In this document: positions 1 through 64,000 of the stretch, in pieces | How the letters are laid out: each line of letters starts with the position of its first letter | Numbering within the stretch: the first letter of the stretch is position 1 | NCBI RefSeq assembly: GCF_951230155.1 | Contig: NZ_CATNVD010000001.1 | Coordinates: 310,001 to 374,000, forward strand | Direction: 5' to 3' | From: Parablautia sp. Marseille-Q6255 | GTDB taxonomy: Bacteria; Bacillota; Clostridia; Lachnospirales; Lachnospiraceae | DNA: 64,000 nucleotides | The notes under the pieces: generated by a model | Told to the model about the DNA's origin: nothing | Databases searched by the model: none | The model's input: only the letters and a program-made list of their open reading frames with translations | Translations under genes and position numbers: made by a program

Positions 1-837
1 GCAGAGGCAGAGATCAAGCCTGTCAATGTCAGCGGAGAGATTGTTCTGGATCAGGTGGTCGTCCCGGAGTTCGTGGTGGTCCATAACGGAACGCCCGGCG
101 ACACTTCCGCCGGCAACTATTATGTCCGCTACAAGGATTACATCAAAAATGTAGCCAGCTCCGAAATTTACGCAACCTGGCCGTATGAATCACTCATCGC
201 CAATATTCTGGCGATCCAGTCCTTTACTATGAACCGCATTTACACGGAATGGTACAGAAACAAGGGATATAATTTCACGATCACATCATCTACTGCCTTT
301 GACCAGAAATGGATTTATGGAAGAAATATTTTTGAGAGCATTGACGCCGCTGTTGATGACGTTTTTCTCAACTATCTGTCCCGCCCAAATGTGCGCCAGC
401 CGATCCTCACCCAGTACTGTGACGGCAAACGGGTGCAGTGCCCGCAGTGGCTCTCTCAGTGGGGAAGCGCCGCCCTCGGCGAGCAGGGCTATGACGCGAT
501 CTCTATCATCCGCAATTATTACGGAGACACCATGTACATCAATGCCGCCGAGGAAGTATCCGGCGTCCCGGAGTCCTATCCCGGCTTTCCGCTGTCTATC
601 GGCTCTGTAGGATCGGATGTCCTGAAAATCCAGGAACAGCTCAATACGATCTCCGACAACTATCCTCTGATCCCCAAGCTGACGCCAGATGGGATCTTCG
701 GCGAAGCGACACAGGAGGCAGTCCGTACCTTCCAGTCCGTATTCGGACTCGGGCAGGATGGCATCGTCGGTCCGCGCACCTGGTACCGCATTCAGGATAT
801 TTACGTCGCAGTCACACGGATCGCCGAAAATATCTGA
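1..837 (+). CDS. SpoIID-like, peptidoglycan-binding domain protein (5' end outside window)
   Basis: The reading frame is open from the first base, so the N-terminus lies outside the window. The visible part has two units. The first, about 170 residues, resembles the SpoIID/LytB fold (AIQSFTMNRIYTEW, later QWGSAALGEQGY and IIRNYYGDTMYI). The second is a C-terminal peptidoglycan_binding_1 domain (GSVGSDVLKIQEQLN, TPDGIFGEATQEAVRTFQ, LGQDGIVGPRTW). Proteins of this architecture act at the cell wall, often in spore or cortex contexts. Enzymatic activity cannot be decided from this fragment. A hairpin terminator follows and is shared with the convergent LRR gene. Confidence 0.7.
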   Translation, partial: AEAEIKPVNVSGEIVLDQVVVPEFVVVHNGTPGDTSAGNYYVRYKDYIKNVASSEIYATWPYESLIANILAIQSFTMNRIYTEWYRNKGYNFTITSSTAFDQKWIYGRNIFESIDAAVDDVFLNYLSRPNVRQPILTQYCDGKRVQCPQWLSQWGSAALGEQGYDAISIIRNYYGDTMYINAAEEVSGVPESYPGFPLSIGSVGSDVLKIQEQLNTISDNYPLIPKLTPDGIFGEATQEAVRTFQSVFGLGQDGIVGPRTWYRIQDIYVAVTRIAENI

Positions 838-856
838 CGCCGCTGCAGAAAATCCA

Positions 857-905
857 AAAGGCTGCTGCAAAACACCCATTCCGGTGCATTTTGCAACAGC
901 CTCAT
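857..905. terminator. bidirectional terminator between convergent genes
   Basis: An inverted repeat pairs GGCTGCTGCAAAA with TTTTGCAACAGCC (one mismatch) around a GC-containing loop. A-rich and T-rich flanks suit termination in both directions. The same arm sequence recurs in the terminator near 6.65 kb. Confidence 0.7.
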
Positions 906-958
906 ACTCAAAGGAGTAGTATCATACCTGTATTTCGTAAGGTTCCGTTCTCGTCCTT

Positions 959-3445
959 TTATTTTATTTTTAATACCTTTGCTTTGGACGAAAGCCCTTT
1001 ACTTCTAAGCATCTTTTTATAAGAAGACAACTTCTGTGCAGGCACCTTCACCTTCAGTTTCCGCAGCTCTTTTCTGCCCACATTCGTAAATGCTTTGCTT
1101 CCTACGTTTTTCGCCGAGAGCTTTGACGTACGGATTGTCAGTGATGTCATTGCCTTGCAGTTATAAAACGCTCTGCTTCCAATACTCTTAACCTGTCCGC
1201 CCAATTCTACGCTCTTTAGAGCACTGCACCCCTCAAAAGCTCCTGCTCCGATACTCGTAACACTCTTTGGAATAACTACCTTTTTCAGTTTCCTGTTATT
1301 CTTAAACGCGTTCTTTGCGATCGAAGTCACCTGATACGTCACACCTTTTATCTTGATCCTGGATGGAACCGTGACAGTAGTCTTTGACGTATTTTTTTGC
1401 TCTTTTAATGCAACTGTGGATCCGCCCGTCACTGTATAGACAGTCCCCGTCTTTTTATCCGTCAGTTTCGTTCCTTTTGCCGAAGATACAATCTTAAATT
1501 TATGGACAATCGTACCGTCATACGTGCCGCATCCCTTAATTATCACGGATGCCGTTCCCACTTTTTTATTCTTCTTATAGGATACCGTAAAATCTCTATT
1601 TTCTTTTAAAGTCTTCTTTCCAATCTTTACAGTCACCTTTGGCGTAAGTTTCTTACCTGTATAGGTATAGCTCTTTTTTATGCCGCTTACCTTTGCTTCC
1701 AAAAGGCTAATCTGATAAGAAATGCCATGTTTCTTTGCATATTTGATCGCATAAGATCCCTGCGGTGCGCAAATAGTAGCCGATGTCAGATGTCGTCCTC
1801 CGCTTTCCCAGCCTGTCCATAAAACATCTTCTCCTATATTTGTCACGCTCGATGGGATCGTGATTTTTTCCAGCTTTTCACAATGAGCAAATGCTTCTTT
1901 TCCAATGGAGGTAAGTCCCGGCTCGATCACTACCTCCTTTAAGTTGTCCATATAAGCAAATGCCTTTTCTGGTATCCTTGTTATCCCTCTTCCGATCACA
2001 ATCTTCTCAGCATGATCGCCAAGAAATGCCCACGCACTGCTGTTTTCCGATCCCACTTCCATATCACCGCTTCCGGAGATCGTAAGCTTGCCATCTTTAA
2101 AATCCCAGGTGCTCTGCTCTCCTGCCACCCGGTAGATCCTTTTGTTCACCTTTCCACTTACAGAATCAATCGAATAAAAATTCACCATATTTCCATTGGA
2201 CGCATAATATACAACTTTCGAGCCTTTCACAATCGGCTGACAGTCAGAAAAAGACGTTGCTGCGGTATACTCCGTGCTGATCTTATTTCCATTTCCATCA
2301 ACAAAAAGATAATGAAGGATCCCGGACGAAAGACTGTCGTCCAGGCTTGCAGCCCCTTTGCTTCCCACTTCCTCCCAAGAGATCATAAAGCGATTGTCGT
2401 TCACCTTTGTAATCCTGGCTCCTTTGAACCGTTTTCCATTTCCTCTATATGAGGTCAGCCACTTTACACTTGTCGCTCCTTCCGAAAAATTGGCCTTCGG
2501 CGTTACCGTCAGATAAATATTATACGGTGTATTCGCAGATACACTGTTATACTGCGACTGATCAATCGATGTACCCAGACACAGAATATTGTTTGCCGAC
2601 ATGGCCATGCCATCCACGCTTGCATAGCAGGGAATTGCCCAGGCAGAGTCCTGCGTTCCTCCGTACTGAAAGATATTTAAAGATGTCTCTTCAAATGTGG
2701 TCGCATTATATTTACTCAGCTTCATATACCTGGAACCCTCACTTTGCTCCAGAACATACAGGTCTTTCCCGTCACTTTTGATATACTGCGCAAAAGAATG
2801 CCACTGATCACCGGCTACAATCCTGCCTGTCATCGTTGCCGTATCCACCTCAACCATCAAAAAGCCCTGATGCCCCTGCTGAAAAAGCGGATCCACATAT
2901 CCTTCATGTCCTGTAACAATGTACAGTTTCCCATTATTCTCTGTTACCTCCACACATCCATAGTCAAATGGATAACGCACCTTCCCGCCGAAAATCTCCG
3001 GGTTGCTGATAATCCGCGCGCTCCCGACGCGTCTCCAGTTAAAATCATATCGGATCACACGAATGACCTCTGCGGCATTATTCTCAGCTTCATTCGCCTG
3101 CCCTTCTATCAGATAATACCCATTGGACCCAGCATAAAATCCACCCCAGACCGGAAGCTCCATAGGAATCTCCCGCTTGCTCTTTATCTGGAAATTATCA
3201 TCATAATACTCGATCCCTACTGTGTTTTTCTTCTCCTTATAAAACACTCTCATATATCCGTCCCGTATAGATACGATATCGGACCCGCGCCGCAAGCCAA
3301 TCTCCAGGTTATCCCATGCAGTCGGCACATATGCTGCTGACACCTTTGCCGGATACCCTGCAAACAGCAGCATCAGAAAACATCCGCACAGCAGATACAG
3401 CTTTTTCAGATTTTTCTGTAACTTTTTTTGCATTCTTTGTTTCAT
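959..3445 (-). CDS. secreted leucine-rich-repeat (BspA-like) surface protein
   Basis: This is a large exported protein. A Lys-rich n-region and hydrophobic core (LYLLCGCFLMLLFAGYPA) form a signal peptide, with cleavage likely after VSA. The next ~400 residues have no family I recognise and look beta-rich. Two blocks of BspA-type LRR_5 repeats follow (ITRIPEKAFAYMDNLKEVVI, SVTSIGAGAFEGCSALKSV). A domain between them (YTYTGKKLTPKVTVKIGKK) is common in clostridial surface proteins. Such proteins usually mediate adhesion or matrix binding. I chose the ATG at residue 9 of the longest frame because an AGAGGGAG ribosome site lies just upstream of it; the first ATG (3469) has none. No LPXTG motif was seen, so the mode of attachment is unclear. 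Confidence 0.75.
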   Translation of the reverse strand: MKQRMQKKLQKNLKKLYLLCGCFLMLLFAGYPAKVSAAYVPTAWDNLEIGLRRGSDIVSIRDGYMRVFYKEKKNTVGIEYYDDNFQIKSKREIPMELPVWGGFYAGSNGYYLIEGQANEAENNAAEVIRVIRYDFNWRRVGSARIISNPEIFGGKVRYPFDYGCVEVTENNGKLYIVTGHEGYVDPLFQQGHQGFLMVEVDTATMTGRIVAGDQWHSFAQYIKSDGKDLYVLEQSEGSRYMKLSKYNATTFEETSLNIFQYGGTQDSAWAIPCYASVDGMAMSANNILCLGTSIDQSQYNSVSANTPYNIYLTVTPKANFSEGATSVKWLTSYRGNGKRFKGARITKVNDNRFMISWEEVGSKGAASLDDSLSSGILHYLFVDGNGNKISTEYTAATSFSDCQPIVKGSKVVYYASNGNMVNFYSIDSVSGKVNKRIYRVAGEQSTWDFKDGKLTISGSGDMEVGSENSSAWAFLGDHAEKIVIGRGITRIPEKAFAYMDNLKEVVIEPGLTSIGKEAFAHCEKLEKITIPSSVTNIGEDVLWTGWESGGRHLTSATICAPQGSYAIKYAKKHGISYQISLLEAKVSGIKKSYTYTGKKLTPKVTVKIGKKTLKENRDFTVSYKKNKKVGTASVIIKGCGTYDGTIVHKFKIVSSAKGTKLTDKKTGTVYTVTGGSTVALKEQKNTSKTTVTVPSRIKIKGVTYQVTSIAKNAFKNNRKLKKVVIPKSVTSIGAGAFEGCSALKSVELGGQVKSIGSRAFYNCKAMTSLTIRTSKLSAKNVGSKAFTNVGRKELRKLKVKVPAQKLSSYKKMLRSKGLSSKAKVLKIK

Positions 3446-3617
3446 TTTCTTCTCCCTCTTTCCATTCATCCAATCGCATATTTTTCCGTATTCTTATGCA
3501 GCAGGCTCTGCACCTGCATACGGATACTGTTCCTTTAGCATACCACCTTCCGAAGACATTTTCTACTGATCACTGCCAAAATATGACATATTTCGAAAGA
3601 ATTTTTCTCACCACATC

Positions 3618-3643
3618 AAAAAAGAACAGTCAATCCTGACTGC
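3618..3643 (-). terminator. terminator of the tRNA-Glu cluster
   Basis: On the minus strand CAGTCA-GGAT-TGACTG forms a short stem followed by TTCTTTTTT, downstream of the last tRNA. Confidence 0.7.
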
Positions 3644-3675
3644 TCCATCTGCTTTGAATCATTTAACTTTTATAA

Positions 3676-3747
3676 CAGTTCGTAGGGGAATCGAACCCCT
3701 GTTTCCGCCGTGAGAGGGCGGCGTCTTAACCGCTTGACCAACGAACC
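3676..3747 (-). tRNA. tRNA-Glu (anticodon CUC), copy 3 in transcription order
   Basis: The 72-nt cloverleaf folds with acceptor GGTTCGT/ACGAACT (first pair G-U), anticodon stem CCGCC/GGCGG and loop CTCTCAC, giving anticodon CUC for GAG codons. The T arm is AGGGG-TTCGATT-CCCCT, the discriminator base is G, and CCA is not encoded. It is the last of three tandem copies spaced exactly 120 bp apart. Confidence 0.92.
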
Positions 3748-3795
3748 ATACGTATGTTTTCTTTTCTCCAAGAAAGAGCCTTCGCACTTTCTTAA

Positions 3796-3867
3796 CAGTT
3801 CGTAGGGGAATCGAACCCCTGTTTCCGCCGTGAGAGGGCGGCGTCTTAACCGCTTGACCAACGAACC
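3796..3867 (-). tRNA. tRNA-Glu (anticodon CUC), copy 2
   Basis: The mature sequence is identical to the neighbouring copies, with loop CTCTCAC. The spacers on both sides are also similar (CTTTTCT.CAAGAAAG.GC.TTCGCACTTTCT), so the whole 120-bp unit was duplicated, not just the tRNA. Confidence 0.92.
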
Positions 3868-3915
3868 ACACACATGTTATCTTTTCTTCAAGAAAGGGCT
3901 TTCGCACTTTCTCAA

Positions 3916-3987
3916 CAGTTCGTAGGGGAATCGAACCCCTGTTTCCGCCGTGAGAGGGCGGCGTCTTAACCGCTTGACCAACGAACC
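3916..3987 (-). tRNA. tRNA-Glu (anticodon CUC), copy 1 (promoter-proximal)
   Basis: Same 72-nt sequence and anticodon CUC as the other two copies. It lies about 10 bp downstream of a strong -10 box and is the first gene of the transcript. Confidence 0.92.
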
Positions 3988-3997
3988 ATGCTGCTGT

Positions 3998-4026
3998 AGT
4001 ATACCAACTGTTTTTACAAATTGCAA
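3998..4026 (-). promoter_or_regulatory. promoter of the tRNA-Glu cluster
   Basis: Minus strand: -35 TTGCAA, 17-bp spacer, -10 TATACT, ending about 10 bp before the first tRNA. Confidence 0.75.
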
Positions 4027-4120
4027 GTGTTTTTTGCATTTATTTTCAGGTTTTTTTGTATTAATTTCAGTACAATCCAAAAAAGCCCGGTTTTACGGTC
4101 TTTTTCCGCCCTTCGGACGC

Positions 4121-4489
4121 TTACCGCATCATACGCTGGATCGTCGTACACAGCTCTTCTACCGCGCCCTCCTGTCCTTCCCTGATATCGTGTACCACAC
4201 AGGTCTGAATATGATTTGTCAAAAGAAGCTTATTAAAGCTGTTCAGTGCAGACTGTACGGCCGATACCTGTGTCATAATGTCAATGCAGTACCGGTCCTC
4301 CTCTACCATTTTCTGGATCCCGCGCACCTGGCCCTCGATCCTTTTCAGCCGGTTCTGCAGATCGCGGTATTCTTTCTCTTCCCGGTGCTTCGTACGGCAT
4401 TCACAGCTGCGCGTCTCCTCTGTATGACAACAGCATGCTGTCGGTTCTTCTGTCTCCTGATTTATAAGCGCTTTTTCTATTTCTGCCAT
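4121..4489 (-). CDS. CsoR/FrmR-family metal-sensing repressor with Cys-rich N-terminus
   Basis: This is an all-helical DUF156-type DNA-binding repressor (NRLKRIEGQVRGIQKMVEED). The Cu(I)-sensor ligand pattern Cys-His-Cys is visible in YCIDIM and NHIQTC. Family members bind operator DNA and release it on metal binding, usually controlling copper export. I placed the start at an internal ATG because AAAGGAGG precedes it; the longer 141-residue frame starting at 4546 has no such site. The protein is 122 residues, longer than a typical CsoR of about 90-100, because of an N-terminal segment with a CCCH and a CEC motif that could be a second metal site. No copper exporter is adjacent. Confidence 0.8.
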   Translation of the reverse strand: MAEIEKALINQETEEPTACCCHTEETRSCECRTKHREEKEYRDLQNRLKRIEGQVRGIQKMVEEDRYCIDIMTQVSAVQSALNSFNKLLLTNHIQTCVVHDIREGQEGAVEELCTTIQRMMR

Positions 4490-4636
4490 TTCTGCCTCCT
4501 TTACCGCATCAGATCTCTTTTTGTCATTCTTCCTACACACTAGCACAGACTCTGCCTGCTTGTCAACCGGCTTCCGGAGGTATCCGAAAAACGGGCGCCT
4601 GAAGAGATGCTATCCGCATTGCAGAAGATCTGCCTG

Positions 4637-4665
4637 TTTACATCTTTTCCTTTTTCGGTTATACT
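4637..4665 (+). promoter_or_regulatory. promoter of the PHP-HAD operon
   Basis: TTTACA, 17-bp spacer, TATACT, about 75 bp upstream of the PHP gene start. Confidence 0.7.
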
Positions 4666-4739
4666 GGCAATAGCATCAGTGAACAGGGGACAACACCCAC
4701 TGACGCTAGCTTCATTTTATAACGCAAAGGAGAATACAG

Positions 4740-5594
4740 ATGAAATTAATAGATCTTCACACACATTCTTGCAGCTCTGACGGTACCCTGACGCCAGCCG
4801 AACTCGTCAGATGCGCTTCCGAGTGTGGACTTGCAGCATTTGCGCTGACAGATCATGACAACACAGACGGACTCCCGGAGGCCTTTGAGGCTGCCGCACA
4901 GTACGGGATCGAGCTCGTCCCGGGGATCGAATTTTCCACGGAGTACCTCGGTACAGATATCCACATCGTAGGCATTGACTTTGACTGGAAAAATCCCGCC
5001 TTTCAAAAGCGGATCGACTATTACCGTTCCGAACGTGTCCGCCGCAACCAGAAAATGATCGATATGATGGCTGCTGACGGCATTGATATTTCTTATGAGC
5101 AGATGGCGCAGTCCTTCGGGGAATCCGTATGGACGCGTGCACATTTCGCAAAGTTCCTGCTTGCAAAAGGCTACATTAAAGATATCAGCGAAGCCTTCAC
5201 GACTTATATCGGAGATAACTGTAAATATTTTATTCCGCGCGAAAAGGTGAGTCCGTTTGAGGTCGTAGAGCTGATCCGCGAATTTGGCGGCATTCCGATC
5301 CTTGCGCATCCATTTCAGTACAAGTTCTCTGATGAAGTGCTGCGCACACTTATCCAGAAGCTGATCGACGCAGGGCTTCTCGGCATGGAGGTTTATTATT
5401 CCACCCATACGCAGGAGCAGTGCGACTACCTGCTGGCACTTGCTGATGAATTTGGGCTTGCCCCAAGCGGCGGTTCTGATTTTCACGGTTCCAATAAGCC
5501 GGATATCAGCCTTGGCAGCGGCAAAAATAATCTGCAGATCCCGTACAGCATACTGGAGCATCTGCGAGACAGACTACAGGAGGCAGAAAGATGA
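4740..5594 (+). CDS. PHP-domain metal-dependent phosphoesterase
   Basis: The 284-residue protein has the full set of PHP motifs: DLHTHS at the N-terminus, DHDNTDG, ILAHPF near the middle and GSDFHG near the C-terminus. These form a multinuclear metal site. The closest well-studied family is the YciV/RNase AM type, which hydrolyses 3',5'-nucleoside bisphosphates and short 5'-phosphorylated RNA, but the substrate here is inferred. AAAGGAG precedes the ATG. The stop codon overlaps the start of the next gene (ATGA), and a HAD phosphatase follows, so three genes are probably co-transcribed. Confidence 0.82.
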   Translation: MKLIDLHTHSCSSDGTLTPAELVRCASECGLAAFALTDHDNTDGLPEAFEAAAQYGIELVPGIEFSTEYLGTDIHIVGIDFDWKNPAFQKRIDYYRSERVRRNQKMIDMMAADGIDISYEQMAQSFGESVWTRAHFAKFLLAKGYIKDISEAFTTYIGDNCKYFIPREKVSPFEVVELIREFGGIPILAHPFQYKFSDEVLRTLIQKLIDAGLLGMEVYYSTHTQEQCDYLLALADEFGLAPSGGSDFHGSNKPDISLGSGKNNLQIPYSILEHLRDRLQEAER

Positions 5595-5815
5595 AGTTCC
5601 GTGAACGGTACATGCGCCATGAAGCCGAGTTTGAGGAAATTTTTGTCCTGACAGATGAGTGGAATTTCAGCGATGAGACCTGCACGCTCCGCGAATACCT
5701 GGGTCTGACCGCCCAGGAAGAGGACGTCTGGATCAGTGAAAGCGACGAGGCTCTGGAGGAATTGCTGGAAAAAGAACGTATCCGTCTGGATACAGAAAAG
5801 GGGACACATGAATAA
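5591..5815 (+). CDS. small acidic protein of unknown function
   Basis: A 74-residue acidic protein starts within the stop codon of the PHP gene (ATGA overlap) and ends inside the start of the HAD gene (8-bp overlap). This tight packing and the position in one operon support a real, translationally coupled gene. I recognise no domain. The sequence is mostly helical and Glu-rich near its C-terminus (SDEALEELLEKERIRLD). Confidence 0.65.
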   Translation: MKFRERYMRHEAEFEEIFVLTDEWNFSDETCTLREYLGLTAQEEDVWISESDEALEELLEKERIRLDTEKGTHE

Positions 5816-6617
5816 AAAAATTCTTTTTACTGACCTGGACGGCACCTTATTAAATGATGAAAAAGAAATCTCAGAAGAAAATCAGCTGGCGATCGACGAG
5901 GCTTTGCAAAAGGGTCATTTTGTCGTCATATCCACCGGAAGGCCGCTCCCCAGCGCACGCATTCAGGCGAACCGCCTGGGGCTTGTAAAGGAAGGCTGTT
6001 TTGCAATCACATACAACGGAGCACAGATCTACGATTTTCACAATGAAAAAACGATCTACAAACGCGGTGTGCCGCATCGGCTGGTCGCTCCGCTATTTGA
6101 AGCTGCCGCCTCCTGCGGCCTGCATTTTCAGACATACAGCGATACGCATGTGATCGCGCAGAAGGAGCGCCCGGAGCTGATCCGCTACAGCGGCATCCTG
6201 CAGGTTCCTTATCTGATCACAGACCACATAGAAGAAGCCCTGGCGCAGGATCCCTACAAGTTCCTCGCCATTGACCCAGATCATGATAAGCTGGAGGATT
6301 TTCAGAAAAATGTCCTCTCCCGGTACAGTGACCATCTGACCTCCTTTTTCTCAAATGAGCATTATCTGGAGATCGTCCCTCTCGGGATTTCCAAGGGCTT
6401 TGCCGTCACCTGGCTGTGCGATTATCTCAATATCCCCATCGAAAACTCAGTAGCTGCAGGCGATGCACAAAATGATATTGAGATGCTCCAGGCTGCCCAT
6501 ATCGGAGCAGTGATGTGCAATGCCTTTCCGGGTGTTGCACAGTACGGTGATTACGTGACCGAAGCGGACAACAACCACAGCGGCCTTGCAGAGATCATTC
6601 GCCGCTTTATCCTTTAA
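5808..6617 (+). CDS. Cof-type HAD-superfamily phosphatase
   Basis: At 269 residues this has the normal size for a Cof/YidA (HAD-IIB) sugar-phosphatase. Motif I is FTDLDGTLL at the N-terminus (nucleophile Asp plus acid-base Asp), motif II is VISTGRP, and motif IV is AAGDAQNDIEML near the C-terminus. Such enzymes dephosphorylate sugar phosphates or flavin/pyridoxal phosphates in the cytosol; the substrate cannot be read from sequence. The start is the ATG after GGGGACAC, overlapping the previous gene by 8 bp, rather than the longer frame that begins inside that gene. Confidence 0.85.
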   Translation: MNKKILFTDLDGTLLNDEKEISEENQLAIDEALQKGHFVVISTGRPLPSARIQANRLGLVKEGCFAITYNGAQIYDFHNEKTIYKRGVPHRLVAPLFEAAASCGLHFQTYSDTHVIAQKERPELIRYSGILQVPYLITDHIEEALAQDPYKFLAIDPDHDKLEDFQKNVLSRYSDHLTSFFSNEHYLEIVPLGISKGFAVTWLCDYLNIPIENSVAAGDAQNDIEMLQAAHIGAVMCNAFPGVAQYGDYVTEADNNHSGLAEIIRRFIL

Positions 6618-6631
6618 AATATATCAGAAAA

Positions 6632-6700
6632 GGCTGTTACAAAATACATCCGGCGGTGTGAATTTCCATCGGGATCCGTATTTTGCAACAGCCATTTTTA
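6632..6700. terminator. bidirectional terminator between HAD gene and M3 peptidase
   Basis: Arms GGCTGTTACAAAAT and ATTTTGCAACAGCC enclose a loop with a second smaller pairing, and the arms are flanked by A-rich and T-rich runs. The arms match those of the terminator near 0.88 kb. Confidence 0.7.
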
Positions 6701-6715
6701 TATCCGGTATATCAG

Positions 6716-8398
6716 TTACATCTTATTGTAGATTTCCCGCAGTCCCTGCGCGATCTTGCCGATCGTACCCTCCTCAAACGGAGAATCCAGTCCCGCTGCT
6801 TTTACGGTATTCGTAAAGAAATCTGACGCGCTTGCCTGGCAGAAGCCAAGGTAGCTTTCCCACGCTGCCCGGTAATCTTTCTGCATCCAAATCTTGTACT
6901 GGAACGCATCGGTCTGCGCGATCACATAGTCAATGTAATAGAACGGGAAACTGTAAATATGGTGCTGACGCTGCCAGAAGCCTCCGCCCTGATAGAAGGA
7001 AGACTCGTCCTCATACTTCATATGCGGCTTGTACTCTGCCTCCAGCTTTTTCCACGCCTCTTTGCGCTGTGCCGGAGTCATCTGCGGATGGTCGTATACG
7101 ATATGCTGGAACTCGTCTACCATGCTTCCATACGGAATAAATACTACGGCATCTTCAAGCTGGGATTTCAGGAAATCAGAAGCTCTGTCCCCAAAGAACT
7201 TCTCCATCCACGGATTCGTGAAAAACTCCATCGACATAGAGTGCGTCTCTGCAGTTTCCATGGTAATGTCTGCGTGCTCCATGACCGGATCTTTTCCGGA
7301 GAGATAGCCCTGGAAGGCATGGCCGCACTCATGCGTCACCACATCGACATCTCCGGCTGTCCCGTTAAAGTTTGCGAAGATAAACGGCGCATGGTAATCC
7401 GGCAGATACGTCATATATCCGCCCACCTGCTTATGCGGACGTGAAAATACGTCAAACAGCTCTCCATCCATCATAAAGTCAAAAAATTCTTTTGTCTCCG
7501 GTGAAAGCTCCTCATACATCTCCTGACCGCTCTTTAAAATCTCCTCCGGTGTGCCGGTCGGCTTCGGACTGCCCTGCGGGAAGCTTACGCCCTCATCCAT
7601 ATGATACATGACGTCCAGACCAAGCCTCTTTCTGCGGTTCTCCCACATCTCTTCCGCAAACGGCACCCACTCCTTCTTGACCTGCGCGCGGAAACGCTCC
7701 ACATCCTCTCTCCAGTAGCTGTTGCGCTGCATACGGCAGTAGCCAAGCTCCGTATACGTCTCAAACCCGAGCTTCTTCGCCTGCTGCGTGCGGTTCTTTA
7801 CCAGTCTGTCATACAGATCGTCCAGCTGTGCTTCTACGCTCTCATAAAACGTATTTACCTTTTTAGCTGCCCTTCTGCGGACATCGCGGTCCTTATGGTT
7901 CAGATACGGAATGATCGTGGACAGATTCAGTGTATCTCCATCCCAGTCGATCGCAGCGCTTGCAAGAAGCTTTTCATACTCTGTCACAAGTGCATTCTCT
8001 TCCTGCATCAGAGGAATGATCTCCTCACTCACAGACTTTGACGCAAGCTCGATATTCCGGATCGCCGGTCCCCCGATCACCTTCTCGATCTCCTCCCGGT
8101 ATGGTGATGCGTATAACAGCTTTCTGTACTGCACCGCCAGATGCTCAAATGCCGGAGTCTCCTGATCATAATACGTCTTCTCTGCTTCATAAAATTCATC
8201 GGAAGTATCAATACTGTGACGGATGCTTGCGATCGTCATCTGCGTCTGCATTCTGCCGGACAGCGCATAGTAGCGTCTGTGTACCTCCAGCTGCTCGTCT
8301 GCCGACTTTGCTGCCTGAAATGCTTCCATAATGGAAGCCAGCTCTTTTTTCGCCGCCTCAATATCTACTCTCTCGTACGGCATGTCTTTGAATTTCAT
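6716..8398 (-). CDS. M3-family oligoendopeptidase (PepF/Pz-peptidase type)
   Basis: The 560-residue cytosolic zinc metallopeptidase carries the HEXXH-type motif VVTHECGHAFQG about two-thirds along, with the downstream ETAETHSMSMEFF segment that supplies the third zinc ligand. M3 enzymes trim short peptides. AGGAGG nine bases upstream supports the ATG at residue 12 of the longest frame. It follows smpB closely and may be read through from the secG-rnr-smpB transcript. Confidence 0.88.
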   Translation of the reverse strand: MKFKDMPYERVDIEAAKKELASIMEAFQAAKSADEQLEVHRRYYALSGRMQTQMTIASIRHSIDTSDEFYEAEKTYYDQETPAFEHLAVQYRKLLYASPYREEIEKVIGGPAIRNIELASKSVSEEIIPLMQEENALVTEYEKLLASAAIDWDGDTLNLSTIIPYLNHKDRDVRRRAAKKVNTFYESVEAQLDDLYDRLVKNRTQQAKKLGFETYTELGYCRMQRNSYWREDVERFRAQVKKEWVPFAEEMWENRRKRLGLDVMYHMDEGVSFPQGSPKPTGTPEEILKSGQEMYEELSPETKEFFDFMMDGELFDVFSRPHKQVGGYMTYLPDYHAPFIFANFNGTAGDVDVVTHECGHAFQGYLSGKDPVMEHADITMETAETHSMSMEFFTNPWMEKFFGDRASDFLKSQLEDAVVFIPYGSMVDEFQHIVYDHPQMTPAQRKEAWKKLEAEYKPHMKYEDESSFYQGGGFWQRQHHIYSFPFYYIDYVIAQTDAFQYKIWMQKDYRAAWESYLGFCQASASDFFTNTVKAAGLDSPFEEGTIGKIAQGLREIYNKM

Positions 8399-8427
8399 AC
8401 GTGTTATCCTCCTGTCTTTCTCCTGCA

Positions 8428-8892
8428 TCAATACAGGTTGCGCACCTTGAATTCCTTTTCCGCCTCTCTGCGCTGGTCTTTCTTTGCAATGTCCTGACGC
8501 TTATCATACAGCTTCTTTCCTTTTGCAAGACCGATCTCCACCTTTGCGAGACTTCCCTTGAAATATACCTGAAGCGGCACAAGTGTATATCCCTTTTCTG
8601 CGATTTTGCCGGTGATCTTATTGATCTCGCCCCGGTGCAGCAGCAGTTTACGCACACGCAGAGGATCCTTGTTGAAAATATTCCCCTTCTCATACGGGCT
8701 GATATGCATCCCGTAAATGAGTACTTCTCCGTTTTCAATTCGGATAAAGGATTCCTTGACGCTGCACTTTCCCATGCGCAGCGACTTCACCTCTGTGCCG
8801 TGCAGCGATATACCCGCTTCGTATTTATCTTCAATGAAATAATCATGGTACGCTTTTTTATTGTTTGCGATCAGCTTTACAGATCCTGCCAT
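8428..8892 (-). CDS. smpB: SsrA-binding protein SmpB
   Basis: The 154-residue protein matches SmpB throughout ([32 protein letters not shown]) and ends in the basic tail [16 protein letters not shown] that follows tmRNA into the ribosome. It partners tmRNA in trans-translation and ribosome rescue. GAGGGGG upstream of the internal ATG fixes the start. It begins 13 bp after rnr ends; RNase R is recruited during trans-translation, which fits the pairing. The ssrA gene itself was not found in this window. Confidence 0.95.
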
Positions 8893-8905
8893 CTTTTTCC
8901 CCCTC

Positions 8906-11062
8906 TTACACAAGCTCAAAATCAACGGTCTTTGCCGCCTTATCTGCATCTGTCACACGCACGCGGATCGTATCGCCAAGCCGGAAGATGCGGCCTGTAT
9001 CCATCCCGTACATTTCGTAGGACTCCTCCCGGTAATAATATCTGTCATCGTACATGCGCGTGACATGGATCAGTCCCTCTACCGTATTTGGAAGCTCCGC
9101 GTACATGCCATAGGACATAAGGCCTGTAATGACGGCATCGTACTCCTCCCCGATATGGCCCGCCATATACTCTGCCTTTTTCATCTTCACTGTATCACGC
9201 TCCGCCTCATCTGCTCTTCTCTCAGTCCTGCTGCAGTGCTGCGCAATATCAGGCAGGAGCTGCGCATAATGCCCGTTCTTTTCCTGCCCCAGTCTGCCAC
9301 GCAGCACATCCTTGATGATCCGGTGTATCTGCAGATCAGGATAGCGGCGGATCGGCGAAGTAAAATGACAGTAATGCTGCGCTGCAAGTCCGAAATGTCC
9401 GGTATCCTCTGTCGCATACCGCGCCTGCTTCATGGAACGCAGCGTCAGCCTGCTGATCATCAGCTCCTCCGGCGTATCTGCCGTCCTCGCCAGAAGCTTC
9501 TGGAGTTCCTTTGGATGCACCTCATCCGAAATCCCCTTTATGCCATAGCCAAAGCTTGCAATAAAGGCAGCCAGCTGTTCTATCTTTTCACTGTCCGGCG
9601 CTTCGTGTATCCGGTACAAGAACGGAGTCTCCTGCCAGAAGAAATGCTCTGCTACTGTCTCATTGGCACACAGCATAAATTCTTCAATGATCCGCGTCGC
9701 CGTATTGGGCTCCTGCGGCCGTATTTCCAGAGGAACACCGTTTTCATCCAGCACGACCTTTGACTCCGAAAAGTTAAAGTCAATCGCCCCGCGCTTTTTT
9801 CTCTTTTTGCGCAGGATCTGCATCAGACGTTCCATCTCTTCAAGCATCGGGACAACATCTTTGTATTCCTCACGGAGCTGTTTCCCGATCTCATCGGTAC
9901 AGGGCTGCTTTGTACCAGAAAGGATCTCCTTTACCTGTGTGTAGGACAGCCTGTGTCTGACGCAGATCACAGACTCCGTGATTTCGTGGTCGATCACATT
10001 GCCTTTGGCGTCTATTTTCATCAGGCAGCTCATTGCGAGACGATCCACTCCCGCATTCAGAGAACAGATCCCGTTTGACAGCCGGTGCGGCAGCATCGGT
10101 ATCACCCGATCCGCCAGATACACGCTCGTCCCTCTCTGTCTTGCCTCGCAGTCCAGCGCACTGTTTTCCTGCACATAATTCGCCACATCCGCAATGTGCA
10201 CGCCAAGATGGTAATCCGTCCCGTCAAAGGAAAGTGAAACAGCATCGTCCAGATCCTTTGCGTCTTCTCCGTCTATCGTCACCATCGTCATGCTGCGCAG
10301 ATCGCGCCTTCCCTGCCTGTCTGCCTCACTGACGCAGACGGATGTCCTCTCGGCCTGCTTCATCACACGATCCGGAAATTCAAACGGCAGGCTGTACTCA
10401 TAGACGACTGACAAAATGTCTGTCCCCGGATCATTGATATGCCCGATGATCTCTTTGATGCGCCCCTCCGGGCTTTTTCCTTTCTCACCGTAGGAGAGCA
10501 GCTCCACCAGGACCTTATGCCCGTCCATCGCGCCTGCGCTGTTTTCCTGCGCGATAAATATGTCTCTCGTGATGCGCTGATTATCCGGCAGGACAAATCC
10601 GTAATTTTGTGTGCTGCGGCTTTGATACGTGCCGATCAGCTCTTTGATCCCGCGCTCTGTGATCTTTACGACCGTACCCTCCTGCCGTTTTCCCTCCGTC
10701 CTCTGCAGGATCGCTACCTGCACCGTATCCCGGTGCATCGCTCCTCCTGTCTGATCCTCCGGAATAAAAATATCCGACTCGCGCCCATCCACCTCTACAA
10801 AGCCAAAACCGCGCGGATGTGCAATAAAGGTCCCTTCCAGAAACTTTGCGGTTGCCCTGCGATATTTTCCTTTGGCAGTAAGCTCTATCTTTCCTTCTAC
10901 GATCAGAGCATCCAGCACTTCCCGAAGCTCCTCCCGCTGTTCGCGGGGCACACTCAGAAGAATGGCGATCTCTTTGATTTTCATGGGAATATAGTGCTTA
11001 TCACAGATCATGTCATACAGCACTTTTTTCCGTCGTTCTAACTGTTCCTTCTTTTCTGCCAT
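8906..11062 (-). CDS. rnr: ribonuclease R
   Basis: This 3'-5' processive exoribonuclease of the RNB family has 718 residues. Its order is an N-terminal helix-turn-helix region ([20 protein letters not shown]), cold-shock-like domains, the RNB catalytic core ([19 protein letters not shown] with the metal-binding Asp cluster; [14 protein letters not shown]) and a C-terminal S1 domain ([15 protein letters not shown]). It ends soon after S1 and lacks the long basic tail seen in some homologues. GGAGAT before the ATG at residue 16 of the longest frame sets the start. Confidence 0.95.
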
Positions 11063-11091
11063 AACATCTCCTGTCTTTTTTATAATGCAAA

Positions 11092-11119
11092 GGGACTGCT
11101 GCGCCACCGCATCAGTCCC
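11092..11119 (-). other. intercistronic hairpin between secG and rnr
   Basis: GGGACTG and CAGTCCC pair around a 14-nt loop immediately after secG. The following T-run is weak (TTTGCATT), so it could be a partial terminator or an mRNA-processing hairpin that lowers rnr expression relative to secG. Confidence 0.5.
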
Positions 11120-11126
11120 CTGTCTC

Positions 11127-11354
11127 TTAAAAGTTCAAGTTCAAAATAATGGCAAGCACAATAAACAGAACTGCCAGCCATGTCGTAATCTTAACAAGTC
11201 TGCCTTCCATGGAACGTGACTTGTTCTTTCCCCAATAGGTATCACCTATTCCGCCGATCGCTCCCAGGCCGGCATCCTTCCCCTGCTGAGCCAGAACAAT
11301 ACCTGTCAGTACAATGCAAACTAATAAAAAAACAATCGTTAAAAAGATTCTCAC
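11127..11354 (-). CDS. secG: preprotein translocase subunit SecG
   Basis: The 75-residue protein has two membrane segments (FLTIVFLLVCIVLTGIVLAQ and WLAVLFIVLAIILNL) joined by the Gly-rich loop typical of SecG (GKDAGLGAIGG). It is part of the SecYEG channel in the cytoplasmic membrane. Translation starts at GTG, with AGGAGG about 11 bases upstream. Its own promoter lies in the gap after eno. Confidence 0.93.
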   Translation of the reverse strand: MRIFLTIVFLLVCIVLTGIVLAQQGKDAGLGAIGGIGDTYWGKNKSRSMEGRLVKITTWLAVLFIVLAIILNLNF

Positions 11355-11386
11355 AGCGAACTACACCTCCTATGTCAAACATAATT

Positions 11387-11415
11387 AGTCTATCACAGGA
11401 AATGCCAGATTTCAA
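11387..11415 (-). promoter_or_regulatory. promoter of secG-rnr-smpB
   Basis: Minus strand: TTGAAA, 17-bp spacer, TAGACT, about 35 bp upstream of the secG start. Confidence 0.7.
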
Positions 11416-11462
11416 CTGTTTTTTTCCATTTGGAGAACAATTTAGAGAAAGCGAACCTTTTC

Positions 11463-12767
11463 CTATATCCGGGCAAATGGATTCTCATATACCGCTGCAA
11501 ATCCCACGGCATCCTCGATCCGCAGGAGCTGGTTGTACTTTGCAACGCGCTCTGTCCTGCACGGCGCTCCTGCTTTGATCTGCCCTGCTCCGGTCGCCAC
11601 TGCAATATCCGCGATCATCGTATCCTCCGTCTCTCCTGAACGGTGAGAAAGGATCGTCCGATATCCCTTTTGCTGTGCCAGCCGGATCGCATCGAACGCC
11701 TCTGTCAGCGTCCCGATCTGGTTGACCTTCACCAGTATGGCATTTGCCGCCCCCATCTGGATCCCCTTTTGCAGGCGGCTCTCATTCGTAACGAACAGAT
11801 CGTCACCCACAAGCTGTATTCTGGAACCGAGTCTGCCGGTAAGCTCCTGCCAGCCGCTCCAGTCATTTTCATCCAGTCCGTCCTCTATGGACACGATCGG
11901 AAAACGGCTGCAAAGTTCCTCCAGGTAGCTGATCATCTCACCGGTCGTTCTGGTGATCACTTCACCTTTCATCTGGCTCTCACCCGGAAAACGATAGACA
12001 TGCTCCTGTGCATCGTACAGCTCGCTCGCCGCTACATCCAGAGCGATCACAATATCTTTTCCCGCCGCATATCCGGCTTTTTCCACAGCCTCACAGATCA
12101 GCTGCAGCACTGCCGCCCCGTCCGGCACATCCGGAGCAAAGCCTCCCTCATCTCCCACGCCGGTAGCCATCCCGCGCTCCTTTAAAATAGCTTTCAGCGT
12201 ATGATAAATCTCCGCGCACATCTGAAGGCCATGCGCAAAGCCATCCGCCCCGACCGGCATGATCATAAACTCCTGGATATCCACACAGTTTGCGGCATGC
12301 GCGCCTCCATTAAAAATATTCATCATCGGCACCGGCATCCGGTTGGCATGCATGCCGCCCAGATACCGGAACAGCGGCGTATGCAAAGACTTTGCTGCTG
12401 TAACAGCCGCCGCCATGGATACCCCAAGGATCGCATTCGCTCCGAGCCGTTTCTTGGACGGCGTACCGTCCTCCCGGCAGAGCAGCCGATCAATCGACGC
12501 CTGATCGTATACATTCTCCCCGATCACAGCATCCGCAAGGATCGTATTGACAAAATGGCACGCCTGCTCCACGCCTTTTCCAAGGTAGCGCTTCTGTCCG
12601 TCGCGAAGCTCGACCGCCTCGTACTGACCAGTCGAAGCGCCGGAGGGCACTGCCGCCCTGCCGACGCTTCCATCTTCTGTCATCATCTCTACTTCAACGG
12701 TCGGATTCCCTCTGGAATCCAGTATCTCTCTCGCATAAACATCCGTAATCGGCATATAATTGCACAT
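11463..12767 (-). CDS. eno: enolase (phosphopyruvate hydratase)
   Basis: The 434-residue glycolytic enzyme converts 2-phosphoglycerate to phosphoenolpyruvate. Its N-terminal domain starts [15 protein letters not shown], the substrate loop is SGASTG, and the metal and catalytic residues are in [23 protein letters not shown] and [22 protein letters not shown] forms the C-terminal active-site strand. AGGAGG nine bases upstream supports the ATG. gpmI, the preceding step, lies 6 kb away in this window. Confidence 0.96.
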
Positions 12768-12800
12768 ATTGTAAAACCTCCTGTATCCCTCTTTCGATCA

Positions 12801-12847
12801 CAGCTGCTTTATACATCCAACGCACCGTATTCTGTATCAAACAGCTG
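12801..12847 (-). repeat. imperfect inverted repeat upstream of eno
   Basis: CAGCTGCTTTATAC and GTATCAAACAGCTG form a 14-bp stem with two mismatches and a 19-nt loop in the gap between the Big2 gene end and eno. It could be a weak terminator for the Big2 genes or a leader structure for eno. There is no clear T-run. Confidence 0.4.
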
Positions 12848-12877
12848 CATCCGGTTTACAATAGTGTATCCATTTTC

Positions 12878-14350
12878 TTATCGAACAATACGGATAATAT
12901 AGCCGACTTTCCAGTTATTCATATCTACTGACGGCACAGGACCAAAGGAATTATAAATAAAAATATTTTTATTTGTCACTTCATTATGTCCGCCGTCATT
13001 TTTAATATCTTCCTCGATCACAGCCTCCGGCACTCCTGCTGCGATCAGCTCCTTCTTGGTCACGCCAGACTGACCGTCTCCGCTTCTTCCTGCATCGTAC
13101 CAGACATCTCTGCCTGAGGCGTCCTTTCCGGCATAAACATTCGTATGCGTCATCCCATGCCATGTACAGATGTCACCCGGAAGCAGGAGACCCTCCGCCA
13201 AAAGCTGCGCAGGACTCTTATGCACCTCTATGATCCGGCAGCTCTGCCTGAGCGTATTCTCCACTCCGCTGTTAAAGTGAATGCCTCCGTCTGTTCCCCA
13301 GAAATTCTGCTTTTCTCCGAGGCGTCCCATCTCGCGCAGCGCCATACGCACCATAAGGGCACAATTGTTGTACGTGATGCCGCGTGTATTCATCGTTGCC
13401 TTTGCCTGCGCCCATGTATATGGCGTCAGCTTGCTGCTGTTCGAATATGCCACATATTTTCCCGACGCCCGCGCTGCTTTTAATTCCTGTGAATACCGCT
13501 CCAGGATACCCAGAAACTGGTACGCCGCTGCAGAAGGTGACGTCTCGGACTTCACAACGCGCACCGTGCAGTACGCATACTGCGTCCCCTGTGTATTTGC
13601 CGCCACGATCATCGCAGTCCCTTCATTCACACCGATCACAGTACCGTTGCGCGTCACAGTCGCCACAAGGCTGTTCGAAGTCCCCCACACAACACTCCCG
13701 ACTGCTCCCGATACAGAAAGTGTACGGCTGTCTCCCTCAAGAAGCTCCATCGACGACGGATTCATGCCTAGCTGTGGAACGGCTGTTCCCGAATCTGTCA
13801 TGACAAGGCAGGACCCCTTCACGCCGCTTCCATCCTTTGCAGACGCTGTGATCACCGCATTGCCTACGCCGACTGCCTTTACTCTGCCTTTTGATGAGAC
13901 AGTAGCTACAGACGGATTGCTGCTCGACCACACAAGGCCTTTATTATCCGCGCTCTTTGGTCCTACAGTCGCCTTGAGCGAGTATTTTTTGCCGGTCTTT
14001 AAGGATATGCTCGTTCTGTTCAGGCGGATTTTTGTCACCGGCTGCTTTACTGTGACCCTGCAGCGGTATGACCTTCCGTTCACCTTTGCCGTGATTACCG
14101 CTGTCCCCTTCTTTCTGGCCCTGACCACGCCCTGCTTATTTACCGTTGCCACCTGTTTTTTTGAACTGCTCCATTTTACTTTCTTCTTTGTCCGTTTCAT
14201 TTTAAGTGTGGTGGAGGAGCCCTTCAAAAGCGTCACGCTCGTTTTATTAAGCCGTGGTTTTGCCGCCTTCGCCTGAACTGGCATCGCCAGAAGCAAAACT
14301 GCCAGCAAAACCAGAAGCCTCCCCCGCCATCTCTTTTTTTCTGTTTTCAT
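12878..14350 (-). CDS. secreted Big2 (Ig-like) protein with C-terminal NlpC/P60-like domain
   Basis: A signal peptide (LLVLLAVLLLAMPVQAKA) leads into three Big2 immunoglobulin-like repeats, recognised by SSSNPSVATVSSKGRVKAV and similar WxSSxxxVATV cores. The C-terminal ~200 residues resemble a papain-like NlpC/P60 or CHAP fold, with a candidate nucleophile Cys in NNCALMVRMALREMG and a candidate His in LLPGDICTWHGMTHTNVYAG. A role as a cell-wall amidase or endopeptidase is inferred. AGAGGGCG supports the ATG at residue 9 of the longest frame. The gene follows a paralogue after 34 bp, so the two are probably one operon. Confidence 0.75.
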   Translation of the reverse strand: MKTEKKRWRGRLLVLLAVLLLAMPVQAKAAKPRLNKTSVTLLKGSSTTLKMKRTKKKVKWSSSKKQVATVNKQGVVRARKKGTAVITAKVNGRSYRCRVTVKQPVTKIRLNRTSISLKTGKKYSLKATVGPKSADNKGLVWSSSNPSVATVSSKGRVKAVGVGNAVITASAKDGSGVKGSCLVMTDSGTAVPQLGMNPSSMELLEGDSRTLSVSGAVGSVVWGTSNSLVATVTRNGTVIGVNEGTAMIVAANTQGTQYAYCTVRVVKSETSPSAAAYQFLGILERYSQELKAARASGKYVAYSNSSKLTPYTWAQAKATMNTRGITYNNCALMVRMALREMGRLGEKQNFWGTDGGIHFNSGVENTLRQSCRIIEVHKSPAQLLAEGLLLPGDICTWHGMTHTNVYAGKDASGRDVWYDAGRSGDGQSGVTKKELIAAGVPEAVIEEDIKNDGGHNEVTNKNIFIYNSFGPVPSVDMNNWKVGYIIRIVR

Positions 14351-14384
14351 CGCTGTCGCCCTCTTCACTGTCACACGCTTATTG

Positions 14385-15773
14385 TTATCTCAGTCTTATA
14401 ATATGTCCGATCGTCGTGCCTGACATATTGACTGCCGCCGCAGGTCCAAAGGAGGTAAAGCTTCCCGCACTCTTATTGTAATTCACTCCGCGCCCGGCGT
14501 CATACCACAATCCGTTCCCTGCATATATGTTTGTATGCTGATACTCCACATAAGTACAAATATCTCCCGGAAGAAGATTTCCCTCTTTTAAAAGCTGATT
14601 TGGCGTCTTGTATACCGGGATAATATCGCAGTGCCGCAGCAGCTGCTCTTTTACATTCCCACGGTACTCGATCCCGCCTCCGATCAGCCCCCAGAAATTT
14701 GTGGAGTCAATGATCCCCATATCCCGCAGCCCCCAGCGTGCCAGAAGCGCACAGTTGCATTTCGGATTCTTTTTCTTTGCCTGCTTCCAGGTAGACGCAA
14801 CGCCACTGTTCGCATAGCCCCAGTGTCTTCCCTGCGCGTAGTCCCGCTCTACCTGATCAGAATATTTCTGCAGCAGCGAAAGGAACTGTGCTGCCTTTGG
14901 AGATGCGCCGGACGGCGGCGTCACCTGCGGCTCCTGCGGTGTCTGCTCTTCTTCGGAGGAATCTCCCTGGGAAGCCTCCTTTACTGTCACTTTGCAGTAT
15001 ACCGTCTGCCTGTTGTCTGCACGATAGGCAGCAATGGATGCCGTACCTTTTCCTACTGCCCTCACCGTACCATTTCCGGATACTGTGGCAACCGCCTTAT
15101 TGGAGCTTCCCCATGCAACGGGCATGCCTGCACTCCCTTTGACTCTCAGTCGGATACTCTGCCCCTCCTCCAGTGTCACAGAGGTCTTTTTCATCTTCAT
15201 AGAAACAGAGGTCACAGTGATCCGGCAGGATGCCTTCGCCCCGCTTCCGTCTTTTGCCCGTGCAGTCACTACCGCAGTCCCGCTTCTTTTTCCCTTCACA
15301 TTGCCCTGCGTGTCTACAGAAGCAACATCCGGATTGCTGCTTGACCAGACAAGCGTTTTGTCTGAAGCATTTGACGGCTTCACAGATGCCTGGAGCATCG
15401 CAGTCTTTCCCTGCTTTACTACGAGGACAGAATGGTTCAGCGACAGCTTTGTCACAGGCTGCTTTACCTTTACCCTGCACTGGTACACATCCTCCCCGAC
15501 CTGTGCCGTGATCACGGTCTTCCCTTTTTTTCTTGTCTTTACAAGTCCCTTTTTATTTACAGTCGCCACGCTGCTCTTTGAACTGCTCCACTTCACTTCT
15601 CCCTCTACTCCGGGGAGGAGCAGACGATAGCGCTCTCCGTTTTGCGCCGTGATCTTTTTCTTTACTGTCATATTTACCTTCTCCGCCGCACTTGCAGAAA
15701 GCGGCAGAGAAAGCAATGTGATCGCCAAAAATAAAACTATGCGATACATCCAGATTTTCTTTTCCGTCTTCAT
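14385..15773 (-). CDS. secreted Big2 (Ig-like) protein with C-terminal NlpC/P60-like domain, paralogue
   Basis: Same architecture as the next gene downstream: signal peptide (IVLFLAITLLSLPLSASAA), three Big2 repeats (WSSSNPDVASVDTQGNVKG), an acidic Pro-rich linker (DSSEEEQTPQEPQVTPPSG) and an NlpC/P60-like domain with candidate Cys in CNCALLARWGLRDMG and candidate His in LLPGDICTYVEYQHTNIYAG. The pair clearly arose by tandem duplication followed by divergence in the linker and catalytic domain. AAAGGAG lies about 12 bases upstream of the ATG. Confidence 0.75.
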   Translation of the reverse strand: MKTEKKIWMYRIVLFLAITLLSLPLSASAAEKVNMTVKKKITAQNGERYRLLLPGVEGEVKWSSSKSSVATVNKKGLVKTRKKGKTVITAQVGEDVYQCRVKVKQPVTKLSLNHSVLVVKQGKTAMLQASVKPSNASDKTLVWSSSNPDVASVDTQGNVKGKRSGTAVVTARAKDGSGAKASCRITVTSVSMKMKKTSVTLEEGQSIRLRVKGSAGMPVAWGSSNKAVATVSGNGTVRAVGKGTASIAAYRADNRQTVYCKVTVKEASQGDSSEEEQTPQEPQVTPPSGASPKAAQFLSLLQKYSDQVERDYAQGRHWGYANSGVASTWKQAKKKNPKCNCALLARWGLRDMGIIDSTNFWGLIGGGIEYRGNVKEQLLRHCDIIPVYKTPNQLLKEGNLLPGDICTYVEYQHTNIYAGNGLWYDAGRGVNYNKSAGSFTSFGPAAAVNMSGTTIGHIIRLR

Positions 15774-15819
15774 AGATGATGCCTTCTCCTTTCAATTCCA
15801 ACTTATCCAGCTTATTTTC

Positions 15820-15848
15820 ATTATACACATATTTACCATATTTACAAA
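15820..15848 (-). promoter_or_regulatory. promoter of the Big2 gene pair
   Basis: Minus strand: TTTGTA, 17-bp spacer, TATAAT, about 45 bp upstream of the first Big2 gene. Confidence 0.6.
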
Positions 15849-15926
15849 TAGTTTTTTACAATTTTATTAAATTTATTTCTTACTTTTAAATAATTCATTA
15901 CGTCCATCCACAGGACTTTTCTGTAT

Positions 15927-15984
15927 CAAAAAAGCTGCCCCAAGAGATACGCTCTTTTGCATATCTCCTGCTGCAGCTTCTTTT
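15927..15984 (-). terminator. terminator of the HtrA-like gene
   Basis: On the minus strand AAGCTGC pairs with GCAGCTT, with an inner GAGATA/TATCTC stem, followed by a TTTTTT run. Confidence 0.7.
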
Positions 15985-16026
15985 GCAGATATCTCTGCCT
16001 GTTCTGGAACTTTTTCAGAGGGAAGC

Positions 16027-17796
16027 TCAGAATCCCTCATGATGATTGAAGTAATAATACGGAAATCTGCGGAAGCCCTCCGGCATGGAAGGAAGCTCTT
16101 CGCGACGCTCCTCCTGCATCTGCGCATCCAGCTCTGTCTCATCCTCCTGCGGCTCTGACTCCTGCGCCTCTGATTTTTCCTGTGCTGCGGACTCCTCGCC
16201 TTCCTGCAGTGTGACCTCTGCCTCTCTGCTCTCATAGGAACCATTATTAGCCGTCTGGAGCTCTACCGTCACCGTCTCGCCCACTGCATAGTAGCTGATC
16301 TTATCGATCAGATCGTCGGAGCTGGTCACCGCTTCTCCGTCAAACCGGGTGATAATATCTCCCTTGCGGATGCCTGCCTTATCCGCAGCAGAGCCTTCTG
16401 CTACTTCATAGACAAATGCGCCCTCCGGCATATCATAGAGATCCTTCGCGTCCTCATTTACATTCACAACTGTAGCGCCAAGATATCCGCGCTGTGTATT
16501 TTCCATTTTATCGCGGGTTTCTTTGTTCGCCAGACGCTCCAGTACCGGTATCGCAGTATCGATCGGCACAGCATAGCCCATGCCTCCGTCCTCATATGCC
16601 ACGCTGATGCCGATGACCTCGCCCTGCGTATTGAGCACGGCACCGCCTATACTGCTGTAACGCATCGGCGCATCGATCAGAAAGGTATCCGTATCTACAT
16701 CGCCGGATTCAAAGGACCGATCCAGCGCACTGACAATACCGGTTGTGACATTGCAGCCATAATCCGGCTCATGTCCGATCGCAAGAACCGGCTGTCCCGT
16801 CTTCAGATCCTCTGACTCTCCAAGGCTCGCGATCCTGATCTGCTCATAAACATCCTCCGGAATATCAGCAAGCGATACGGCAACCACTGCGAGTGCATCA
16901 CTATTATCCACTCCCTTTATCTTCGCCGGAATCCCCTTTGCATCCTTTTCATCCTTATCTGCTGCAAACCATACCTCCAGATCCACTGCGTCTGCTGCGA
17001 TGGAACTGTTTGTCGCGATCAGGAGCTCCTCTTCATTCTGAGCAATGACAATACCCGAAGTCAGCTCTGTCACATCCGGTACCGTGTCCTGCGGCAGATA
17101 TCCTTCCATGTTAAGGCTGCCGTACGGATCTAACATATAGCCGCCTTCCTGAGCATACGCATCTTCTCCTGATTCCTGCTCCACGGTATTTCGGATCAGG
17201 ACGATCGAAGACTGCACCTTCTCAACGACCTCCGAAACGTCCGTAGCCACTACAGAGCCTTCGCCGGTCTCTACAGACTCCATCTTTGCGTATGACTCCT
17301 CGTCATCCTTTTTATCTTCTTTATCGGATTTCTTATCATCATCCTTTTTATCCGATTTTTCATCTTTCTTGTCGGATTTCTCATCGTCATCCTTTTTATC
17401 CGATTTTTCATCCTCCTTATCGGATTTCTCATCGTCATCCTTTTTATCCGATTTTTCATCCTCCTTATCGGATTTCTTATCGTCCTCTTTCTTGTCTGAC
17501 TTCTTATCCGACTTCTCGTCCGCATCATCCTTCTTATCCGATTTTTTATCTTTCTCTTTTTTGTCGGATTTTTCTGTCTCTTCTTCCTCTGCAGTTTTGA
17601 GGGTGATCCGTTCCTCTTCTTCCTCATCTGCAGTCTTCATCGTGATCCGCTGCTCTTCCTGTGCATAGGCGATATCAGCGCCAGCCCCTGCGCCCGCCGC
17701 CGTACCTGCCAGAAATACACTTGCCATAGCGATCACACCATAACGCTTCCATGCATTCCATTTACGGTCTTTGCTCTTTTTATTCTGATCAGACAT
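16027..17796 (-). CDS. HtrA/DegP-like pseudoprotease with PDZ domain and Lys-Asp repeat linker
   Basis: The order is a short cytosolic n-region, one membrane anchor (YGVIAMASVFLAGTAAGAGA), a ~100-residue linker of near-identical EKSDKKDD/EDEKSDKK units, a trypsin-fold domain and a PDZ domain (GAFVYEVAEGSAADKAGIRK). Compared with DegP, the His in TNNHVV is Ser here (ATNSSI) and the nucleophile in GNSGGA is Ile (YSSIGGA); the Asp is kept (NSDALAVV). TGIVSALDRS and GEVIGI align well, so the loss is not an alignment artefact. A proteolytic role is unlikely; scaffolding or sensing at the envelope is inferred. GGAGG sits eight bases before the ATG. The tail is acidic (EKSEAQESEPQEDETELD). Confidence 0.82.
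   Translation of the reverse strand: MSDQNKKSKDRKWNAWKRYGVIAMASVFLAGTAAGAGAGADIAYAQEEQRITMKTADEEEEERITLKTAEEEETEKSDKKEKDKKSDKKDDADEKSDKKSDKKEDDKKSDKEDEKSDKKDDDEKSDKEDEKSDKKDDDEKSDKKDEKSDKKDDDKKSDKEDKKDDEESYAKMESVETGEGSVVATDVSEVVEKVQSSIVLIRNTVEQESGEDAYAQEGGYMLDPYGSLNMEGYLPQDTVPDVTELTSGIVIAQNEEELLIATNSSIAADAVDLEVWFAADKDEKDAKGIPAKIKGVDNSDALAVVAVSLADIPEDVYEQIRIASLGESEDLKTGQPVLAIGHEPDYGCNVTTGIVSALDRSFESGDVDTDTFLIDAPMRYSSIGGAVLNTQGEVIGISVAYEDGGMGYAVPIDTAIPVLERLANKETRDKMENTQRGYLGATVVNVNEDAKDLYDMPEGAFVYEVAEGSAADKAGIRKGDIITRFDGEAVTSSDDLIDKISYYAVGETVTVELQTANNGSYESREAEVTLQEGEESAAQEKSEAQESEPQEDETELDAQMQEERREELPSMPEGFRRFPYYYFNHHEGF
17286..17560 (-). repeat. in-frame tandem repeat encoding the Lys-Asp-Ser linker
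   Basis: Units of about 24-48 bp rich in TCATC, TTTATC and GGATTT (plus strand) recur. On the minus strand they encode KKDDDEKSDK-type repeats inside the HtrA-like gene. Copy number probably varies between strains through slippage. Confidence 0.75.
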
Positions 17797-17865
17797 TGCT
17801 GCATCCTCCTTTTATACCTTGATGATTTTCTTCAATATACCGAATGAATGTGTCAAAAATGTGAA

Positions 17866-17919
17866 AAATACTGCAAAACTATTTTTCTGGAAGATCTATA
17901 CTTTCAGACAGTTTTGCAG
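17866..17919 (-). terminator. terminator of the MNT-HEPN pair
   Basis: CTGCAAAACT pairs with AGTTTTGCAG around a long loop, followed on the minus strand by TATTTTTC. Confidence 0.65.
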
Positions 17920-17946
17920 CCTTTTACATGCCGTCACACCGCTTTA

Positions 17947-18336
17947 TCATGACGCGAGTACGGATTTTCCCCATTTTATGATTTCATCCGCCATTTTCAA
18001 AGCGTCTCTGACATGATGTTCCTCTAAAAATAATTCGCTAGGATACCGCACAGCAACACCATACGGTGTCAGCTCATCTGCATAATCATAAAGTTCATCT
18101 CGCACAGACACCTGATTTTTTATTTGATTCATCAAAAATGATAAATCATGTGATTTTGGCATCCCTCCCCTGGAACCACTTGCTATAATAATTCCCTTCA
18201 TTATTTTTTCTGCCGATTGCTGACAATGATAACAAATAATCTCATACGGTTTGGGGTAATATGTTTCATACAAATGCTTTGCTACCCCATAGTCCATTTC
18301 TGCCATATCAACCCACTTTTTTATTTCCTGATTCAT
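17947..18336 (-). CDS. HEPN-domain protein (toxin partner of MNT)
   Basis: The 129-residue helical protein fits the HEPN family (WVDMAEMDYGVAKHLYE, CYHCQQSAEKIMKG, AVRYPSE near the C-terminus). HEPN proteins paired with an MNT nucleotidyltransferase act as RNase-type toxins or related elements, and the MNT partner blocks them by adding nucleotides. The classical RX4-6H catalytic motif is not obvious here, so activity is uncertain. AAAGGAG supports the ATG at residue 11 of the longest frame. It overlaps the end of the MNT gene by 29 bp, and the pair is AT-richer than its neighbours. Confidence 0.75.
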   Translation of the reverse strand: MNQEIKKWVDMAEMDYGVAKHLYETYYPKPYEIICYHCQQSAEKIMKGIIIASGSRGGMPKSHDLSFLMNQIKNQVSVRDELYDYADELTPYGVAVRYPSELFLEEHHVRDALKMADEIIKWGKSVLAS

Positions 18337-18640
18337 ACAAAAGCACTCCTTTTTTTTCCACCTCATTTTCTACTGACGGAATATTCTTTTTATTTTCAAA
18401 TGTGCTTTCTGTTCCAACAATAATATCTACTGGACGTTTTTTTATCTTTCGGATGGAACGATATGCCTGTGTAGTCAAATCCTTTAAATTCTCCTTTGCA
18501 TCGTTCACAATAATGTAAAAATCAAAGTCGCTTTCTTCGGTATAAGTGCCATTTGCAAAAGAACCAAATAAATAAATTCTCAAAGGCATCAATTGACTGA
18601 TAAACTGTTCTTTCAGTTCCTCAATTTCATTTACTGGCAT
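18308..18640 (-). CDS. MNT-type nucleotidyltransferase (antitoxin partner of HEPN)
   Basis: The 110-residue protein carries the minimal nucleotidyltransferase signature GSFANGTYTEESDFDFYI, with both metal-binding Asp residues, and a third Asp in RPVDIIVG. In MNT-HEPN modules this protein modifies the HEPN partner with nucleotides and so neutralises it. It is the first gene of the pair and has its own promoter. Confidence 0.8.
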   Translation of the reverse strand: MPVNEIEELKEQFISQLMPLRIYLFGSFANGTYTEESDFDFYIIVNDAKENLKDLTTQAYRSIRKIKKRPVDIIVGTESTFENKKNIPSVENEVEKKGVLLYESGNKKVG

Positions 18641-18689
18641 ATTATCACCACCTTGCTTTTTTTATCGTTATATTTCTTTTTGTATCCCT

Positions 18690-18718
18690 ATTATAGCACC
18701 TCTCTGTATGATTGTCAT
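18690..18718 (-). promoter_or_regulatory. promoter of the MNT-HEPN pair
   Basis: Minus strand: ATGACA, 17-bp spacer, TATAAT, about 50 bp upstream of the MNT start. Confidence 0.65.
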
Positions 18719-18837
18719 GCCTGAGTTTCCACATGCTAATTACTACAGCAAAAAACTCCTGAAACTTCAGCATCCATTCTCCGAAGTTCCAAGAGTCCTG
18801 CAATTAAGTCATTGTGGATTAAGCTATGCTTAGATAA

Positions 18838-18860
18838 ACACACCCTGCCATCGGGTGTTT
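18838..18860 (-). terminator. terminator after gpmI
   Basis: CACCC and GGGTG pair around a 7-nt loop within A/T-rich flanks just past the gpmI stop. The T-run is better on the plus strand, so it may act in both directions. Confidence 0.55.
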
Positions 18861-18867
18861 TATCTTT

Positions 18868-20409
18868 TTATTTCTCGATCAGAAGAGACTCTCCTGTCAT
18901 CTCTGCCGGCTGCTCCATTCCCATAAGAGCAATCAGAGTCGGCACAATATCAGCAAGACGTCCGCCCTCTTTCAGACCGTACTTCTCTTCGCAGTTTACG
19001 AGGATAAACGGTACCGGATTCGTTGTATGCGCGGTAAACGGAGCCTCTGTGTCATAGTCTACGAGCTGCTCTGCGTTTCCATGATCCGCGCAAATGAACA
19101 TCTGCGCATTGACATCCTTTACTGCTGCGACAACTTTTCCAACACACTCGTCCACTGCCTCGATCGCCTTTACTGCAGCTTCCATCACACCCGTATGGCC
19201 TACCATATCCGGGTTCGCAAAGTTCGTGATCACGACGTCATATTTTCCAGAGGTCACTGCCTCCACTACCTTATCGCACACCGCGTACACACTCATCTCC
19301 GGCTGCAGATCATACGTCGCTACCTTCGGAGAATTCACAAGAATACGATCCTCGCCCTCGTTCGGCGCCTCCACGCCGCCATTAAAGAAGAATGTCACGT
19401 GTGCGTACTTCTCTGTCTCCGCGATCCTTGCCTGCTTCAGCCCATTTGCCGCAAGATACTCGCCAAATGTATTCGTAACTGATACCTTCGGGAAAGCAAC
19501 TGTCTTATTCGGGATCGTCACATCATATTCTGTAAAGCATACGTATACGACATTCTTTCTCGCTCCGCGGTCAAATCCGTCAAAATCATCGCAGCAGAAC
19601 GTACGGGAAATCTCTCTCGCGCGATCCGGGCGGAAGTTAAAGAAAATGACAGAGTCATTGTCCTGGATCGTCGCTACCGGAGCGCCGTCCTTTACTACAA
19701 CTGTTGGAAGGACAAATTCATCTGTCTCTCCCTTGTCATAAGACTGAGCCACAGCCTCTACACCGGATGCTGCCGTCACACCCTCACCCTGTGTCATAGC
19801 ACGGTATGCCTTCTCGACACGATCCCAGCGGTTGTCACGGTCCATTGCATAATAACGTCCCATCACCGTAGCGATCTGACCGACTCCGATCTCCTGCATC
19901 TTGTCTGTAAGCGCCTGCACGTAATCTTTTCCGGATGCCGGCGGCGTATCACGGCCATCCAGGAAGCAGTGTACATAAACCTTTGTCAGACCGTATTTCT
20001 TTGCCATCTCAAGGAGGGCATACAGGTGTGTGATATGACTGTGTACTCCTCCGTCTGAAAGCAGACCGTACATATGGAGGCTGGAATCCTTTTCCTTTGC
20101 ATTCTCCATCGCACGCTTCAGCTCATCATTTTCAAAAAAGGTCCCGTCCTCGATTTCCTTTGTGATCCTCGTAAGATCCTGATATACGATACGCCCTGCT
20201 CCCATATTCAGATGTCCTACCTCTGAATTACCCATCTGACCATCCGGAAGTCCTACTGCCAGACCGCTGGCATTTCCCGGTACGAACGGGCAGGTTGCCA
20301 TCAGCTCATCCATCACAGGAGTGTTTGCCTGTGCGATCGCATTCCCCTCCTTTTTGTCATTCAGTCCGTATCCGTCCAAGATCATAAGTACCGTAGGTCT
20401 CTTCTTCAT
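18868..20409 (-). CDS. gpmI: 2,3-bisphosphoglycerate-independent phosphoglycerate mutase
   Basis: The 513-residue Mn2+-dependent enzyme interconverts 3- and 2-phosphoglycerate. VLMILDGYGLN gives the N-terminal metal site, GNSEVGHLNMGAGR holds the catalytic Ser, and NFANPDMVGHTG and CADHGNAEQ carry the remaining metal ligands. AAGGAG is only two bases from the first ATG but seven from the ATG at residue 3, so the latter is preferred. Confidence 0.95.
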   Translation of the reverse strand: MKKRPTVLMILDGYGLNDKKEGNAIAQANTPVMDELMATCPFVPGNASGLAVGLPDGQMGNSEVGHLNMGAGRIVYQDLTRITKEIEDGTFFENDELKRAMENAKEKDSSLHMYGLLSDGGVHSHITHLYALLEMAKKYGLTKVYVHCFLDGRDTPPASGKDYVQALTDKMQEIGVGQIATVMGRYYAMDRDNRWDRVEKAYRAMTQGEGVTAASGVEAVAQSYDKGETDEFVLPTVVVKDGAPVATIQDNDSVIFFNFRPDRAREISRTFCCDDFDGFDRGARKNVVYVCFTEYDVTIPNKTVAFPKVSVTNTFGEYLAANGLKQARIAETEKYAHVTFFFNGGVEAPNEGEDRILVNSPKVATYDLQPEMSVYAVCDKVVEAVTSGKYDVVITNFANPDMVGHTGVMEAAVKAIEAVDECVGKVVAAVKDVNAQMFICADHGNAEQLVDYDTEAPFTAHTTNPVPFILVNCEEKYGLKEGGRLADIVPTLIALMGMEQPAEMTGESLLIEK

Positions 20410-20469
20410 CTTCATTCTCCTTCTATCTTAATAGTCCATAGATAAAAAACCACATTTTCTGACTGCTGT

Positions 20470-20499
20470 ATTATAGCACATTCTTCCATACAAACGCAA
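20470..20499 (-). promoter_or_regulatory. promoter of gpmI
   Basis: Minus strand: TTGCGT, 18-bp spacer, TATAAT preceded by TGC (extended -10), about 60 bp upstream of gpmI. Confidence 0.7.
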
Positions 20500-20572
20500 C
20501 GCCATTTTCTGTATTGCGCAGCCTCCGGCACAGTATCTGAAAAAGCATGCGCCAGAGCGTTCTGCCGCAGAG

Positions 20573-20619
20573 TAAAAGCCGGCATACCGCGCGGATCTGC
20601 TCCGCCAGAATATACCGGC
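20573..20619 (-). terminator. terminator of the amino-acid ABC operon
   Basis: GCCGGTAT pairs with ATGCCGGC and an inner GCGGA/TCCGC stem extends the hairpin; TTTTACT follows on the minus strand. The rest of the gap between gpmI and the ABC operon shows nothing else. Confidence 0.55.
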
Positions 20620-20658
20620 CCATTTGCTTTATGATCGATGTGCTTTTGTCCTTTTACT

Positions 20659-21402
20659 CTATACAAGTACTTTGGAAAGGAAATCCCGTAACCGGGGATT
20701 CTGCGGATTCGCAAAGAATTCCTTCGGCGTATTTTCTTCTTTGATCGTTCCCTCATCAATAAACATGACGCGTGTCGCAACCTCTCTGGCAAATCCCATC
20801 TCGTGTGTGACAACAATCATGGTCATTCCGGTCTTTGCAAGCTCCCTCATAATATCCAGGACCTCGCCTACCATCTCCGGATCAAGCGCCGACGTCGGTT
20901 CATCAAAGAGCATGACATCAGGATTCATCGCGAGCGCACGCGCGATCGCAACGCGCTGCTTCTGTCCGCCGGAGAGCATGGACGGATACTGATCTGCCTT
21001 ATCTGGCAGGCCAATACGCTCGAGAAGCTCATCTGCCCTCCTCGACGCCTCCTCCGCACTCATCAGCTTCAGCTTCACCGGAGCCAGCATAATATTTTTC
21101 TTGATCGTCATATGCGGAAACAGATTAAACTGCTGAAAAACCATGCCGATCTTCTGCCGCATTTTGTCAAGGTCTACCTTTTTATCTGTAATATCGACTC
21201 CCTCAAAGAGGATCTGTCCGCCTGTAGGCACCTCCAGAAGATTCAGCGAACGCAGAAACGTCGATTTTCCGCAGCCGGACGGCCCGATGATCGCCACGAC
21301 CTCTCCCTTTTTGATCTCTGTCGTGATCCCGCGCAGGACGTCCAGCCCGCCAAAACTCTTTTGCAGATTATTTACCCTGATCAAAACATTATCTTCGTTC
21401 AT
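20659..21402 (-). CDS. polar amino-acid ABC transporter, ATP-binding protein
   Basis: The 247-residue GlnQ/HisP-type ATPase has Walker [11 protein letters not shown]-loop [12 protein letters not shown], signature [15 protein letters not shown], Walker [13 protein letters not shown] and switch His in VVTHEMGFA. It energises the permease and binding protein encoded just upstream in the same operon. AGGAGG precedes the ATG by ten bases; the start overlaps the permease gene by 14 bp, indicating translational coupling. Confidence 0.93.
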
Positions 21403-22084
21403 TGTTCCTCAGCCTCCTCTCCAGAATACTCAAAAGCTTGCTGAATACAAGTACCATAGCAAGATAGATGAGCGCCACCGCGATCAGCGGCATAAACGCG
21501 TCATACGTCCTGCTTCGGATGATATCGCCGCCCTTCGTCAGATCCTCAAGCGCAATATAGCCTGCGACTGACGTCTCCTTGAGCAGTACGATAAACTCAT
21601 TTCCAAGCGCCGGCAGCACATTTTTGAACACCTGAGGAAGGATAACGTAAATCATCGTCTGACCGTATCCCAGTCCGAGGCTTCTGCCCGCCTCAAGCTG
21701 TCCGCCCTCAATAGACATGATACCGCCTCTTATAATTTCCGCCACGTATGCACCGGAATTCAGACCGAATGCCAGAATAGCGACAAGCGTCTTGTCTATC
21801 TTTACAGAGCCAAAAATCACAAAATAAATGATCAAAAGCTGAACAACGACCGGTGTACCGCGGATCACCGTAAGGTATACCTTGCAGACTGCATTAAGCA
21901 GCCTGAGCTTGCCTGTCTTTTCGCATGTAGAGCGGACGATCGCCACGATAAAGCCGAGGACAATACCGATCAGAACGGCGAAAAAAGTAACTGTCAGCGT
22001 CGTTTTCAGACCGTTTACCAGATATTTCCACCTGTCATCCGCAATAAAATTCAAATAAAACCTGTCCTGAAATTCCTGCAACAT
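21389..22084 (-). CDS. polar amino-acid ABC transporter, permease
   Basis: The HisM/GlnP-type permease has about five membrane segments. It opens with the typical [20 protein letters not shown] segment and has the EAA-type coupling loop [20 protein letters not shown] that docks the ATPase. A single permease suggests a homodimer. AGGAG is too close to the first ATG (22090), so the ATG two codons later is preferred. Confidence 0.9.
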
Positions 22085-22103
22085 ACTCATAAACTCCTAA
22101 ATA

Positions 22104-22135
22104 GGAGTGCGCGATGTTCTTCTCATGCGCACTCC
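22104..22135 (-). other. intercistronic hairpin between binding-protein and permease genes
   Basis: GGAGTGCGC pairs with GCGCACTCC around a 14-nt loop, with no long T-run after it. Hairpins here commonly protect or partly terminate the upstream message so that more binding protein is made than permease. Confidence 0.6.
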
Positions 22136-22172
22136 CTTCCTCTTACTCCTTTGTCAGTTACAAATATCTGTG

Positions 22173-23042
22173 TTACTGCGCTGCCGTTTCCGTCTCTGTC
22201 TCAGCAACTTCTGTCTCAGCAGCCTCTGTCGCAGCTTCCGTTCCCTCTTCCGCTGCCTGTGCCTCAGCTGTCTGCGCCTCTGTCACAGCTTCTGTCTCCT
22301 CCTCTGAAGCATCACCGCCGATGTACTTATCTACTACCTTCTGGAACTCTCCCTCTTCCTTCAGCTCGTTCAGTGCTGTATTTACCTTCTCGAGAAGCTC
22401 CTCATTGTCCTTTGCGATAGCGATTGCGTACTCTTCCTCTGTAAATGCCTCCTCAAGCAGCTTGATGCCCTCATTCTGCTCTACGAAAACCTTTGCCGGT
22501 TCCCCGTCAATGATCACCGCATCAATCTTGCCCTGGATCAAAGCCTGTACTGCCTCAAAGCCTTTGCTGTAACGCTCTACCGTGCCATCCTCAATATCTT
22601 CTGCATAGATATCGCCTGTCGTTCCAAGCTGTACACCGACTGTCTTACCTGTGAGGTCCTCCGGAGATGCGATCTCACTGTCCTCTGTCACGATAATCAT
22701 CTGTGTCGCCTTTGTATAAGTATCTGTAAAGCTGACCATCTGCTCACGCTCCGGCGTCACTGTGATGCCTGCCATCGCGATATCTGCTTTTCCTGTCTGA
22801 ACTGCAGCCAGCACAGAATCAAATGCCATGTCCTCGATCTCCAGCTCCATGCCAAGCTTATCAGCAATCAGAGCGGCTACCTCAGCGTCAATTCCTATGA
22901 TCTCGTCTCCCTCGCGGTACTCATACGGCGGGAACTCCGCGTTTGTCGCCATCACCAATGTCTTATCCTCATCTGCCATAGCTGTCATGCCAAGAGACAT
23001 CACCATAGCGCCTGCCGCAACTACTGCCATAACCTTTTTCAT
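22173..23042 (-). CDS. polar amino-acid ABC transporter, substrate-binding protein
   Basis: The 289-residue family 3 binding protein has a signal peptide (VMAVVAAGAMVMSLGMTAMA) with no lipobox Cys, so attachment to the membrane is not obvious. The ligand-binding fold is clear (LVMATNAEFPPYEYREGD, GIDAEVAALIADKLGMELEI, DIAMAGITVTPERE, GKTVGVQLGTTGD). A C-terminal tail of about 45 residues made almost only of Ala, Glu and Thr follows the fold and is unusual. Substrate is inferred as a polar amino acid. GAGGAGGAG precedes the ATG. Confidence 0.9.
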   Translation of the reverse strand: MKKVMAVVAAGAMVMSLGMTAMADEDKTLVMATNAEFPPYEYREGDEIIGIDAEVAALIADKLGMELEIEDMAFDSVLAAVQTGKADIAMAGITVTPEREQMVSFTDTYTKATQMIIVTEDSEIASPEDLTGKTVGVQLGTTGDIYAEDIEDGTVERYSKGFEAVQALIQGKIDAVIIDGEPAKVFVEQNEGIKLLEEAFTEEEYAIAIAKDNEELLEKVNTALNELKEEGEFQKVVDKYIGGDASEEETEAVTEAQTAEAQAAEEGTEAATEAAETEVAETETETAAQ

Positions 23043-23087
23043 AATGATCTCCTCCTCATAAACATAAATAAATATGAATTTTTATAA

Positions 23088-23116
23088 ACAATACCACCAA
23101 ACCGCACATCTGTCAA
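23088..23116 (-). promoter_or_regulatory. promoter of the amino-acid ABC operon
   Basis: Minus strand: TTGACA, 17-bp spacer, TATTGT, about 45 bp upstream of the binding-protein gene. Confidence 0.75.
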
Positions 23117-23139
23117 TAGCTTTTTTATTTTTCCCTGTA

Positions 23140-23574
23140 TCAAAGCCGGATACGGGAGGCTGCCAAAACAGCCATACATAAAATCCCACTCATGACAAAG
23201 GAATCCTGCACGGTACTGTATGTCTGGAAAATCCCAGGTACAAAACAGTAGATAAAATAAAGTATCGTACAGGCAAGAAATATAAAAAGCTGCCGGCGCG
23301 CATACCTCCTCCGTTCTTTTGCAGAAGCCTTCTGCGCCTGCCCATATGTGATTTTATTCATCCAATATACATTTTTTGTTGCATAAATAATCATAAAAAG
23401 AATATCCAGCATACCATAGAGCACGATCCCGAAGGACCGGACCGGCCCCTGTCCTGCAAGCCGGAGCATCCCGAAGGATCCCGGCAACAGAAGTATCCCG
23501 AGCAGCAGCAACCAGATGTCAAACAGGACATACGACGCTGTGTCATACGGTTTTTTCTGGCTGTTCTCTCTCAT
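23140..23574 (-). CDS. predicted four-helix membrane protein, unknown function
   Basis: The 144-residue protein has four hydrophobic segments (IWLLLLGILLLPGSFGML, FGIVLYGMLDILFMIIYA, LFIFLACTILYFIYCFVPGI, SGILCMAVLAAS) and a basic loop between the second and third (KASAKERRRYARRQ). I do not recognise a family. AAAGGAG seven bases before the ATG fixes the start at residue 25 of the longest frame. It lies 65 bp after the GNAT-TPK gene and may share its transcript. Confidence 0.65.
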   Translation of the reverse strand: MRENSQKKPYDTASYVLFDIWLLLLGILLLPGSFGMLRLAGQGPVRSFGIVLYGMLDILFMIIYATKNVYWMNKITYGQAQKASAKERRRYARRQLFIFLACTILYFIYCFVPGIFQTYSTVQDSFVMSGILCMAVLAASRIRL

Positions 23575-23639
23575 CTTGCATCTCCTTTCCACCCGTTTTG
23601 GCTTTCCGTCCCGTGTTCCCTGCCTTCCCGCTTTGCTCT

Positions 23640-24854
23640 TTAGCAATTTTTGAAAAACGGTGTCCGGCTTTTTGGCAGACCATTTTCCTCACTCCACAAA
23701 AGGATCAGCGTCCCTTCTCCCACTGCGACACTGCTTTCTTCCCCTATAAATTCATTGCTGACTCCAAGCGTCTTATCGCATGTCATGACTGCGTCCTCCA
23801 GCGTATATTTCAATCCGCGCTCCCAGACGCCATGCGCCGGGGCGCTCAGACAAAATACAGACAGAATCCCCTGGGCGGATCCTGCAAATGTGACGCATTC
23901 CTGTGTAGCTGCGGTAAGAATATTGCCCTCCCCGATCAGATACGCCTCTGCGCCCTCCCTCGACAACCCCATCAGGAGCTGGAGATTACCGATCGTGTGA
24001 TCGAGCCGTCCACCCAATCCGCCATAAATCAAAAAGCGTCTGCATCCCTGCTGCACACCGTACGCTGCTGCAAGCGCCATATCGGTATCATCCTTGATCG
24101 GCGAATGACGCTCCAGATGCTCATGCTCCGGTATGCGCTCAAGGGAATCAAAATCCCCAAGCAGCACATCTGCCTCAATCCCTGCCTCTTTCAGGTAGGT
24201 ATATCCTCCGTCCGCCGCTATGACGAGATCTCCTGCCTTCGGCTGTATGCACATTCCATCAAAGCTCCCGGCTCCGACAATAAAACACGTCTTTCCTGCT
24301 GCGCACAGCTCCTCTGTATCTAAAGCCATATCATCTGTGACAGAAAATACGAGATGCGGCATATCGATCCCATAATAGTGCTTGACAAACTGATCCTTTA
24401 CCACCATGCCATTTCGCCGCGCCACCCTCTGCGATGCCACATTGTTGTCACGGATGATCGAGTAAAGCTCCTTCATTTTCAGCTGTCCGAATCCATACGC
24501 TTTGCAGGCAAGCGCGGCCTCTGTGGCGTATCCCTGATGCCAGTATGCCCTCTGCAGCAGATATCCGATCTCCGGCACCTGTCCCCCATGATACTCCTGC
24601 ATCGTGATACCGCACTGCCCGATCATTTCTCCCGTTTCTTTCAGGACCACTGCCCACAGACCAAACAGATGCCCATATTCTTCATAGCGTCCCAGCTGCC
24701 GCTCCAGCCACTGCCATACTTCTTCATCAGAAAATGCATGCTCATACGCATACATCACCTCAGGGTCCTTCAGTATCCGGCACAGCGCAGCAAAATCATC
24801 CCTTGTCATTTCTCTTAAATATAGTCTTTTTGTTTCCAGCTTTATCGCATTCAT
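23640..24854 (-). CDS. GNAT acetyltransferase fused to thiamine pyrophosphokinase
   Basis: One open frame of 404 residues holds two unrelated enzymes. Residues ~1-185 are a RimJ/RimL-type N-acetyltransferase (LETKRLYLREMTRDDF, GYLLQRAYWHQGYATEA for acetyl-CoA binding, NNVASQRVARRNGM). Residues ~195-400 are a ThiN-type thiamine pyrophosphokinase (IAADGGYTYLKEAGI, LLGDFDSLE, DDTDMALAAAY, GGLGGRLDHTIGNLQLL, and a C-terminal beta domain). The kinase half would make thiamine diphosphate; the acetyl acceptor is unknown. AGGAG lies 11 bases before the chosen ATG at residue 23 of the longest frame. No TPP riboswitch was seen. Confidence 0.85.
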   Translation of the reverse strand: MNAIKLETKRLYLREMTRDDFAALCRILKDPEVMYAYEHAFSDEEVWQWLERQLGRYEEYGHLFGLWAVVLKETGEMIGQCGITMQEYHGGQVPEIGYLLQRAYWHQGYATEAALACKAYGFGQLKMKELYSIIRDNNVASQRVARRNGMVVKDQFVKHYYGIDMPHLVFSVTDDMALDTEELCAAGKTCFIVGAGSFDGMCIQPKAGDLVIAADGGYTYLKEAGIEADVLLGDFDSLERIPEHEHLERHSPIKDDTDMALAAAYGVQQGCRRFLIYGGLGGRLDHTIGNLQLLMGLSREGAEAYLIGEGNILTAATQECVTFAGSAQGILSVFCLSAPAHGVWERGLKYTLEDAVMTCDKTLGVSNEFIGEESSVAVGEGTLILLWSEENGLPKSRTPFFKNC

Positions 24855-24945
24855 AACTGTCAAGTCTCCTGTCATAGCCATCATAATCATCATTTGCCGC
24901 TCCCGATAAACAGGCTGCACCTGCTCCCGGCCGCTGACATTATGA

Positions 24946-24975
24946 ATTATACCATAAACCCTTCTTTTCTGTCAC
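24946..24975 (-). promoter_or_regulatory. promoter of the GNAT-TPK gene
   Basis: Minus strand: GTGACA, 18-bp spacer, TATAAT with an upstream TGG (extended -10). Confidence 0.6.
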
Positions 24976-25058
24976 TTTTTATAAATCTCTGAGAAAAAAT
25001 AACCATCCTGCTATCTGCCCGAATGAGCCACTTCGCAGTCTGTATCGCCGGGCACACG

Positions 25059-25097
25059 AAAACCGCCCTTCCGGCTTTTCTGGCCAAAAAGGGCGGT
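25059..25097 (-). terminator. terminator of the biotin-dependent decarboxylase operon
   Basis: ACCGCCCTT pairs with AAGGGCGGT, with an inner GGCC/GGCC-like pairing, followed by TTTTCG on the minus strand. Confidence 0.65.
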
Positions 25098-25117
25098 CCA
25101 AATTTTATTGTATTTCT

Positions 25118-26530
25118 TTATACCGGATATGCTCCGTTCTTTGTATCTGCTACAGTCGGATCTACTTTTTTCTCCTGTGCCTCACGGTACTTGAAGAACT
25201 CTGTAGCTACCTGCGGGAACAGTGCGTAGGAGAGAACGTCCTCATCCTGCTCGGACCACTGAGCCATCTCGCCGCGCAGTGTATCGAGCTCATCCGGAAT
25301 CAGGTCAGCCGGACGGCAAGTAATAATCTCTGCATCGCCGATGCATTTTTTCTGTACTTCCGGATTGAACGGTTTTACTGTTGCGCCGTATTTTCCACTC
25401 AGGACATCCTTTGTCTGCTGCGGAACCATCTTGTAGCGCTCGCCGTTGATGACGTTCATAACAGCCTGCGTACCTACGATCTGAGAAGACGGTGTAACAA
25501 GCGGGCACTCTCCAAGGTCCTTACGTACGCGCGGAACTTCCTCAAGCACTTCATAGTACTTGTCCTCTGCATGCAGGTCCTTGAGCTGAGAAGTCAGGTT
25601 GGACAACATACCGCCCGGTACCTGATACAGCAGTGTCTTGATATTTACGCCGAGGTTCTTCGGATTAAGCAGACCGCTCTCCAGAGCCTCATCGCGGATC
25701 GGTCTGAAGTAATCAGCGATCTCTGCAAGCAGCTTCTGATCAAAGCCTGTATCGTATGGTGTGCCCTTGAAGGTCTCTACCATAACCTCTGTAGCCGGCT
25801 GGGAAGTACCAAGTGCGAACGGTGACATAGCCGTATCGATCACGTCTACGCCTGCCTCTACTGCCTTTAAGTATGTCATAGAAGCAACACCGGATGTATA
25901 ATGCGTATGAAGCTGTACCGGAATATCTACGACTTCCTTAATTGCTGTTACAAGCTCTGTAGCTGTGTACGGAAGGAGAAGACCTGCCATGTCCTTGATA
26001 CAGATAGAATTTGCACCCATATCCTCGATCTTCTTTGCCATCTCTGTCCAGTACTCCAGTGTATATGCCTCACCCAGTGTATAGGAGAGCGCTACCTGTG
26101 CATGTCCTTTTTCTTTATTTGCTGCCGTTACTGCTGTCTGCAGATTGCGCAGGTCGTTCAGACAGTCAAAAATACGGATGATGTCAATACCATTTGCGAT
26201 AGATTTCTGTACAAAGTACTCTACCACATCATCTGCATACGGACGGTATCCCAGGATATTCTGTCCACGGAACAGCATCTGCAGCTTTGTATTTTTGAAT
26301 CCGTCACGGAACTTGCGAAGTCTGTCCCACGGATCTTCCTTCAGGAAACGAAGAGAAGCATCAAATGTCGCTCCACCCCAGCACTCTACGGAATGGTAGC
26401 CGACTTTATCCATTTTATCAACGATCGGGAGCATCTGCTCTGTCGTCATACGTGTCGCGATCAGAGACTGATGCGCATCACGAAGGATCGTCTCAGTAAT
26501 CTTGATTGGTTTTTTTACTTGTTCAGCCAT
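25118..26530 (-). CDS. oadA: oxaloacetate decarboxylase alpha / transcarboxylase 5S-type carboxyltransferase
   Basis: The 470-residue TIM-barrel carboxyltransferase carries the metal site and catalytic residues of the OadA/PycB family (ETILRDAHQSLIATR, FRGQNILGYR, SICIKDMAGLL with the Lys that becomes carbamylated, QLHTHYTSGVA). It moves CO2 between biotin and oxaloacetate/pyruvate. Full-length OadA ends in a biotinyl domain; this one stops before it, as expected because a separate biotin carrier is encoded in the same operon. AGGAGG precedes the ATG. It is the last gene of the operon, set off from the beta subunit by a 233-bp structured gap. Confidence 0.92.
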   Translation of the reverse strand: MAEQVKKPIKITETILRDAHQSLIATRMTTEQMLPIVDKMDKVGYHSVECWGGATFDASLRFLKEDPWDRLRKFRDGFKNTKLQMLFRGQNILGYRPYADDVVEYFVQKSIANGIDIIRIFDCLNDLRNLQTAVTAANKEKGHAQVALSYTLGEAYTLEYWTEMAKKIEDMGANSICIKDMAGLLLPYTATELVTAIKEVVDIPVQLHTHYTSGVASMTYLKAVEAGVDVIDTAMSPFALGTSQPATEVMVETFKGTPYDTGFDQKLLAEIADYFRPIRDEALESGLLNPKNLGVNIKTLLYQVPGGMLSNLTSQLKDLHAEDKYYEVLEEVPRVRKDLGECPLVTPSSQIVGTQAVMNVINGERYKMVPQQTKDVLSGKYGATVKPFNPEVQKKCIGDAEIITCRPADLIPDELDTLRGEMAQWSEQDEDVLSYALFPQVATEFFKYREAQEKKVDPTVADTKNGAYPV

Positions 26531-26652
26531 GTTAGTCCTCCTGTAATAATGATAAGGAAAAGGAATAAATTCGCAGTGCCTGCCTCAAAAACGCTCCGCA
26601 TTTTTGAGGTCGCGGGCGTTCGCCCTATACTGCTTTTTAAGGAAGTTCCGTT

Positions 26653-26758
26653 CACTAGGCTCTGGCTTCGCCTGACGGCTCGCCAGTCGCCAAGTTCCCC
26701 GGAACGACCTTCGCACTAAACTCAAGCTGCGCTTATCAGCTCGCTTTCGCTAAGTGCT
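26653..26758. repeat. imperfect 45-bp direct repeat with hairpins between oadB and oadA
   Basis: Two units start at 26653 and 26714. They share the order CACTA..CTC..GCT.CGC....GCTCGC..TCGC.AAGT. Each unit can fold on itself (GCACT with AGTGC, AGCTG with CAGCT). Upstream in the same gap lies a CTCAAAAA/TTTTTGAG hairpin and GGGCG-TTCG-CCC-type pairing. The gap holds no open frame with a ribosome site. Confidence 0.5.
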
Positions 26759-26763
26759 CTAGG

Positions 26764-27921
26764 TCATACCCCGAATATTGCCATGAATGTTCCGGCTGCG
26801 ACAGCCGTACCGATAACACCTGCTACGTTTGGTCCCATTGCATGCATCAGCAGGAAGTTTGTCGGATCTGCTTCCGCACCGACCTTCTGTGATACACGCG
26901 CTGCCATCGGTACTGCAGATACGCCTGCGGAACCGATCAGCGGATTGATCTTGCCGCCTGTCAGCTTGCACATCAGTTTTCCAAGGAGTACGCCGCCGGC
27001 TGTACCAAATGCGAATGCTACAAGTCCAAGAATAACGATCTTGATCGTATTCATGTTCAGGAATGCCTCTGCACTCGTCGTAGCACCTACGGATGTACCA
27101 AGCAGGATAACAACGATATACATCATCGCGTTGGAAGCTGTCTCTGTAAGCTGCTTTACAACACCAGACTCACGGAACAGGTTACCAAGCATCAGCATAC
27201 CTACAAGCGGAGCTGTGGACGGAAGAAGCATACATACAACGATCGTAATGATGATCGGGAAGAGGATCTTCTCCAGCTTGGAAACCGGACGGAGCTGTTC
27301 CATCTTGATCTTTCTCTCTTCTTCTGTTGTGAGCAGCTTCATGATCGGAGGCTGGATGATCGGAACGAGAGACATATAGGAATATGCCGCTACGGCGATC
27401 GGTCCCATCAGGGCTGTCTGTCCAAGCTTACCTGCAAGGAAGATCGATGTCGGGCCGTCTGCACCACCGATGATAGAGATCGCTGCTGCTGCCTTGCCGT
27501 TGAAGCCAAGGAAGATAGCCAGGAAATAAGCTACATAGATACCAAGCTGTGCTGCTGCACCGAGCAGAAAGCTCTTCGGGTTTGCGATCAGCGGACCGAA
27601 GTCTGTCATCGCGCCGACACCCATGAAAATCAGTGACGGAAGAATACTCCACTCATCCATCAGATAGAAATAATGGAGAAGACCGCCTGCATGTTCAATA
27701 CCGTTTGCGTCTGTATATGGCTGCGCCATAATATCCGGGTAGATATTTACGAGCAGCATACCGAATGCGATCGGGACAAGCAGCAGAGGTTCAAATCCGT
27801 GTTTGATTGCCAGATACAGGAACACACAGGCTACTGCGATCATGACATAGTTTCCCCATGTCAGATTCAGGAACGCTGTCTGATCCAGTAAGTTGGACAA
27901 CGTATTTGTAATGTAAGACAT
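26764..27921 (-). CDS. oadB: Na+-pumping decarboxylase beta subunit (OadB/MmdB/GcdB)
   Basis: The 385-residue integral membrane protein has about ten hydrophobic segments. Family landmarks are visible: LPSLIFMGVGAMTDFGPLIA, IIGGADGPTSIFLAGKL with the conserved Asp of the Na+ pathway, and GSAGVSAVPMAARVSQKVG. It decarboxylates carboxybiotin and couples this to outward Na+ transport. GGGAGG precedes the ATG. The preceding gene is the biotin carrier. Confidence 0.93.
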   Translation of the reverse strand: MSYITNTLSNLLDQTAFLNLTWGNYVMIAVACVFLYLAIKHGFEPLLLVPIAFGMLLVNIYPDIMAQPYTDANGIEHAGGLLHYFYLMDEWSILPSLIFMGVGAMTDFGPLIANPKSFLLGAAAQLGIYVAYFLAIFLGFNGKAAAAISIIGGADGPTSIFLAGKLGQTALMGPIAVAAYSYMSLVPIIQPPIMKLLTTEEERKIKMEQLRPVSKLEKILFPIIITIVVCMLLPSTAPLVGMLMLGNLFRESGVVKQLTETASNAMMYIVVILLGTSVGATTSAEAFLNMNTIKIVILGLVAFAFGTAGGVLLGKLMCKLTGGKINPLIGSAGVSAVPMAARVSQKVGAEADPTNFLLMHAMGPNVAGVIGTAVAAGTFMAIFGV

Positions 27922-27982
27922 TTCTTTACCTCCCAGTTCAAATTCTCAGACAATGTCTGTTGCGTTCAGGCTTCTCCCGCTC

Positions 27983-28357
27983 TTAGTTCAGAGTAGCGAG
28001 AACGTCGCCTGATTCGATTGCCTGACCTGCTGTTACATCGATGCTTGCTACCGTACCATCCTGCGGAGCAACAACCGGGATCTCCATCTTCATTGCCTCA
28101 AGTACTACGATCGGATCACCTGCTTTTACAGCCTGTCCAACACTTGCCTCAACCTTGTATACCTTGCCCGGTACGGAAGCTGCTACCTTGACTGATCCTG
28201 CGCCGCCTGCTGCCGGAGCTGCCTTCGGAGCCGGTGCTGCTTTTGGCGCTGCCTTCGGTGCTGCCTTCGGAGCCGGTGCCGGTGCTCCTGTGCCTGTTCC
28301 TTCTTCTACTGTTACATCGTATACATTGCCATTTACTGTGATTGTATATGTTTTCAT
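27983..28357 (-). CDS. biotin carboxyl carrier subunit
   Basis: The 124-residue protein has a short N-terminal strand region (YTITVNGNVYDVTVEEG), a flexible Ala-Pro-Lys linker with repeated APKAAPKAAP, and a biotinyl domain with the biotin-accepting Lys in VLEAMKMEIPV. It shuttles CO2 from the carboxyltransferases to the membrane beta subunit, like MmdC/GcdC. AGGAGG lies ten bases upstream of the ATG. Confidence 0.95.
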   Translation of the reverse strand: MKTYTITVNGNVYDVTVEEGTGTGAPAPAPKAAPKAAPKAAPAPKAAPAAGGAGSVKVAASVPGKVYKVEASVGQAVKAGDPIVVLEAMKMEIPVVAPQDGTVASIDVTAGQAIESGDVLATLN

Positions 28358-28375
28358 GAATATGTCCTCCTGTAC

Positions 28376-29212
28376 TTAGGCTCTGTGCCAGTTTCTTTTA
28401 TTTGCTTTTTTAATGGAACGAACGACAAATCCGTCTGTTGATGTCTGTTCGGAAGCTGCGATCGCCGCTGTGATAACTGCGACAAGCTCAAGATCATCTG
28501 TCAGATCCTCTTCCTCTGCAACCGGAGCCGGTGCTGCTGGTGCCGGTGCTGCTGCCGGCGTCGGCTCACTCTTCTTTGTCCGCTTCTCGATCATATCCGG
28601 GATGATATGGAGCTGTCCGATCAGCCAGCTTAAGAAAAGCAGTGTTAAAAATACAATGCCAAGTCCCATAACCGTATTCAGGCCTGCCTGCTGCATTTTC
28701 ACTGCCATCGGGTATTCGATATCCCAGTTCATGGTAGCTGTCTGCTGTTCCGGATTGACTGTGTATTTTACCGTTACTGTTGTGTTGTCATCCACCTTCT
28801 CATATTTTACATGTCCGGTGATCTCCGTTCCCTCTGCATTGAGCGTTGCATCTGTGACTTCCACAAACGCACCAAGCTCTTCTTTTACGGATTTCCAGTT
28901 GCCTGCAACTGCCTGGCTCGTTATATCATCGCTCTCAATGAGCTGTTCGATCTCGTTGTCTGTCCAGGAAGAAATCTGAGCAAGCTGTGATTCGAGAAGC
29001 CCTTTGGCCATATCCTCCGGAGTCGCAGGAGCTTCTGTCTGTGTCCCCTGCTCTGACTGCGCTGCCTCTGTGCCTGCTTCTGTCGCTGCAGTCTCTGCCT
29101 CTGTCACCTGCTCTGTTGCCGCAGTCTCCGTCTCCTCCGCATATACGCCCATGGAAAGAGCTGACACTGTAAGCCCCACAGCAAGTAATACTGCGCTTAA
29201 TCTACGTTTCAT
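28376..29212 (-). CDS. OadG-type gamma subunit with N-terminal extracytoplasmic domain
   Basis: The C-terminal third matches the decarboxylase gamma subunit: one membrane helix (GLGIVFLTLLFLSWLIGQL), an Ala-Pro linker and the conserved DDLELVAVITAAIAASE plus VVRSIKKA segment that binds the complex. Ahead of it are a signal peptide (LSAVLLAVGLTVSALSMGVYA), an Ala-Thr-Glu-rich stretch and a ~120-residue domain that should lie outside the cell (SSWTDNEIEQLIESDD, YEKVDDNTTVTVKYTV); it resembles DUF3887-like folds, but that is a guess. Classical OadG is only about 85 residues. The ATG at residue 4 of the longest frame is preferred over the upstream GTG because AGGTG is correctly spaced. Confidence 0.8.
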   Translation of the reverse strand: MKRRLSAVLLAVGLTVSALSMGVYAEETETAATEQVTEAETAATEAGTEAAQSEQGTQTEAPATPEDMAKGLLESQLAQISSWTDNEIEQLIESDDITSQAVAGNWKSVKEELGAFVEVTDATLNAEGTEITGHVKYEKVDDNTTVTVKYTVNPEQQTATMNWDIEYPMAVKMQQAGLNTVMGLGIVFLTLLFLSWLIGQLHIIPDMIEKRTKKSEPTPAAAPAPAAPAPVAEEEDLTDDLELVAVITAAIAASEQTSTDGFVVRSIKKANKRNWHRA

Positions 29213-29226
29213 GTGATTCACCTCGC

Positions 29227-30663
29227 TTAAACTGTTCCGTGCTTTTTGGACGGGCGATCATCTCTCTTTGTGAATAACATCTCGAATGCACCGATCACAT
29301 ATTTTCTTGTGTCTTCTGCCTCGATGATATTATCTACATAGCCTCTTCTGGCTGCTGCTGCTGCGCTTGACTGAAGGGCTGCATACTCTGCCGCCTTCTC
29401 ATTGATAACCTTCGCGTCTGCATCTGCATACATGATCTTTGCCGCAAGCTGCGCATCCATCATGCCGATCTGTGCCTGACTCCATGCAAATGTCATATCA
29501 GCACCGATCGCCTTGCTGTTCATTGCAACGTATGCGCTGCCGAACGCCTTTCCGATGATCACGTTTACCTTCGGAACTGTCGCATTTGCGAAAGCGTATG
29601 TAAGCTTTGCCACAGCCTTTGCGATCTTTTTCTCAGAACACTTGGAAGCCTTAAAGCCTGTCACATTCGTCAGAGTCAGTACCGGGATCTCAAACGCATC
29701 ACAGAATGTAACGAACTGTGCCGCCTTCTCTGCTCCTCTTGCGCTTAATACACTTTCGAAAGACTCCTTCAGTGCGCCTTCCTCATCATAGATCTCTGTG
29801 CGGTTTGCAACTACGCCGACGGTCGTTCCGTTCAGACGGATGAAGCCTGTCACCATATCCGGTGCATAAGCAGCCTTTACCTCGACGAAATTATTGTCAT
29901 CAGCGATATTGGAAATGAGGATGGACGTATCTCCCGCTGCATTTGCAAGATCTGCGCATACACGGTTAAGATCATCTGTGCACTCCTCATAGGACATATC
30001 ATCTTCGTTGTTGGCCGGAAGCATTGTCACAAGTTCACGGATGCCTGCAAGGATCTCATCCTCTGTGCCAACGAAATCAACCAGACCTGCCTCTTCACTC
30101 TGGAAAGCTGCTGCTGCAGTATTGCACTTCTCTTTTGTGTTTCCATCAAGTGCATTCGGGGAGTTTACAAAAAGCTCTGCCTTCTTGCCTTCCATAAATG
30201 TGAAATCTGTCAGCGCCGGTACAAGTGCCAGACCGCCGCCGCATGTCCCGAATACTGCGGAAATCTGCGGAATAACGCCGGATGCCAGTGTCTGCTTCAT
30301 ATAGATCTCGCCAAATGCATTCAGTGCATCTGTAGCCTCCTGAAGTCTAAGGCCTGCGCAGTCAAGAAGTCCGATCACCGGAGCTCCCATTTTCATCGCC
30401 ATATCGTAAAGACCTGCGATCTTTTTCGCATGCATCTCACCAATGGTTCCGCCAAGTACAGACGCATCCTGGCTGTACACATAAACCAGATTGCCATCAA
30501 TCACACCGTAACCTGTGATCACGCCATCACCCGGTGTCTCCGTCTGCTGCATGTTGAAATCAGTACTTCTGGCAGTAACGTATCCGCCGATCTCAACAAA
30601 ACTGTTCTCATCAAGCAAAGAAGCGATTCTTTTGCCTGCTAAGCTTTGTGCTGTATTACTCAT
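29227..30663 (-). CDS. acyl-CoA carboxyltransferase subunit (MmdA / transcarboxylase 12S type)
   Basis: The 478-residue crotonase-fold carboxyltransferase is the first gene of the operon. Acyl-CoA carboxyltransferase features include GDGVITGYGVIDGNLVYVYS, AVFGTCGGGLALVPALTDF, LTNVTGFKASKCSE and VIIGKAFGSAYVAMNSKAIG. It is somewhat shorter and more divergent than typical MmdA. The family moves CO2 between biotin and an acyl-CoA such as methylmalonyl-CoA. With the OadA-type gene in the same operon, the complex could use two carboxyl donors. GGAGGG is seven bases before the ATG. Confidence 0.85.
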   Translation of the reverse strand: MSNTAQSLAGKRIASLLDENSFVEIGGYVTARSTDFNMQQTETPGDGVITGYGVIDGNLVYVYSQDASVLGGTIGEMHAKKIAGLYDMAMKMGAPVIGLLDCAGLRLQEATDALNAFGEIYMKQTLASGVIPQISAVFGTCGGGLALVPALTDFTFMEGKKAELFVNSPNALDGNTKEKCNTAAAAFQSEEAGLVDFVGTEDEILAGIRELVTMLPANNEDDMSYEECTDDLNRVCADLANAAGDTSILISNIADDNNFVEVKAAYAPDMVTGFIRLNGTTVGVVANRTEIYDEEGALKESFESVLSARGAEKAAQFVTFCDAFEIPVLTLTNVTGFKASKCSEKKIAKAVAKLTYAFANATVPKVNVIIGKAFGSAYVAMNSKAIGADMTFAWSQAQIGMMDAQLAAKIMYADADAKVINEKAAEYAALQSSAAAAARRGYVDNIIEAEDTRKYVIGAFEMLFTKRDDRPSKKHGTV

Positions 30664-30700
30664 TCTTCAGCCCTCCATTGTTATATTAATAATGTAAACC

Positions 30701-30741
30701 AATTTCTGCCGAGTCTATAGTAGCGTGTTTGGCAGAAAATT
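30701..30741. promoter_or_regulatory. candidate operator: inverted repeat spanning the decarboxylase promoter
   Basis: AATTTCTGCC and GGCAGAAAATT form near-perfect inverted arms separated by 20 bp, with the -10 box between them. Arm centres are about three helical turns apart, as in dimeric repressor sites. Confidence 0.55.
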
Positions 30742-30745
30742 GCAA
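30717..30745 (-). promoter_or_regulatory. promoter of the decarboxylase operon
   Basis: Minus strand: TTGCAA, 17-bp spacer, TACTAT, about 55 bp upstream of the first gene. It overlaps the inverted repeat described above. Confidence 0.65.
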
Positions 30746-30780
30746 GTCTTTTCGCCATATTTTTCAAGAAGACAGCTACA

Positions 30781-31986
30781 TTATCCGGTATAGAGAAACA
30801 AAATTCTGTGTATCAGTTCCCGCAGGCAGGAAGTGTAATTCCAGACCGGCACAACCTCCCTCGCAACGACCGGATACTGCGCATATACAGTACCGCCGAC
30901 CAGGTAGCTGACACGCCCTACCTCCTGCCCCTTCTGCACCGGCGCCTGCAGATTTTCCGCCAGCTTCGTGCGCACCTCAACCTGCTCCCCGGGCTGCATC
31001 AAAACGGTCGTATTACTCACTTTTCCTGTTGTCCCTGCGTAATCAACAGCAGTGGCAACAGATGGCACGCTTCCTCCCGAAACGCAGATATCAGCCGTCT
31101 TTTGCGGCTGTTCCACAAGTAAGCGTTTCTCAAAATTTTCAAATCCATACTTTACCAGCTTTTTGGTATCCACCCATTTATAGCCTTTATTATTCGGCCA
31201 TCCGCATGCCAGCAAAGAGACGATCAGAAGCCGTCCATCGCGCTGTGCTGCACCAATATAACAGTAGCCTGCCTTCCCGGTAAATCCGGTCTTTCCGGAT
31301 ACTGCCTCTTTCAGGATCGTAAGCAGCGCGTTGTGATTTGTGCAGGAATAGTTCCTGCTTCCCGCTACATTTGTAAAGGTGTGGGAAGCTGCCCGTGTGA
31401 TCTTTAAGAACAGCCCGGAGCATTCGGACTGTCTCAGACAGTAACGCATGACCAGGGCAAGCTCTTCTGCCGTCGTATGATGCTCCCCGCGCGCATCCTG
31501 TGCATCCAGTCCGTTCGGAGTGATATAGTATGTATTTTCACAGCCGATCTGCGCGGCCTTCTGGTTCATCCGATCTGCAAATCCCTGGACGCTTCCGCCT
31601 ACGGCCTCTGCAATACACACAGCCGTATCATTATGTGACTCCAGCATCAGAGAATACAGCAGATCCTCCAGATAAAAGGTATCTCCTTTTATCATCCCAA
31701 GCTTTACCTTCGGCTGCGCTGCTGCATTTTCTGAAACGGTGCAGATCATATCCAGCTCCGCCTGCTCCAGCGCTACGATACATGTCATGATCTTTGTTGT
31801 GCTTGCCATAGGCATAGGAGTATCTTCCCCCCGCCCATAAAGAATACGCCCGCTGTCTCCATCCATCAGGACGGCACTGCGGGCGTATAGCTCCATCTCC
31901 TCATACGCCGCCGCTGTCTGCGGCACATACAGGAGGATAAAAAAACAACTGATCCAGGTCACGCACTGCTTCCATCTGTCTTTCAT
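30781..31986 (-). CDS. D-alanyl-D-alanine carboxypeptidase (DacF-like)
   Basis: The 401-residue penicillin-binding carboxypeptidase trims the terminal D-Ala of peptidoglycan stem peptides outside the membrane. A signal peptide leads in (TWISCFFILLYVPQTAAAY). Active-site motifs are SxxK in MASTTKIMTC, SxN in LESHNDTAV and KTG in VSGKTGFTGKAGY. A C-terminal beta domain follows, ending in a hydrophobic-aromatic tail that may associate with the membrane. GGAGGG precedes the ATG. It lies downstream of scpA-scpB. Confidence 0.92.
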   Translation of the reverse strand: MKDRWKQCVTWISCFFILLYVPQTAAAYEEMELYARSAVLMDGDSGRILYGRGEDTPMPMASTTKIMTCIVALEQAELDMICTVSENAAAQPKVKLGMIKGDTFYLEDLLYSLMLESHNDTAVCIAEAVGGSVQGFADRMNQKAAQIGCENTYYITPNGLDAQDARGEHHTTAEELALVMRYCLRQSECSGLFLKITRAASHTFTNVAGSRNYSCTNHNALLTILKEAVSGKTGFTGKAGYCYIGAAQRDGRLLIVSLLACGWPNNKGYKWVDTKKLVKYGFENFEKRLLVEQPQKTADICVSGGSVPSVATAVDYAGTTGKVSNTTVLMQPGEQVEVRTKLAENLQAPVQKGQEVGRVSYLVGGTVYAQYPVVAREVVPVWNYTSCLRELIHRILFLYTG

Positions 31987-32097
31987 ACAAAAGGCCCTCC
32001 GCCACCAGCTCTTAGCATATGTATGCGCCAGCTGACCGCTGTATGACTGATGCAGCTCCTGTGCCTGTCTGGATACCTGCCGGGATATTCCCGGTAT

Positions 32098-32673
32098 TCA
32101 GACCTCCAGATCCAGCTTCATTTGTACTTCTTCTTCAGCCTCTGCTTTAAAGTCCTCTATCTGAACCGGATTCAGAGTAGGAAGATCTTCCAGGGAATGT
32201 ACTCCGAAATGGCGCAGGAATTCCTCTGTTGTGCCAAACAGGAGCGGTCTGCCCGGCGCATCCAGTCTCCCAAGCTCTGTGACCAGGTTGTATTCGACCA
32301 GCTTATTTACTGCATGGTCGCACTTTACCCCACGGATCTTTTCTATCTCAAGCTTTGTGATCGGCTGCTTATACGCAATGATCGACAGAGTCTCCATCAC
32401 AACGTCGCTCAACGCGATCTTACGCGGCTGCTTTGCCACACGGATCAGATACTCATACAGCTCTGTTTTCGTACAAAGCTGATACGCATCCTCCAATTCC
32501 AGGATCTGTATCCCCCGCTCCTGCGCCTGATAGCGCTTCATCATCCCTGTAATGATCTCTTTTACTGTACCTGTATCCAGTTCGACTGCTTTTGCGATCT
32601 TTTCCAGCTCAACAGATCCGCCCATCGCAAAAAGAATCGCTTCGATCGCCGCTTCTGTCTTTTTTGTGTCCAC
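32098..32673 (-). CDS. scpB: segregation and condensation protein B
   Basis: The 191-residue protein consists of two winged-helix domains (AAIEAILFAMGGSVELEKIA; VMETLSIIAYKQPITKLEIE with the family's IAYxQPITRxEIE signature). It forms the SMC-ScpAB condensin with ScpA. It starts at GTG with GGAG upstream. An acidic tail (FKAEAEEEVQMKLDLEV) ends the protein. Confidence 0.95.
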   Translation of the reverse strand: MDTKKTEAAIEAILFAMGGSVELEKIAKAVELDTGTVKEIITGMMKRYQAQERGIQILELEDAYQLCTKTELYEYLIRVAKQPRKIALSDVVMETLSIIAYKQPITKLEIEKIRGVKCDHAVNKLVEYNLVTELGRLDAPGRPLLFGTTEEFLRHFGVHSLEDLPTLNPVQIEDFKAEAEEEVQMKLDLEV

Positions 32674-32714
32674 TCGTATTTCTCCTCAATCCTTTGAACG
32701 CATCCTAAAAACGC

Positions 32715-33497
32715 TCAGTCATAATCTCCGGACAGCTCTCCAAGCTCTCCTTCCTTTCCGGTAAACCGTATCTGAATATCTGCAAAGGTCTCCGGCTGCT
32801 CGACCTCTACCTGTCCCTCCTTCATCAGCTGCAAAAGCGTCAGAAAAGTGACGATCTTATACATCTTTCCTCTGCGAAGCCGCAGAATCTCGCCGAACAT
32901 ACAGCTTCCGCGCTCCATAATATAGGAGCTCACAAAATGCATCGTCTCACTTAAGTCAAATTCTTCTTTTTTTACGTTCCCAAACCGGCTTCTGATCGGA
33001 TCTACACGATCCTCCTGCCTGCGAAGAATATCCTGAAAGGTGGCGTACAGTTTCTGAAGCGTCACATTTCCCAGAAGCGCATCAATATCAACGGGTTCGC
33101 GATATGCTTTCACCTCATCTGGTATCGTCGGCTCCTTGAACATCCGAAAAGAAGCGTCCTCCTGCCGGTCGCGCAGCTCATACGACATATACTTGTACAT
33201 TTTGTATTCCAGAAGCTTCTGCACAAGCTCCTCCCTCGGATCGATCTCCTCTCCTTCCTCCGTCACCTCCGGCGGAAGCAGCATCCTTGATTTAATATCC
33301 AGAAGCGTTGCCGCCATCACAAGGAATTCGCTCATGATATCGAGATCCTCATTTGGAATATCCTTGATGTATTCCATGTACTGTTCTGTGATCTCCACGA
33401 TCGGAATGTCGTAAATATTTACTTTATTTTTTTCGATCAAATGCAGCAGAAGATCGAGCGGTCCCTCAAACGCCTGCAGTTTTACCGGTATTCCCAT
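32715..33497 (-). CDS. scpA: segregation and condensation protein A
   Basis: The 260-residue kleisin subunit of bacterial condensin shows the ScpA N-terminal signature (FEGPLDLLLHLIEKNKVNIYDIPI, split here only by reading) and the MAATLLDIKSRMLLP helix. The C-terminal winged helix (VTFLTLLQLMKEGQVEV) contacts Smc. scpB follows 41 bp downstream, the usual order. Confidence 0.93.
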   Translation of the reverse strand: MGIPVKLQAFEGPLDLLLHLIEKNKVNIYDIPIVEITEQYMEYIKDIPNEDLDIMSEFLVMAATLLDIKSRMLLPPEVTEEGEEIDPREELVQKLLEYKMYKYMSYELRDRQEDASFRMFKEPTIPDEVKAYREPVDIDALLGNVTLQKLYATFQDILRRQEDRVDPIRSRFGNVKKEEFDLSETMHFVSSYIMERGSCMFGEILRLRRGKMYKIVTFLTLLQLMKEGQVEVEQPETFADIQIRFTGKEGELGELSGDYD

Positions 33498-33515
33498 CTG
33501 ATATCTTTATTCCTT

Positions 33516-34319
33516 TCAGACAAAATCGATCACCACAAGCTGCGGCGGATTGTTGATGCGCAGCGGTATCGTATGACTTCCCAGACCGCCGCTGACGATC
33601 AGCCGCTTCCCGTCTGTGATCTCATACATGCCGCGGTCATAACGCGGAAAAGGCCGAAGCTGCGGACTGATCAGGCCACCCAGATACGGCACCCGGACAA
33701 GTCCTCCGTGCAGATGCCCGGAAAGCGCCAGATCCGCTCCCCATGCCGCATATATCTTCGCATATACCGGATGGTGGGCAAGCAGAATATTGTATGCCGA
33801 CGCATCCGGCTCTCCGATCAGATCGGTTATCTGCATCCTCGTAAGCTGCGGCATCTTTCCCTTGTAAAAATATTCCCCCGGAAGCTCCAGTCCCCAGATC
33901 GCAAGCGGAAATCTGCCGATCTGGACGCGCTCGCACCCATTTTCGATCAGGTGGACTCCAAAGCTTCTGATCTTGTCCGCATACCGCTCATACGCATCTG
34001 CATATCGTTCTGTATTGATCTTCATACGATGCTCATGATTTCCGTTTGCATAAAAGACCGGATATTTCCTTGTGAGCTCATCCATCAGCTCCAGTGCCGC
34101 GTCCATCTCCACCGCATCCTTTGCTGCTGTCAGCATGTCTCCTGCAATGAGCACAAGGGATGGATCCGCGCTGCGGATCGCCGCCAAAAGTCTGCAATTA
34201 TGGTCGCCGTAGCTTGCATTATGCAGATCACTTAGAAAAACAGCCGAAAACGGCTGCTGTATATTGTGCTGACCCTTCTCTGCCTTTATCCGGTATCGCG
34301 CTACTTTAAACTCCGGCAT
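33516..34319 (-). CDS. calcineurin-like metallophosphoesterase (YaeI/YkuE type)
   Basis: All five phosphoesterase motifs are present: LSDLHN, IAGDML, YANGNHEHR, LAHHPVY and SGHLHGG. The family is a dimetal hydrolase; UDP-diacylglucosamine or similar lipids are substrates of some members, but none is assigned here. No clear signal peptide is seen. A GTG at 34328 is the alternative start; the spacing from AAAGGA is short for the GTG and long for the ATG, so this choice is uncertain. It heads the scpA-scpB transcript. Confidence 0.85.
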   Translation of the reverse strand: MPEFKVARYRIKAEKGQHNIQQPFSAVFLSDLHNASYGDHNCRLLAAIRSADPSLVLIAGDMLTAAKDAVEMDAALELMDELTRKYPVFYANGNHEHRMKINTERYADAYERYADKIRSFGVHLIENGCERVQIGRFPLAIWGLELPGEYFYKGKMPQLTRMQITDLIGEPDASAYNILLAHHPVYAKIYAAWGADLALSGHLHGGLVRVPYLGGLISPQLRPFPRYDRGMYEITDGKRLIVSGGLGSHTIPLRINNPPQLVVIDFV

Positions 34320-34346
34320 CGTACTCACCCGTCCTTTCTCAGGTCA

Positions 34347-34429
34347 TACCGCACAGCTGGTACTGTGCGGCACAAACCGCTTCACACTGCACAGCGATTC
34401 CCGCAGCCTGGATACGCTCCGGGAATCCT
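34347..34429 (-). other. structured 5' leader of the metallophosphoesterase-scpAB transcript
   Basis: Between promoter and gene the minus strand holds two hairpins: GATTCCCG with CGGGAATC, and CCGCACAG with CTGTGCGG. Neither is followed by a strong T-run. I do not recognise a riboswitch class. Confidence 0.5.
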
Positions 34430-34441
34430 GATCATTTTTCT

Positions 34442-34470
34442 ATTATATCATATTTCTGCTTCTGTGCCAA
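34442..34470 (-). promoter_or_regulatory. promoter of the metallophosphoesterase-scpA-scpB operon
   Basis: Minus strand: TTGGCA, 17-bp spacer, TATAAT, about 120 bp upstream of the first gene. Confidence 0.7.
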
Positions 34471-34511
34471 CGGTGCCATATCCCCGCTTTTGTCTCCATC
34501 TCCCGCCGGCT

Positions 34512-35768
34512 TTATATCGTCCAAAGCCTCCACATTTCCTGCACCCAGTCAAAATAGTCTGCCCGTTCTACTCCTTCTGCGGTCACGATCGCTACCCGGC
34601 CGATCTCCTTATCGCCAAGCGTATAGACAAGCTCGCCTACTTTTGCTCCCTTTTCAAGAGGGGCTGCGACATCCTCCTGCCACTTTTGCTGCTTCCTGAT
34701 CTGAGAAAAATCCTCATTTTCCGTGCTCAGGTAGGAAAAGGTATCCTGATATTCCACCCGCACCATCTGGTTGAGCGCTCCCCGGACCTCGATATCCGGC
34801 AGCTTCTCCATTTCATCATCGTGGTACATCGTACATCTGGAGAATCCATAATTAAGCAGCTGCGCCGCTTCGGCAAAACGGATCTTGGAATCAGGCGCAG
34901 TCATCACTGTCCCGATCAGCCGGATCCCGTCGCGCCGCGCAGTTGCACTGAGACAAAATTTTGCGCGGCTCGTGCTTCCCGTTTTCAGCCCGTCGCATCC
35001 GCTGTATGCGCGCAGCAGCTTATTGGTATTGGAAAGAGTAAATACACTGCTGCCTTTTGCCGTCACGTGTGTAATATCCTCCATCCATATATCAGAGTAC
35101 TCCACTACCTGCGGATAATTCAGCAAAAGCTCCCGGGACATCAAAGCCACGTCCCGCGCCGATGTATAGTGCTCCTGGGAATCTGTCAGTCCGCAGCAGT
35201 CTACGAAATGTGTATTTTTCATCCCAAGCTGCGCAGCTTTTTCATTCATTCGGGCGACAAAGGCCTCCTCGCTGCCCGCGATCTGCTCTGCCATCGCCAC
35301 CGACGCATCATTTCCTGACGCGATCAGAATACATTTAAGCAGCGTATCAACCGTCTGGACCTCTCCTTCCTCCAGAAATACCTGTGAACCACCCATAGAC
35401 TTTGCGTGCGCACTGGTCATCACTTCCTGATCCCAGGTAAGTTTCCCCTGCTCAAGCGCCTCAAAAGTCAGTAATACGGTCATGATCTTTGTCACGCTCG
35501 CCGGATGCAGCTTCGCATCCGCGTCCTTTTCGAACAGTACCTTGCCCGTCGACACCTCCATCACAAGCGCATGCGGAGTCTGCAGCGATGCTGCCAGAGC
35601 CGCCGCCTCATCCGTCCTGTGTCTCTGTCCGGATACCTCCTGATCCTCATTTGGCGAAACCGGTGCATACTGCGCCTCCTCCATTGGAACGTACGATGCC
35701 GCCTCCGCCGGAAATACGCTCATCGCCGCCATCAGTCCTGCCAGCCATACTGCTGCCGTTCTTTTCAT
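34512..35768 (-). CDS. D-alanyl-D-alanine carboxypeptidase (DacF/DacB-like)
   Basis: A second D,D-carboxypeptidase, distinct from the one at 30.8 kb. It has a signal peptide (AVWLAGLMAAMSVFPAEA), a ~40-residue spacer, SxxK in PASVTKIMTV, SxN in IASGNDASV and KTG in GLKTGSTSRAKF. A C-terminal beta domain and a Trp-rich tail (FDWVQEMWRLW) suggest a peripheral membrane anchor. It acts on peptidoglycan outside the membrane. AGGTG six bases upstream supports the ATG at residue 4 of the longest frame. Confidence 0.92.
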   Translation of the reverse strand: MKRTAAVWLAGLMAAMSVFPAEAASYVPMEEAQYAPVSPNEDQEVSGQRHRTDEAAALAASLQTPHALVMEVSTGKVLFEKDADAKLHPASVTKIMTVLLTFEALEQGKLTWDQEVMTSAHAKSMGGSQVFLEEGEVQTVDTLLKCILIASGNDASVAMAEQIAGSEEAFVARMNEKAAQLGMKNTHFVDCCGLTDSQEHYTSARDVALMSRELLLNYPQVVEYSDIWMEDITHVTAKGSSVFTLSNTNKLLRAYSGCDGLKTGSTSRAKFCLSATARRDGIRLIGTVMTAPDSKIRFAEAAQLLNYGFSRCTMYHDDEMEKLPDIEVRGALNQMVRVEYQDTFSYLSTENEDFSQIRKQQKWQEDVAAPLEKGAKVGELVYTLGDKEIGRVAIVTAEGVERADYFDWVQEMWRLWTI

Positions 35769-35848
35769 AATCATCACCTGCCATGTCCTTACTTAACTAT
35801 ATTAGCGATCATGAAAAATATGACGGCTTATGCCAGGAAGCGTCCGTA

Positions 35849-37384
35849 TTACAGCAGTGGAGCAAACAGGCGCAAAATACTCTGCCACAGTCTGGTCCAG
35901 CCGCTTTTGTTCATGCAGTCCAGCGCGCTGATCTCCCGGCACTGCTCCAGGATATCAAGTGCATCCTCCTTTATCTGCATGACAGCGTCTGTCTGATACA
36001 TCCATACGCCGCACTCAAAATGCAGATACAGGCTGCGGTAATCAAGATTGATCGTCCCGACTGTCGCAATGCAGTCGTCACACACAAAGGATTTTGCGTG
36101 GAGAAAGCCCGGCTTGTACTCAAATACCCGCACCCCTGATGCGATCAGCTTGTCATAATAGGATCTCGTAAGCAGAAAAACAAGCTTTTTATCCGGTATG
36201 CCCGGGGTGACGATCCGAACATCCACTCCACTTTTTGCCGCCAGGCACAGGGCAGTCGTCATCTCATTATCTGTGATCAGATACGGCGTAAAAATATATA
36301 CATATTTTTTGGCGCGGTTGATAATATTCAGATAAACAGACTCCCCGACTGTCTCATGGTCAAGCGGAGTGTCGCCATACGGCTGTACAAAGCCGTCGCT
36401 CTCAAAGGGCTGCTCGTGCCACTCATGCGGACGGTATTTTCCATAGTCCGGTGATTCATTGGCCAGCACGCTCCACATCTGAAGAAACATAACGGTAAAG
36501 CTCCAGACTGCCTCTCCGCGCAGCATGACTCCCGTATCCTTCCAGTAGCCGAAGCGCTCCCTGCGGTTAATATACTCGTCTGCCAGGTTCACGCCTCCCG
36601 TAAATCCAATATACCCGTCAATGACCGTGATCTTGCGGTGGTCACGATTATTCAGAAGAACCGAGGCGATCGGCAGCAGCGGGTTAAATACCTCGCACCG
36701 GATCCCTCTGCTCTGGAGCGACATCCGAAACTCCTGCGGCATTGTGCTCGCGCATCCCCAGTCATCATAGATCAGACGCACATCCAGACCGAGACGCGCC
36801 TTCTCCTCCAGAATGTCCAGGATCCCCTGCCACATCTCTCCGTCGTCAATAATAAAATACTCCATAAAAATATAGTGCTCTGCTTTTTTCAGCTCATGGA
36901 GCAGACGGCTGTACAGCTCCTGACCGACACGGAAATACTGCGTCTTTGTATTCTGATAGACCGGAAAGCCTGCTGTATTATACAGATAATCTGTCTGACA
37001 CGCTACCGTGCGGCTCTCCTCCTCCAGCTTGCTGCTTACTGCCTCGTCCTGTACCAGATACTGCGATGCCTCGTGCATCGCCCCGTCCAGCCTGCGCTGC
37101 AGCTCCTTGCCGAGTCTCGACTTTCCAAACAGCAGATAGATGACAGCTCCCGCGATCGGCAGAGCCAGGATCAGTATCGTCCATGCCAGCTTATATGCCG
37201 GATTAATATCCTTGCTGACAATCCACAAAATGGCGATCGTACTGAACAGCTCGATCAAAAGTCCTACCAGCGGAAAATGGTTCCGCAGGACAAGCACGAG
37301 AAGGATCACCCACAGTACCTGAAACAGCACTGCCAGTACAACGGATATAATTCTTCCCAGCAGACGCTTTGATGTTTTTTTCAT
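35849..37384 (-). CDS. cls: cardiolipin synthase
   Basis: The 511-residue phospholipase-D-type enzyme joins two phosphatidylglycerol molecules into cardiolipin. Two N-terminal membrane helices (VVLAVLFQVLWVILLVLVL; AWTILILALPIAGAVIYLLF) precede two HKD motifs, NNRDHRKITVIDG and FLHAKSFVCDD. GGGAGG supports the ATG at residue 9 of the longest frame. Confidence 0.93.
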   Translation of the reverse strand: MKKTSKRLLGRIISVVLAVLFQVLWVILLVLVLRNHFPLVGLLIELFSTIAILWIVSKDINPAYKLAWTILILALPIAGAVIYLLFGKSRLGKELQRRLDGAMHEASQYLVQDEAVSSKLEEESRTVACQTDYLYNTAGFPVYQNTKTQYFRVGQELYSRLLHELKKAEHYIFMEYFIIDDGEMWQGILDILEEKARLGLDVRLIYDDWGCASTMPQEFRMSLQSRGIRCEVFNPLLPIASVLLNNRDHRKITVIDGYIGFTGGVNLADEYINRRERFGYWKDTGVMLRGEAVWSFTVMFLQMWSVLANESPDYGKYRPHEWHEQPFESDGFVQPYGDTPLDHETVGESVYLNIINRAKKYVYIFTPYLITDNEMTTALCLAAKSGVDVRIVTPGIPDKKLVFLLTRSYYDKLIASGVRVFEYKPGFLHAKSFVCDDCIATVGTINLDYRSLYLHFECGVWMYQTDAVMQIKEDALDILEQCREISALDCMNKSGWTRLWQSILRLFAPLL

Positions 37385-37444
37385 CTTCTGTCCTCCCTTC
37401 CTTTTCATAGCGGATATCCCTGCAACGAGATCATCTCACCGGAT

Positions 37445-37480
37445 GAAAAAATCCCTGACCATCTCTGACCAGGGATTTTA
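37445..37480 (-). terminator. terminator of rpsU
   Basis: AAATCCCTG pairs with CAGGGATTT around a 12-nt loop and is followed by TTTTTTC on the minus strand. Confidence 0.8.
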
Positions 37481-37487
37481 CTGCACA

Positions 37488-37664
37488 TTAATTGAATTTA
37501 CGCTTGCGAGCTGCCTCAGACTTTTTCTTACGTCTTACGCTCGGCTTCTCGTAATGTTCTCTTTTACGAATCTCCTGCTGGATACCAGCCTTTGCGCAGT
37601 TTCTTTTGAAACGGCGTAAAGCGCTGTCCAAAGTTTCGTTTTCTTTTACGATTACATTTGACAT
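37488..37664 (-). CDS. rpsU: 30S ribosomal protein S21
   Basis: This 58-residue gene reads [20 protein letters not shown] and continues with the typical basic S21 body ([20 protein letters not shown], then [17 protein letters not shown]). GGAGGGAGG and a closer AGGTG lie upstream. It has its own promoter and terminator, so it is a short independent unit downstream of alaS. Confidence 0.97.
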
Positions 37665-37742
37665 TGTCTCACACCTAACCTCCCTCCAGTTGTAGATTGT
37701 GCATAATACAACTGTCTGGGTATTTTTATTGCACTAATACGT

Positions 37743-37770
37743 AGTATACCATATTTTCGATTTTCGTCAA
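37743..37770 (-). promoter_or_regulatory. promoter of rpsU
   Basis: Minus strand: TTGACG, 16-bp spacer, TATACT, about 80 bp upstream of rpsU in the gap after alaS. Confidence 0.7.
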
Positions 37771-37809
37771 CTATTTTTCCGTATTTTACCGCAAAAAGAT
37801 GTTATTTTT

Positions 37810-40449
37810 TTATGCGAGCTGTGAAGCAAGGACTTCTTTTGCCTTTTCAAGGGCTGCCTCCACACCGGAAGGATCCTTTCCACCTGCCTGAGCCATGTTC
37901 GGTCGTCCACCGCCGCCGCCGCCGACAAGCGCTGCGATACCCTTGATCAGATTTCCTGCATGAGCCCCCTGTTTCATCGCTCCGTCTGTTGCCGCTGCCA
38001 TCAGATTGACCTTTCCATCATTTACTGAAGCCAGAAGCACCACGCCCTCTCCAAGCTTTTCTCTCAGCTGATCGCCAAGCTCTCTCAGGCCGTTCATGTC
38101 AACGCCCGCAAGCTTTGCCGCAAGCAGCTTCACGCCAGAGATCTCGCACACCTGATCCATCACATTTCCGAGCGCATCCTTAGCCAGCTTGCTCTTCAGG
38201 GACTCGTTCTCACTGTGTGCATTTTTAAGCTCTGCCTGCAAAGAAGCGATCTTCTCAAGCAGTTTTGCCGGCGTAGTCTTAAGGAGAGCCGCAGCCTCAT
38301 GAAGTTCCTTCTCTGCCGCTTTATAATATGCGAATACCCCGTCGCCTGTCAGCGCCTCGATACGGCGCACTCCTGCCGCGATACCAGCCTCGGAAACGAT
38401 CTTGAAGGTAGCGATCTGAGAGGTGTTGCCGACATGCGTGCCTCCGCACAGCTCCTTTGAGAAATCTCCCATGGATACCACGCGCACCTCATCGCCGTAT
38501 TTCTCGCCAAAGAGCGCCATCGCCCCCGTCTTTTTTGCGTCCTCAATACTCATAATATCCGTGCGCACAGGAAGGGCCGCTGCGATCTCCTGATTTACAA
38601 GCTCTTCCACCTTCGCAAGCTCCTCCGGCGTCATTGCCTGGAAATGTGCAAAGTCAAAACGCAGTCTGTCCGGCGTCACCAGAGAACCCTTCTGCTCTAC
38701 ATGTGAGCCGAGCACCGTCTTCAAAGCTTTCTGCAGCAGATGGGTCGCACTGTGGTTCTTGCAGGTATTCTTTCTGCATGTCTCGTCTACCGTAAGCGTC
38801 ACCGTATCTCCTGTCTTGATCATGCCCTCTGCCATATAGCCGACATGACCGTACTTTCCTCCGAGCAGATGGATCGTATCTTCTACGATAAAGCTTCCGG
38901 ATGCGCAGGAGATCACACCGGTATCTCCGTTCTGTCCGCCCATAGTCGCATAAAACGGCGTCTGCTGTGTGATCACAGTACCGTGCACACCCTCAGTAAG
39001 CGCTTCTGTAAGCTCTGTCTGCGTCGTAAGCACAGTGATCACAGACTCTGCGCGCAGAGCGTCGTAGCCGACAAACTCTGTTGTCACAGACGCATCGATC
39101 TGATCGTATACTGTCGCGTCCGCGCCCATATAGTTCGTTGTGCCGCGCGCCTTGCGGGCCATCTGGCGCTGCTCCTCCATACATGCCCCGAAGCCTTCCT
39201 CATCGATCGTATAGCCTTTTTCCTCCAGGATCTCCTTTGTCAGATCGAGCGGAAAGCCGTACGTATCATAAAGGACAAACGCATCTTTGCCGGAGAGCAT
39301 CTTTGTCCCGCATTTTTCCAGCTCGCTTTCCATATCAGCGAGGATGTTCAGACCCTGGTCAATCGTATGGCTGAACTTCTCCTCCTCCTGAGAAAGCACC
39401 TTAAAGATGAACTCCTTTTTCTCCTCAAGCTCAGGATAGCCGTCCTTTGATCCCTCGATCACAGTCTCGGAAAGTCTGGAGAGGAAACTGCTCTCAATAC
39501 CAAGCATCCGTCCGTGGCGGGCCGCCCGGCGGATCAGACGGCGGAGTACATAGCCGCGTCCCTCATTCGTCGGCATGATGCCGTCAGAGATCATAAATGT
39601 CGCAGAACGGATATGATCCACGATCAGACGGATCGACACATCCTTTTTCTCATCTGCCTTATACTGTGTATGCGCAAACTCACAGACTCTGTCACGCAGC
39701 GCCTGCATCGTATCCACGTCGAAAATAGAATCCACATCCTGTACGACCGCAGCGAGACGTTCCAGTCCCATACCTGTATCAATGTTTTTCTGCTGCAGGG
39801 TCTCATAGTTCCCCTTGCCGTCATTCTCAAACTGTGTAAATACGTTATTCCATACCTCAATATAGCGGTCACAGTCACAGCCTACCGTACAGCCCTCTTT
39901 GCCGCATCCGTACTTTTCTCCGCGGTCATAGTAGATTTCCGAGCACGGACCGCACGGACCTGCGCCATGCTCCCAGAAGTTATCCTCCTTGCCAAAGCGG
40001 AAAATACGCTCTGCCGGGATCCCGATCTGCTCATGCCAGATGTTCCATGCCTCGTCATCCTCGACATACACCGACGGATAGAGACGCTGCGGATCAAGCC
40101 CCACTACCTCAGTCAAAAATTCCCAGGACCATGCGATCGCTTCTTTTTTGAAATAGTCACCGAAGGAAAAATTACCGAGCATCTCAAAAAATGTGCCGTG
40201 GCGGGCAGTCTTTCCCACATTCTCAATATCGCCGGTACGGATACACTTCTGACACGTAGCGACTCTGCGCTTCGGCGGGATCTCCGCGCCTGTAAAGTAC
40301 GGCTTCAGCGGCGCCATACCCGCATTGATCAAAAGCAGGCTGTTGTCATTGTGCGGCACCAGCGAAAAGCTGTTCATCACCAGATGATCCTTACTCCTAA
40401 AAAAGTCGAGAAACATTTTTCTCAGCTCGTTCACTCCGTATTTTTTCAC
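37810..40449 (-). CDS. alaS: alanyl-tRNA synthetase
   Basis: The 879-residue synthetase is full length. The class II core starts LRKMFLDFFRSKDHLV and contains INAGMAPLKPYF. The editing domain has the zinc/water motifs NHSATHLLQKAL and ELCGGTHVGNT. The C-Ala/DHHA1 end is GGGGGGRPNMAQAGG. Translation starts at GTG with GGAGG upstream. Only 36 bp separate it from the small membrane-protein gene before it, which leaves no room for a T-box leader there. Confidence 0.96.
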   Translation of the reverse strand: MKKYGVNELRKMFLDFFRSKDHLVMNSFSLVPHNDNSLLLINAGMAPLKPYFTGAEIPPKRRVATCQKCIRTGDIENVGKTARHGTFFEMLGNFSFGDYFKKEAIAWSWEFLTEVVGLDPQRLYPSVYVEDDEAWNIWHEQIGIPAERIFRFGKEDNFWEHGAGPCGPCSEIYYDRGEKYGCGKEGCTVGCDCDRYIEVWNNVFTQFENDGKGNYETLQQKNIDTGMGLERLAAVVQDVDSIFDVDTMQALRDRVCEFAHTQYKADEKKDVSIRLIVDHIRSATFMISDGIMPTNEGRGYVLRRLIRRAARHGRMLGIESSFLSRLSETVIEGSKDGYPELEEKKEFIFKVLSQEEEKFSHTIDQGLNILADMESELEKCGTKMLSGKDAFVLYDTYGFPLDLTKEILEEKGYTIDEEGFGACMEEQRQMARKARGTTNYMGADATVYDQIDASVTTEFVGYDALRAESVITVLTTQTELTEALTEGVHGTVITQQTPFYATMGGQNGDTGVISCASGSFIVEDTIHLLGGKYGHVGYMAEGMIKTGDTVTLTVDETCRKNTCKNHSATHLLQKALKTVLGSHVEQKGSLVTPDRLRFDFAHFQAMTPEELAKVEELVNQEIAAALPVRTDIMSIEDAKKTGAMALFGEKYGDEVRVVSMGDFSKELCGGTHVGNTSQIATFKIVSEAGIAAGVRRIEALTGDGVFAYYKAAEKELHEAAALLKTTPAKLLEKIASLQAELKNAHSENESLKSKLAKDALGNVMDQVCEISGVKLLAAKLAGVDMNGLRELGDQLREKLGEGVVLLASVNDGKVNLMAAATDGAMKQGAHAGNLIKGIAALVGGGGGGRPNMAQAGGKDPSGVEAALEKAKEVLASQLA

Positions 40450-40485
40450 AATAATTCCTCCAACATTTTTTCTTGATATAAACTC

Positions 40486-40635
40486 TTATTTGTCTTTTGA
40501 TGAAAGCTCAGAAGCTTTTTTTGCATCTTTTCTGTCACGCAGCTTCTTTCCGCAGAAAATCGCTGCAAGAGAAACCCCGATCAAAGCGATCAGTTTTACC
40601 AGTTCCAAAATAAATTCACTAATAATTGCCGACAT
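40486..40635 (-). CDS. small single-span membrane protein, unknown function
   Basis: The 49-residue protein has one membrane helix (LVKLIALIGVSLAAIFCGKK) followed by a charged tail (LRDRKDAKKASELSSKDK). The ATG is preceded by AAGGAAGGAAGAG; the longer 77-residue frame begins upstream without a ribosome site. Similar short proteins with a GKKLRDRxDAKKA end are common in Lachnospiraceae and have no proven role. It is the first gene of the alaS transcript. Confidence 0.65.
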   Translation of the reverse strand: MSAIISEFILELVKLIALIGVSLAAIFCGKKLRDRKDAKKASELSSKDK

Positions 40636-40704
40636 TCTCTTCCTTCCTTTCTCTGCGCCGCTGCCGCCATACCTGATGGCTTCTGGCTTTTTCGCCTGAA
40701 AAAT

Positions 40705-40733
40705 ATGATAGCACAGCATCCGGCTCTTTTCAA
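40705..40733 (-). promoter_or_regulatory. promoter upstream of the small membrane protein and alaS
   Basis: Minus strand: TTGAAA, 17-bp spacer, TATCAT, about 70 bp upstream of the small gene. Confidence 0.65.
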
Positions 40734-40773
40734 CTGTTTCATCGGATCTGTTTTGCGCTTCTTTTATTTTGTA

Positions 40774-41253
40774 TCAGACCTGCCGTATCACATCCTCGAT
40801 CAGATCCGTTCCGTCTGCTGCCGATGTCGCCAGAGCGTCGCACCGCTCATTTTCCGGATGACCGTCATGTCCCTTCACCCATATAAAACGGATCTCATGC
40901 GGCTTTGCGGCGGCAAGCAGCCTCTGCCACAGATCCACATTTTTGACCGGCTCATTTTTCCCGCGCTTCCAGCCTCTGCGGATCCAGCCATCGATCCAGT
41001 GCCTGTTGAACGCATCGGTCAGATATTTCGAATCCGAATACAGCTCTACTTCGCACGGCCGGTTGAGCGCTTCCAGCCCAACGATCGCCGCCATCAGCTC
41101 CATGCGGTTATTTGTCGTCTTTTTGTAGCCCTGAGAAAACTCTCTCTCGTGCAGCGTCCCCGCAGTGTCGACGTACTGCAGCACTGCACCATAGCCTCCC
41201 GGTCCCTCCGGGTTTCCTCTTGCCGCTCCGTCTGTAAAAATCTTTACCAGCAT
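40774..41253 (-). CDS. rnhA: ribonuclease HI
   Basis: The 159-residue enzyme cleaves the RNA strand of RNA-DNA hybrids. All acidic active-site residues are visible: [29 protein letters not shown] and NERCDALAT, plus the basic handle [10 protein letters not shown] found in the HI type. AAAGGAG supports the ATG at residue 27 of the longest frame. It begins 13 bp after the siroheme-type dehydrogenase gene. Confidence 0.93.
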
Positions 41254-41266
41254 CTGCCTCTCTCCT

Positions 41267-41737
41267 TTATTCTTCCTGCGCAAGCAGCGCCTGTATCTTG
41301 TCTGTGACTTCACGCGCTTTTTTGTGCTCACGCCCGCTCGTACTGATGCCTACCACAAAATTTTCATCTGTGACAATCCCCGGAAAATAGAAATCACACT
41401 TCGTCTTGTCTGCGCAGACATTCACAGGGATGCCAAGACATTTGCATACAGAATAGATTTCCTGATTGATTTTATTATCGTTGGTAGCCGCGATCACAAG
41501 CGCCGCATCATAAAGGTCCTCGCGCTCGCAATGCTTCTTCAGGATCGTAAGCTTTCCTCTGGCCTCCATCTCCTTTAGCTCCTGGTTTACCTCCGGTGCG
41601 ACCACCACAAGCCGGTCCGTAAACTCCGCCAGTGCGCGGATGCGGCGCTTTGCGATCGTCCCCGCTCCCGCAACGACTACCTTTTTATCTGTAAGATCCA
41701 CAAACATCGGAAAATAATGTTTTCTTTTTTCACTCAT
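41267..41737 (-). CDS. precorrin-2 dehydrogenase-like protein (CysG N-terminal/Met8 type)
   Basis: The 156-residue protein has a Rossmann NAD site ([20 protein letters not shown]) and the siroheme-synthase segment ([34 protein letters not shown]). The family oxidises precorrin-2 to sirohydrochlorin and may insert iron. It is shorter than Met8 and lacks the last helical domain. No other siroheme or cobalamin genes are nearby, so the in vivo role is uncertain. Confidence 0.82.
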
Positions 41738-41814
41738 ATCCTATGCCTCTTTCTCTTGATTCAATCTTTCCTACTATATCATATAAGACAGAAAATGAAA
41801 ACCCAAAAAATATA

Positions 41815-41843
41815 TCGACAATTCTCTGGCACTGTACTATAAT
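41815..41843 (+). promoter_or_regulatory. promoter of the DAHP synthase gene
   Basis: TCGACA, 17-bp spacer, TATAAT, about 45 bp upstream of the gene. Confidence 0.7.
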
Positions 41844-41888
41844 AAATCAGGATGACAGAAAACAATATAGATAAAGTGAGGCTGACCA

Positions 41889-42923
41889 ATGGCTATTAAT
41901 TTCGTAAAAAAACTGCCGATCCCGGCAGAAGTAAAAAAACAATATCCGCTTTCTGAAAAAGTGGTCCGGATCAAGCAGGAGCGGGACGCTCAGATCCGTG
42001 ATGTCTTTACCGGAAAATCAGATAAATTCCTCCTGATCATCGGACCCTGCTCCGCTGACAATGTGGAGTCCGTCATGGATTACATGCACCGTCTCTGCCG
42101 TGTGCAGGATAAGGTGGGCGACCGGATCATCCTGATCCCGCGCATCTACACCAACAAGCCCCGCACGACCGGCGAAGGCTACAAAGGGCTGATGCATCAG
42201 CCTGACCCTGAAAAAAAACCGGACGTATTTGCCGGTATCGTAGCTATGCGCAAGCTGCACGCAATGGCAATCGAGGAAACCGGTCTTACCGCTGCGGACG
42301 AGATGCTTTACCCGGAAAACTGGCGTTACCTTGACGATCTCCTCTCCTATGTCGCGATCGGTGCCCGCTCTGTCGAGGATCAGCACCACCGGATGACTGT
42401 CAGCGGCATGGACGTACCTGCCGGTATGAAGAACCCGACAAGCGGAGATTTTTCCGTTATGCTCAATTCCGTTGTAGCAGCGCAGGCAAAGCACAACTTT
42501 ATCTACCGCGGGTGGGATGTCAATACGGACGGAAACCCCCTTGCCCATGTCGTGCTGCGCGGCGCTACCAATAAGCACGGAAATACGATCCCGAATTACC
42601 ACTACGAGGATCTTCAGCTCCTGCTTGAGATGTATGAAAAGCGGAATTTGAAAAACCCTGCCGCTATCATTGACACGAACCATTCCAATTCCGGCAAGCG
42701 TTTTCTGGAGCAGATCCGCATCTCTATGGAGATCCTGCACAGCAGGAACTACAACCCCGGCATCAAAAAGCTGGTAAAGGGGCTGATGATCGAAAGCTAC
42801 ATAGAGGACGGCTGCCAGAAAATCGGTGACGGCGAGCTCATCTATGGAAAGTCCATCACAGACCCCTGCCTTGGCTGGGAAAAATCAGAGGCTCTGATCT
42901 ACGACATCTATCGTCAGTGCTGA
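41889..42923 (+). CDS. 3-deoxy-7-phosphoheptulonate synthase, class I alpha (AroF/G/H type)
   Basis: The 344-residue enzyme condenses phosphoenolpyruvate and erythrose 4-phosphate in the first step of the shikimate pathway. Landmarks are LLIIGPCSADN, PRIYTNKPRTTGEGYKG, ARSVEDQHHR, LRGATNKHGNTIPNYHYED and AIIDTNHSNSGKRFLEQ. It is the E. coli-like form, with the N-terminal segment that carries amino-acid feedback regulation in that group. Its last 10 bases overlap the end of the convergent sugar-binding-protein gene. Confidence 0.94.
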   Translation: MAINFVKKLPIPAEVKKQYPLSEKVVRIKQERDAQIRDVFTGKSDKFLLIIGPCSADNVESVMDYMHRLCRVQDKVGDRIILIPRIYTNKPRTTGEGYKGLMHQPDPEKKPDVFAGIVAMRKLHAMAIEETGLTAADEMLYPENWRYLDDLLSYVAIGARSVEDQHHRMTVSGMDVPAGMKNPTSGDFSVMLNSVVAAQAKHNFIYRGWDVNTDGNPLAHVVLRGATNKHGNTIPNYHYEDLQLLLEMYEKRNLKNPAAIIDTNHSNSGKRFLEQIRISMEILHSRNYNPGIKKLVKGLMIESYIEDGCQKIGDGELIYGKSITDPCLGWEKSEALIYDIYRQC

Positions 42924-43945
42924 TACTCTTCTATATTATCTGCCGTTACCTTGGCGTACGGCAGATAAATACAGCGCTCCTTTTCAAAGGACAGCTCCTG
43001 CATCCCTTCTCCGCAGACAAGCGCAACCGCAAGACGCGCCATCGCTCCTGCCTGCCCTTCTTTATCATTATATACTGTGCCGGCAAGCCTTCCGTCCGCT
43101 ACTGCGCGCAGCCCCTCCCGCGTCCCGTCTATACCGAAAAATACAGGAAGCGTAGACTCTGTATAATTCAGCTTTTCATACGCGTCAACTGCTCCCAGCG
43201 CCATATCGTCATTGTTTGCAAGTACCAGCTCTATATCATTACGATACTGCCCGATCATCTGCGTCATACGGTTCTGTGCCTGCGCACGGTTCCAATTCGC
43301 GATCGCGTAACTGAGTTTTTCCAGCCCGATCCCTTTATCCTTTAGTGTATCTACCGCTTTTTCTGTGCGGATGATCGCATCCTGATGGCCAGTCTCTCCC
43401 TCCAGCACGACATACTGTATTTTCCCGTCGTGGTTCCGGTCGATCTGACTGTTCGCGAGGATCGCATCCGCCGCCAGCTCTCCCTGCATCACTCCGGATT
43501 GCTGGGCGTCTGCCCCCACATAATACAGATCGCTCCACTGCATCAGATCCTCCGCCACCGGCTCGCGGTTGAAAAATATGATCGGCACCTCTCTCTCCCG
43601 CGCCAGCTCAATGATCTCAGACGGATTCGTCCGGTCTGCCAGGTTCACACACAGCACATTGCAGCCCGCGTCAAGAAGCTCTCTGACCTGATCGTCCTGC
43701 GTCCGCTGTGACCCTGCCGCATCCTTTTGCATCACTGTAGCACTTAGCTCCTGTGTCTCCATACCGGAAAGCTGCTCTTTAAAGCTTGCGAGCAGCTCAC
43801 TTAAAAACGTATCGCTCTGATTATAGCATGCCACTCCGACCTGAACCGTCATCAGCGGACTGTCCTGCTGTTTTTCACAGCCGCACAGGACCTGCATACA
43901 TGCGAATGTCAGTATTCCAAGCTCCAGCACTGTCTTTTTCTTCAT
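42914..43945 (-). CDS. galactose/glucose-type sugar-binding lipoprotein (MglB-like, normal fold order)
   Basis: A signal with lipobox (FACMQVLCGC) anchors this family 1/Peripla_BP_4 protein. Fold order is canonical: VQVGVACYNQSDTFLSELL, NVLCVNLADRTNPSEIIEL, VPIIFFNREP, YYVGADAQQSGVMQGEL, the Ca2+-type loop DRNHDGKIQY, LEGETGHQDAIIRT, LANNDDMALGAVDA and VFFGIDGTREGLRAV. It is the closest internal reference for the unusual MglB at the window end. It is the last gene of the YesN-YesM transcript and lacks a neighbouring transporter. The ATG at residue 5 of the longest frame is preferred over the upstream GTG. Confidence 0.88.
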   Translation of the reverse strand: MKKKTVLELGILTFACMQVLCGCEKQQDSPLMTVQVGVACYNQSDTFLSELLASFKEQLSGMETQELSATVMQKDAAGSQRTQDDQVRELLDAGCNVLCVNLADRTNPSEIIELAREREVPIIFFNREPVAEDLMQWSDLYYVGADAQQSGVMQGELAADAILANSQIDRNHDGKIQYVVLEGETGHQDAIIRTEKAVDTLKDKGIGLEKLSYAIANWNRAQAQNRMTQMIGQYRNDIELVLANNDDMALGAVDAYEKLNYTESTLPVFFGIDGTREGLRAVADGRLAGTVYNDKEGQAGAMARLAVALVCGEGMQELSFEKERCIYLPYAKVTADNIEEYQH

Positions 43946-43953
43946 ATTCTCCC

Positions 43954-44931
43954 TCACTGGTTCATTGTAAAAATGATTTCCTGATTTTCTTTTGAAAACA
44001 GATTTTCTCTTCTCAGTACCGTATAGGATACCGTCCGATCCTGCATTTCATAGGAGAAAAAACGCTCCATTTTCCGAACTGCCTCCATCAGGCTCTGATA
44101 TCCGACATGGAACTCATCCGGAACGATCAGACACTCCATCTTACCTGCATCCAGGTAATAGACTGCCTCTGTCGAGCAGCCGATCCCGTAGACAAGCGCT
44201 CCATGCAGGTTGTTTGCCAAAGCCTCCTGCCCCGCCATCATTGCGCTGCTATTGTCCATCGCCGCCACAAAATCTACCGGAGCCTGCTGCTGCAGTACGT
44301 TCTTGCCCAGAGAGGACCCAAAGCCTGTGACGGACCACAGGATCTTTCCCCCGTATCCCTCTATCGCCTCGCGAAATCCCCTCTCTCTGTCCGCGGCTGC
44401 CTGAGACTCGGCTGCTTCTGAGACGATCCCGATCATCTTCCCGTCGAGATTTTCCCTGTAGTCAGACAGCAGCTCCAAAGCCAGCTGCCTGCCGATCTCG
44501 TAATTGTCCGGCCCGACAAAGGGCAGTCCATAGACAGCCTCCGAACCGGAAGGGAGCGGACCTGCCAGCACGACCGGCGTCTTTTTTGCCAGTGCCTCCA
44601 GCACTGCCTCTGTCTCCTCCCCCAGGACAGGCTGTATGATCAGCGCATCTGCCCCCAGGTTCAGCTGTGCCTGTGCCAGCTCTCCCAGCTGTGAGGCACT
44701 TAGCCGGTGCTCTGTACTGGCCACAAAAACCTCGACTCCCTGGTCTGCCGCCGCCATTCTCAATCCATATTTAAATGCAGCCCATCTGCTGTCATCCGAA
44801 TCCTGTATGATCACAGAGATCTTGTCCAGCTGCGTGCTGTTCTTTTCCCGGAACATGACAAATGCGACGATCACGATCATAAAAGCCAGCACTGCCTCTG
44901 TCAGGATAAACTCTTTTCTGCTATTCTTCAT
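43954..44931 (-). CDS. membrane-anchored sugar-binding protein, likely sensor partner of YesM
   Basis: An uncleaved N-terminal helix (ILTEAVLAFMIVIVAFVMF) is followed by a Peripla_BP_4/LacI-type binding fold (ISVIIQDSDDSRWAAFKYGL, ADALIIQPVLGEETEAVLEA, TPVVLAGPLPSG, MIGIVSEAAESQAAADRERG). No lipobox. The start codon lies within the end of the kinase gene (11-bp overlap) with AAAGGA upstream. In the XylFII-LytS-YesN system of Clostridium a similar binding protein touches the kinase ectodomain and reports sugar; this gene's position and anchor suggest the same job, by inference. Confidence 0.8.
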   Translation of the reverse strand: MKNSRKEFILTEAVLAFMIVIVAFVMFREKNSTQLDKISVIIQDSDDSRWAAFKYGLRMAAADQGVEVFVASTEHRLSASQLGELAQAQLNLGADALIIQPVLGEETEAVLEALAKKTPVVLAGPLPSGSEAVYGLPFVGPDNYEIGRQLALELLSDYRENLDGKMIGIVSEAAESQAAADRERGFREAIEGYGGKILWSVTGFGSSLGKNVLQQQAPVDFVAAMDNSSAMMAGQEALANNLHGALVYGIGCSTEAVYYLDAGKMECLIVPDEFHVGYQSLMEAVRKMERFFSYEMQDRTVSYTVLRRENLFSKENQEIIFTMNQ

Positions 44932-46792
44932 ATCCGTTTTCCTTTGCCTGATGAATGATCTCTTCCCGGTCAAACATATGCCCCTGCTCCAGAAGCTTTC
45001 GGTTCTCTTCTGTATACGGAACTGCCGGCATACAGATATAGACCGTCGTCCCCACATCCGGCTCACTCTCAATGCGCAGGCCATATTCCTTTCCAAACAG
45101 GATCTGTATCCTGTTATTTACATTTAAGAGGCCCACACCGGAGCCCTGCTTATGCACCCGGGTGCTGTCGGTCAGAAGAAGCTTCGCTTCCTCCTCCGGA
45201 ATACCGATCCCATTGTCCCGAACCGCCAGGACCACTTCCCCGTCTGCGAGCCGTCCCCGGATCTCTATCTCGCCGTCTCCATCCATATCTCTCACCCCAT
45301 AATTGATCGCATTTTCCAGGATCGGCTGCAGAATCAGCTTTACCGTACAGCAGGCTTCTGCCGCCGGATCCACATCAAAGGTGACGATAAAGGAATTGCG
45401 GCAGCGGATTTTCTGGATATTCATATAGCTGCGCGCATGCTGCAGCTCATCCTTTACACTGATCACCGTGCGTCCTTTCGAAAGACTGATCCGGAAAAAT
45501 TTTGCAAGCTGGGACAGCATATACGCCGCCTCATCATTGCGCTGCGCCTCGATCATCCATATGATCGAATCAAGCGCATTGTATAAAAAGTGCGGATTAA
45601 TCTGACTTTGAAGCGCATCCAGCTCGCTTTTGCGTCTCTCATTCTGCTCCCAGACGATTTTTTTCATCAGACCCTCGATCTTTTCATAGGAGTTCTGAAT
45701 CGAATAGCCAAGATGGCGTATCTCCTGCGAGCCTCCGATATAGATCTGCGGTTTTTTTCCTGCTTCATACTCTGTAACGGAGTGGTTCAGCTTCAGGATC
45801 GGTCTGGAAATACGCGTGGATACAATGCGGTTTACGACTACAAGCATCATTGCCATCATCAGGATCAGGATAACAATAAAATATCTGATATCCGCCATAC
45901 CGTGCGTGAACATGGAATACGGGATCACGCCCACCAGCTTCCAGCCCGTGTAGCTGATCGTATTCACAAGCACTTTCCTGCGCTCCCCTTCAAATACCTC
46001 CTCGTACACGCCGTCTTTATAAGAAGCCGCCGCCAGGTTGTTTTCTCTGCGCAGTCCGTCACTGATCGGGATCTGCTGCTGATGATATATGATCTCCCCA
46101 TCGCCGTCACACAGATAAAAATACTGCCCGTTATTTAAGGTATTGATCCGGTTGAGCATTCGCGAGATCGCAGAGTAATCCATATCTACCAGTAAAACTC
46201 CCGGCTGCGAATCGCCGCCCACAGTCAGTTCCACTGCCCTGCTCAAAGAAATCACCCAATTGTACCGAAAGGTTCCGTCATCAAAAAGGTTCTGGATATG
46301 CGGCGTAGAAAAATGCATATTTTCCATCTCATCCATTGCCTGCCTGTACCAGTCCTGTTTCGTCACATCAGGATCTTCCTTCTGAGATGCCACTGGCTCT
46401 GCAGCCAGAAGACTTCCGTATTCATTATAAACAGCAATGCTCTGCAGCTTTTCCTTATGCGCTTCATACAAAAGGTTCAGACCTCTTTGAAAGCTCCTTT
46501 CCTGGCTGGAAAAATCACTCTCTTTGATGACATTGTAATATGCGGCGTCCGATATCTGCCTCATGCTGTTCAGATAATCCTCCAGGCTCTCCCGCGTCTG
46601 CTCCATCAGCTTCTGCGTACTCTGCACGATCTCCTGTCTGGAAAGTGCGGAAAACCTGACATACAGCGCGACCCCGAAGATCAGCATAATAGAAATAGAG
46701 ATCACCGAAAATGCAAGCATGATCGTAGACTGTATCCCCCGGTGCCGCAGCTTTTCCAAATATCTGAAATACCTATCCCTCACTTTTTTCAT
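44921..46792 (-). CDS. YesM/LytS-type sensor histidine kinase
   Basis: The protein has a first membrane helix (IMLAFSVISISIMLIFGVAL), a ~250-residue extracellular dCache-like domain, a second helix (YFIVILILMMAMMLVVVN), a HAMP segment, the His_kinase dimerisation box LQSQINPHFLYNALDSIIWM with the phospho-acceptor His, and a HATPase domain (ILENAINYG, VRDNGIGIP, GSGVGLLNVNNR). It phosphorylates the YesN-type regulator encoded just upstream, with which it overlaps by 20 bp. The exact start is uncertain: the ATG sits one base after CGGAG, and an in-frame GTG three codons later has better spacing. Confidence 0.9.
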   Translation of the reverse strand: MKKVRDRYFRYLEKLRHRGIQSTIMLAFSVISISIMLIFGVALYVRFSALSRQEIVQSTQKLMEQTRESLEDYLNSMRQISDAAYYNVIKESDFSSQERSFQRGLNLLYEAHKEKLQSIAVYNEYGSLLAAEPVASQKEDPDVTKQDWYRQAMDEMENMHFSTPHIQNLFDDGTFRYNWVISLSRAVELTVGGDSQPGVLLVDMDYSAISRMLNRINTLNNGQYFYLCDGDGEIIYHQQQIPISDGLRRENNLAAASYKDGVYEEVFEGERRKVLVNTISYTGWKLVGVIPYSMFTHGMADIRYFIVILILMMAMMLVVVNRIVSTRISRPILKLNHSVTEYEAGKKPQIYIGGSQEIRHLGYSIQNSYEKIEGLMKKIVWEQNERRKSELDALQSQINPHFLYNALDSIIWMIEAQRNDEAAYMLSQLAKFFRISLSKGRTVISVKDELQHARSYMNIQKIRCRNSFIVTFDVDPAAEACCTVKLILQPILENAINYGVRDMDGDGEIEIRGRLADGEVVLAVRDNGIGIPEEEAKLLLTDSTRVHKQGSGVGLLNVNNRIQILFGKEYGLRIESEPDVGTTVYICMPAVPYTEENRKLLEQGHMFDREEIIHQAKENGYEE

Positions 46793-48392
46793 GCTCCGTT
46801 CTGTATTTGGATGGAGATACCCCATAGCGCCGCTTAAATACATAGCTGAAATAATTCGGATCCGCATATCCGACCCTCTTCGCTATAATATAGCTCTTCT
46901 CATTCGTCTCAAGCAGCATCCTTGCCGCCTGCTCCATCCGATAATCCGTCAGATAACCAATAAATGAATTTCCCGTCTCTTTCTTAAAAATAGTGGAAAA
47001 ATATGAATTTGATACACCAAGCGATTCGCATACATGATCCAGAGAAATCTCTTCATCTGCATAATTGCCGCGCACGTACTCTTTTGCCTTTTGTACAAAA
47101 GACTTCGTAGACTGGCTGCGCTCGTTGATCATCAGCTCCCGCATAGACAGACATACACCGCACAGCCATTTTCGCAGCGCCTCCGGCTCCAGATCCAGCA
47201 GCCGGCTGCACAGCTTTCCCATATCACCGGAAAATGCTGCAACCGTCAGCTCATTATTTTCCGCAAACCGATACAGCGCGCTGACCAGCTCAAGCACATC
47301 AATATGGTGCTGCTGCAGCGACTGCTGCGGAAACAGCGTATGCCCCAGATACTGCTCAACCGCTTCCTTTACCTCCTGGGCAGTCCCAAGACGCACCGCC
47401 TTAAACAGCTTTGCCAGATCCGCCTCATTCGCTCCTCCTGCGCCGCTGTTCCCGCGCGGAGCGATCTCCGCTATATTGATCGCTCTCGTAGCTCCATAAA
47501 TCCCGCGGTAAGAAACAGCCTCCCTGGCACCGCTGTATGACTGAGAGAGTTCTAAAAGCTCCCTGCACGCTCTGCCCACTCCAATCGTGACGACAGCGCC
47601 TATGATACGCAGCGCATACCGGCAAAACCGGTCGCACTCATCCGTAAGATCCGCAACCTCGCCCTCATTTTTAAGCTGTGCCAGCAGTACCGTGTTTCCC
47701 AGATAAGAAAAGCATTTTGCACGCCACTTCTCTCCGATCCGCTCCATCACCTGTTTCTGTACAGATGCAGTAAGCAATACCGGATTCATTCCCTCCGGAA
47801 GCTGTCCAGATGATGTATGGACTACAAGGCAGCAGAAAAATGGACCGGAAAAGGAAATCTGGTAATCCGAAAGATATTTTTCCAGATCCTCCTCCCGTAT
47901 GAGCCCTTCCACCAAAGTAGAATAAAAATTCGCCTGCAGCAGCGGCAGAGAATCAAGGTAATACTTTTTCAGGCTTTCTGCATTTCGCTTTTCACTGATC
48001 TCCTGATCCAGCTTGATCTTCATTTGCGTAAATACATTCGTAAGCTCCACAGAATTGACCGGCTTTAAAATATACTCCTCCACCTCCAGATGCACAGCTT
48101 CCTTTGCATATTCGAATTCATCAAAACCGGTAAAAAGCAGGATCTTGGTCGCAGGATATTCTGTCTTGATCCTGTTTGACAGCTCCATCCCGTCCATATA
48201 CGGCATACGGATATCCGTCATCACCACATCCGGCTGAAACTCCTCTACCATTTCAAATGCTTTTACTCCGTTGTTCGCATAGCCGATCACAGAAAAGCCA
48301 AGCCCCTCCCAGTTAATCTTTTTCATAATCGCCTCGATCACTTCTACCTCATCATCCACCAAAAGTACGGTATATCTATATGTTTCTGTCAT
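46773..48392 (-). CDS. YesN-type response regulator with AraC DNA-binding domain
   Basis: The receiver domain starts at YTVLLVDDE and carries the phospho-acceptor Asp in VVMTDIRMPYMDG and the Lys in YILKPVNS. A ~270-residue middle region follows, and the C-terminus has two AraC-type helix-turn-helix units (ISLDHVCESLGVSNSYFSTI; IIAKRVGYADPNYFSYVF). It should activate sugar-transport genes when phosphorylated by the adjacent kinase. Several in-frame starts exist; I chose the ATG that gives the usual receiver N-terminus, but an ATG seven codons upstream (48413) after GCAGGA is possible. Confidence 0.88.
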   Translation of the reverse strand: MTETYRYTVLLVDDEVEVIEAIMKKINWEGLGFSVIGYANNGVKAFEMVEEFQPDVVMTDIRMPYMDGMELSNRIKTEYPATKILLFTGFDEFEYAKEAVHLEVEEYILKPVNSVELTNVFTQMKIKLDQEISEKRNAESLKKYYLDSLPLLQANFYSTLVEGLIREEDLEKYLSDYQISFSGPFFCCLVVHTSSGQLPEGMNPVLLTASVQKQVMERIGEKWRAKCFSYLGNTVLLAQLKNEGEVADLTDECDRFCRYALRIIGAVVTIGVGRACRELLELSQSYSGAREAVSYRGIYGATRAINIAEIAPRGNSGAGGANEADLAKLFKAVRLGTAQEVKEAVEQYLGHTLFPQQSLQQHHIDVLELVSALYRFAENNELTVAAFSGDMGKLCSRLLDLEPEALRKWLCGVCLSMRELMINERSQSTKSFVQKAKEYVRGNYADEEISLDHVCESLGVSNSYFSTIFKKETGNSFIGYLTDYRMEQAARMLLETNEKSYIIAKRVGYADPNYFSYVFKRRYGVSPSKYRTEHEKSEG

Positions 48393-48421
48393 TTCCTTGC
48401 ATCTATCTCCCATAATTTCCT

Positions 48422-48442
48422 GCGGCGCATGACGCACGCCGC
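48422..48442 (-). other. 5' hairpin in the YesN leader
   Basis: GCGGCG and CGCCGC pair around a 9-nt loop within about 20 bases of the likely transcription start. It lies just before the GCAGGA ribosome site and could affect translation or mRNA stability. Confidence 0.45.
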
Positions 48443-48454
48443 ATAATTAGTTCT

Positions 48455-48483
48455 ATTATATAAAAATACGGGAAAAATTGCAA
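48455..48483 (-). promoter_or_regulatory. promoter of the YesN-YesM-binding protein operon
   Basis: Minus strand: TTGCAA, 17-bp spacer, TATAAT. Confidence 0.75.
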
Positions 48484-48525
48484 TTAATGGATAAATTATT
48501 CAAAAGCTCTTCCCGTCACACAACA

Positions 48526-48566
48526 AAGACTCTACCTGCATTTATATATTGCAGACAGAGCCTTTT
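48526..48566 (-). terminator. terminator of the DHAP-shunt-like operon
   Basis: GCTCTGTCTGCA pairs with TGCAGGTAGAGT (two non-pairing positions) around an AT-rich loop just past the aldolase gene; TTTGTTG follows on the minus strand. Confidence 0.6.
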
Positions 48567-48578
48567 CTAAATAATATT

Positions 48579-49259
48579 TCAATAGCCGCCGTTATTCTTA
48601 TCTGGTGTCTTCACTTGACCATATGATTGAAAGTGAAGCATAACATCTTCCATTTCCTTTTCTGTCAGAATTACCCCTTTATTCTCACTTGTACATTCAC
48701 ACATCCACTGCATTTCTGCACAAAATTCACAACTTACAGCTAAATTAAAAGCTTTTGTAAGACTTACTCCACATGTTACAAGTCCATGATTTGCAAGTAA
48801 TACTGCACGACTATCTCCCATAGCTTTTTCCACTTGTTCCGCCAGTTCATGCGTACCAAAAGTTGCATATTCTGCACAAGGCACCTCCGTTACTCCTGTT
48901 GATGCAAGTACATAATGAATTGCTTTCAGCGGTTCACGCATACATGCAAGTGCTGTGCAGTATTTTGAGTGTGTATGTACAACCCCGCGTGCCTCTGGTT
49001 TGATCTTATAGATAACAGAATGCAGCTCGTGTTCACTGGACGGTTTTCTATTCCCATCTATAATCATACCATCCAAAGTCATTACTACGATATCCTCTGG
49101 TTTCGTTTCAAAATAACCAATGCCAGAAGGACTGATCGCCATATAGCCTGTCCTTTCATCATACACACTAATATTTCCTGCTGTTCCTTTCGCCAATCCT
49201 GCTGAACTCATCTGCTTCCCGTATTCTACAATTTGCTTTCTTGCTTCTTCCATTAACAT
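48579..49259 (-). CDS. class II aldolase (fuculose-phosphate aldolase family), likely 5-deoxyribulose-1-P / MTRu-1-P aldolase
   Basis: The 226-residue zinc aldolase has GTAGNISV near the N-terminus, the catalytic Glu in KPSSEHELHS, paired zinc His in VVHTHSKYC and the third in LLANHGLVTCG. The family cleaves ketose 1-phosphates to DHAP and an aldehyde. In the DHAP shunt (Ald2, DrdA) this enzyme acts after MtnK and MtnA, and both are encoded in this operon. So 5-deoxyribulose-1-P or 5-methylthioribulose-1-P is the likely substrate, by context; fuculose-1-P cannot be excluded. AGGAG is eight bases before the ATG. Confidence 0.8.
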   Translation of the reverse strand: MLMEEARKQIVEYGKQMSSAGLAKGTAGNISVYDERTGYMAISPSGIGYFETKPEDIVVMTLDGMIIDGNRKPSSEHELHSVIYKIKPEARGVVHTHSKYCTALACMREPLKAIHYVLASTGVTEVPCAEYATFGTHELAEQVEKAMGDSRAVLLANHGLVTCGVSLTKAFNLAVSCEFCAEMQWMCECTSENKGVILTEKEMEDVMLHFQSYGQVKTPDKNNGGY

Positions 49260-49270
49260 AATCTATTCTC

Positions 49271-50308
49271 CTAATCTTGAAAATATCGTTTTATATCATA
49301 AGGCGCATAAATTCCTTTGTTTGTAACAATTCCATCACACAGGTACGGTGGAGTTATATCAAATGCCGGATACCATCCTTTTATACCCTCTTTGGTTGTA
49401 CGTATCCCCATCGCTTCAAGCACCTGTTTCTCATCTCTATACTCTATCTTGACAGAATCTATCGTTGGATGTTTTGCATCTGGAGCTCCTGTTACAAAAT
49501 ATGGTATCCCATAATGTTTACAAACAATTGCCAACTGTAAAGTTCCTATTTTGTTAACAATATGTCCATCGCAGGATATAGCATCTGCTGCTGATGTAAA
49601 TACATCCACCATGCCATTCTGCATTGCAAATGCAGGCATATTATCTGTGATTACAGTCACATCAAATCCCTGATCATAAGCTACACTCGCTGTCAACCTC
49701 GCGCCCTGAAAATAAGGTCTTGTTTCCGCACAGATAACTTTCATATCTTTGCTGCGCTTTTTCATTTCCTTAAGCATAAATCCTACAATTGTCTCGCCAA
49801 AGCATTGGGTCAAGACAGCTCCTTTATCTGGAAACATATCGACCAGATATTCTGCCGTTTTACTTATTCTGATATATTTATTGTTTACCTCTTCGACCGA
49901 ATGTTCAAAAATAGCCTGATCCACAGCCACCCCCTGTGAGAGTGCTCTTTTTGCAGTAGCAATACATTTTTCTGTAATTGCCGCCATTCTGACAGCAGTC
50001 GTTGACCGAGCGTTAGATAATGTACGGGAAGCATTCTTTAAATATTCTATCTGCTCACCTTCCCTTAAGTTTCTGCACTCCCACGCTGCCAGCGCCATCC
50101 CCATACCAGCAGCCAAATAGGGACCTGCTGACTGTGTTACCATATCCTTAATCGCTTGTGCTACTTCCTGGTGTGTATAGCAAGTAACAAATTCTACTTT
50201 TAAAGGATAAATCCTTCGATCTAAAATCTTTACACTCCCGTTTTCATACCACGCTACATTCTCATACTGCAACATAAATGCAAGATTTTTATCAACTCTT
50301 TCTATCAT
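49271..50308 (-). CDS. mtnA: MtnA-family sugar-1-phosphate isomerase (MTR-1-P / 5-deoxyribose-1-P type)
   Basis: The 345-residue protein belongs to the MtnA/eIF2B-alpha isomerase family. NASRTLSNARSTTAVRM is the phosphate-binding segment, the catalytic Cys is in VLTQCFGE and the catalytic Asp is in VITDNMPAF. The usual GADR motif has become SAADAISCDGHIVNKIGT, so it is a divergent member. It converts an aldose 1-phosphate to the ketose 1-phosphate. The ATG directly abuts the stop of the alcohol-dehydrogenase gene (TAAATG), indicating translational coupling. The aldolase follows 11 bp later. Confidence 0.82.
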   Translation of the reverse strand: MIERVDKNLAFMLQYENVAWYENGSVKILDRRIYPLKVEFVTCYTHQEVAQAIKDMVTQSAGPYLAAGMGMALAAWECRNLREGEQIEYLKNASRTLSNARSTTAVRMAAITEKCIATAKRALSQGVAVDQAIFEHSVEEVNNKYIRISKTAEYLVDMFPDKGAVLTQCFGETIVGFMLKEMKKRSKDMKVICAETRPYFQGARLTASVAYDQGFDVTVITDNMPAFAMQNGMVDVFTSAADAISCDGHIVNKIGTLQLAIVCKHYGIPYFVTGAPDAKHPTIDSVKIEYRDEKQVLEAMGIRTTKEGIKGWYPAFDITPPYLCDGIVTNKGIYAPYDIKRYFQD

Positions 50309-51466
50309 TTAACTTCTCATCACCTTTTTAAAAAGTTTAATTATTTCTTCCTTTTCAGGAATGTGGGGTGCTGTCAAAATGCATCCATCCTCAAGTGCCC
50401 GCTCTGCAAGATGCGAAAGATCTTCTTCCTTGACTCCAAAATCATCGAGCCACACTTTTGTTCCGACTTTTTCTGATAATTTATCAACCAACTCCACTGC
50501 ATAAAAAGCACATTCTTCACTATTCTTTCCAATACACTTATCTGCGTCAAGTATACGTGCAATCTCTGCAAATCTTTCTGGACAATAATTAAGATCATAG
50601 TCCATAACAACTGGAAGAAGAATAGCATTGCATAAACCATGAGCAAGATGATATTCTGCACCAAGCTGATGCGCCATTGCATGGACAAGCCCCAACCCTG
50701 AACTTCCAAAGCTCAAACCGGCAAGATACTGACCTAATGACATTTTCTCCCGCGCAATCTTGTTATGTGGTTCTTGTACCACCAGTTCCAAATTATCATA
50801 TATTAATTTTATTGCATCCTTCGCAAGTAAATCTGTGAGTGCAAATCTTCCTGTAGAAATATATCCTTCTATTGCATGTGTAAGTGCATCCATTCCAGTT
50901 TGCGCAGTGATAGAAGCAGGAAGATTCATCATCAACTGCACATCATTCACTGCAATATCCGGCATTGCATAGTCATCTTTAAAAATCAACTTGCGTTTTT
51001 CTTTTTCATCGCTAATTAAAAATGCTCTGGACACTTCACTTCCTGTTCCTGCTGTCGTATTTACCGCAATCAGATATTTTCCTTTTTCTTTTGCCTTGTT
51101 TCCTCCCACATAATCTCTAAGTTCTCCACCATTTGCTTCCAGAATACAGATTGCTTTTGCACAGTCATTAGCAGATCCACCACCCACTGCCACAATCCCG
51201 TCACACTCATTATCTTTCATTAATTTTACACCCGCGCTAACATTCTCAAGTGTGGGATTCGACATCACTCCATCAAACACAACACTTTCAGCTCCACCAT
51301 CCATAAGAGCTGTTTGGACAGGTTTTAAGAGCCCTAGTTTACGGATAGAAGCATCTGTAACAATCAAAACCTTTTTTATCGTGTTTCTTTTCAGGAATGG
51401 TGCAAGATCCGCCAATGCTCCGTACCCAAATAAACTCATTCCTGCTGCTGCAAATTTTTCTGCCAT
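50309..51466 (-). CDS. iron-containing alcohol dehydrogenase (FucO-like)
   Basis: The 385-residue group III dehydrogenase has the NAD site VAVGGGSANDCAKAI, TTAGTGSEVSRAFLI, and Fe2+ ligands in DALTHAIEGY, LGLVHAMAHQLG and YHLAHGLCNAILLP. Relatives reduce lactaldehyde, acetaldehyde or propanal. If the operon runs a DHAP shunt, the aldolase by-product would be acetaldehyde (from 5-deoxyribose) or 2-methylthioacetaldehyde, and this enzyme could reduce it while regenerating NAD+. That link is inferred from the operon. Confidence 0.85.
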   Translation of the reverse strand: MAEKFAAAGMSLFGYGALADLAPFLKRNTIKKVLIVTDASIRKLGLLKPVQTALMDGGAESVVFDGVMSNPTLENVSAGVKLMKDNECDGIVAVGGGSANDCAKAICILEANGGELRDYVGGNKAKEKGKYLIAVNTTAGTGSEVSRAFLISDEKEKRKLIFKDDYAMPDIAVNDVQLMMNLPASITAQTGMDALTHAIEGYISTGRFALTDLLAKDAIKLIYDNLELVVQEPHNKIAREKMSLGQYLAGLSFGSSGLGLVHAMAHQLGAEYHLAHGLCNAILLPVVMDYDLNYCPERFAEIARILDADKCIGKNSEECAFYAVELVDKLSEKVGTKVWLDDFGVKEEDLSHLAERALEDGCILTAPHIPEKEEIIKLFKKVMRS

Positions 51467-51542
51467 GTTTATTCATTCCTTTCTAATGTATAATAATCAA
51501 TTGTCTTTCTCCATTTACGCTAAATCTCTTTTCTCATACCTG

Positions 51543-52946
51543 TCAAAACGGCCCCCAATTAATTTTTACTGCAACCAAAAGAAAGAACCATGTCACCAGA
51601 TACATTGCAATCACAACTTTGAATACAAATTTCACCCATTTACCATATGGAACTCTGGCCATTCCCAGCATAGCCATCATAGATCCCATCGTAGGATAAA
51701 TCAGATCCATAACACCAGCTCCAATCTGAAAAGCCAAAATACTGGTCTGATCCGTCATGCCAATTAATTGTCCTACAGGAAACATAATAGGCATACTTGC
51801 CGCAGCCTGCCCACTCCCTGATGGAATAACAAAATTAATAATTCCATGGATCAATGACATCAGTATCGCTCCAACTGTCGGTCCAAAGTCTGCCAAAGGA
51901 TCTGAAATTGTTTTAATGATTGTATCCATCACATGACCATTTTCCATCACTACCTGTATCGTCCGACCAAGGCCAACCAGCATTGCTGCACCAAACATAG
52001 CACCTGCCGTTTTCATAAATGTTTCCAATGCTATATTTATATCCAATTTGGCAACAATCACTACAGCAATCGCCGTTATCACAAATGCGGCAGACATTTC
52101 ATCCAAATACCACCCTAGCCAAGTAGGACCAATAATTAAAAACGCAAATAGAATTAAAAATACGCCCAAAACCCTTTTATCTGTTTTACTTAATTTATAC
52201 TCTGATATGTCCCTGCTCAGTCCGAGGCCTTTTGTACTAATCCCTTTTGTATAACTATAATCTGCATTTTTCTTTACTTTTTTTGCATAAGAGAGTACAA
52301 GAAAAGCTGAAACTACAGTAGTCACTCCCCATATCACCGTACGCAGACCAATTCCTGAAAAAAGCGGAAGACCGGAAATAGAATCTGCCGTTCCAATCAC
52401 GGATGCATTAATCGGCCCCATGGAAAATCCGACTCCCCCTCCGACAATTACCATTGCCACCCCAGTCAAAAGATCATAACCTAATCCAAGCGCAATAGAT
52501 ACAGCTACCAGCGTAAAAGGAATCTGTATTTCAGGTCCAATAATTACCCCTAAACAGGAAAACAAACAGGTAATAACAAAAATTAGGGTATTGCTGGAAA
52601 TATGTGCCTTCTGTGTCTTTTTAATCATAATACCGATCGCATTTTCAAGTGCTCCCGTAGAATTAATTAAACCAAATGTGCCAGAGGAGAGCAGAATCAT
52701 AAAAATAATCTGAGCCGATCCTTGTAACCCTTTCGGTATAGATACAAAAATATCAAATAGATTTACCGGGTTTTTATCCACTTCATGATACGTGCCATTT
52801 TCAATTAGCATTCTTCCACCAGACTCTACCCTGTTAAATTCTCCCGCCGGTACCACCCAGGTCAGAAGTGCAGCAAAAAGTATCATGCCAAACAAAATAA
52901 TATACGTATTAGGAATTTTTAAATACCATTTCTTTTTTTGTTTCAT
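51543..52946 (-). CDS. YfcC/DcuC-type membrane carrier, second copy
   Basis: The ~467-residue protein has about twelve membrane segments and the YfcC-family N-terminus (IPNTYIILFGMILFAALLTWVVPAGEF, seen in two parts) with conserved IGPEIQIPF and HGIINFVIPSGSGQAA motifs. The family is related to C4-dicarboxylate and basic amino-acid carriers; the substrate is unknown. It lies 46 bp after a clear paralogue. GGGGGA four bases before the ATG at residue 5 of the longest frame supports that start. Confidence 0.78.
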   Translation of the reverse strand: MKQKKKWYLKIPNTYIILFGMILFAALLTWVVPAGEFNRVESGGRMLIENGTYHEVDKNPVNLFDIFVSIPKGLQGSAQIIFMILLSSGTFGLINSTGALENAIGIMIKKTQKAHISSNTLIFVITCLFSCLGVIIGPEIQIPFTLVAVSIALGLGYDLLTGVAMVIVGGGVGFSMGPINASVIGTADSISGLPLFSGIGLRTVIWGVTTVVSAFLVLSYAKKVKKNADYSYTKGISTKGLGLSRDISEYKLSKTDKRVLGVFLILFAFLIIGPTWLGWYLDEMSAAFVITAIAVVIVAKLDINIALETFMKTAGAMFGAAMLVGLGRTIQVVMENGHVMDTIIKTISDPLADFGPTVGAILMSLIHGIINFVIPSGSGQAAASMPIMFPVGQLIGMTDQTSILAFQIGAGVMDLIYPTMGSMMAMLGMARVPYGKWVKFVFKVVIAMYLVTWFFLLVAVKINWGPF

Positions 52947-53004
52947 AAAATCCCCCATTTATATAACTGGGTGCCCGTATCAAGCTCGGACACCCTTTCA
53001 GTTT

Positions 53005-54420
53005 TTAAAAAGGCCCAAGATTGATTTGTACTGCAATCAAAATAAATATGATTGACAGCACAACTGTCGCCAAAAACAGCTTCAAAGAAAATTTTAGCCA
53101 TTTTGCAAATGGTACCTTTGCAAGCCCGCACATAGCAATCATTGCGCCAATTGTTGGATAAATGATATTAGGAAGCGCTGCCCCAAGCTGCATACACAAC
53201 ACAGCTGTCTGCTGTGTAAGTCCAAGCACAGTTGCCAATGGTGCAAAAATCGGCATAACAGTAACAGACAATGCACTTCCTGATGGAATGAAAAAGTGGA
53301 TAATCATAGTAGCAATAAACATCCCTACTGCCGAAAGTGCCGGTGGAAGATCTGCAAGCGGAGCAGAAAGTGCATTTACAATTGTATCCATAATTTTTCC
53401 ATTATCAAGAATCACCTGGATTCCTCTTGCAATTGCAAGAATTAACGCAACACTCGCGGTATTTTTAAATCCTTCAAGAAAACCATCTACAATTTCATTT
53501 ACCTTTAGTCCATAAACCAATCCCGCTACTATGCCTGCGATAATAAAAAGAGCACTCATCTCATCCAGATACCACCCAAACTGACTAGAGCCAACAACAA
53601 TTCCAACAAACAAAAACAGTATCACCAAAAGAACCCATATCTGTCGTCTGTTAATTTTATATTCCGACACATCTTTTGAAAATCCCAGTCCTGTTGTGTC
53701 AATACCTTTTACATAGGATTTTGAAGAATCTTTTTTTACTCTTGTCGCATAGATACTGATTACAATGCACACTATCACCGTATATACAAACCACATTATT
53801 GTGCGAAAATCAAAAGCAGAAAACAGCGGAAGTCCTACAATAGAATGAGCCGTTCCCAAAAGCGAAGCGTTGACTGGAGCCGTCGCAAATGCTGTATATC
53901 CCGCACCCATAATCATAGCAAGACCTACTACTATATCATATCCAAGCCCCAATGCGATTGCCACCGAGATTGTAGTAAACGGAATCTGTATCTCAGGTCC
54001 TGCTATCATCCCCAAAGCTGCAAACAAAAAACAGATAATCCATATTACTACAATACTGGGCATCCTTCCTTTTCTCACACGATTCAGTAGTACACCTACT
54101 CCTGCTTCCAGTGCTCCCGTACGGTTGATTACAGTAAATGCACCTGTCGAAAACATAATAATTGCAATAATACTCACCGCACCAGCAAATCCCTGCGGTA
54201 TCGCTTTAAATACATCAAATATCCCCGCCGGCTGAGACTCTATTGTGTGGTAAGAATTCGGAACAACAACTAGCTTATTTACACCCTCAACCGCTTCCCT
54301 TATGTATTCTCCAGCAGGAAGAATCCATGTCAGAATTGCTGCCAAACAAACTAAAACAAACAAAATAATGTACGTATTTGGTATTCTCTGATACCATTTC
54401 TTTTTTACTGTATCCCCCAT
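53005..54420 (-). CDS. YfcC/DcuC-type membrane carrier, first copy
   Basis: The 471-residue polytopic membrane protein is close to its downstream paralogue in length and layout (IPNTYIILFVLVCLAAILTW, AGPEIQIPFTTISVAIALG, IHFFIPSGSALSVT). Two adjacent carriers suggest either two substrates (uptake and product export) or a heteromeric pair. Placement in a kinase-isomerase-aldolase operon points to a nucleoside- or deoxysugar-related substrate, which would be new for this family; this is inference. AAGGAG precedes the ATG. Confidence 0.78.
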   Translation of the reverse strand: MGDTVKKKWYQRIPNTYIILFVLVCLAAILTWILPAGEYIREAVEGVNKLVVVPNSYHTIESQPAGIFDVFKAIPQGFAGAVSIIAIIMFSTGAFTVINRTGALEAGVGVLLNRVRKGRMPSIVVIWIICFLFAALGMIAGPEIQIPFTTISVAIALGLGYDIVVGLAMIMGAGYTAFATAPVNASLLGTAHSIVGLPLFSAFDFRTIMWFVYTVIVCIVISIYATRVKKDSSKSYVKGIDTTGLGFSKDVSEYKINRRQIWVLLVILFLFVGIVVGSSQFGWYLDEMSALFIIAGIVAGLVYGLKVNEIVDGFLEGFKNTASVALILAIARGIQVILDNGKIMDTIVNALSAPLADLPPALSAVGMFIATMIIHFFIPSGSALSVTVMPIFAPLATVLGLTQQTAVLCMQLGAALPNIIYPTIGAMIAMCGLAKVPFAKWLKFSLKLFLATVVLSIIFILIAVQINLGPF

Positions 54421-54434
54421 CTTTTTCTCCTTAA

Positions 54435-55649
54435 TTATAAATTTTTCTTTACAATTCCAAGAAACTGTTGTCCACTAGAAATTTTCTCTCGGTTTTTAAT
54501 AAATTCTTTTGCAATAGAAATGATTTTTTTCTCTTGTTCCATACGAAGAATGTTGTCTTTAATCTCTGTGAGATCTTTTACCTTGGCTACTCCCACAACT
54601 CTTCGAATCAGCTCACATCCCGCAATTCCCGCTGCATCATGAATCACCCCCTCAAGATAATACTCCTTAAATCCTTCTGTCTTTGCCATGCAATCCGTAC
54701 ATAGCTCATCATACCTCTTTGTAAATTTATCTTTAAACAAGTCAACACTCTCCCGAATCACACTGTCTATCCACTCTTGAAATTTCTCTTTGTCCCTTCC
54801 CTCTTTCTGTAAAGCGATAGAATGGAATTTTGCAAAAATCATGTGTGCAACTACATTGGCCAGATCGTATCCCATAGGACCATAAAAAGCAAACTCTGGA
54901 TCAAACACCTTCAATCCCTTGCTATTAATAAAGATCGACCCCGAATGAAGATCCCCATGAATAAGTGCCTGTGCATGCTCCATAAAGCCAAACTTCATTT
55001 TAGCTGCTTCAAGCTTCAAATCTTGGTCCGCGTAGACTTCTTTTTCCACATAGTCCTTCAGCTCATCTACAACATAATTTTTGCCTGCAAAATTCCCAAA
55101 AGGTTCCGAATAAACAAGTTGTTCTGTAATTGTACAAAGATCCGGATTCACATAGGATTTCACCAGCTGCTTTTTTTCTTTATGATCCATTACTATATCT
55201 GTTGTTGCGAGAAGACAATTTACCATATACGTTGTAATCTGATCAGCAAAAAACGGATATATACTAAATTTCAGCAAAGCTCCCCTCATCACCTCATAGT
55301 TTTTAAGATCTTCCATTACCATACAGCACATCACAGGATCATATCCATAAACCCTTGGCACATAACCAGAAACATATTTATCCTGAAGCATTAGAATTTC
55401 GGCCTCAATTCTATTGCGATCTGTATCTACATGTCTGCCTGATTTTGCTCTGGTTTCAATCCCAGAATGTTTTAAAATCACAGATGCTCCGTTTTTTTCA
55501 TCCTGAACACGAAAAACATAATTTAAATTTCCATCTCCGATCTCTTCTACAGAAAGTTCTGCATCTTCAGCAAAAATTTCATACTTTTGCAATACATATT
55601 CAACGATATCATTACATTCCATCAAAAAATATCTATCAAAACGCCCCAT
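54435..55649 (-). CDS. mtnK: MtnK-type 5-methylthioribose / 5-deoxyribose kinase
   Basis: The 404-residue kinase has the normal MtnK length and an aminoglycoside-phosphotransferase-like fold: IGDGNLNYVFRV as the nucleotide loop, SVILKHSG with the ATP-binding Lys, catalytic loop LIHGDLHSGSIF near residue 230 and metal-binding segment VFDPEFAFYGPMGYDLAN. The last motif is diagnostic for MtnK. It phosphorylates the anomeric C1 of 5-methylthioribose, and homologues accept 5-deoxyribose. The start is 13 bp after the FGGY kinase gene with AAGGCGG upstream; a longer in-frame extension to 55787 would overlap that gene and is unlikely. Confidence 0.85.
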   Translation of the reverse strand: MGRFDRYFLMECNDIVEYVLQKYEIFAEDAELSVEEIGDGNLNYVFRVQDEKNGASVILKHSGIETRAKSGRHVDTDRNRIEAEILMLQDKYVSGYVPRVYGYDPVMCCMVMEDLKNYEVMRGALLKFSIYPFFADQITTYMVNCLLATTDIVMDHKEKKQLVKSYVNPDLCTITEQLVYSEPFGNFAGKNYVVDELKDYVEKEVYADQDLKLEAAKMKFGFMEHAQALIHGDLHSGSIFINSKGLKVFDPEFAFYGPMGYDLANVVAHMIFAKFHSIALQKEGRDKEKFQEWIDSVIRESVDLFKDKFTKRYDELCTDCMAKTEGFKEYYLEGVIHDAAGIAGCELIRRVVGVAKVKDLTEIKDNILRMEQEKKIISIAKEFIKNREKISSGQQFLGIVKKNL

Positions 55650-55662
55650 CTTTATCACCGCC

Positions 55663-57099
55663 TTACTTGCATACAACCCGCTGGAATTCTTCCCATCTTT
55701 GATAATATTTTTTACTAAAATCATCATCCGAAGGAGAGAATATATAAAAGCTTGCATCATTTTCTGTCTTTTCTGATAAGTTTCCAAATACCCTATTTAA
55801 GAGTTTCACACACCCAAGAATTGATGCCTGTTCAAAACCTTTCGGAAGCAACAACTCTTTCTCTGTAAGGTCCGAAAACATCTGACATATAAGCTTTGAC
55901 TGAAAACCTCCGCCGCATCCTCTAATGTATGTTTTTTCATGTTGAGTAAGCTCCAACAATTTCTGATAGTTTCTATAAAGCGCACACGCAACATCTCCCG
56001 CAACTGCAGCAGCAAAATCATATCTATCTATATCAGCCCCCCAGGGAGTGTCCATAAAAAATCCACCTTTTTTGATATGCTTCCCTGTATCAAACAACAA
56101 TGTCGTAAAAGATGCGCACATTGTCACTTTCTTTTTTTCTGACAGATTTCTATTTAATTCATCGTAAGAAATATCAGGAAACAGCAGACGCTTCAGCCTT
56201 TGAAAATTCAGTCCGGTTACGCCGGGGTTTGTCTCAATAAAGTAATTATCACCACCAATGTTGAGATCCACCCAGCACCTTTCCTGCTCATCATAAAATT
56301 TTTCAGGGACATTAAAAAACAATGGAGAAGTTGTTCCTGAAACTATTGTAATATCACCCACTTCCCCTCCAGCACCTGCAACTGCATTCTGGGTATCTCC
56401 TCCACATACGATAAACGGAACATCATAATCCACCCCTAATAAACGTTTCCCTTTTTCTGTAAAATTCCCAAGGCTTTGTGGACCTGTGGCTAAATCCGGT
56501 GCCAGACTCATCGGAAACTGATATAACCGAAAGAGTTCTTCAGACCATTTCCTTGTTTTAATATCAAGCAACTGCGTTTCGCAGGCTAACGACAATTCCA
56601 TCGTCAATTTACCTGTAAAAATATAGCCCATCCATTCGCTTAAACTGGTAAATTTTACAATTTGATCAAATAAATCCGGGCGTTTCTTACGAAGACCATA
56701 AAGATTCCCTGCAGGAAATGTAGAAAGCCAACGTCCCGTCTTCTCATATATCATCTTTTTTTCAGGAATCTCATGTAAATATTCTCTCCCTCGATGGTCC
56801 ATATTAGGAACACCATATACTGCCTCTCCATCCTTATTTAGAAAAATTGTACTCTGTCGGCATCCAGAGGCCGTCACAGCATCAATATGTATATCAGGAA
56901 ATTCAGAAACAAGCTTCCTGCACATATCCAAAATCCTGCATTTCCATTCCTGCGGATCAAAATACTGTGCATCTGGATACAATTCATCCCGTAAGTATCT
57001 ATTTTCTATCTGTTTCATTCCCCATATTCTGCCATCTGATCTAACAAGCGCTGTCCTAGAATTTCCTGTCCCAATATCGATCACCATATAGTTTTTCAT
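55663..57099 (-). CDS. FGGY-family carbohydrate kinase, substrate unknown
   Basis: The 478-residue kinase shows both FGGY lobes: MVIDIGTGNSRTALV (phosphate 1), TASGCRQSTIFLNKDG, FTSLSEWMGYIFTGKLTMEL, IVCGGDTQNAVAGAGGEVG (phosphate 2) and YIRGCGGGFQSKLICQMFSD (adenosine site). Relatives phosphorylate xylulose, ribulose, fuculose, erythritol or AI-2. In this operon MtnK already supplies a kinase, so the FGGY enzyme suggests a second entry sugar. The best ribosome site overlaps the previous stop codon, 32 bases from the ATG, with a small hairpin between; no closer in-frame start exists. Confidence 0.85.
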   Translation of the reverse strand: MKNYMVIDIGTGNSRTALVRSDGRIWGMKQIENRYLRDELYPDAQYFDPQEWKCRILDMCRKLVSEFPDIHIDAVTASGCRQSTIFLNKDGEAVYGVPNMDHRGREYLHEIPEKKMIYEKTGRWLSTFPAGNLYGLRKKRPDLFDQIVKFTSLSEWMGYIFTGKLTMELSLACETQLLDIKTRKWSEELFRLYQFPMSLAPDLATGPQSLGNFTEKGKRLLGVDYDVPFIVCGGDTQNAVAGAGGEVGDITIVSGTTSPLFFNVPEKFYDEQERCWVDLNIGGDNYFIETNPGVTGLNFQRLKRLLFPDISYDELNRNLSEKKKVTMCASFTTLLFDTGKHIKKGGFFMDTPWGADIDRYDFAAAVAGDVACALYRNYQKLLELTQHEKTYIRGCGGGFQSKLICQMFSDLTEKELLLPKGFEQASILGCVKLLNRVFGNLSEKTENDASFYIFSPSDDDFSKKYYQRWEEFQRVVCK

Positions 57100-57136
57100 A
57101 TTATATCTACCGGCTTATACCGGATTCCCCGCCTCC

Positions 57137-58120
57137 TTATTGTACTTTATTAAAAATAATACAGTTCTTCTGTTCCCCATTTTCCCATTTTTTTATTCTC
57201 TCTACCATAATATCTGAATGATGATCACTCACCTCATAACTTGCGCCACAGATATGAGGGGTCAGGAGAACATTATCGAGCTTCCACTTTTCTATTTCTT
57301 CTTTCGTTGGTGGTTCATTCTCCATTACATCCATTACAGCGCCTCCTATCTTTTTTTCCTTGATTGCATTATATAAAGCTTCCATATCAACTACTGCACT
57401 TCTGGCAGTATTTAAAAAGATCGCTGTTGGTTTCATGAGAGCAATCAGTTCTGAACCAATCATCTTCTTTGTTGCATCATTCACAGGAAGGTGAATTGAA
57501 ATAATATCACAAGTCGAAAACAATTCTTCCAAAGACACTTTTCTAACATCCTCTGCTTGTTCTACATACGGATCATAAAAAACATTGTTTGTTCCAAAGG
57601 CTTTAAACAAACCAGCTGCCGCACGCCCAACTGCACCAAATCCCACAAATCCAATCTTCTTTCCTGAAAGTTCGTTCCCTTGAAAAAGATAATATGGACT
57701 AACTCCATTTTTCTGCCCCCACATACCGTTTCTTTCCCAGCATGCAGCTTCAGCTATATGTCTCATATAACAAATTGTCATTCCCACTGCACACTCAGCA
57801 ACTGCTTGAGCATTTCTAGCAGGAGTACATATAATCGGGAGGCCCTCTTGCGTACATCTGTCAACATCCACATTAGCCGGATTTGCACGGCACACTCCCA
57901 AAAGCTTTAATCCTTGCCAACTACTTAATGATTTCTTTCCTACCCTGTCTAATTCTGTAATAAAAATATCTGGTTTTACTCTCTGTAAAAGTTCACTCGT
58001 TTTGTCATCTTCAAACCATTCCCCAGTTTTATTCCATGGTTCATAAATGACTTCATCGTACATATTACGTAATTCTGAAAGTCCCTTCTCGCTAAATGGT
58101 GCCCTAACCAAAACTTTCAT
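57137..58120 (-). CDS. D-isomer 2-hydroxyacid dehydrogenase (SerA-like fold)
   Basis: The 327-residue protein has the NAD motif GKKIGFVGFGAVGRAAAGLF and the catalytic triad Arg in LNTARSAVVDM, Glu in AVMDVMENEPP and His in VLLTPHICGAS. PGDH-like members oxidise or reduce 2-hydroxy/2-keto acids. Its substrate in this operon is unknown; a hydroxyacid derived from an aldehyde or sugar acid intermediate is possible. AAGGAGG before the internal ATG sets the start at residue 27 of the longest frame. It is the first gene after the strong promoter of the operon. Confidence 0.85.
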   Translation of the reverse strand: MKVLVRAPFSEKGLSELRNMYDEVIYEPWNKTGEWFEDDKTSELLQRVKPDIFITELDRVGKKSLSSWQGLKLLGVCRANPANVDVDRCTQEGLPIICTPARNAQAVAECAVGMTICYMRHIAEAACWERNGMWGQKNGVSPYYLFQGNELSGKKIGFVGFGAVGRAAAGLFKAFGTNNVFYDPYVEQAEDVRKVSLEELFSTCDIISIHLPVNDATKKMIGSELIALMKPTAIFLNTARSAVVDMEALYNAIKEKKIGGAVMDVMENEPPTKEEIEKWKLDNVLLTPHICGASYEVSDHHSDIMVERIKKWENGEQKNCIIFNKVQ

Positions 58121-58157
58121 AAATCTCCTCCTTGTTGTTTTTTGTAATTTAATGTTG

Positions 58158-58186
58158 ATTATATATGGATTATGTTGGTTTGTCAA
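58158..58186 (-). promoter_or_regulatory. promoter of the DHAP-shunt-like operon
   Basis: Minus strand: consensus TTGACA, 17-bp spacer, consensus TATAAT, about 40 bp upstream of the dehydrogenase. The plus strand here shows a direct repeat ATGTTG.TT (58153 and 58173) that could be the DeoR operator. A consensus promoter like this usually needs tight repression. Confidence 0.8.
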
Positions 58187-58309
58187 TATATATTCCATAT
58201 TTTATCACATTTTCCAACTCTCTATTTTATTATTTTGTGCTATTTTAATTAAACATTTAATATATATGTTGTATTTTGTTGTTTTTTTATTTTTTCACCT
58301 TTAATTTTA

Positions 58310-58338
58310 TTGATTTTGTCAGAAAGCAAGTATATAAT
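58310..58338 (+). promoter_or_regulatory. promoter of the deoR-family gene
   Basis: TTGATT, 17-bp spacer, TATAAT, about 75 bp upstream of the regulator gene. The divergent gap between the two promoters is very AT-rich and shows no other gene. Confidence 0.7.
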
Positions 58339-58411
58339 AAACTCAACAGTAAGCTATACCGTTCTTTTATCTATCTCATAGTAAACATAACTCATTTAAA
58401 GGAGATACTTT

Positions 58412-59185
58412 ATGCTAAAAATAGACCGACAAAATTTTATTATGAATGAATTAAAAAACGAAGGAAGTATATTAATTTCCAATCTCAGTGATTCTCTAAA
58501 CTGTCACGAAGAAACAATACGAAGAGATCTGAAAGAGCTCGAATCCATCGGAAAATTAAAGAGAATTCACGGTGGTGCTTATCTGCCTGATTATTCTGAC
58601 CGCAGCGTACCTATTGACCTTCGTACCTCTTTTTTTAAAGAAGAAAAACGCGAAATGGCTCAAATAGCACTTTCTTTTATCAGTCCTGGCGATACAATTA
58701 TGCTGGATTCCAGTACTACTTGCCTTCAACTGGCACAGGCTATTCTTGATTCTCAGATCACTGTTACTCTAATTACAAACTCACTTCGTATCTGCGTGCT
58801 GTGTGATTCTAATAAAAAAGGAAATGCCACTCTGGTATGTGCTGGCGGACAGCTCCGAAAAAAGACAAGCTCATTTGTAGGATACAAAACAACAGACATG
58901 ATCAGCAGTAATTTTGCAAACATAGCTTTTCTCAGCAATCCCGCCATCAATATAAAATATGGTTTAACTGACAATAATCTGAATGAAGCCAACGTTCGAA
59001 AATGTATGCTTGAACATTCTAAGCAACATATTTTTCTTATGGATCATACGAAATTTTCCAAAACAAGCAGCAATGTGTTTGGACAAATTTCAGATATGGA
59101 TATTCTAATTACAAACAAGAAATTAAATAAAGACTGGGAAACTATTCTTCAAGAAAAGGAAGTTAGATTTCATTATACCTGCTGA
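58412..59185 (+). CDS. DeoR-family transcriptional repressor
   Basis: The 257-residue regulator has an N-terminal winged helix-turn-helix (ILISNLSDSLNCHEETIRRD, LKRIHGGAYLPD) and a DeoRC sugar-phosphate sensor domain (IMLDSSTTCLQLAQAI, LVCAGGQLRKKTSSFVG, FLMDHTKF). Family members repress a catabolic operon until a phosphorylated sugar binds. It is divergent from the eight-gene operon and AT-rich like it, so it very probably controls that operon. AAAGGAG seven bases upstream fixes the ATG. Confidence 0.9.
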   Translation: MLKIDRQNFIMNELKNEGSILISNLSDSLNCHEETIRRDLKELESIGKLKRIHGGAYLPDYSDRSVPIDLRTSFFKEEKREMAQIALSFISPGDTIMLDSSTTCLQLAQAILDSQITVTLITNSLRICVLCDSNKKGNATLVCAGGQLRKKTSSFVGYKTTDMISSNFANIAFLSNPAINIKYGLTDNNLNEANVRKCMLEHSKQHIFLMDHTKFSKTSSNVFGQISDMDILITNKKLNKDWETILQEKEVRFHYTC

Positions 59186-59265
59186 CTGGCTCTATTTTCA
59201 AACTATCCAGATAATTTTTACAGATCATTTTACCAATATTCTTCAACTTTCATATCATAATACTT

Positions 59266-59310
59266 GAGGAGAGAGTGGTTAACTCCCTCCTCACACCACC
59301 ATGCGCATCA
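59266..59310 (-). mobile_element. possible group II intron 3'-end remnant (domain V/VI-like)
   Basis: On the minus strand CGCATGGTGGTGTGAGGAGG leads into GGAGTTAACCACTCTCTCCTC, a hairpin with a GTTAACCA loop. This order (GGTGGTGTGAGGxGGGAGTTAA) resembles the domain V tail and domain VI hairpin of bacterial group II introns. No reverse-transcriptase frame or complete domain V is present, so at most a fragment remains. The remainder of the gap up to the mglC terminator shows nothing I recognise. Confidence 0.4.
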
Positions 59311-59404
59311 TTCGCCACACAACAATTTATCCGACTATCATTTTCTCGTTACCCAACAGACGCGAATTTTGCACACTTAAGAAACATGCATCGTCAAACG
59401 CACG

Positions 59405-59449
59405 AAAAAAGCTGTCGCAGCCCGCCTTGCAGACTACAACAGCTTTTTT
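59405..59449 (-). terminator. terminator of the mgl operon
   Basis: AAAAAAGCTGT pairs with ACAGCTTTTTT, with an inner GC pairing and a T-run on the minus strand, 12 bp past mglC. Confidence 0.85.
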
Positions 59450-59461
59450 ATAAATCTTTTT

Positions 59462-61117
59462 TTATTTCTTTCTCACATATTTCAGGCAGTCAAGTGTTAC
59501 CGCTACCAGGATGATGATACCGGAGAATACGAACTGAAGGTTCGTGTCGATACCAAGGATCGTCAGAGAGTAGGTCAGTGCTGTAAAGATCAGCACGCCG
59601 ACTACAACACCTGAGATCTTACCGATACCACCTGTAAAGGATACACCGCCGACTACGCAGGCTGCGATCGCATCTGTCTCCCAGCCCTGTCCATACGCAG
59701 CAGAACCAGAACCAACCATACGCGCACACTCCAGCCATGCGCCGAAGCCATAGAGGATACCTGCAAGGATGAATGCACCCATTGTTACGCGGAATACGGA
59801 GATACCGGAAACAGCTGCTGCCTCTGGGTTTCCGCCTACTGCGTAAAGATTCTTACCAAATGTTGTCTTGTTCCAGATAAACCATACGATCACAACTGCT
59901 ACAACGGCCCAGATGATGATCGTCGGGAATCCGTTGATCTTCGGGATGATCATACCCGGAATGGATGACTCGATCGCACCAAAGGATACACCCTTTGTCG
60001 CATATGTAACAAGACCGAAGATCATCAGCATGTTTGCCATAGTTGAGATAAACGGATGCATCTTGAACTTGGCTGTAAAGAAGCCTGCCAGTGACGTAAA
60101 GCAGGTACACAGGATAATACACATGATCAGAGCGAAGAACATGCGCACTACGACCGGAAGTCCTGTAAAGTCAAATACATGTCCGAATACTGCACCTGTA
60201 TTGATACCCTGATGCATGATGATCGTCGCTGTTGTCATACCCATACCTACCATACGACCGATGGAAAGGTCTGTACCAGTCAGGAGGATCAGTCCTGCAA
60301 CACCGAGCGCAAGGAACATTCTCGGAGACGCCTGCTGAAGGATGTTGAGTACGTTGTTGTAGGTAAGCAGCGGTGTATGTTTTACGATCGGTGTGATGAT
60401 ACACAGCGCTACGAAGATCAGAACAATCGCAATATACAGACCGTTTTTCAGAAGGAACTCTCTGCGGTTGAACGTATACTTGTAGTTTTCCCACTTCTGA
60501 GCCCGCGTCTCAAGGAAGGTAAACTTCGACATGCGCAGCATATCGATCAGATGATACTTATAGGTATAAGCAGCATGCCGTCTGTCCTTGATCTCCTGCA
60601 GTTCCTGCTCCAGCTTCACCTTTGCGTCAAACAGACGGTTCTTGTATACATACTTCTCATCCTTCTGCTCCTGGTGATCTGTCAGCTTCGCTGCAGCTGC
60701 CTGATGCTCTTTTTCGAGTTTTGCAACATTTTCTTTATATCTTTCTTTTGCCTTTACTTTCTCCTGCGCACAGCTCTCCAGCACCGGCTGATAATACTCT
60801 TTATCAAAGTGCGCTTTCAGATACGCCTCTGCGTCTGCGATCAGCCTGGAGATCTCGCCCTTATTCTTTTCTTCAACTGCTTTTGCCTTCTGCAGCTCGC
60901 TGCGCATGCTTGCCGTCTGCGCCTCGCGCTCTTCTTTTGTCAGGCTGCGGTCTCTCTTTAAGCCTTCGATACTGTTTAAAAGGCTGACAACCTTATCTGT
61001 ACCGTCTACACGAAGGCTGTCGATCTTTTTCTGGATATTACCCACATATTCCTCGATCGGCCTGCGCAGCGTAAGCTCCTGCTCTGCCGTAAGGATTTTC
61101 CCGTTTCCGTTTGCCAT
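59462..61117 (-). CDS. mglC: galactose/methylgalactoside-type ABC permease with long N-terminal coiled coil
   Basis: The C-terminal ~330 residues are a complete RbsC/MglC permease (FLALGVAGLILLTGTDLSIG, GFFTAKFKMHPFISTMANML, ECARMVGSGSAAYGQGWETD, AIAACVVGGVSFTGGIGKIS). Ahead of the first membrane helix (YIAIVLIFVALCIITPIV, about residue 225) lies a highly charged ~220-residue cytosolic segment with heptad-like stretches (KVKLEQELQEIKDRRHAAYT, EREAQTASMRSELQKAKAVE). Standard MglC is about 336 residues. Nothing indicates a frameshift or fused separate gene. It pairs with the ATPase gene 18 bp upstream. Confidence 0.88.
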   Translation of the reverse strand: MANGNGKILTAEQELTLRRPIEEYVGNIQKKIDSLRVDGTDKVVSLLNSIEGLKRDRSLTKEEREAQTASMRSELQKAKAVEEKNKGEISRLIADAEAYLKAHFDKEYYQPVLESCAQEKVKAKERYKENVAKLEKEHQAAAAKLTDHQEQKDEKYVYKNRLFDAKVKLEQELQEIKDRRHAAYTYKYHLIDMLRMSKFTFLETRAQKWENYKYTFNRREFLLKNGLYIAIVLIFVALCIITPIVKHTPLLTYNNVLNILQQASPRMFLALGVAGLILLTGTDLSIGRMVGMGMTTATIIMHQGINTGAVFGHVFDFTGLPVVVRMFFALIMCIILCTCFTSLAGFFTAKFKMHPFISTMANMLMIFGLVTYATKGVSFGAIESSIPGMIIPKINGFPTIIIWAVVAVVIVWFIWNKTTFGKNLYAVGGNPEAAAVSGISVFRVTMGAFILAGILYGFGAWLECARMVGSGSAAYGQGWETDAIAACVVGGVSFTGGIGKISGVVVGVLIFTALTYSLTILGIDTNLQFVFSGIIILVAVTLDCLKYVRKK

Positions 61118-61135
61118 ATCTGTTAATCTCCCTTA

Positions 61136-62644
61136 TTATAGGTATTTTGCACTGAGTCTCAAAAGTTCTTCCTGATTCGTCTCTTTCGTATTCACAATAC
61201 CGGAAAGACGTCCGTTGGACATAACGCCGATACGATTTGTAATACCGAGGATCTCCGGCATCTCAGAAGAAACAACTATGATCGTCTTTCCCTGCTTTGC
61301 CATATTGATGATCAGCTCATAAATCTCATATTTTGCACCGACATCAATGCCTCGTGTCGGCTCGTCCATCATGAACACCTTCGGCTCACGCTCCAGCCAT
61401 TTTCCAAAAATAACCTTCTGCTGGTTTCCTCCGGAAAGGCTTGAGATCATGTCCTCCGGTCCCATACATTTTGTATGCATGATCTTGATCTCTTTTGAGG
61501 TCGCTTTTACCATCTTCTGATCAGACAGCGCCAGTCCCGCTTTGTACTGCTCCAGATTCGCGATCGTCGTATTGAAGGTCAGGTCACCCTTTAAGAAGAG
61601 TCCGTTCGCCTTTCTCTCCTCCGTGATCATCGCAAAACCATGATCCATCGCTTCCTTGGCACTGTTGAAATTCATCAGCCGGTTGTTGAAATACACACGG
61701 CCTGCCGCTCTGGTACGGACGCCAAAGATCGTCTCAAGAAGCTCTGTACGGCCTGCACCTACGAGTCCATACAGACCAAAAATCTCTCCCTCCCGTACAT
61801 CAAAGGTGATATCCTGCAGATGCGGCTCAAACTTTGTGGAAAGGTGCTGGATCGACAGGATCGGCTCCTTCGGTGTATTGTCCACCGGCGGGAAACGATT
61901 CTCAAGAGAACGTCCTACCATTGCTGCGATCAGCTCATTCATATCTGTTTCTTTTGAGCTTTTTGTCATGACCAGATTACCGTCACGCAGTACGGAAATC
62001 TCATCACAGATCTCAAAGATCTCATCCATCTTATGAGAAATGTAGATCAGTGAGATCCCCTGCTCCTTGAGCATACGCATCATTCCGAAAAGCTTCTCTA
62101 CCTCCTGTACGGTCAGGGACGAGGTAGGCTCATCCAGAACGATTACCTTTGCATTATAGGAGATCGCCTTTGCGATCTCACACATCTGCCGCTGTGAAAC
62201 AGACATATTTCTCATCGGCTGTGTCAGGTTTACGGTCATGCCAAGCTTTCTGAAAAGCTCAGACGCTTCTTTTTTCATTCTGCCCTCATCGACTATCCCC
62301 ATCGAGTTGACCGGATAGCGGCCGAGAAACAGATTATCGATCACGTTGCGCTCCAGACACTGGTTCAACTCCTGATGCACCATCGCGATACCGTTTTCAA
62401 GAGCATCCTTCGGACCTGAGAAGCTTACTTCCTTTCCATCAAGGAAGATGCTTCCCTCATCCTTCTGGTATGTACCAAAAAGACATTTCATCATTGTTGA
62501 CTTACCGGCGCCATTTTCTCCCATGAGTCCCATAACCGTGCCGCGCTTCACATTCAGATTGATGTGATCGAGGACCCGGTTGCGTCCAAAGGACTTGCTC
62601 ATGCCGCGTATCGATAAGACAATATCATCTTTCTTATCTGCCAT
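61136..62644 (-). CDS. mglA: sugar ABC transporter, double ATP-binding protein (MglA type)
   Basis: The 502-residue protein has two fused ABC domains, as in MglA, RbsA and XylG. The first has Walker A GLMGENGAGKST, signature MSVSQRQMCEIAKAI and Walker B VIVLDEPTSSLT. The second has degenerate Walker A GLYGLVGAGRTEL, signature LSGGNQQKVIFGKWL and VFMMDEPTRGID. It powers sugar import through MglC. AGGAG seven bases upstream supports the ATG at residue 15 of the longest frame. Confidence 0.93.
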   Translation of the reverse strand: MADKKDDIVLSIRGMSKSFGRNRVLDHINLNVKRGTVMGLMGENGAGKSTMMKCLFGTYQKDEGSIFLDGKEVSFSGPKDALENGIAMVHQELNQCLERNVIDNLFLGRYPVNSMGIVDEGRMKKEASELFRKLGMTVNLTQPMRNMSVSQRQMCEIAKAISYNAKVIVLDEPTSSLTVQEVEKLFGMMRMLKEQGISLIYISHKMDEIFEICDEISVLRDGNLVMTKSSKETDMNELIAAMVGRSLENRFPPVDNTPKEPILSIQHLSTKFEPHLQDITFDVREGEIFGLYGLVGAGRTELLETIFGVRTRAAGRVYFNNRLMNFNSAKEAMDHGFAMITEERKANGLFLKGDLTFNTTIANLEQYKAGLALSDQKMVKATSKEIKIMHTKCMGPEDMISSLSGGNQQKVIFGKWLEREPKVFMMDEPTRGIDVGAKYEIYELIINMAKQGKTIIVVSSEMPEILGITNRIGVMSNGRLSGIVNTKETNQEELLRLSAKYL

Positions 62645-62703
62645 TTTTTTACTCCTGTATACATGGTTTACTGTGTTTTCATACAAATTTTCCCGAACAA
62701 AAG

Positions 62704-62731
62704 GATTAGGGAGAATTTCTTCTCCCTAATC
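62704..62731 (-). other. intercistronic hairpin between mglB and mglA
   Basis: GATTAGGGAGAA and TTCTCCCTAATC form a perfect 12-bp stem with a GAAA tetraloop, followed by CTTTTGTTC. It is likely a partial terminator or mRNA stabiliser that gives excess binding protein over the membrane components. Confidence 0.75.
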
Positions 62732-62755
62732 TTAACATCCTTATTTCAATAGATA

Positions 62756-63991
62756 TTACTGATTAAGCAGAGCTGTGTAAGAAGCTGCGTTGTCTGTCTT
62801 AACCATGTTGATCGCAAATGCATCATACTGGCTCGGGTTTCCAAGACGGTTTGTAATGTTGGACTCTGTCTGTCCGTCACCGCCGATGTATTCAACCTCA
62901 AGGTTCAGAATGTCATCATAGTTCTGAAGCAGCGGCTGGTATGTGGAGCTCAGGAAGTTATCAGCTGCATTGTAGATATTGAGCCATACCTTCTTAACCG
63001 GTGATGTAGCCTCATCCAGCTGGTTGGATACCGGCTCATAAACCTTTGTAGAATCTGTGAACTCTTCGTAGTTCTCAGCTGTAACTGCTACGTTCAGTGC
63101 ATAGTAGGAACGCTGCTCCTCGTTGTATACATATACATCCTCAGAAAGAACATTGCCTGCCTCATCTGCTGTACCGATACCTGTGTCAATATCAACACCG
63201 TCAAGAGCGTTACGAAGCACACGAAGTGTCAGGTAAGCCTGTACGTCTGCATGCTGGCTGATCGTTCCGCCGTATCCCTCTGCGATCGCTGCTACTGCAT
63301 CGTTGTTTGCATCGTATCCGAATGTCGGAACCTTGTTATCTTTTGACCATGCGTTGAACATGGACATTCCCATACCATCGTTGTTGGAAACTACTACATC
63401 GATCTGATCGCCGAAAGAAGAAGACCATGTACCGATCGCATTTCCTGCTGTAGCTGCATCCCATGTAGCACCTGCAGAGTTCTTCATCTCCTGAGAAGCC
63501 AGCTCACGAACTGTATATGTTGTTCCGTCAACTTCCAGTGTACCATCCTGAACAACTGTTGCAGAACCGTCTGTATTTGTACCAACCGGCTCGCTGTTGA
63601 TGTTGCCGTCTTTGTCTACGCCTGTGCCGAGAGCCTTGCGGACACCTCTTGTACGTGCGATAGAATCGTTATGTCCGATATCGCCGATTGCCAGAACATA
63701 TCCGATCACACCGTCACCATTACGGTCAATCGTTGCCGCATTTGCCTTGATGTAATCAAGAACCATCGTACCCTGAAGTTCTGCACCCTGATTTGCATCA
63801 AAGCCTACATAATATGTATTGTCGTTGAAGGAAAGCGCTGCCATATCGAGCTCACCTGTAGAGCTGTTAGACGGCTGGCGGTTAAACCATACGAGCGGCT
63901 TATCCTTGTTTGCCACTTCGCCCTCTGCGGAAGCTGTAAGGGAAAGACCCATAACTGCTGCCATTGTCAATACAAATAATTTCTTTTTCAT
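62756..63991 (-). CDS. mglB: galactose-type substrate-binding protein, apparently circularly permuted MglB
   Basis: The 411-residue exported protein has a signal peptide (LFVLTMAAVMGLSLTASA, no lipobox). The mature part begins at what is normally mid-lobe: PLVWFNRQP at residues 32-40, YYVGFDANQGAELQG at ~60-74, Ca2+-type loop DRNGDGVIGY at ~89, GDIGHNDSIARTR, then VVVSNNDGMGMSMF and VPTFGYDANNDAV. After the usual end of the fold, residues ~333-411 contain VWLNIYNAADNFLSSTY and DAFAINMVKTDNAASYTAL, which match the first strand-helix unit of normal MglB (VTIYKYDDNFMS, ALAINLVDPAAAG). The fold is therefore complete but re-ordered. An extra ~40-residue insert follows residue 122. The gene heads the operon; its ribosome site and promoter lie beyond the window. 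Confidence 0.85.
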   Translation of the reverse strand: MKKKLFVLTMAAVMGLSLTASAEGEVANKDKPLVWFNRQPSNSSTGELDMAALSFNDNTYYVGFDANQGAELQGTMVLDYIKANAATIDRNGDGVIGYVLAIGDIGHNDSIARTRGVRKALGTGVDKDGNINSEPVGTNTDGSATVVQDGTLEVDGTTYTVRELASQEMKNSAGATWDAATAGNAIGTWSSSFGDQIDVVVSNNDGMGMSMFNAWSKDNKVPTFGYDANNDAVAAIAEGYGGTISQHADVQAYLTLRVLRNALDGVDIDTGIGTADEAGNVLSEDVYVYNEEQRSYYALNVAVTAENYEEFTDSTKVYEPVSNQLDEATSPVKKVWLNIYNAADNFLSSTYQPLLQNYDDILNLEVEYIGGDGQTESNITNRLGNPSQYDAFAINMVKTDNAASYTALLNQ

Positions 63992-64000
63992 ATTGCTAGT

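Follow-up and report, generated by a model that had tools for sequence, protein, structure and literature searches.

A circularly permuted MglB-type sugar-binding protein without a lipobox in a Lachnospiraceae genome

Results

The permuted gene and its neighbours

The window, i.e. the whole stretch of 64,000 nucleotides of Parablautia sp. Marseille-Q6255 DNA analysed here, encodes close to its end an MglB-type sugar-binding protein, an MglA-type ATPase and an MglC-type permease (Table 1). The reading frame of the binding protein is complete and open, starts with ATG 9 bases from the window end and is located at C1:372759-373991 in the parent genome. The MglA frame is listed from TTG; an internal ATG at MADKKDD is the likelier start. 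The gene upstream of the permuted mglB resembles ferritin by reading. A sensor cluster at 42914-48437 encodes a response regulator, a histidine kinase, a membrane-anchored binding protein and an MglB-like lipoprotein (names partly assigned by reading). Similar sensor genes are found upstream of the permuted operon in the public loci L045, L069 and L075. Among 62 loci with 3.5 kb of upstream sequence, a kinase was present in six, a regulator in five and an MglB-like gene in four, one of them on the other strand.

Table 1. Features in the window, with coordinates in window positions
Feature	Position	Strand	Basis
Circularly permuted MglB-type sugar-binding protein, 411 aa	62756..63991	(-)	blastp, Pfam, PDB match, profiles, re-ordered alignment
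Signal peptide, residues 1-22, signal peptidase I type, ends in T-A-S-A before E	63926..63991	(-)	sequence and homologues; cleavage predicted
Residues 31-312, corresponding to the second part of lobe N and all of MglB that follows	63056..63901	(-)	alignments, profile
Additional connector (residues 313-332), which probably corresponds to the 'fourth hinge' span of Tp0684	62996..63055	(-)	PMC4990184 and alignments
Residues 333-411, moved first unit of MglB	62759..62995	(-)	PF18610 on 333-402, blastp, profiles
MglA-type ATPase, next gene	61136..62686	(-)	NF008215 666 bits, under cut-off 828
MglC-type permease, 551 aa	59462..61117	(-)	NF007014 273 bits, under cut-off 386
MglC N-terminal extension, residues 1-215	60473..61117	(-)	comparison with MglC of E. 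coli and of L093
Canonical-order MglB-like lipoprotein (lipobox CGC by eye), outside the permuted operon	42914..43957	(-)	Pfam, family profiles, reading

Order of the MglB segments

Residues 31-312 of the permuted protein correspond to MglB from about residue 105 on, and residues 333-411 to approximately the first 90 residues of MglB. In blastp against E. coli MglB (sequence taken from MG1655), residues 7-265 were aligned to MglB 77-298 (E 9e-25) and residues 334-408 to MglB 27-100 (27.7% identity, E 0.14 for this part alone). With the canonical homologue from the same window, residues 29-311 matched 122-345 and residues 330-349 matched 33-54 (E 0.12). In Pfam, Peripla_BP_4 covered residues 57-265 with profile positions 94-256 only, the first 93 positions being missing, and PF18610 (Peripla_BP_7) scored 142.7 bits on residues 333-402 (cut-off 36.8). 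The NF011924 equivalog for canonical MglB reached 95.7 bits, compared to a curated cut-off of 420, in two stretches and not collinear over the whole length. After re-ordering, 23/72 positions of the moved unit and 86/225 positions of the remainder were identical to E. coli MglB. No equivalent of the first unit was found before residue 32, a stretch made up of the signal peptide and some nine further residues; this agrees with the preliminary description, which was made from the sequence alone and had proposed a circular permutation rather than a truncation. A truncation is ruled out since every MglB unit occurs once, in an order that is swapped in blastp, Pfam and profiles alike. The boundaries proposed there (23-332 and 333-411) were also correct.

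A canonical MglB profile (HMM) was built from 16 MglB-like sequences; 17 had been collected, of which L058 was excluded as too distant. The start of this profile falls at the C-terminal end in all 100 distinct homologues, the window copy included. The HMM of the first unit scored 7.0-17.1 bits (median 15.0) on the true C-terminal units of these homologues. The best control scores were 6.9 bits for 500 shuffled sequences, 0.2 bits for 100 reversed ones and 3.6 bits for 600 other windows of the same proteins (496, 98 and 548 of which, respectively, were given any score); the best shuffle is close to the weakest true unit, which counts against the reading as a permutation. A profile of the re-ordered homologues spans the artificial junction in E. 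coli MglB (profile positions 5-174 on residues 27-190, 48.5 bits). It covers residues 38-212 of L093 in one piece (70.1 bits), compared to two pieces (42.9 and 15.9 bits) with the native order. Seven other E. coli proteins (RbsB, XylF, AlsB, AraF, YtfQ, RbsR and GalS) scored 5.1 bits or less each against the re-ordered profile. Alone, the moved-unit profile is weak on single canonical sequences, with 5.9 bits for E. coli MglB and 19.5 bits for the best, L093; an out-of-place match in L058 (7.3 bits) scored higher than E. coli MglB. L093, a canonical-order MglB-like protein encoded next to an MglC without extension, is a candidate for the nearest unpermuted relative of the permuted family.

Ten sugar-contacting residues (N37, H107, D109, R113, W177, N204, D227, Q246, D344 and F346), mapped by hand from table 2 of PMC4990184 onto the 5jx2 alignment, are invariant in 100 of 100 homologues. 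D344 and F346 belong to the moved unit and correspond to D14 and F16 of E. coli MglB; the eight others (N37 to Q246) and the Ca2+ site lie within residues 31-312. The side-chain ligands of Ca2+ (D89, N91, D93 and D198) are invariant as well, with the exception of one N91D.

Operon structure and distribution

Among the best 80 public loci, the best segments are 78-93% identical, and the permuted order is the same in all 80. The downstream sequence is long enough to judge the gene order in 72 loci, and 69 of them show B-A-C; in L067, L069 and L078, MglA is absent from the list of open reading frames or split. All 75 loci in which the permuted MglB is paired with an MglC within reach encode the extension of about 215 residues, the MglC gene being frameshifted in L018 and L069 and cut by the end of the locus in L033, L045 and L071; L032, L054 and L074 do not have about residues 39-84 of the extension. 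The MglC proteins of E. coli (336 aa) and L093 (340 aa), in contrast, do not carry it. The extension is charged (43 K/R and 38 D/E) and has no transmembrane-like segment. No family was found for it, the weak coiled-coil matches being chance-like (best E 0.029 in Pfam and 0.0052 in PDB).

PF18610 was detected in 39 of 348 Lachnospiraceae genomes and in 2 of 398 genomes of a phylum sample, the own genome being included in both counts. Within the own genus, 4 of 35 other members searched (G004, G018, G023 and G028) gave strong matches, one of the four being partial, a patchy presence suggesting that the gene was lost often or moved between species. An intermediate with PF18610 in the canonical N-terminal position was not found among 31 loci retrieved from the 40 genomes with a match; each of these loci aligns with the permuted query up to residues 409-411.

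Lipobox state of the permuted MglB

The N-terminal region of the window copy (SLTASAEGEVANKDKPLV) contains no cysteine, ends in an A-S-A site and lacks the linker seen in homologues that have a lipobox. By pattern and by reading, it has no lipobox, the feature for tethering to the membrane. A lipobox-like cysteine motif is present in 90 of 100 distinct homologues and absent in 10. In the homologues with a lipobox (e.g. LTAC), this linker comprises 17-59 residues, has a high content of Ser, Thr, Gly, Asp or Glu and lies ahead of the mature protein. The automatic listing gave 16 of 99 distinct N-terminal regions without lipobox, six of which have a clear one; the published Gram-positive lipoprotein pattern matched 97 of 116 rows, and three of the other 19 (L049, L131 and L114) show a lipobox by eye. 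On the tree, the lipobox state needs five changes. Since a single clade was not rejected (p-AU 0.555 with 10 rows and 0.752 with 7 rows), several separate losses of the lipobox are not claimed. From these features, the window copy seems to have lost its lipid anchor.

In Murimonas intestini (L029, with the N-terminal region of L123 of G702), TAYG is found where others have TACG, and the linker is kept. Here, the lipobox cysteine seems to have been lost recently; the L029 record is flagged as unverified contamination.

Lipobox state of other binding proteins

In the own genome, 42 loci were read by eye (30 of 37 Peripla_BP_4 matches and 12 of 12 SBP_bac_8 matches). Four of these encode LacI-type regulators, two membrane-anchored proteins and one a permease fusion, and another is of unclear type. 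This leaves 34 loci. In 30 of them, the signal ends in an A-x-A-type site and shows no lipobox; the other four (L144, L154, L164 and L179) have the appearance of lipoproteins. The MglB-like protein of the sensor cluster is among the few lipoproteins that remain in this reading. Automatic classifiers differ from this reading in that L167, L180 and L183 are called lipoproteins; with the published pattern, L183 is counted as a lipoprotein, but L154 and L179 are not.

SBP_bac_8 proteins matched the pattern in 9 of 67 cases in the own genus, 2 of 16 in G657 and G524, 5 of 11 in G702, 21 of 26 in other Lachnospiraceae and 22 of 25 in other families of the order. Of 151 loci retrieved, 145 enter this count, one being a duplicate and five lacking a profile match; the loci were mostly taken from the top of each listing, so that they are not a random sample. 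Among the nine matches of the own genus, a clear lipobox is seen in L206, L207, L210 and L212; in the others (L183, L216, L222, L233 and L307), an A-x-A site comes after a cysteine that lies within or close to the hydrophobic segment, so that these may be false matches. Of eight non-matches among the relatives, L245, L273, L277 and L315 show a lipobox by eye, L275 and L276 are permease fusions, L238 has an open 5' end and L251 a membrane anchor.

With regard to the lipobox, the permuted MglB agrees with the state of its genome. It has no lipobox in G000, G004, G023, G028, G657 and G524, and has one in G587, G604, G616, G669, G746, G758 and G766. In G702, the permuted MglB is without lipobox and the other binding proteins are mixed. 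Four of the six genomes without lipobox share one genus and are thus not independent, and the number of proteins read per genome is small (one each in G028 and G766, two each in G669 and G758). Lgt and Lsp are encoded in the own genome. No match to Omp85 and none to SLH was found in this genome (95.67% complete). The former indicates that an outer membrane is probably not present; with neither of the two found, an outer membrane or an SLH-type surface layer was rejected as the holder of the binding proteins.

Discussion

A known permuted family

The best PDB matches of the window protein, 5jx2 (E 7e-93), 6bgd and 6bgc, bear the name 'glucose/galactose-binding lipoprotein' and are collinear with it over residues 27/28-409; the sequences of 6bgc and 6bgd are near-identical to that of 5jx2. 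The latter is TpMglB-2 (Tp0684) of Treponema pallidum, described in 2016 (PMC4990184). Tp0684 is reported there to be circularly permuted, with the strand order 5-4-6-1-2-3 compared to 2-1-3-4-5-6 in MglB. In the crystal, both termini are in one lobe, a fourth crossover is present, and the C-terminal segment contributes strands to the lobe N sheet. Glucose is bound, as determined by calorimetry and fluorimetry, in preference to galactose, and the ligand changes the conformation. Homologues were described in treponemes and in Gram-positive, often gut, bacteria, and the class 'Type Ic/Cluster Bc' was proposed (PMC4990184).

The window protein shares with Tp0684 the permuted order along residues 28-409, the positions of the sugar contacts and the adjacent transporter genes (the last according to PMC4990184). 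As in that class, the first three lobe N strands are found at the C-terminal end and the core at the N-terminal end, judged by sequence order with strands taken from 5jx2 by homology; PF18610 at the C-terminal end, a family criterion of our own and not of PMC4990184, is present as well. Gut homologues with PF18610, such as those of Claveliimonas bilis (L013), Blautia hansenii (L065) and [Ruminococcus] torques (L028), keep the same order. Two differences are seen: Tp0684 is a lipoprotein, whereas the window copy has no lipobox, and Tp0684 has an asparagine (N311) where the window protein (position 344) and E. coli have aspartate. E. coli MglB shares the units, sugar contacts and Ca2+ site, but has the canonical order, no connector and a true periplasm around it. 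The permutation is real and, as the collinearity with Tp0684 shows, already known in kind. To call it unusual, as in the preliminary description, is fair with regard to binding proteins as a whole; it is not new, as the Tp0684/MglB-2 family had been published (PMC4990184) and has a Pfam domain of its own.

We assign a probability of about 0.93 to the reading that the window protein serves an MglBAC-type ABC importer as solute-binding protein and belongs to the permuted Type Ic/Cluster Bc (Tp0684/MglB-2) family. On sequence grounds, the operon most likely imports glucose or galactose. The first 90 or so MglB residues, forming the first lobe N strands, have moved behind the C-terminal end via a short connector, which would place both termini in lobe N; the two-lobe fold, as expected from 5jx2, would be rebuilt from the same units. 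D-glucose and/or galactose would be held in the cleft by the ten residues of E. coli MglB type, with the lobes closing, and the bound sugar would be passed to MglC and MglA.

Alternative readings and origin

An artefact of assembly or annotation, such as a rearranged contig or a split gene, might be considered because the genome is a draft of 40 contigs; its probability is negligible, as it is refuted by the agreement of all 80 of the best public loci, two of which (L013 and L035) are titled complete genomes, and the solved structure 5jx2 has the same order. It is also very unlikely that the permuted protein serves mainly as ligand-binding protein of a sensor or chemoreceptor and not as a transporter subunit. 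A chemoreceptor role was discussed for Tp0684 (PMC4990184), and a sensor cluster with a canonical MglB-like protein is encoded at 42.9-48.4 kb, but this cluster thereby has an MglB-like protein of its own, and MglA and MglC lie downstream of the permuted gene in nearly all loci.

The C-terminal segment might, furthermore, stem from another gene and have converged on the shape of the first MglB unit. This alternative was raised for Tp0684, whose C-terminal part was given as 13% identical and without significant homology in PMC4990184, and the low scores of the moved-unit profile on most single canonical sequences would fit it. On the other hand, the first-unit profile matches all 100 homologues above the controls, the re-ordered profile crosses the junction in MglB proteins, nearly a third of the moved unit is identical to E. 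coli MglB, and both sugar contacts of this segment are kept. Taken together, the sequence evidence argues against an origin from another gene, which we regard as improbable by a wide margin; another type I binding protein as the source is rejected for the seven E. coli proteins compared. For the moved segment as MglB's own first unit, the most likely origin is a gene duplication after which the outer parts of the two copies were lost; this would have occurred once, in the family ancestor, and no intermediate was seen. Later horizontal sharing of the permuted family was suggested in PMC4990184.

Loss of the lipid anchor

The chances are even, in our estimate, that sugar-type ABC binding proteins, the permuted MglB among them, were switched as a class from lipoproteins to unanchored proteins secreted via signal peptidase I in this Lachnospiraceae genus. 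This reading covers two Pfam families of binding proteins, and the lipobox and signal calls behind it rest on patterns and reading. A literature search on missing lipoboxes and non-lipidated binding proteins returned no report of such a switch, which is weak evidence, most subscription journals being outside its scope. Tethering, which is common in the class but does not define it, was put forward in PMC4990184 as what may have driven the permuted topology. A permuted topology without lipobox speaks against tethering being needed now, though not against a role in the origin of the permutation.

What this analysis adds to the 2016 paper is the evidence against an origin of the moved segment from another gene, and the apparent loss of the anchor in the window copy as part of a wider pattern; this loss, in a gut-bacterial copy, is less expected than the permutation. 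The permuted MglB represents a clear and verifiable example of a natural circular permutation that has been maintained across a whole transporter family. By linking the moved unit to MglB itself, the sequences address an issue that the 2016 paper had left open. The loss of the anchor raises the question of how a bacterium without a detected outer-membrane marker retains its nutrient-binding proteins. If the switch is true, the permuted fold would be kept without a tether, which weakens tethering as the reason for the topology, and the cells would either hold free binding proteins by some means or use them as shed scavengers.
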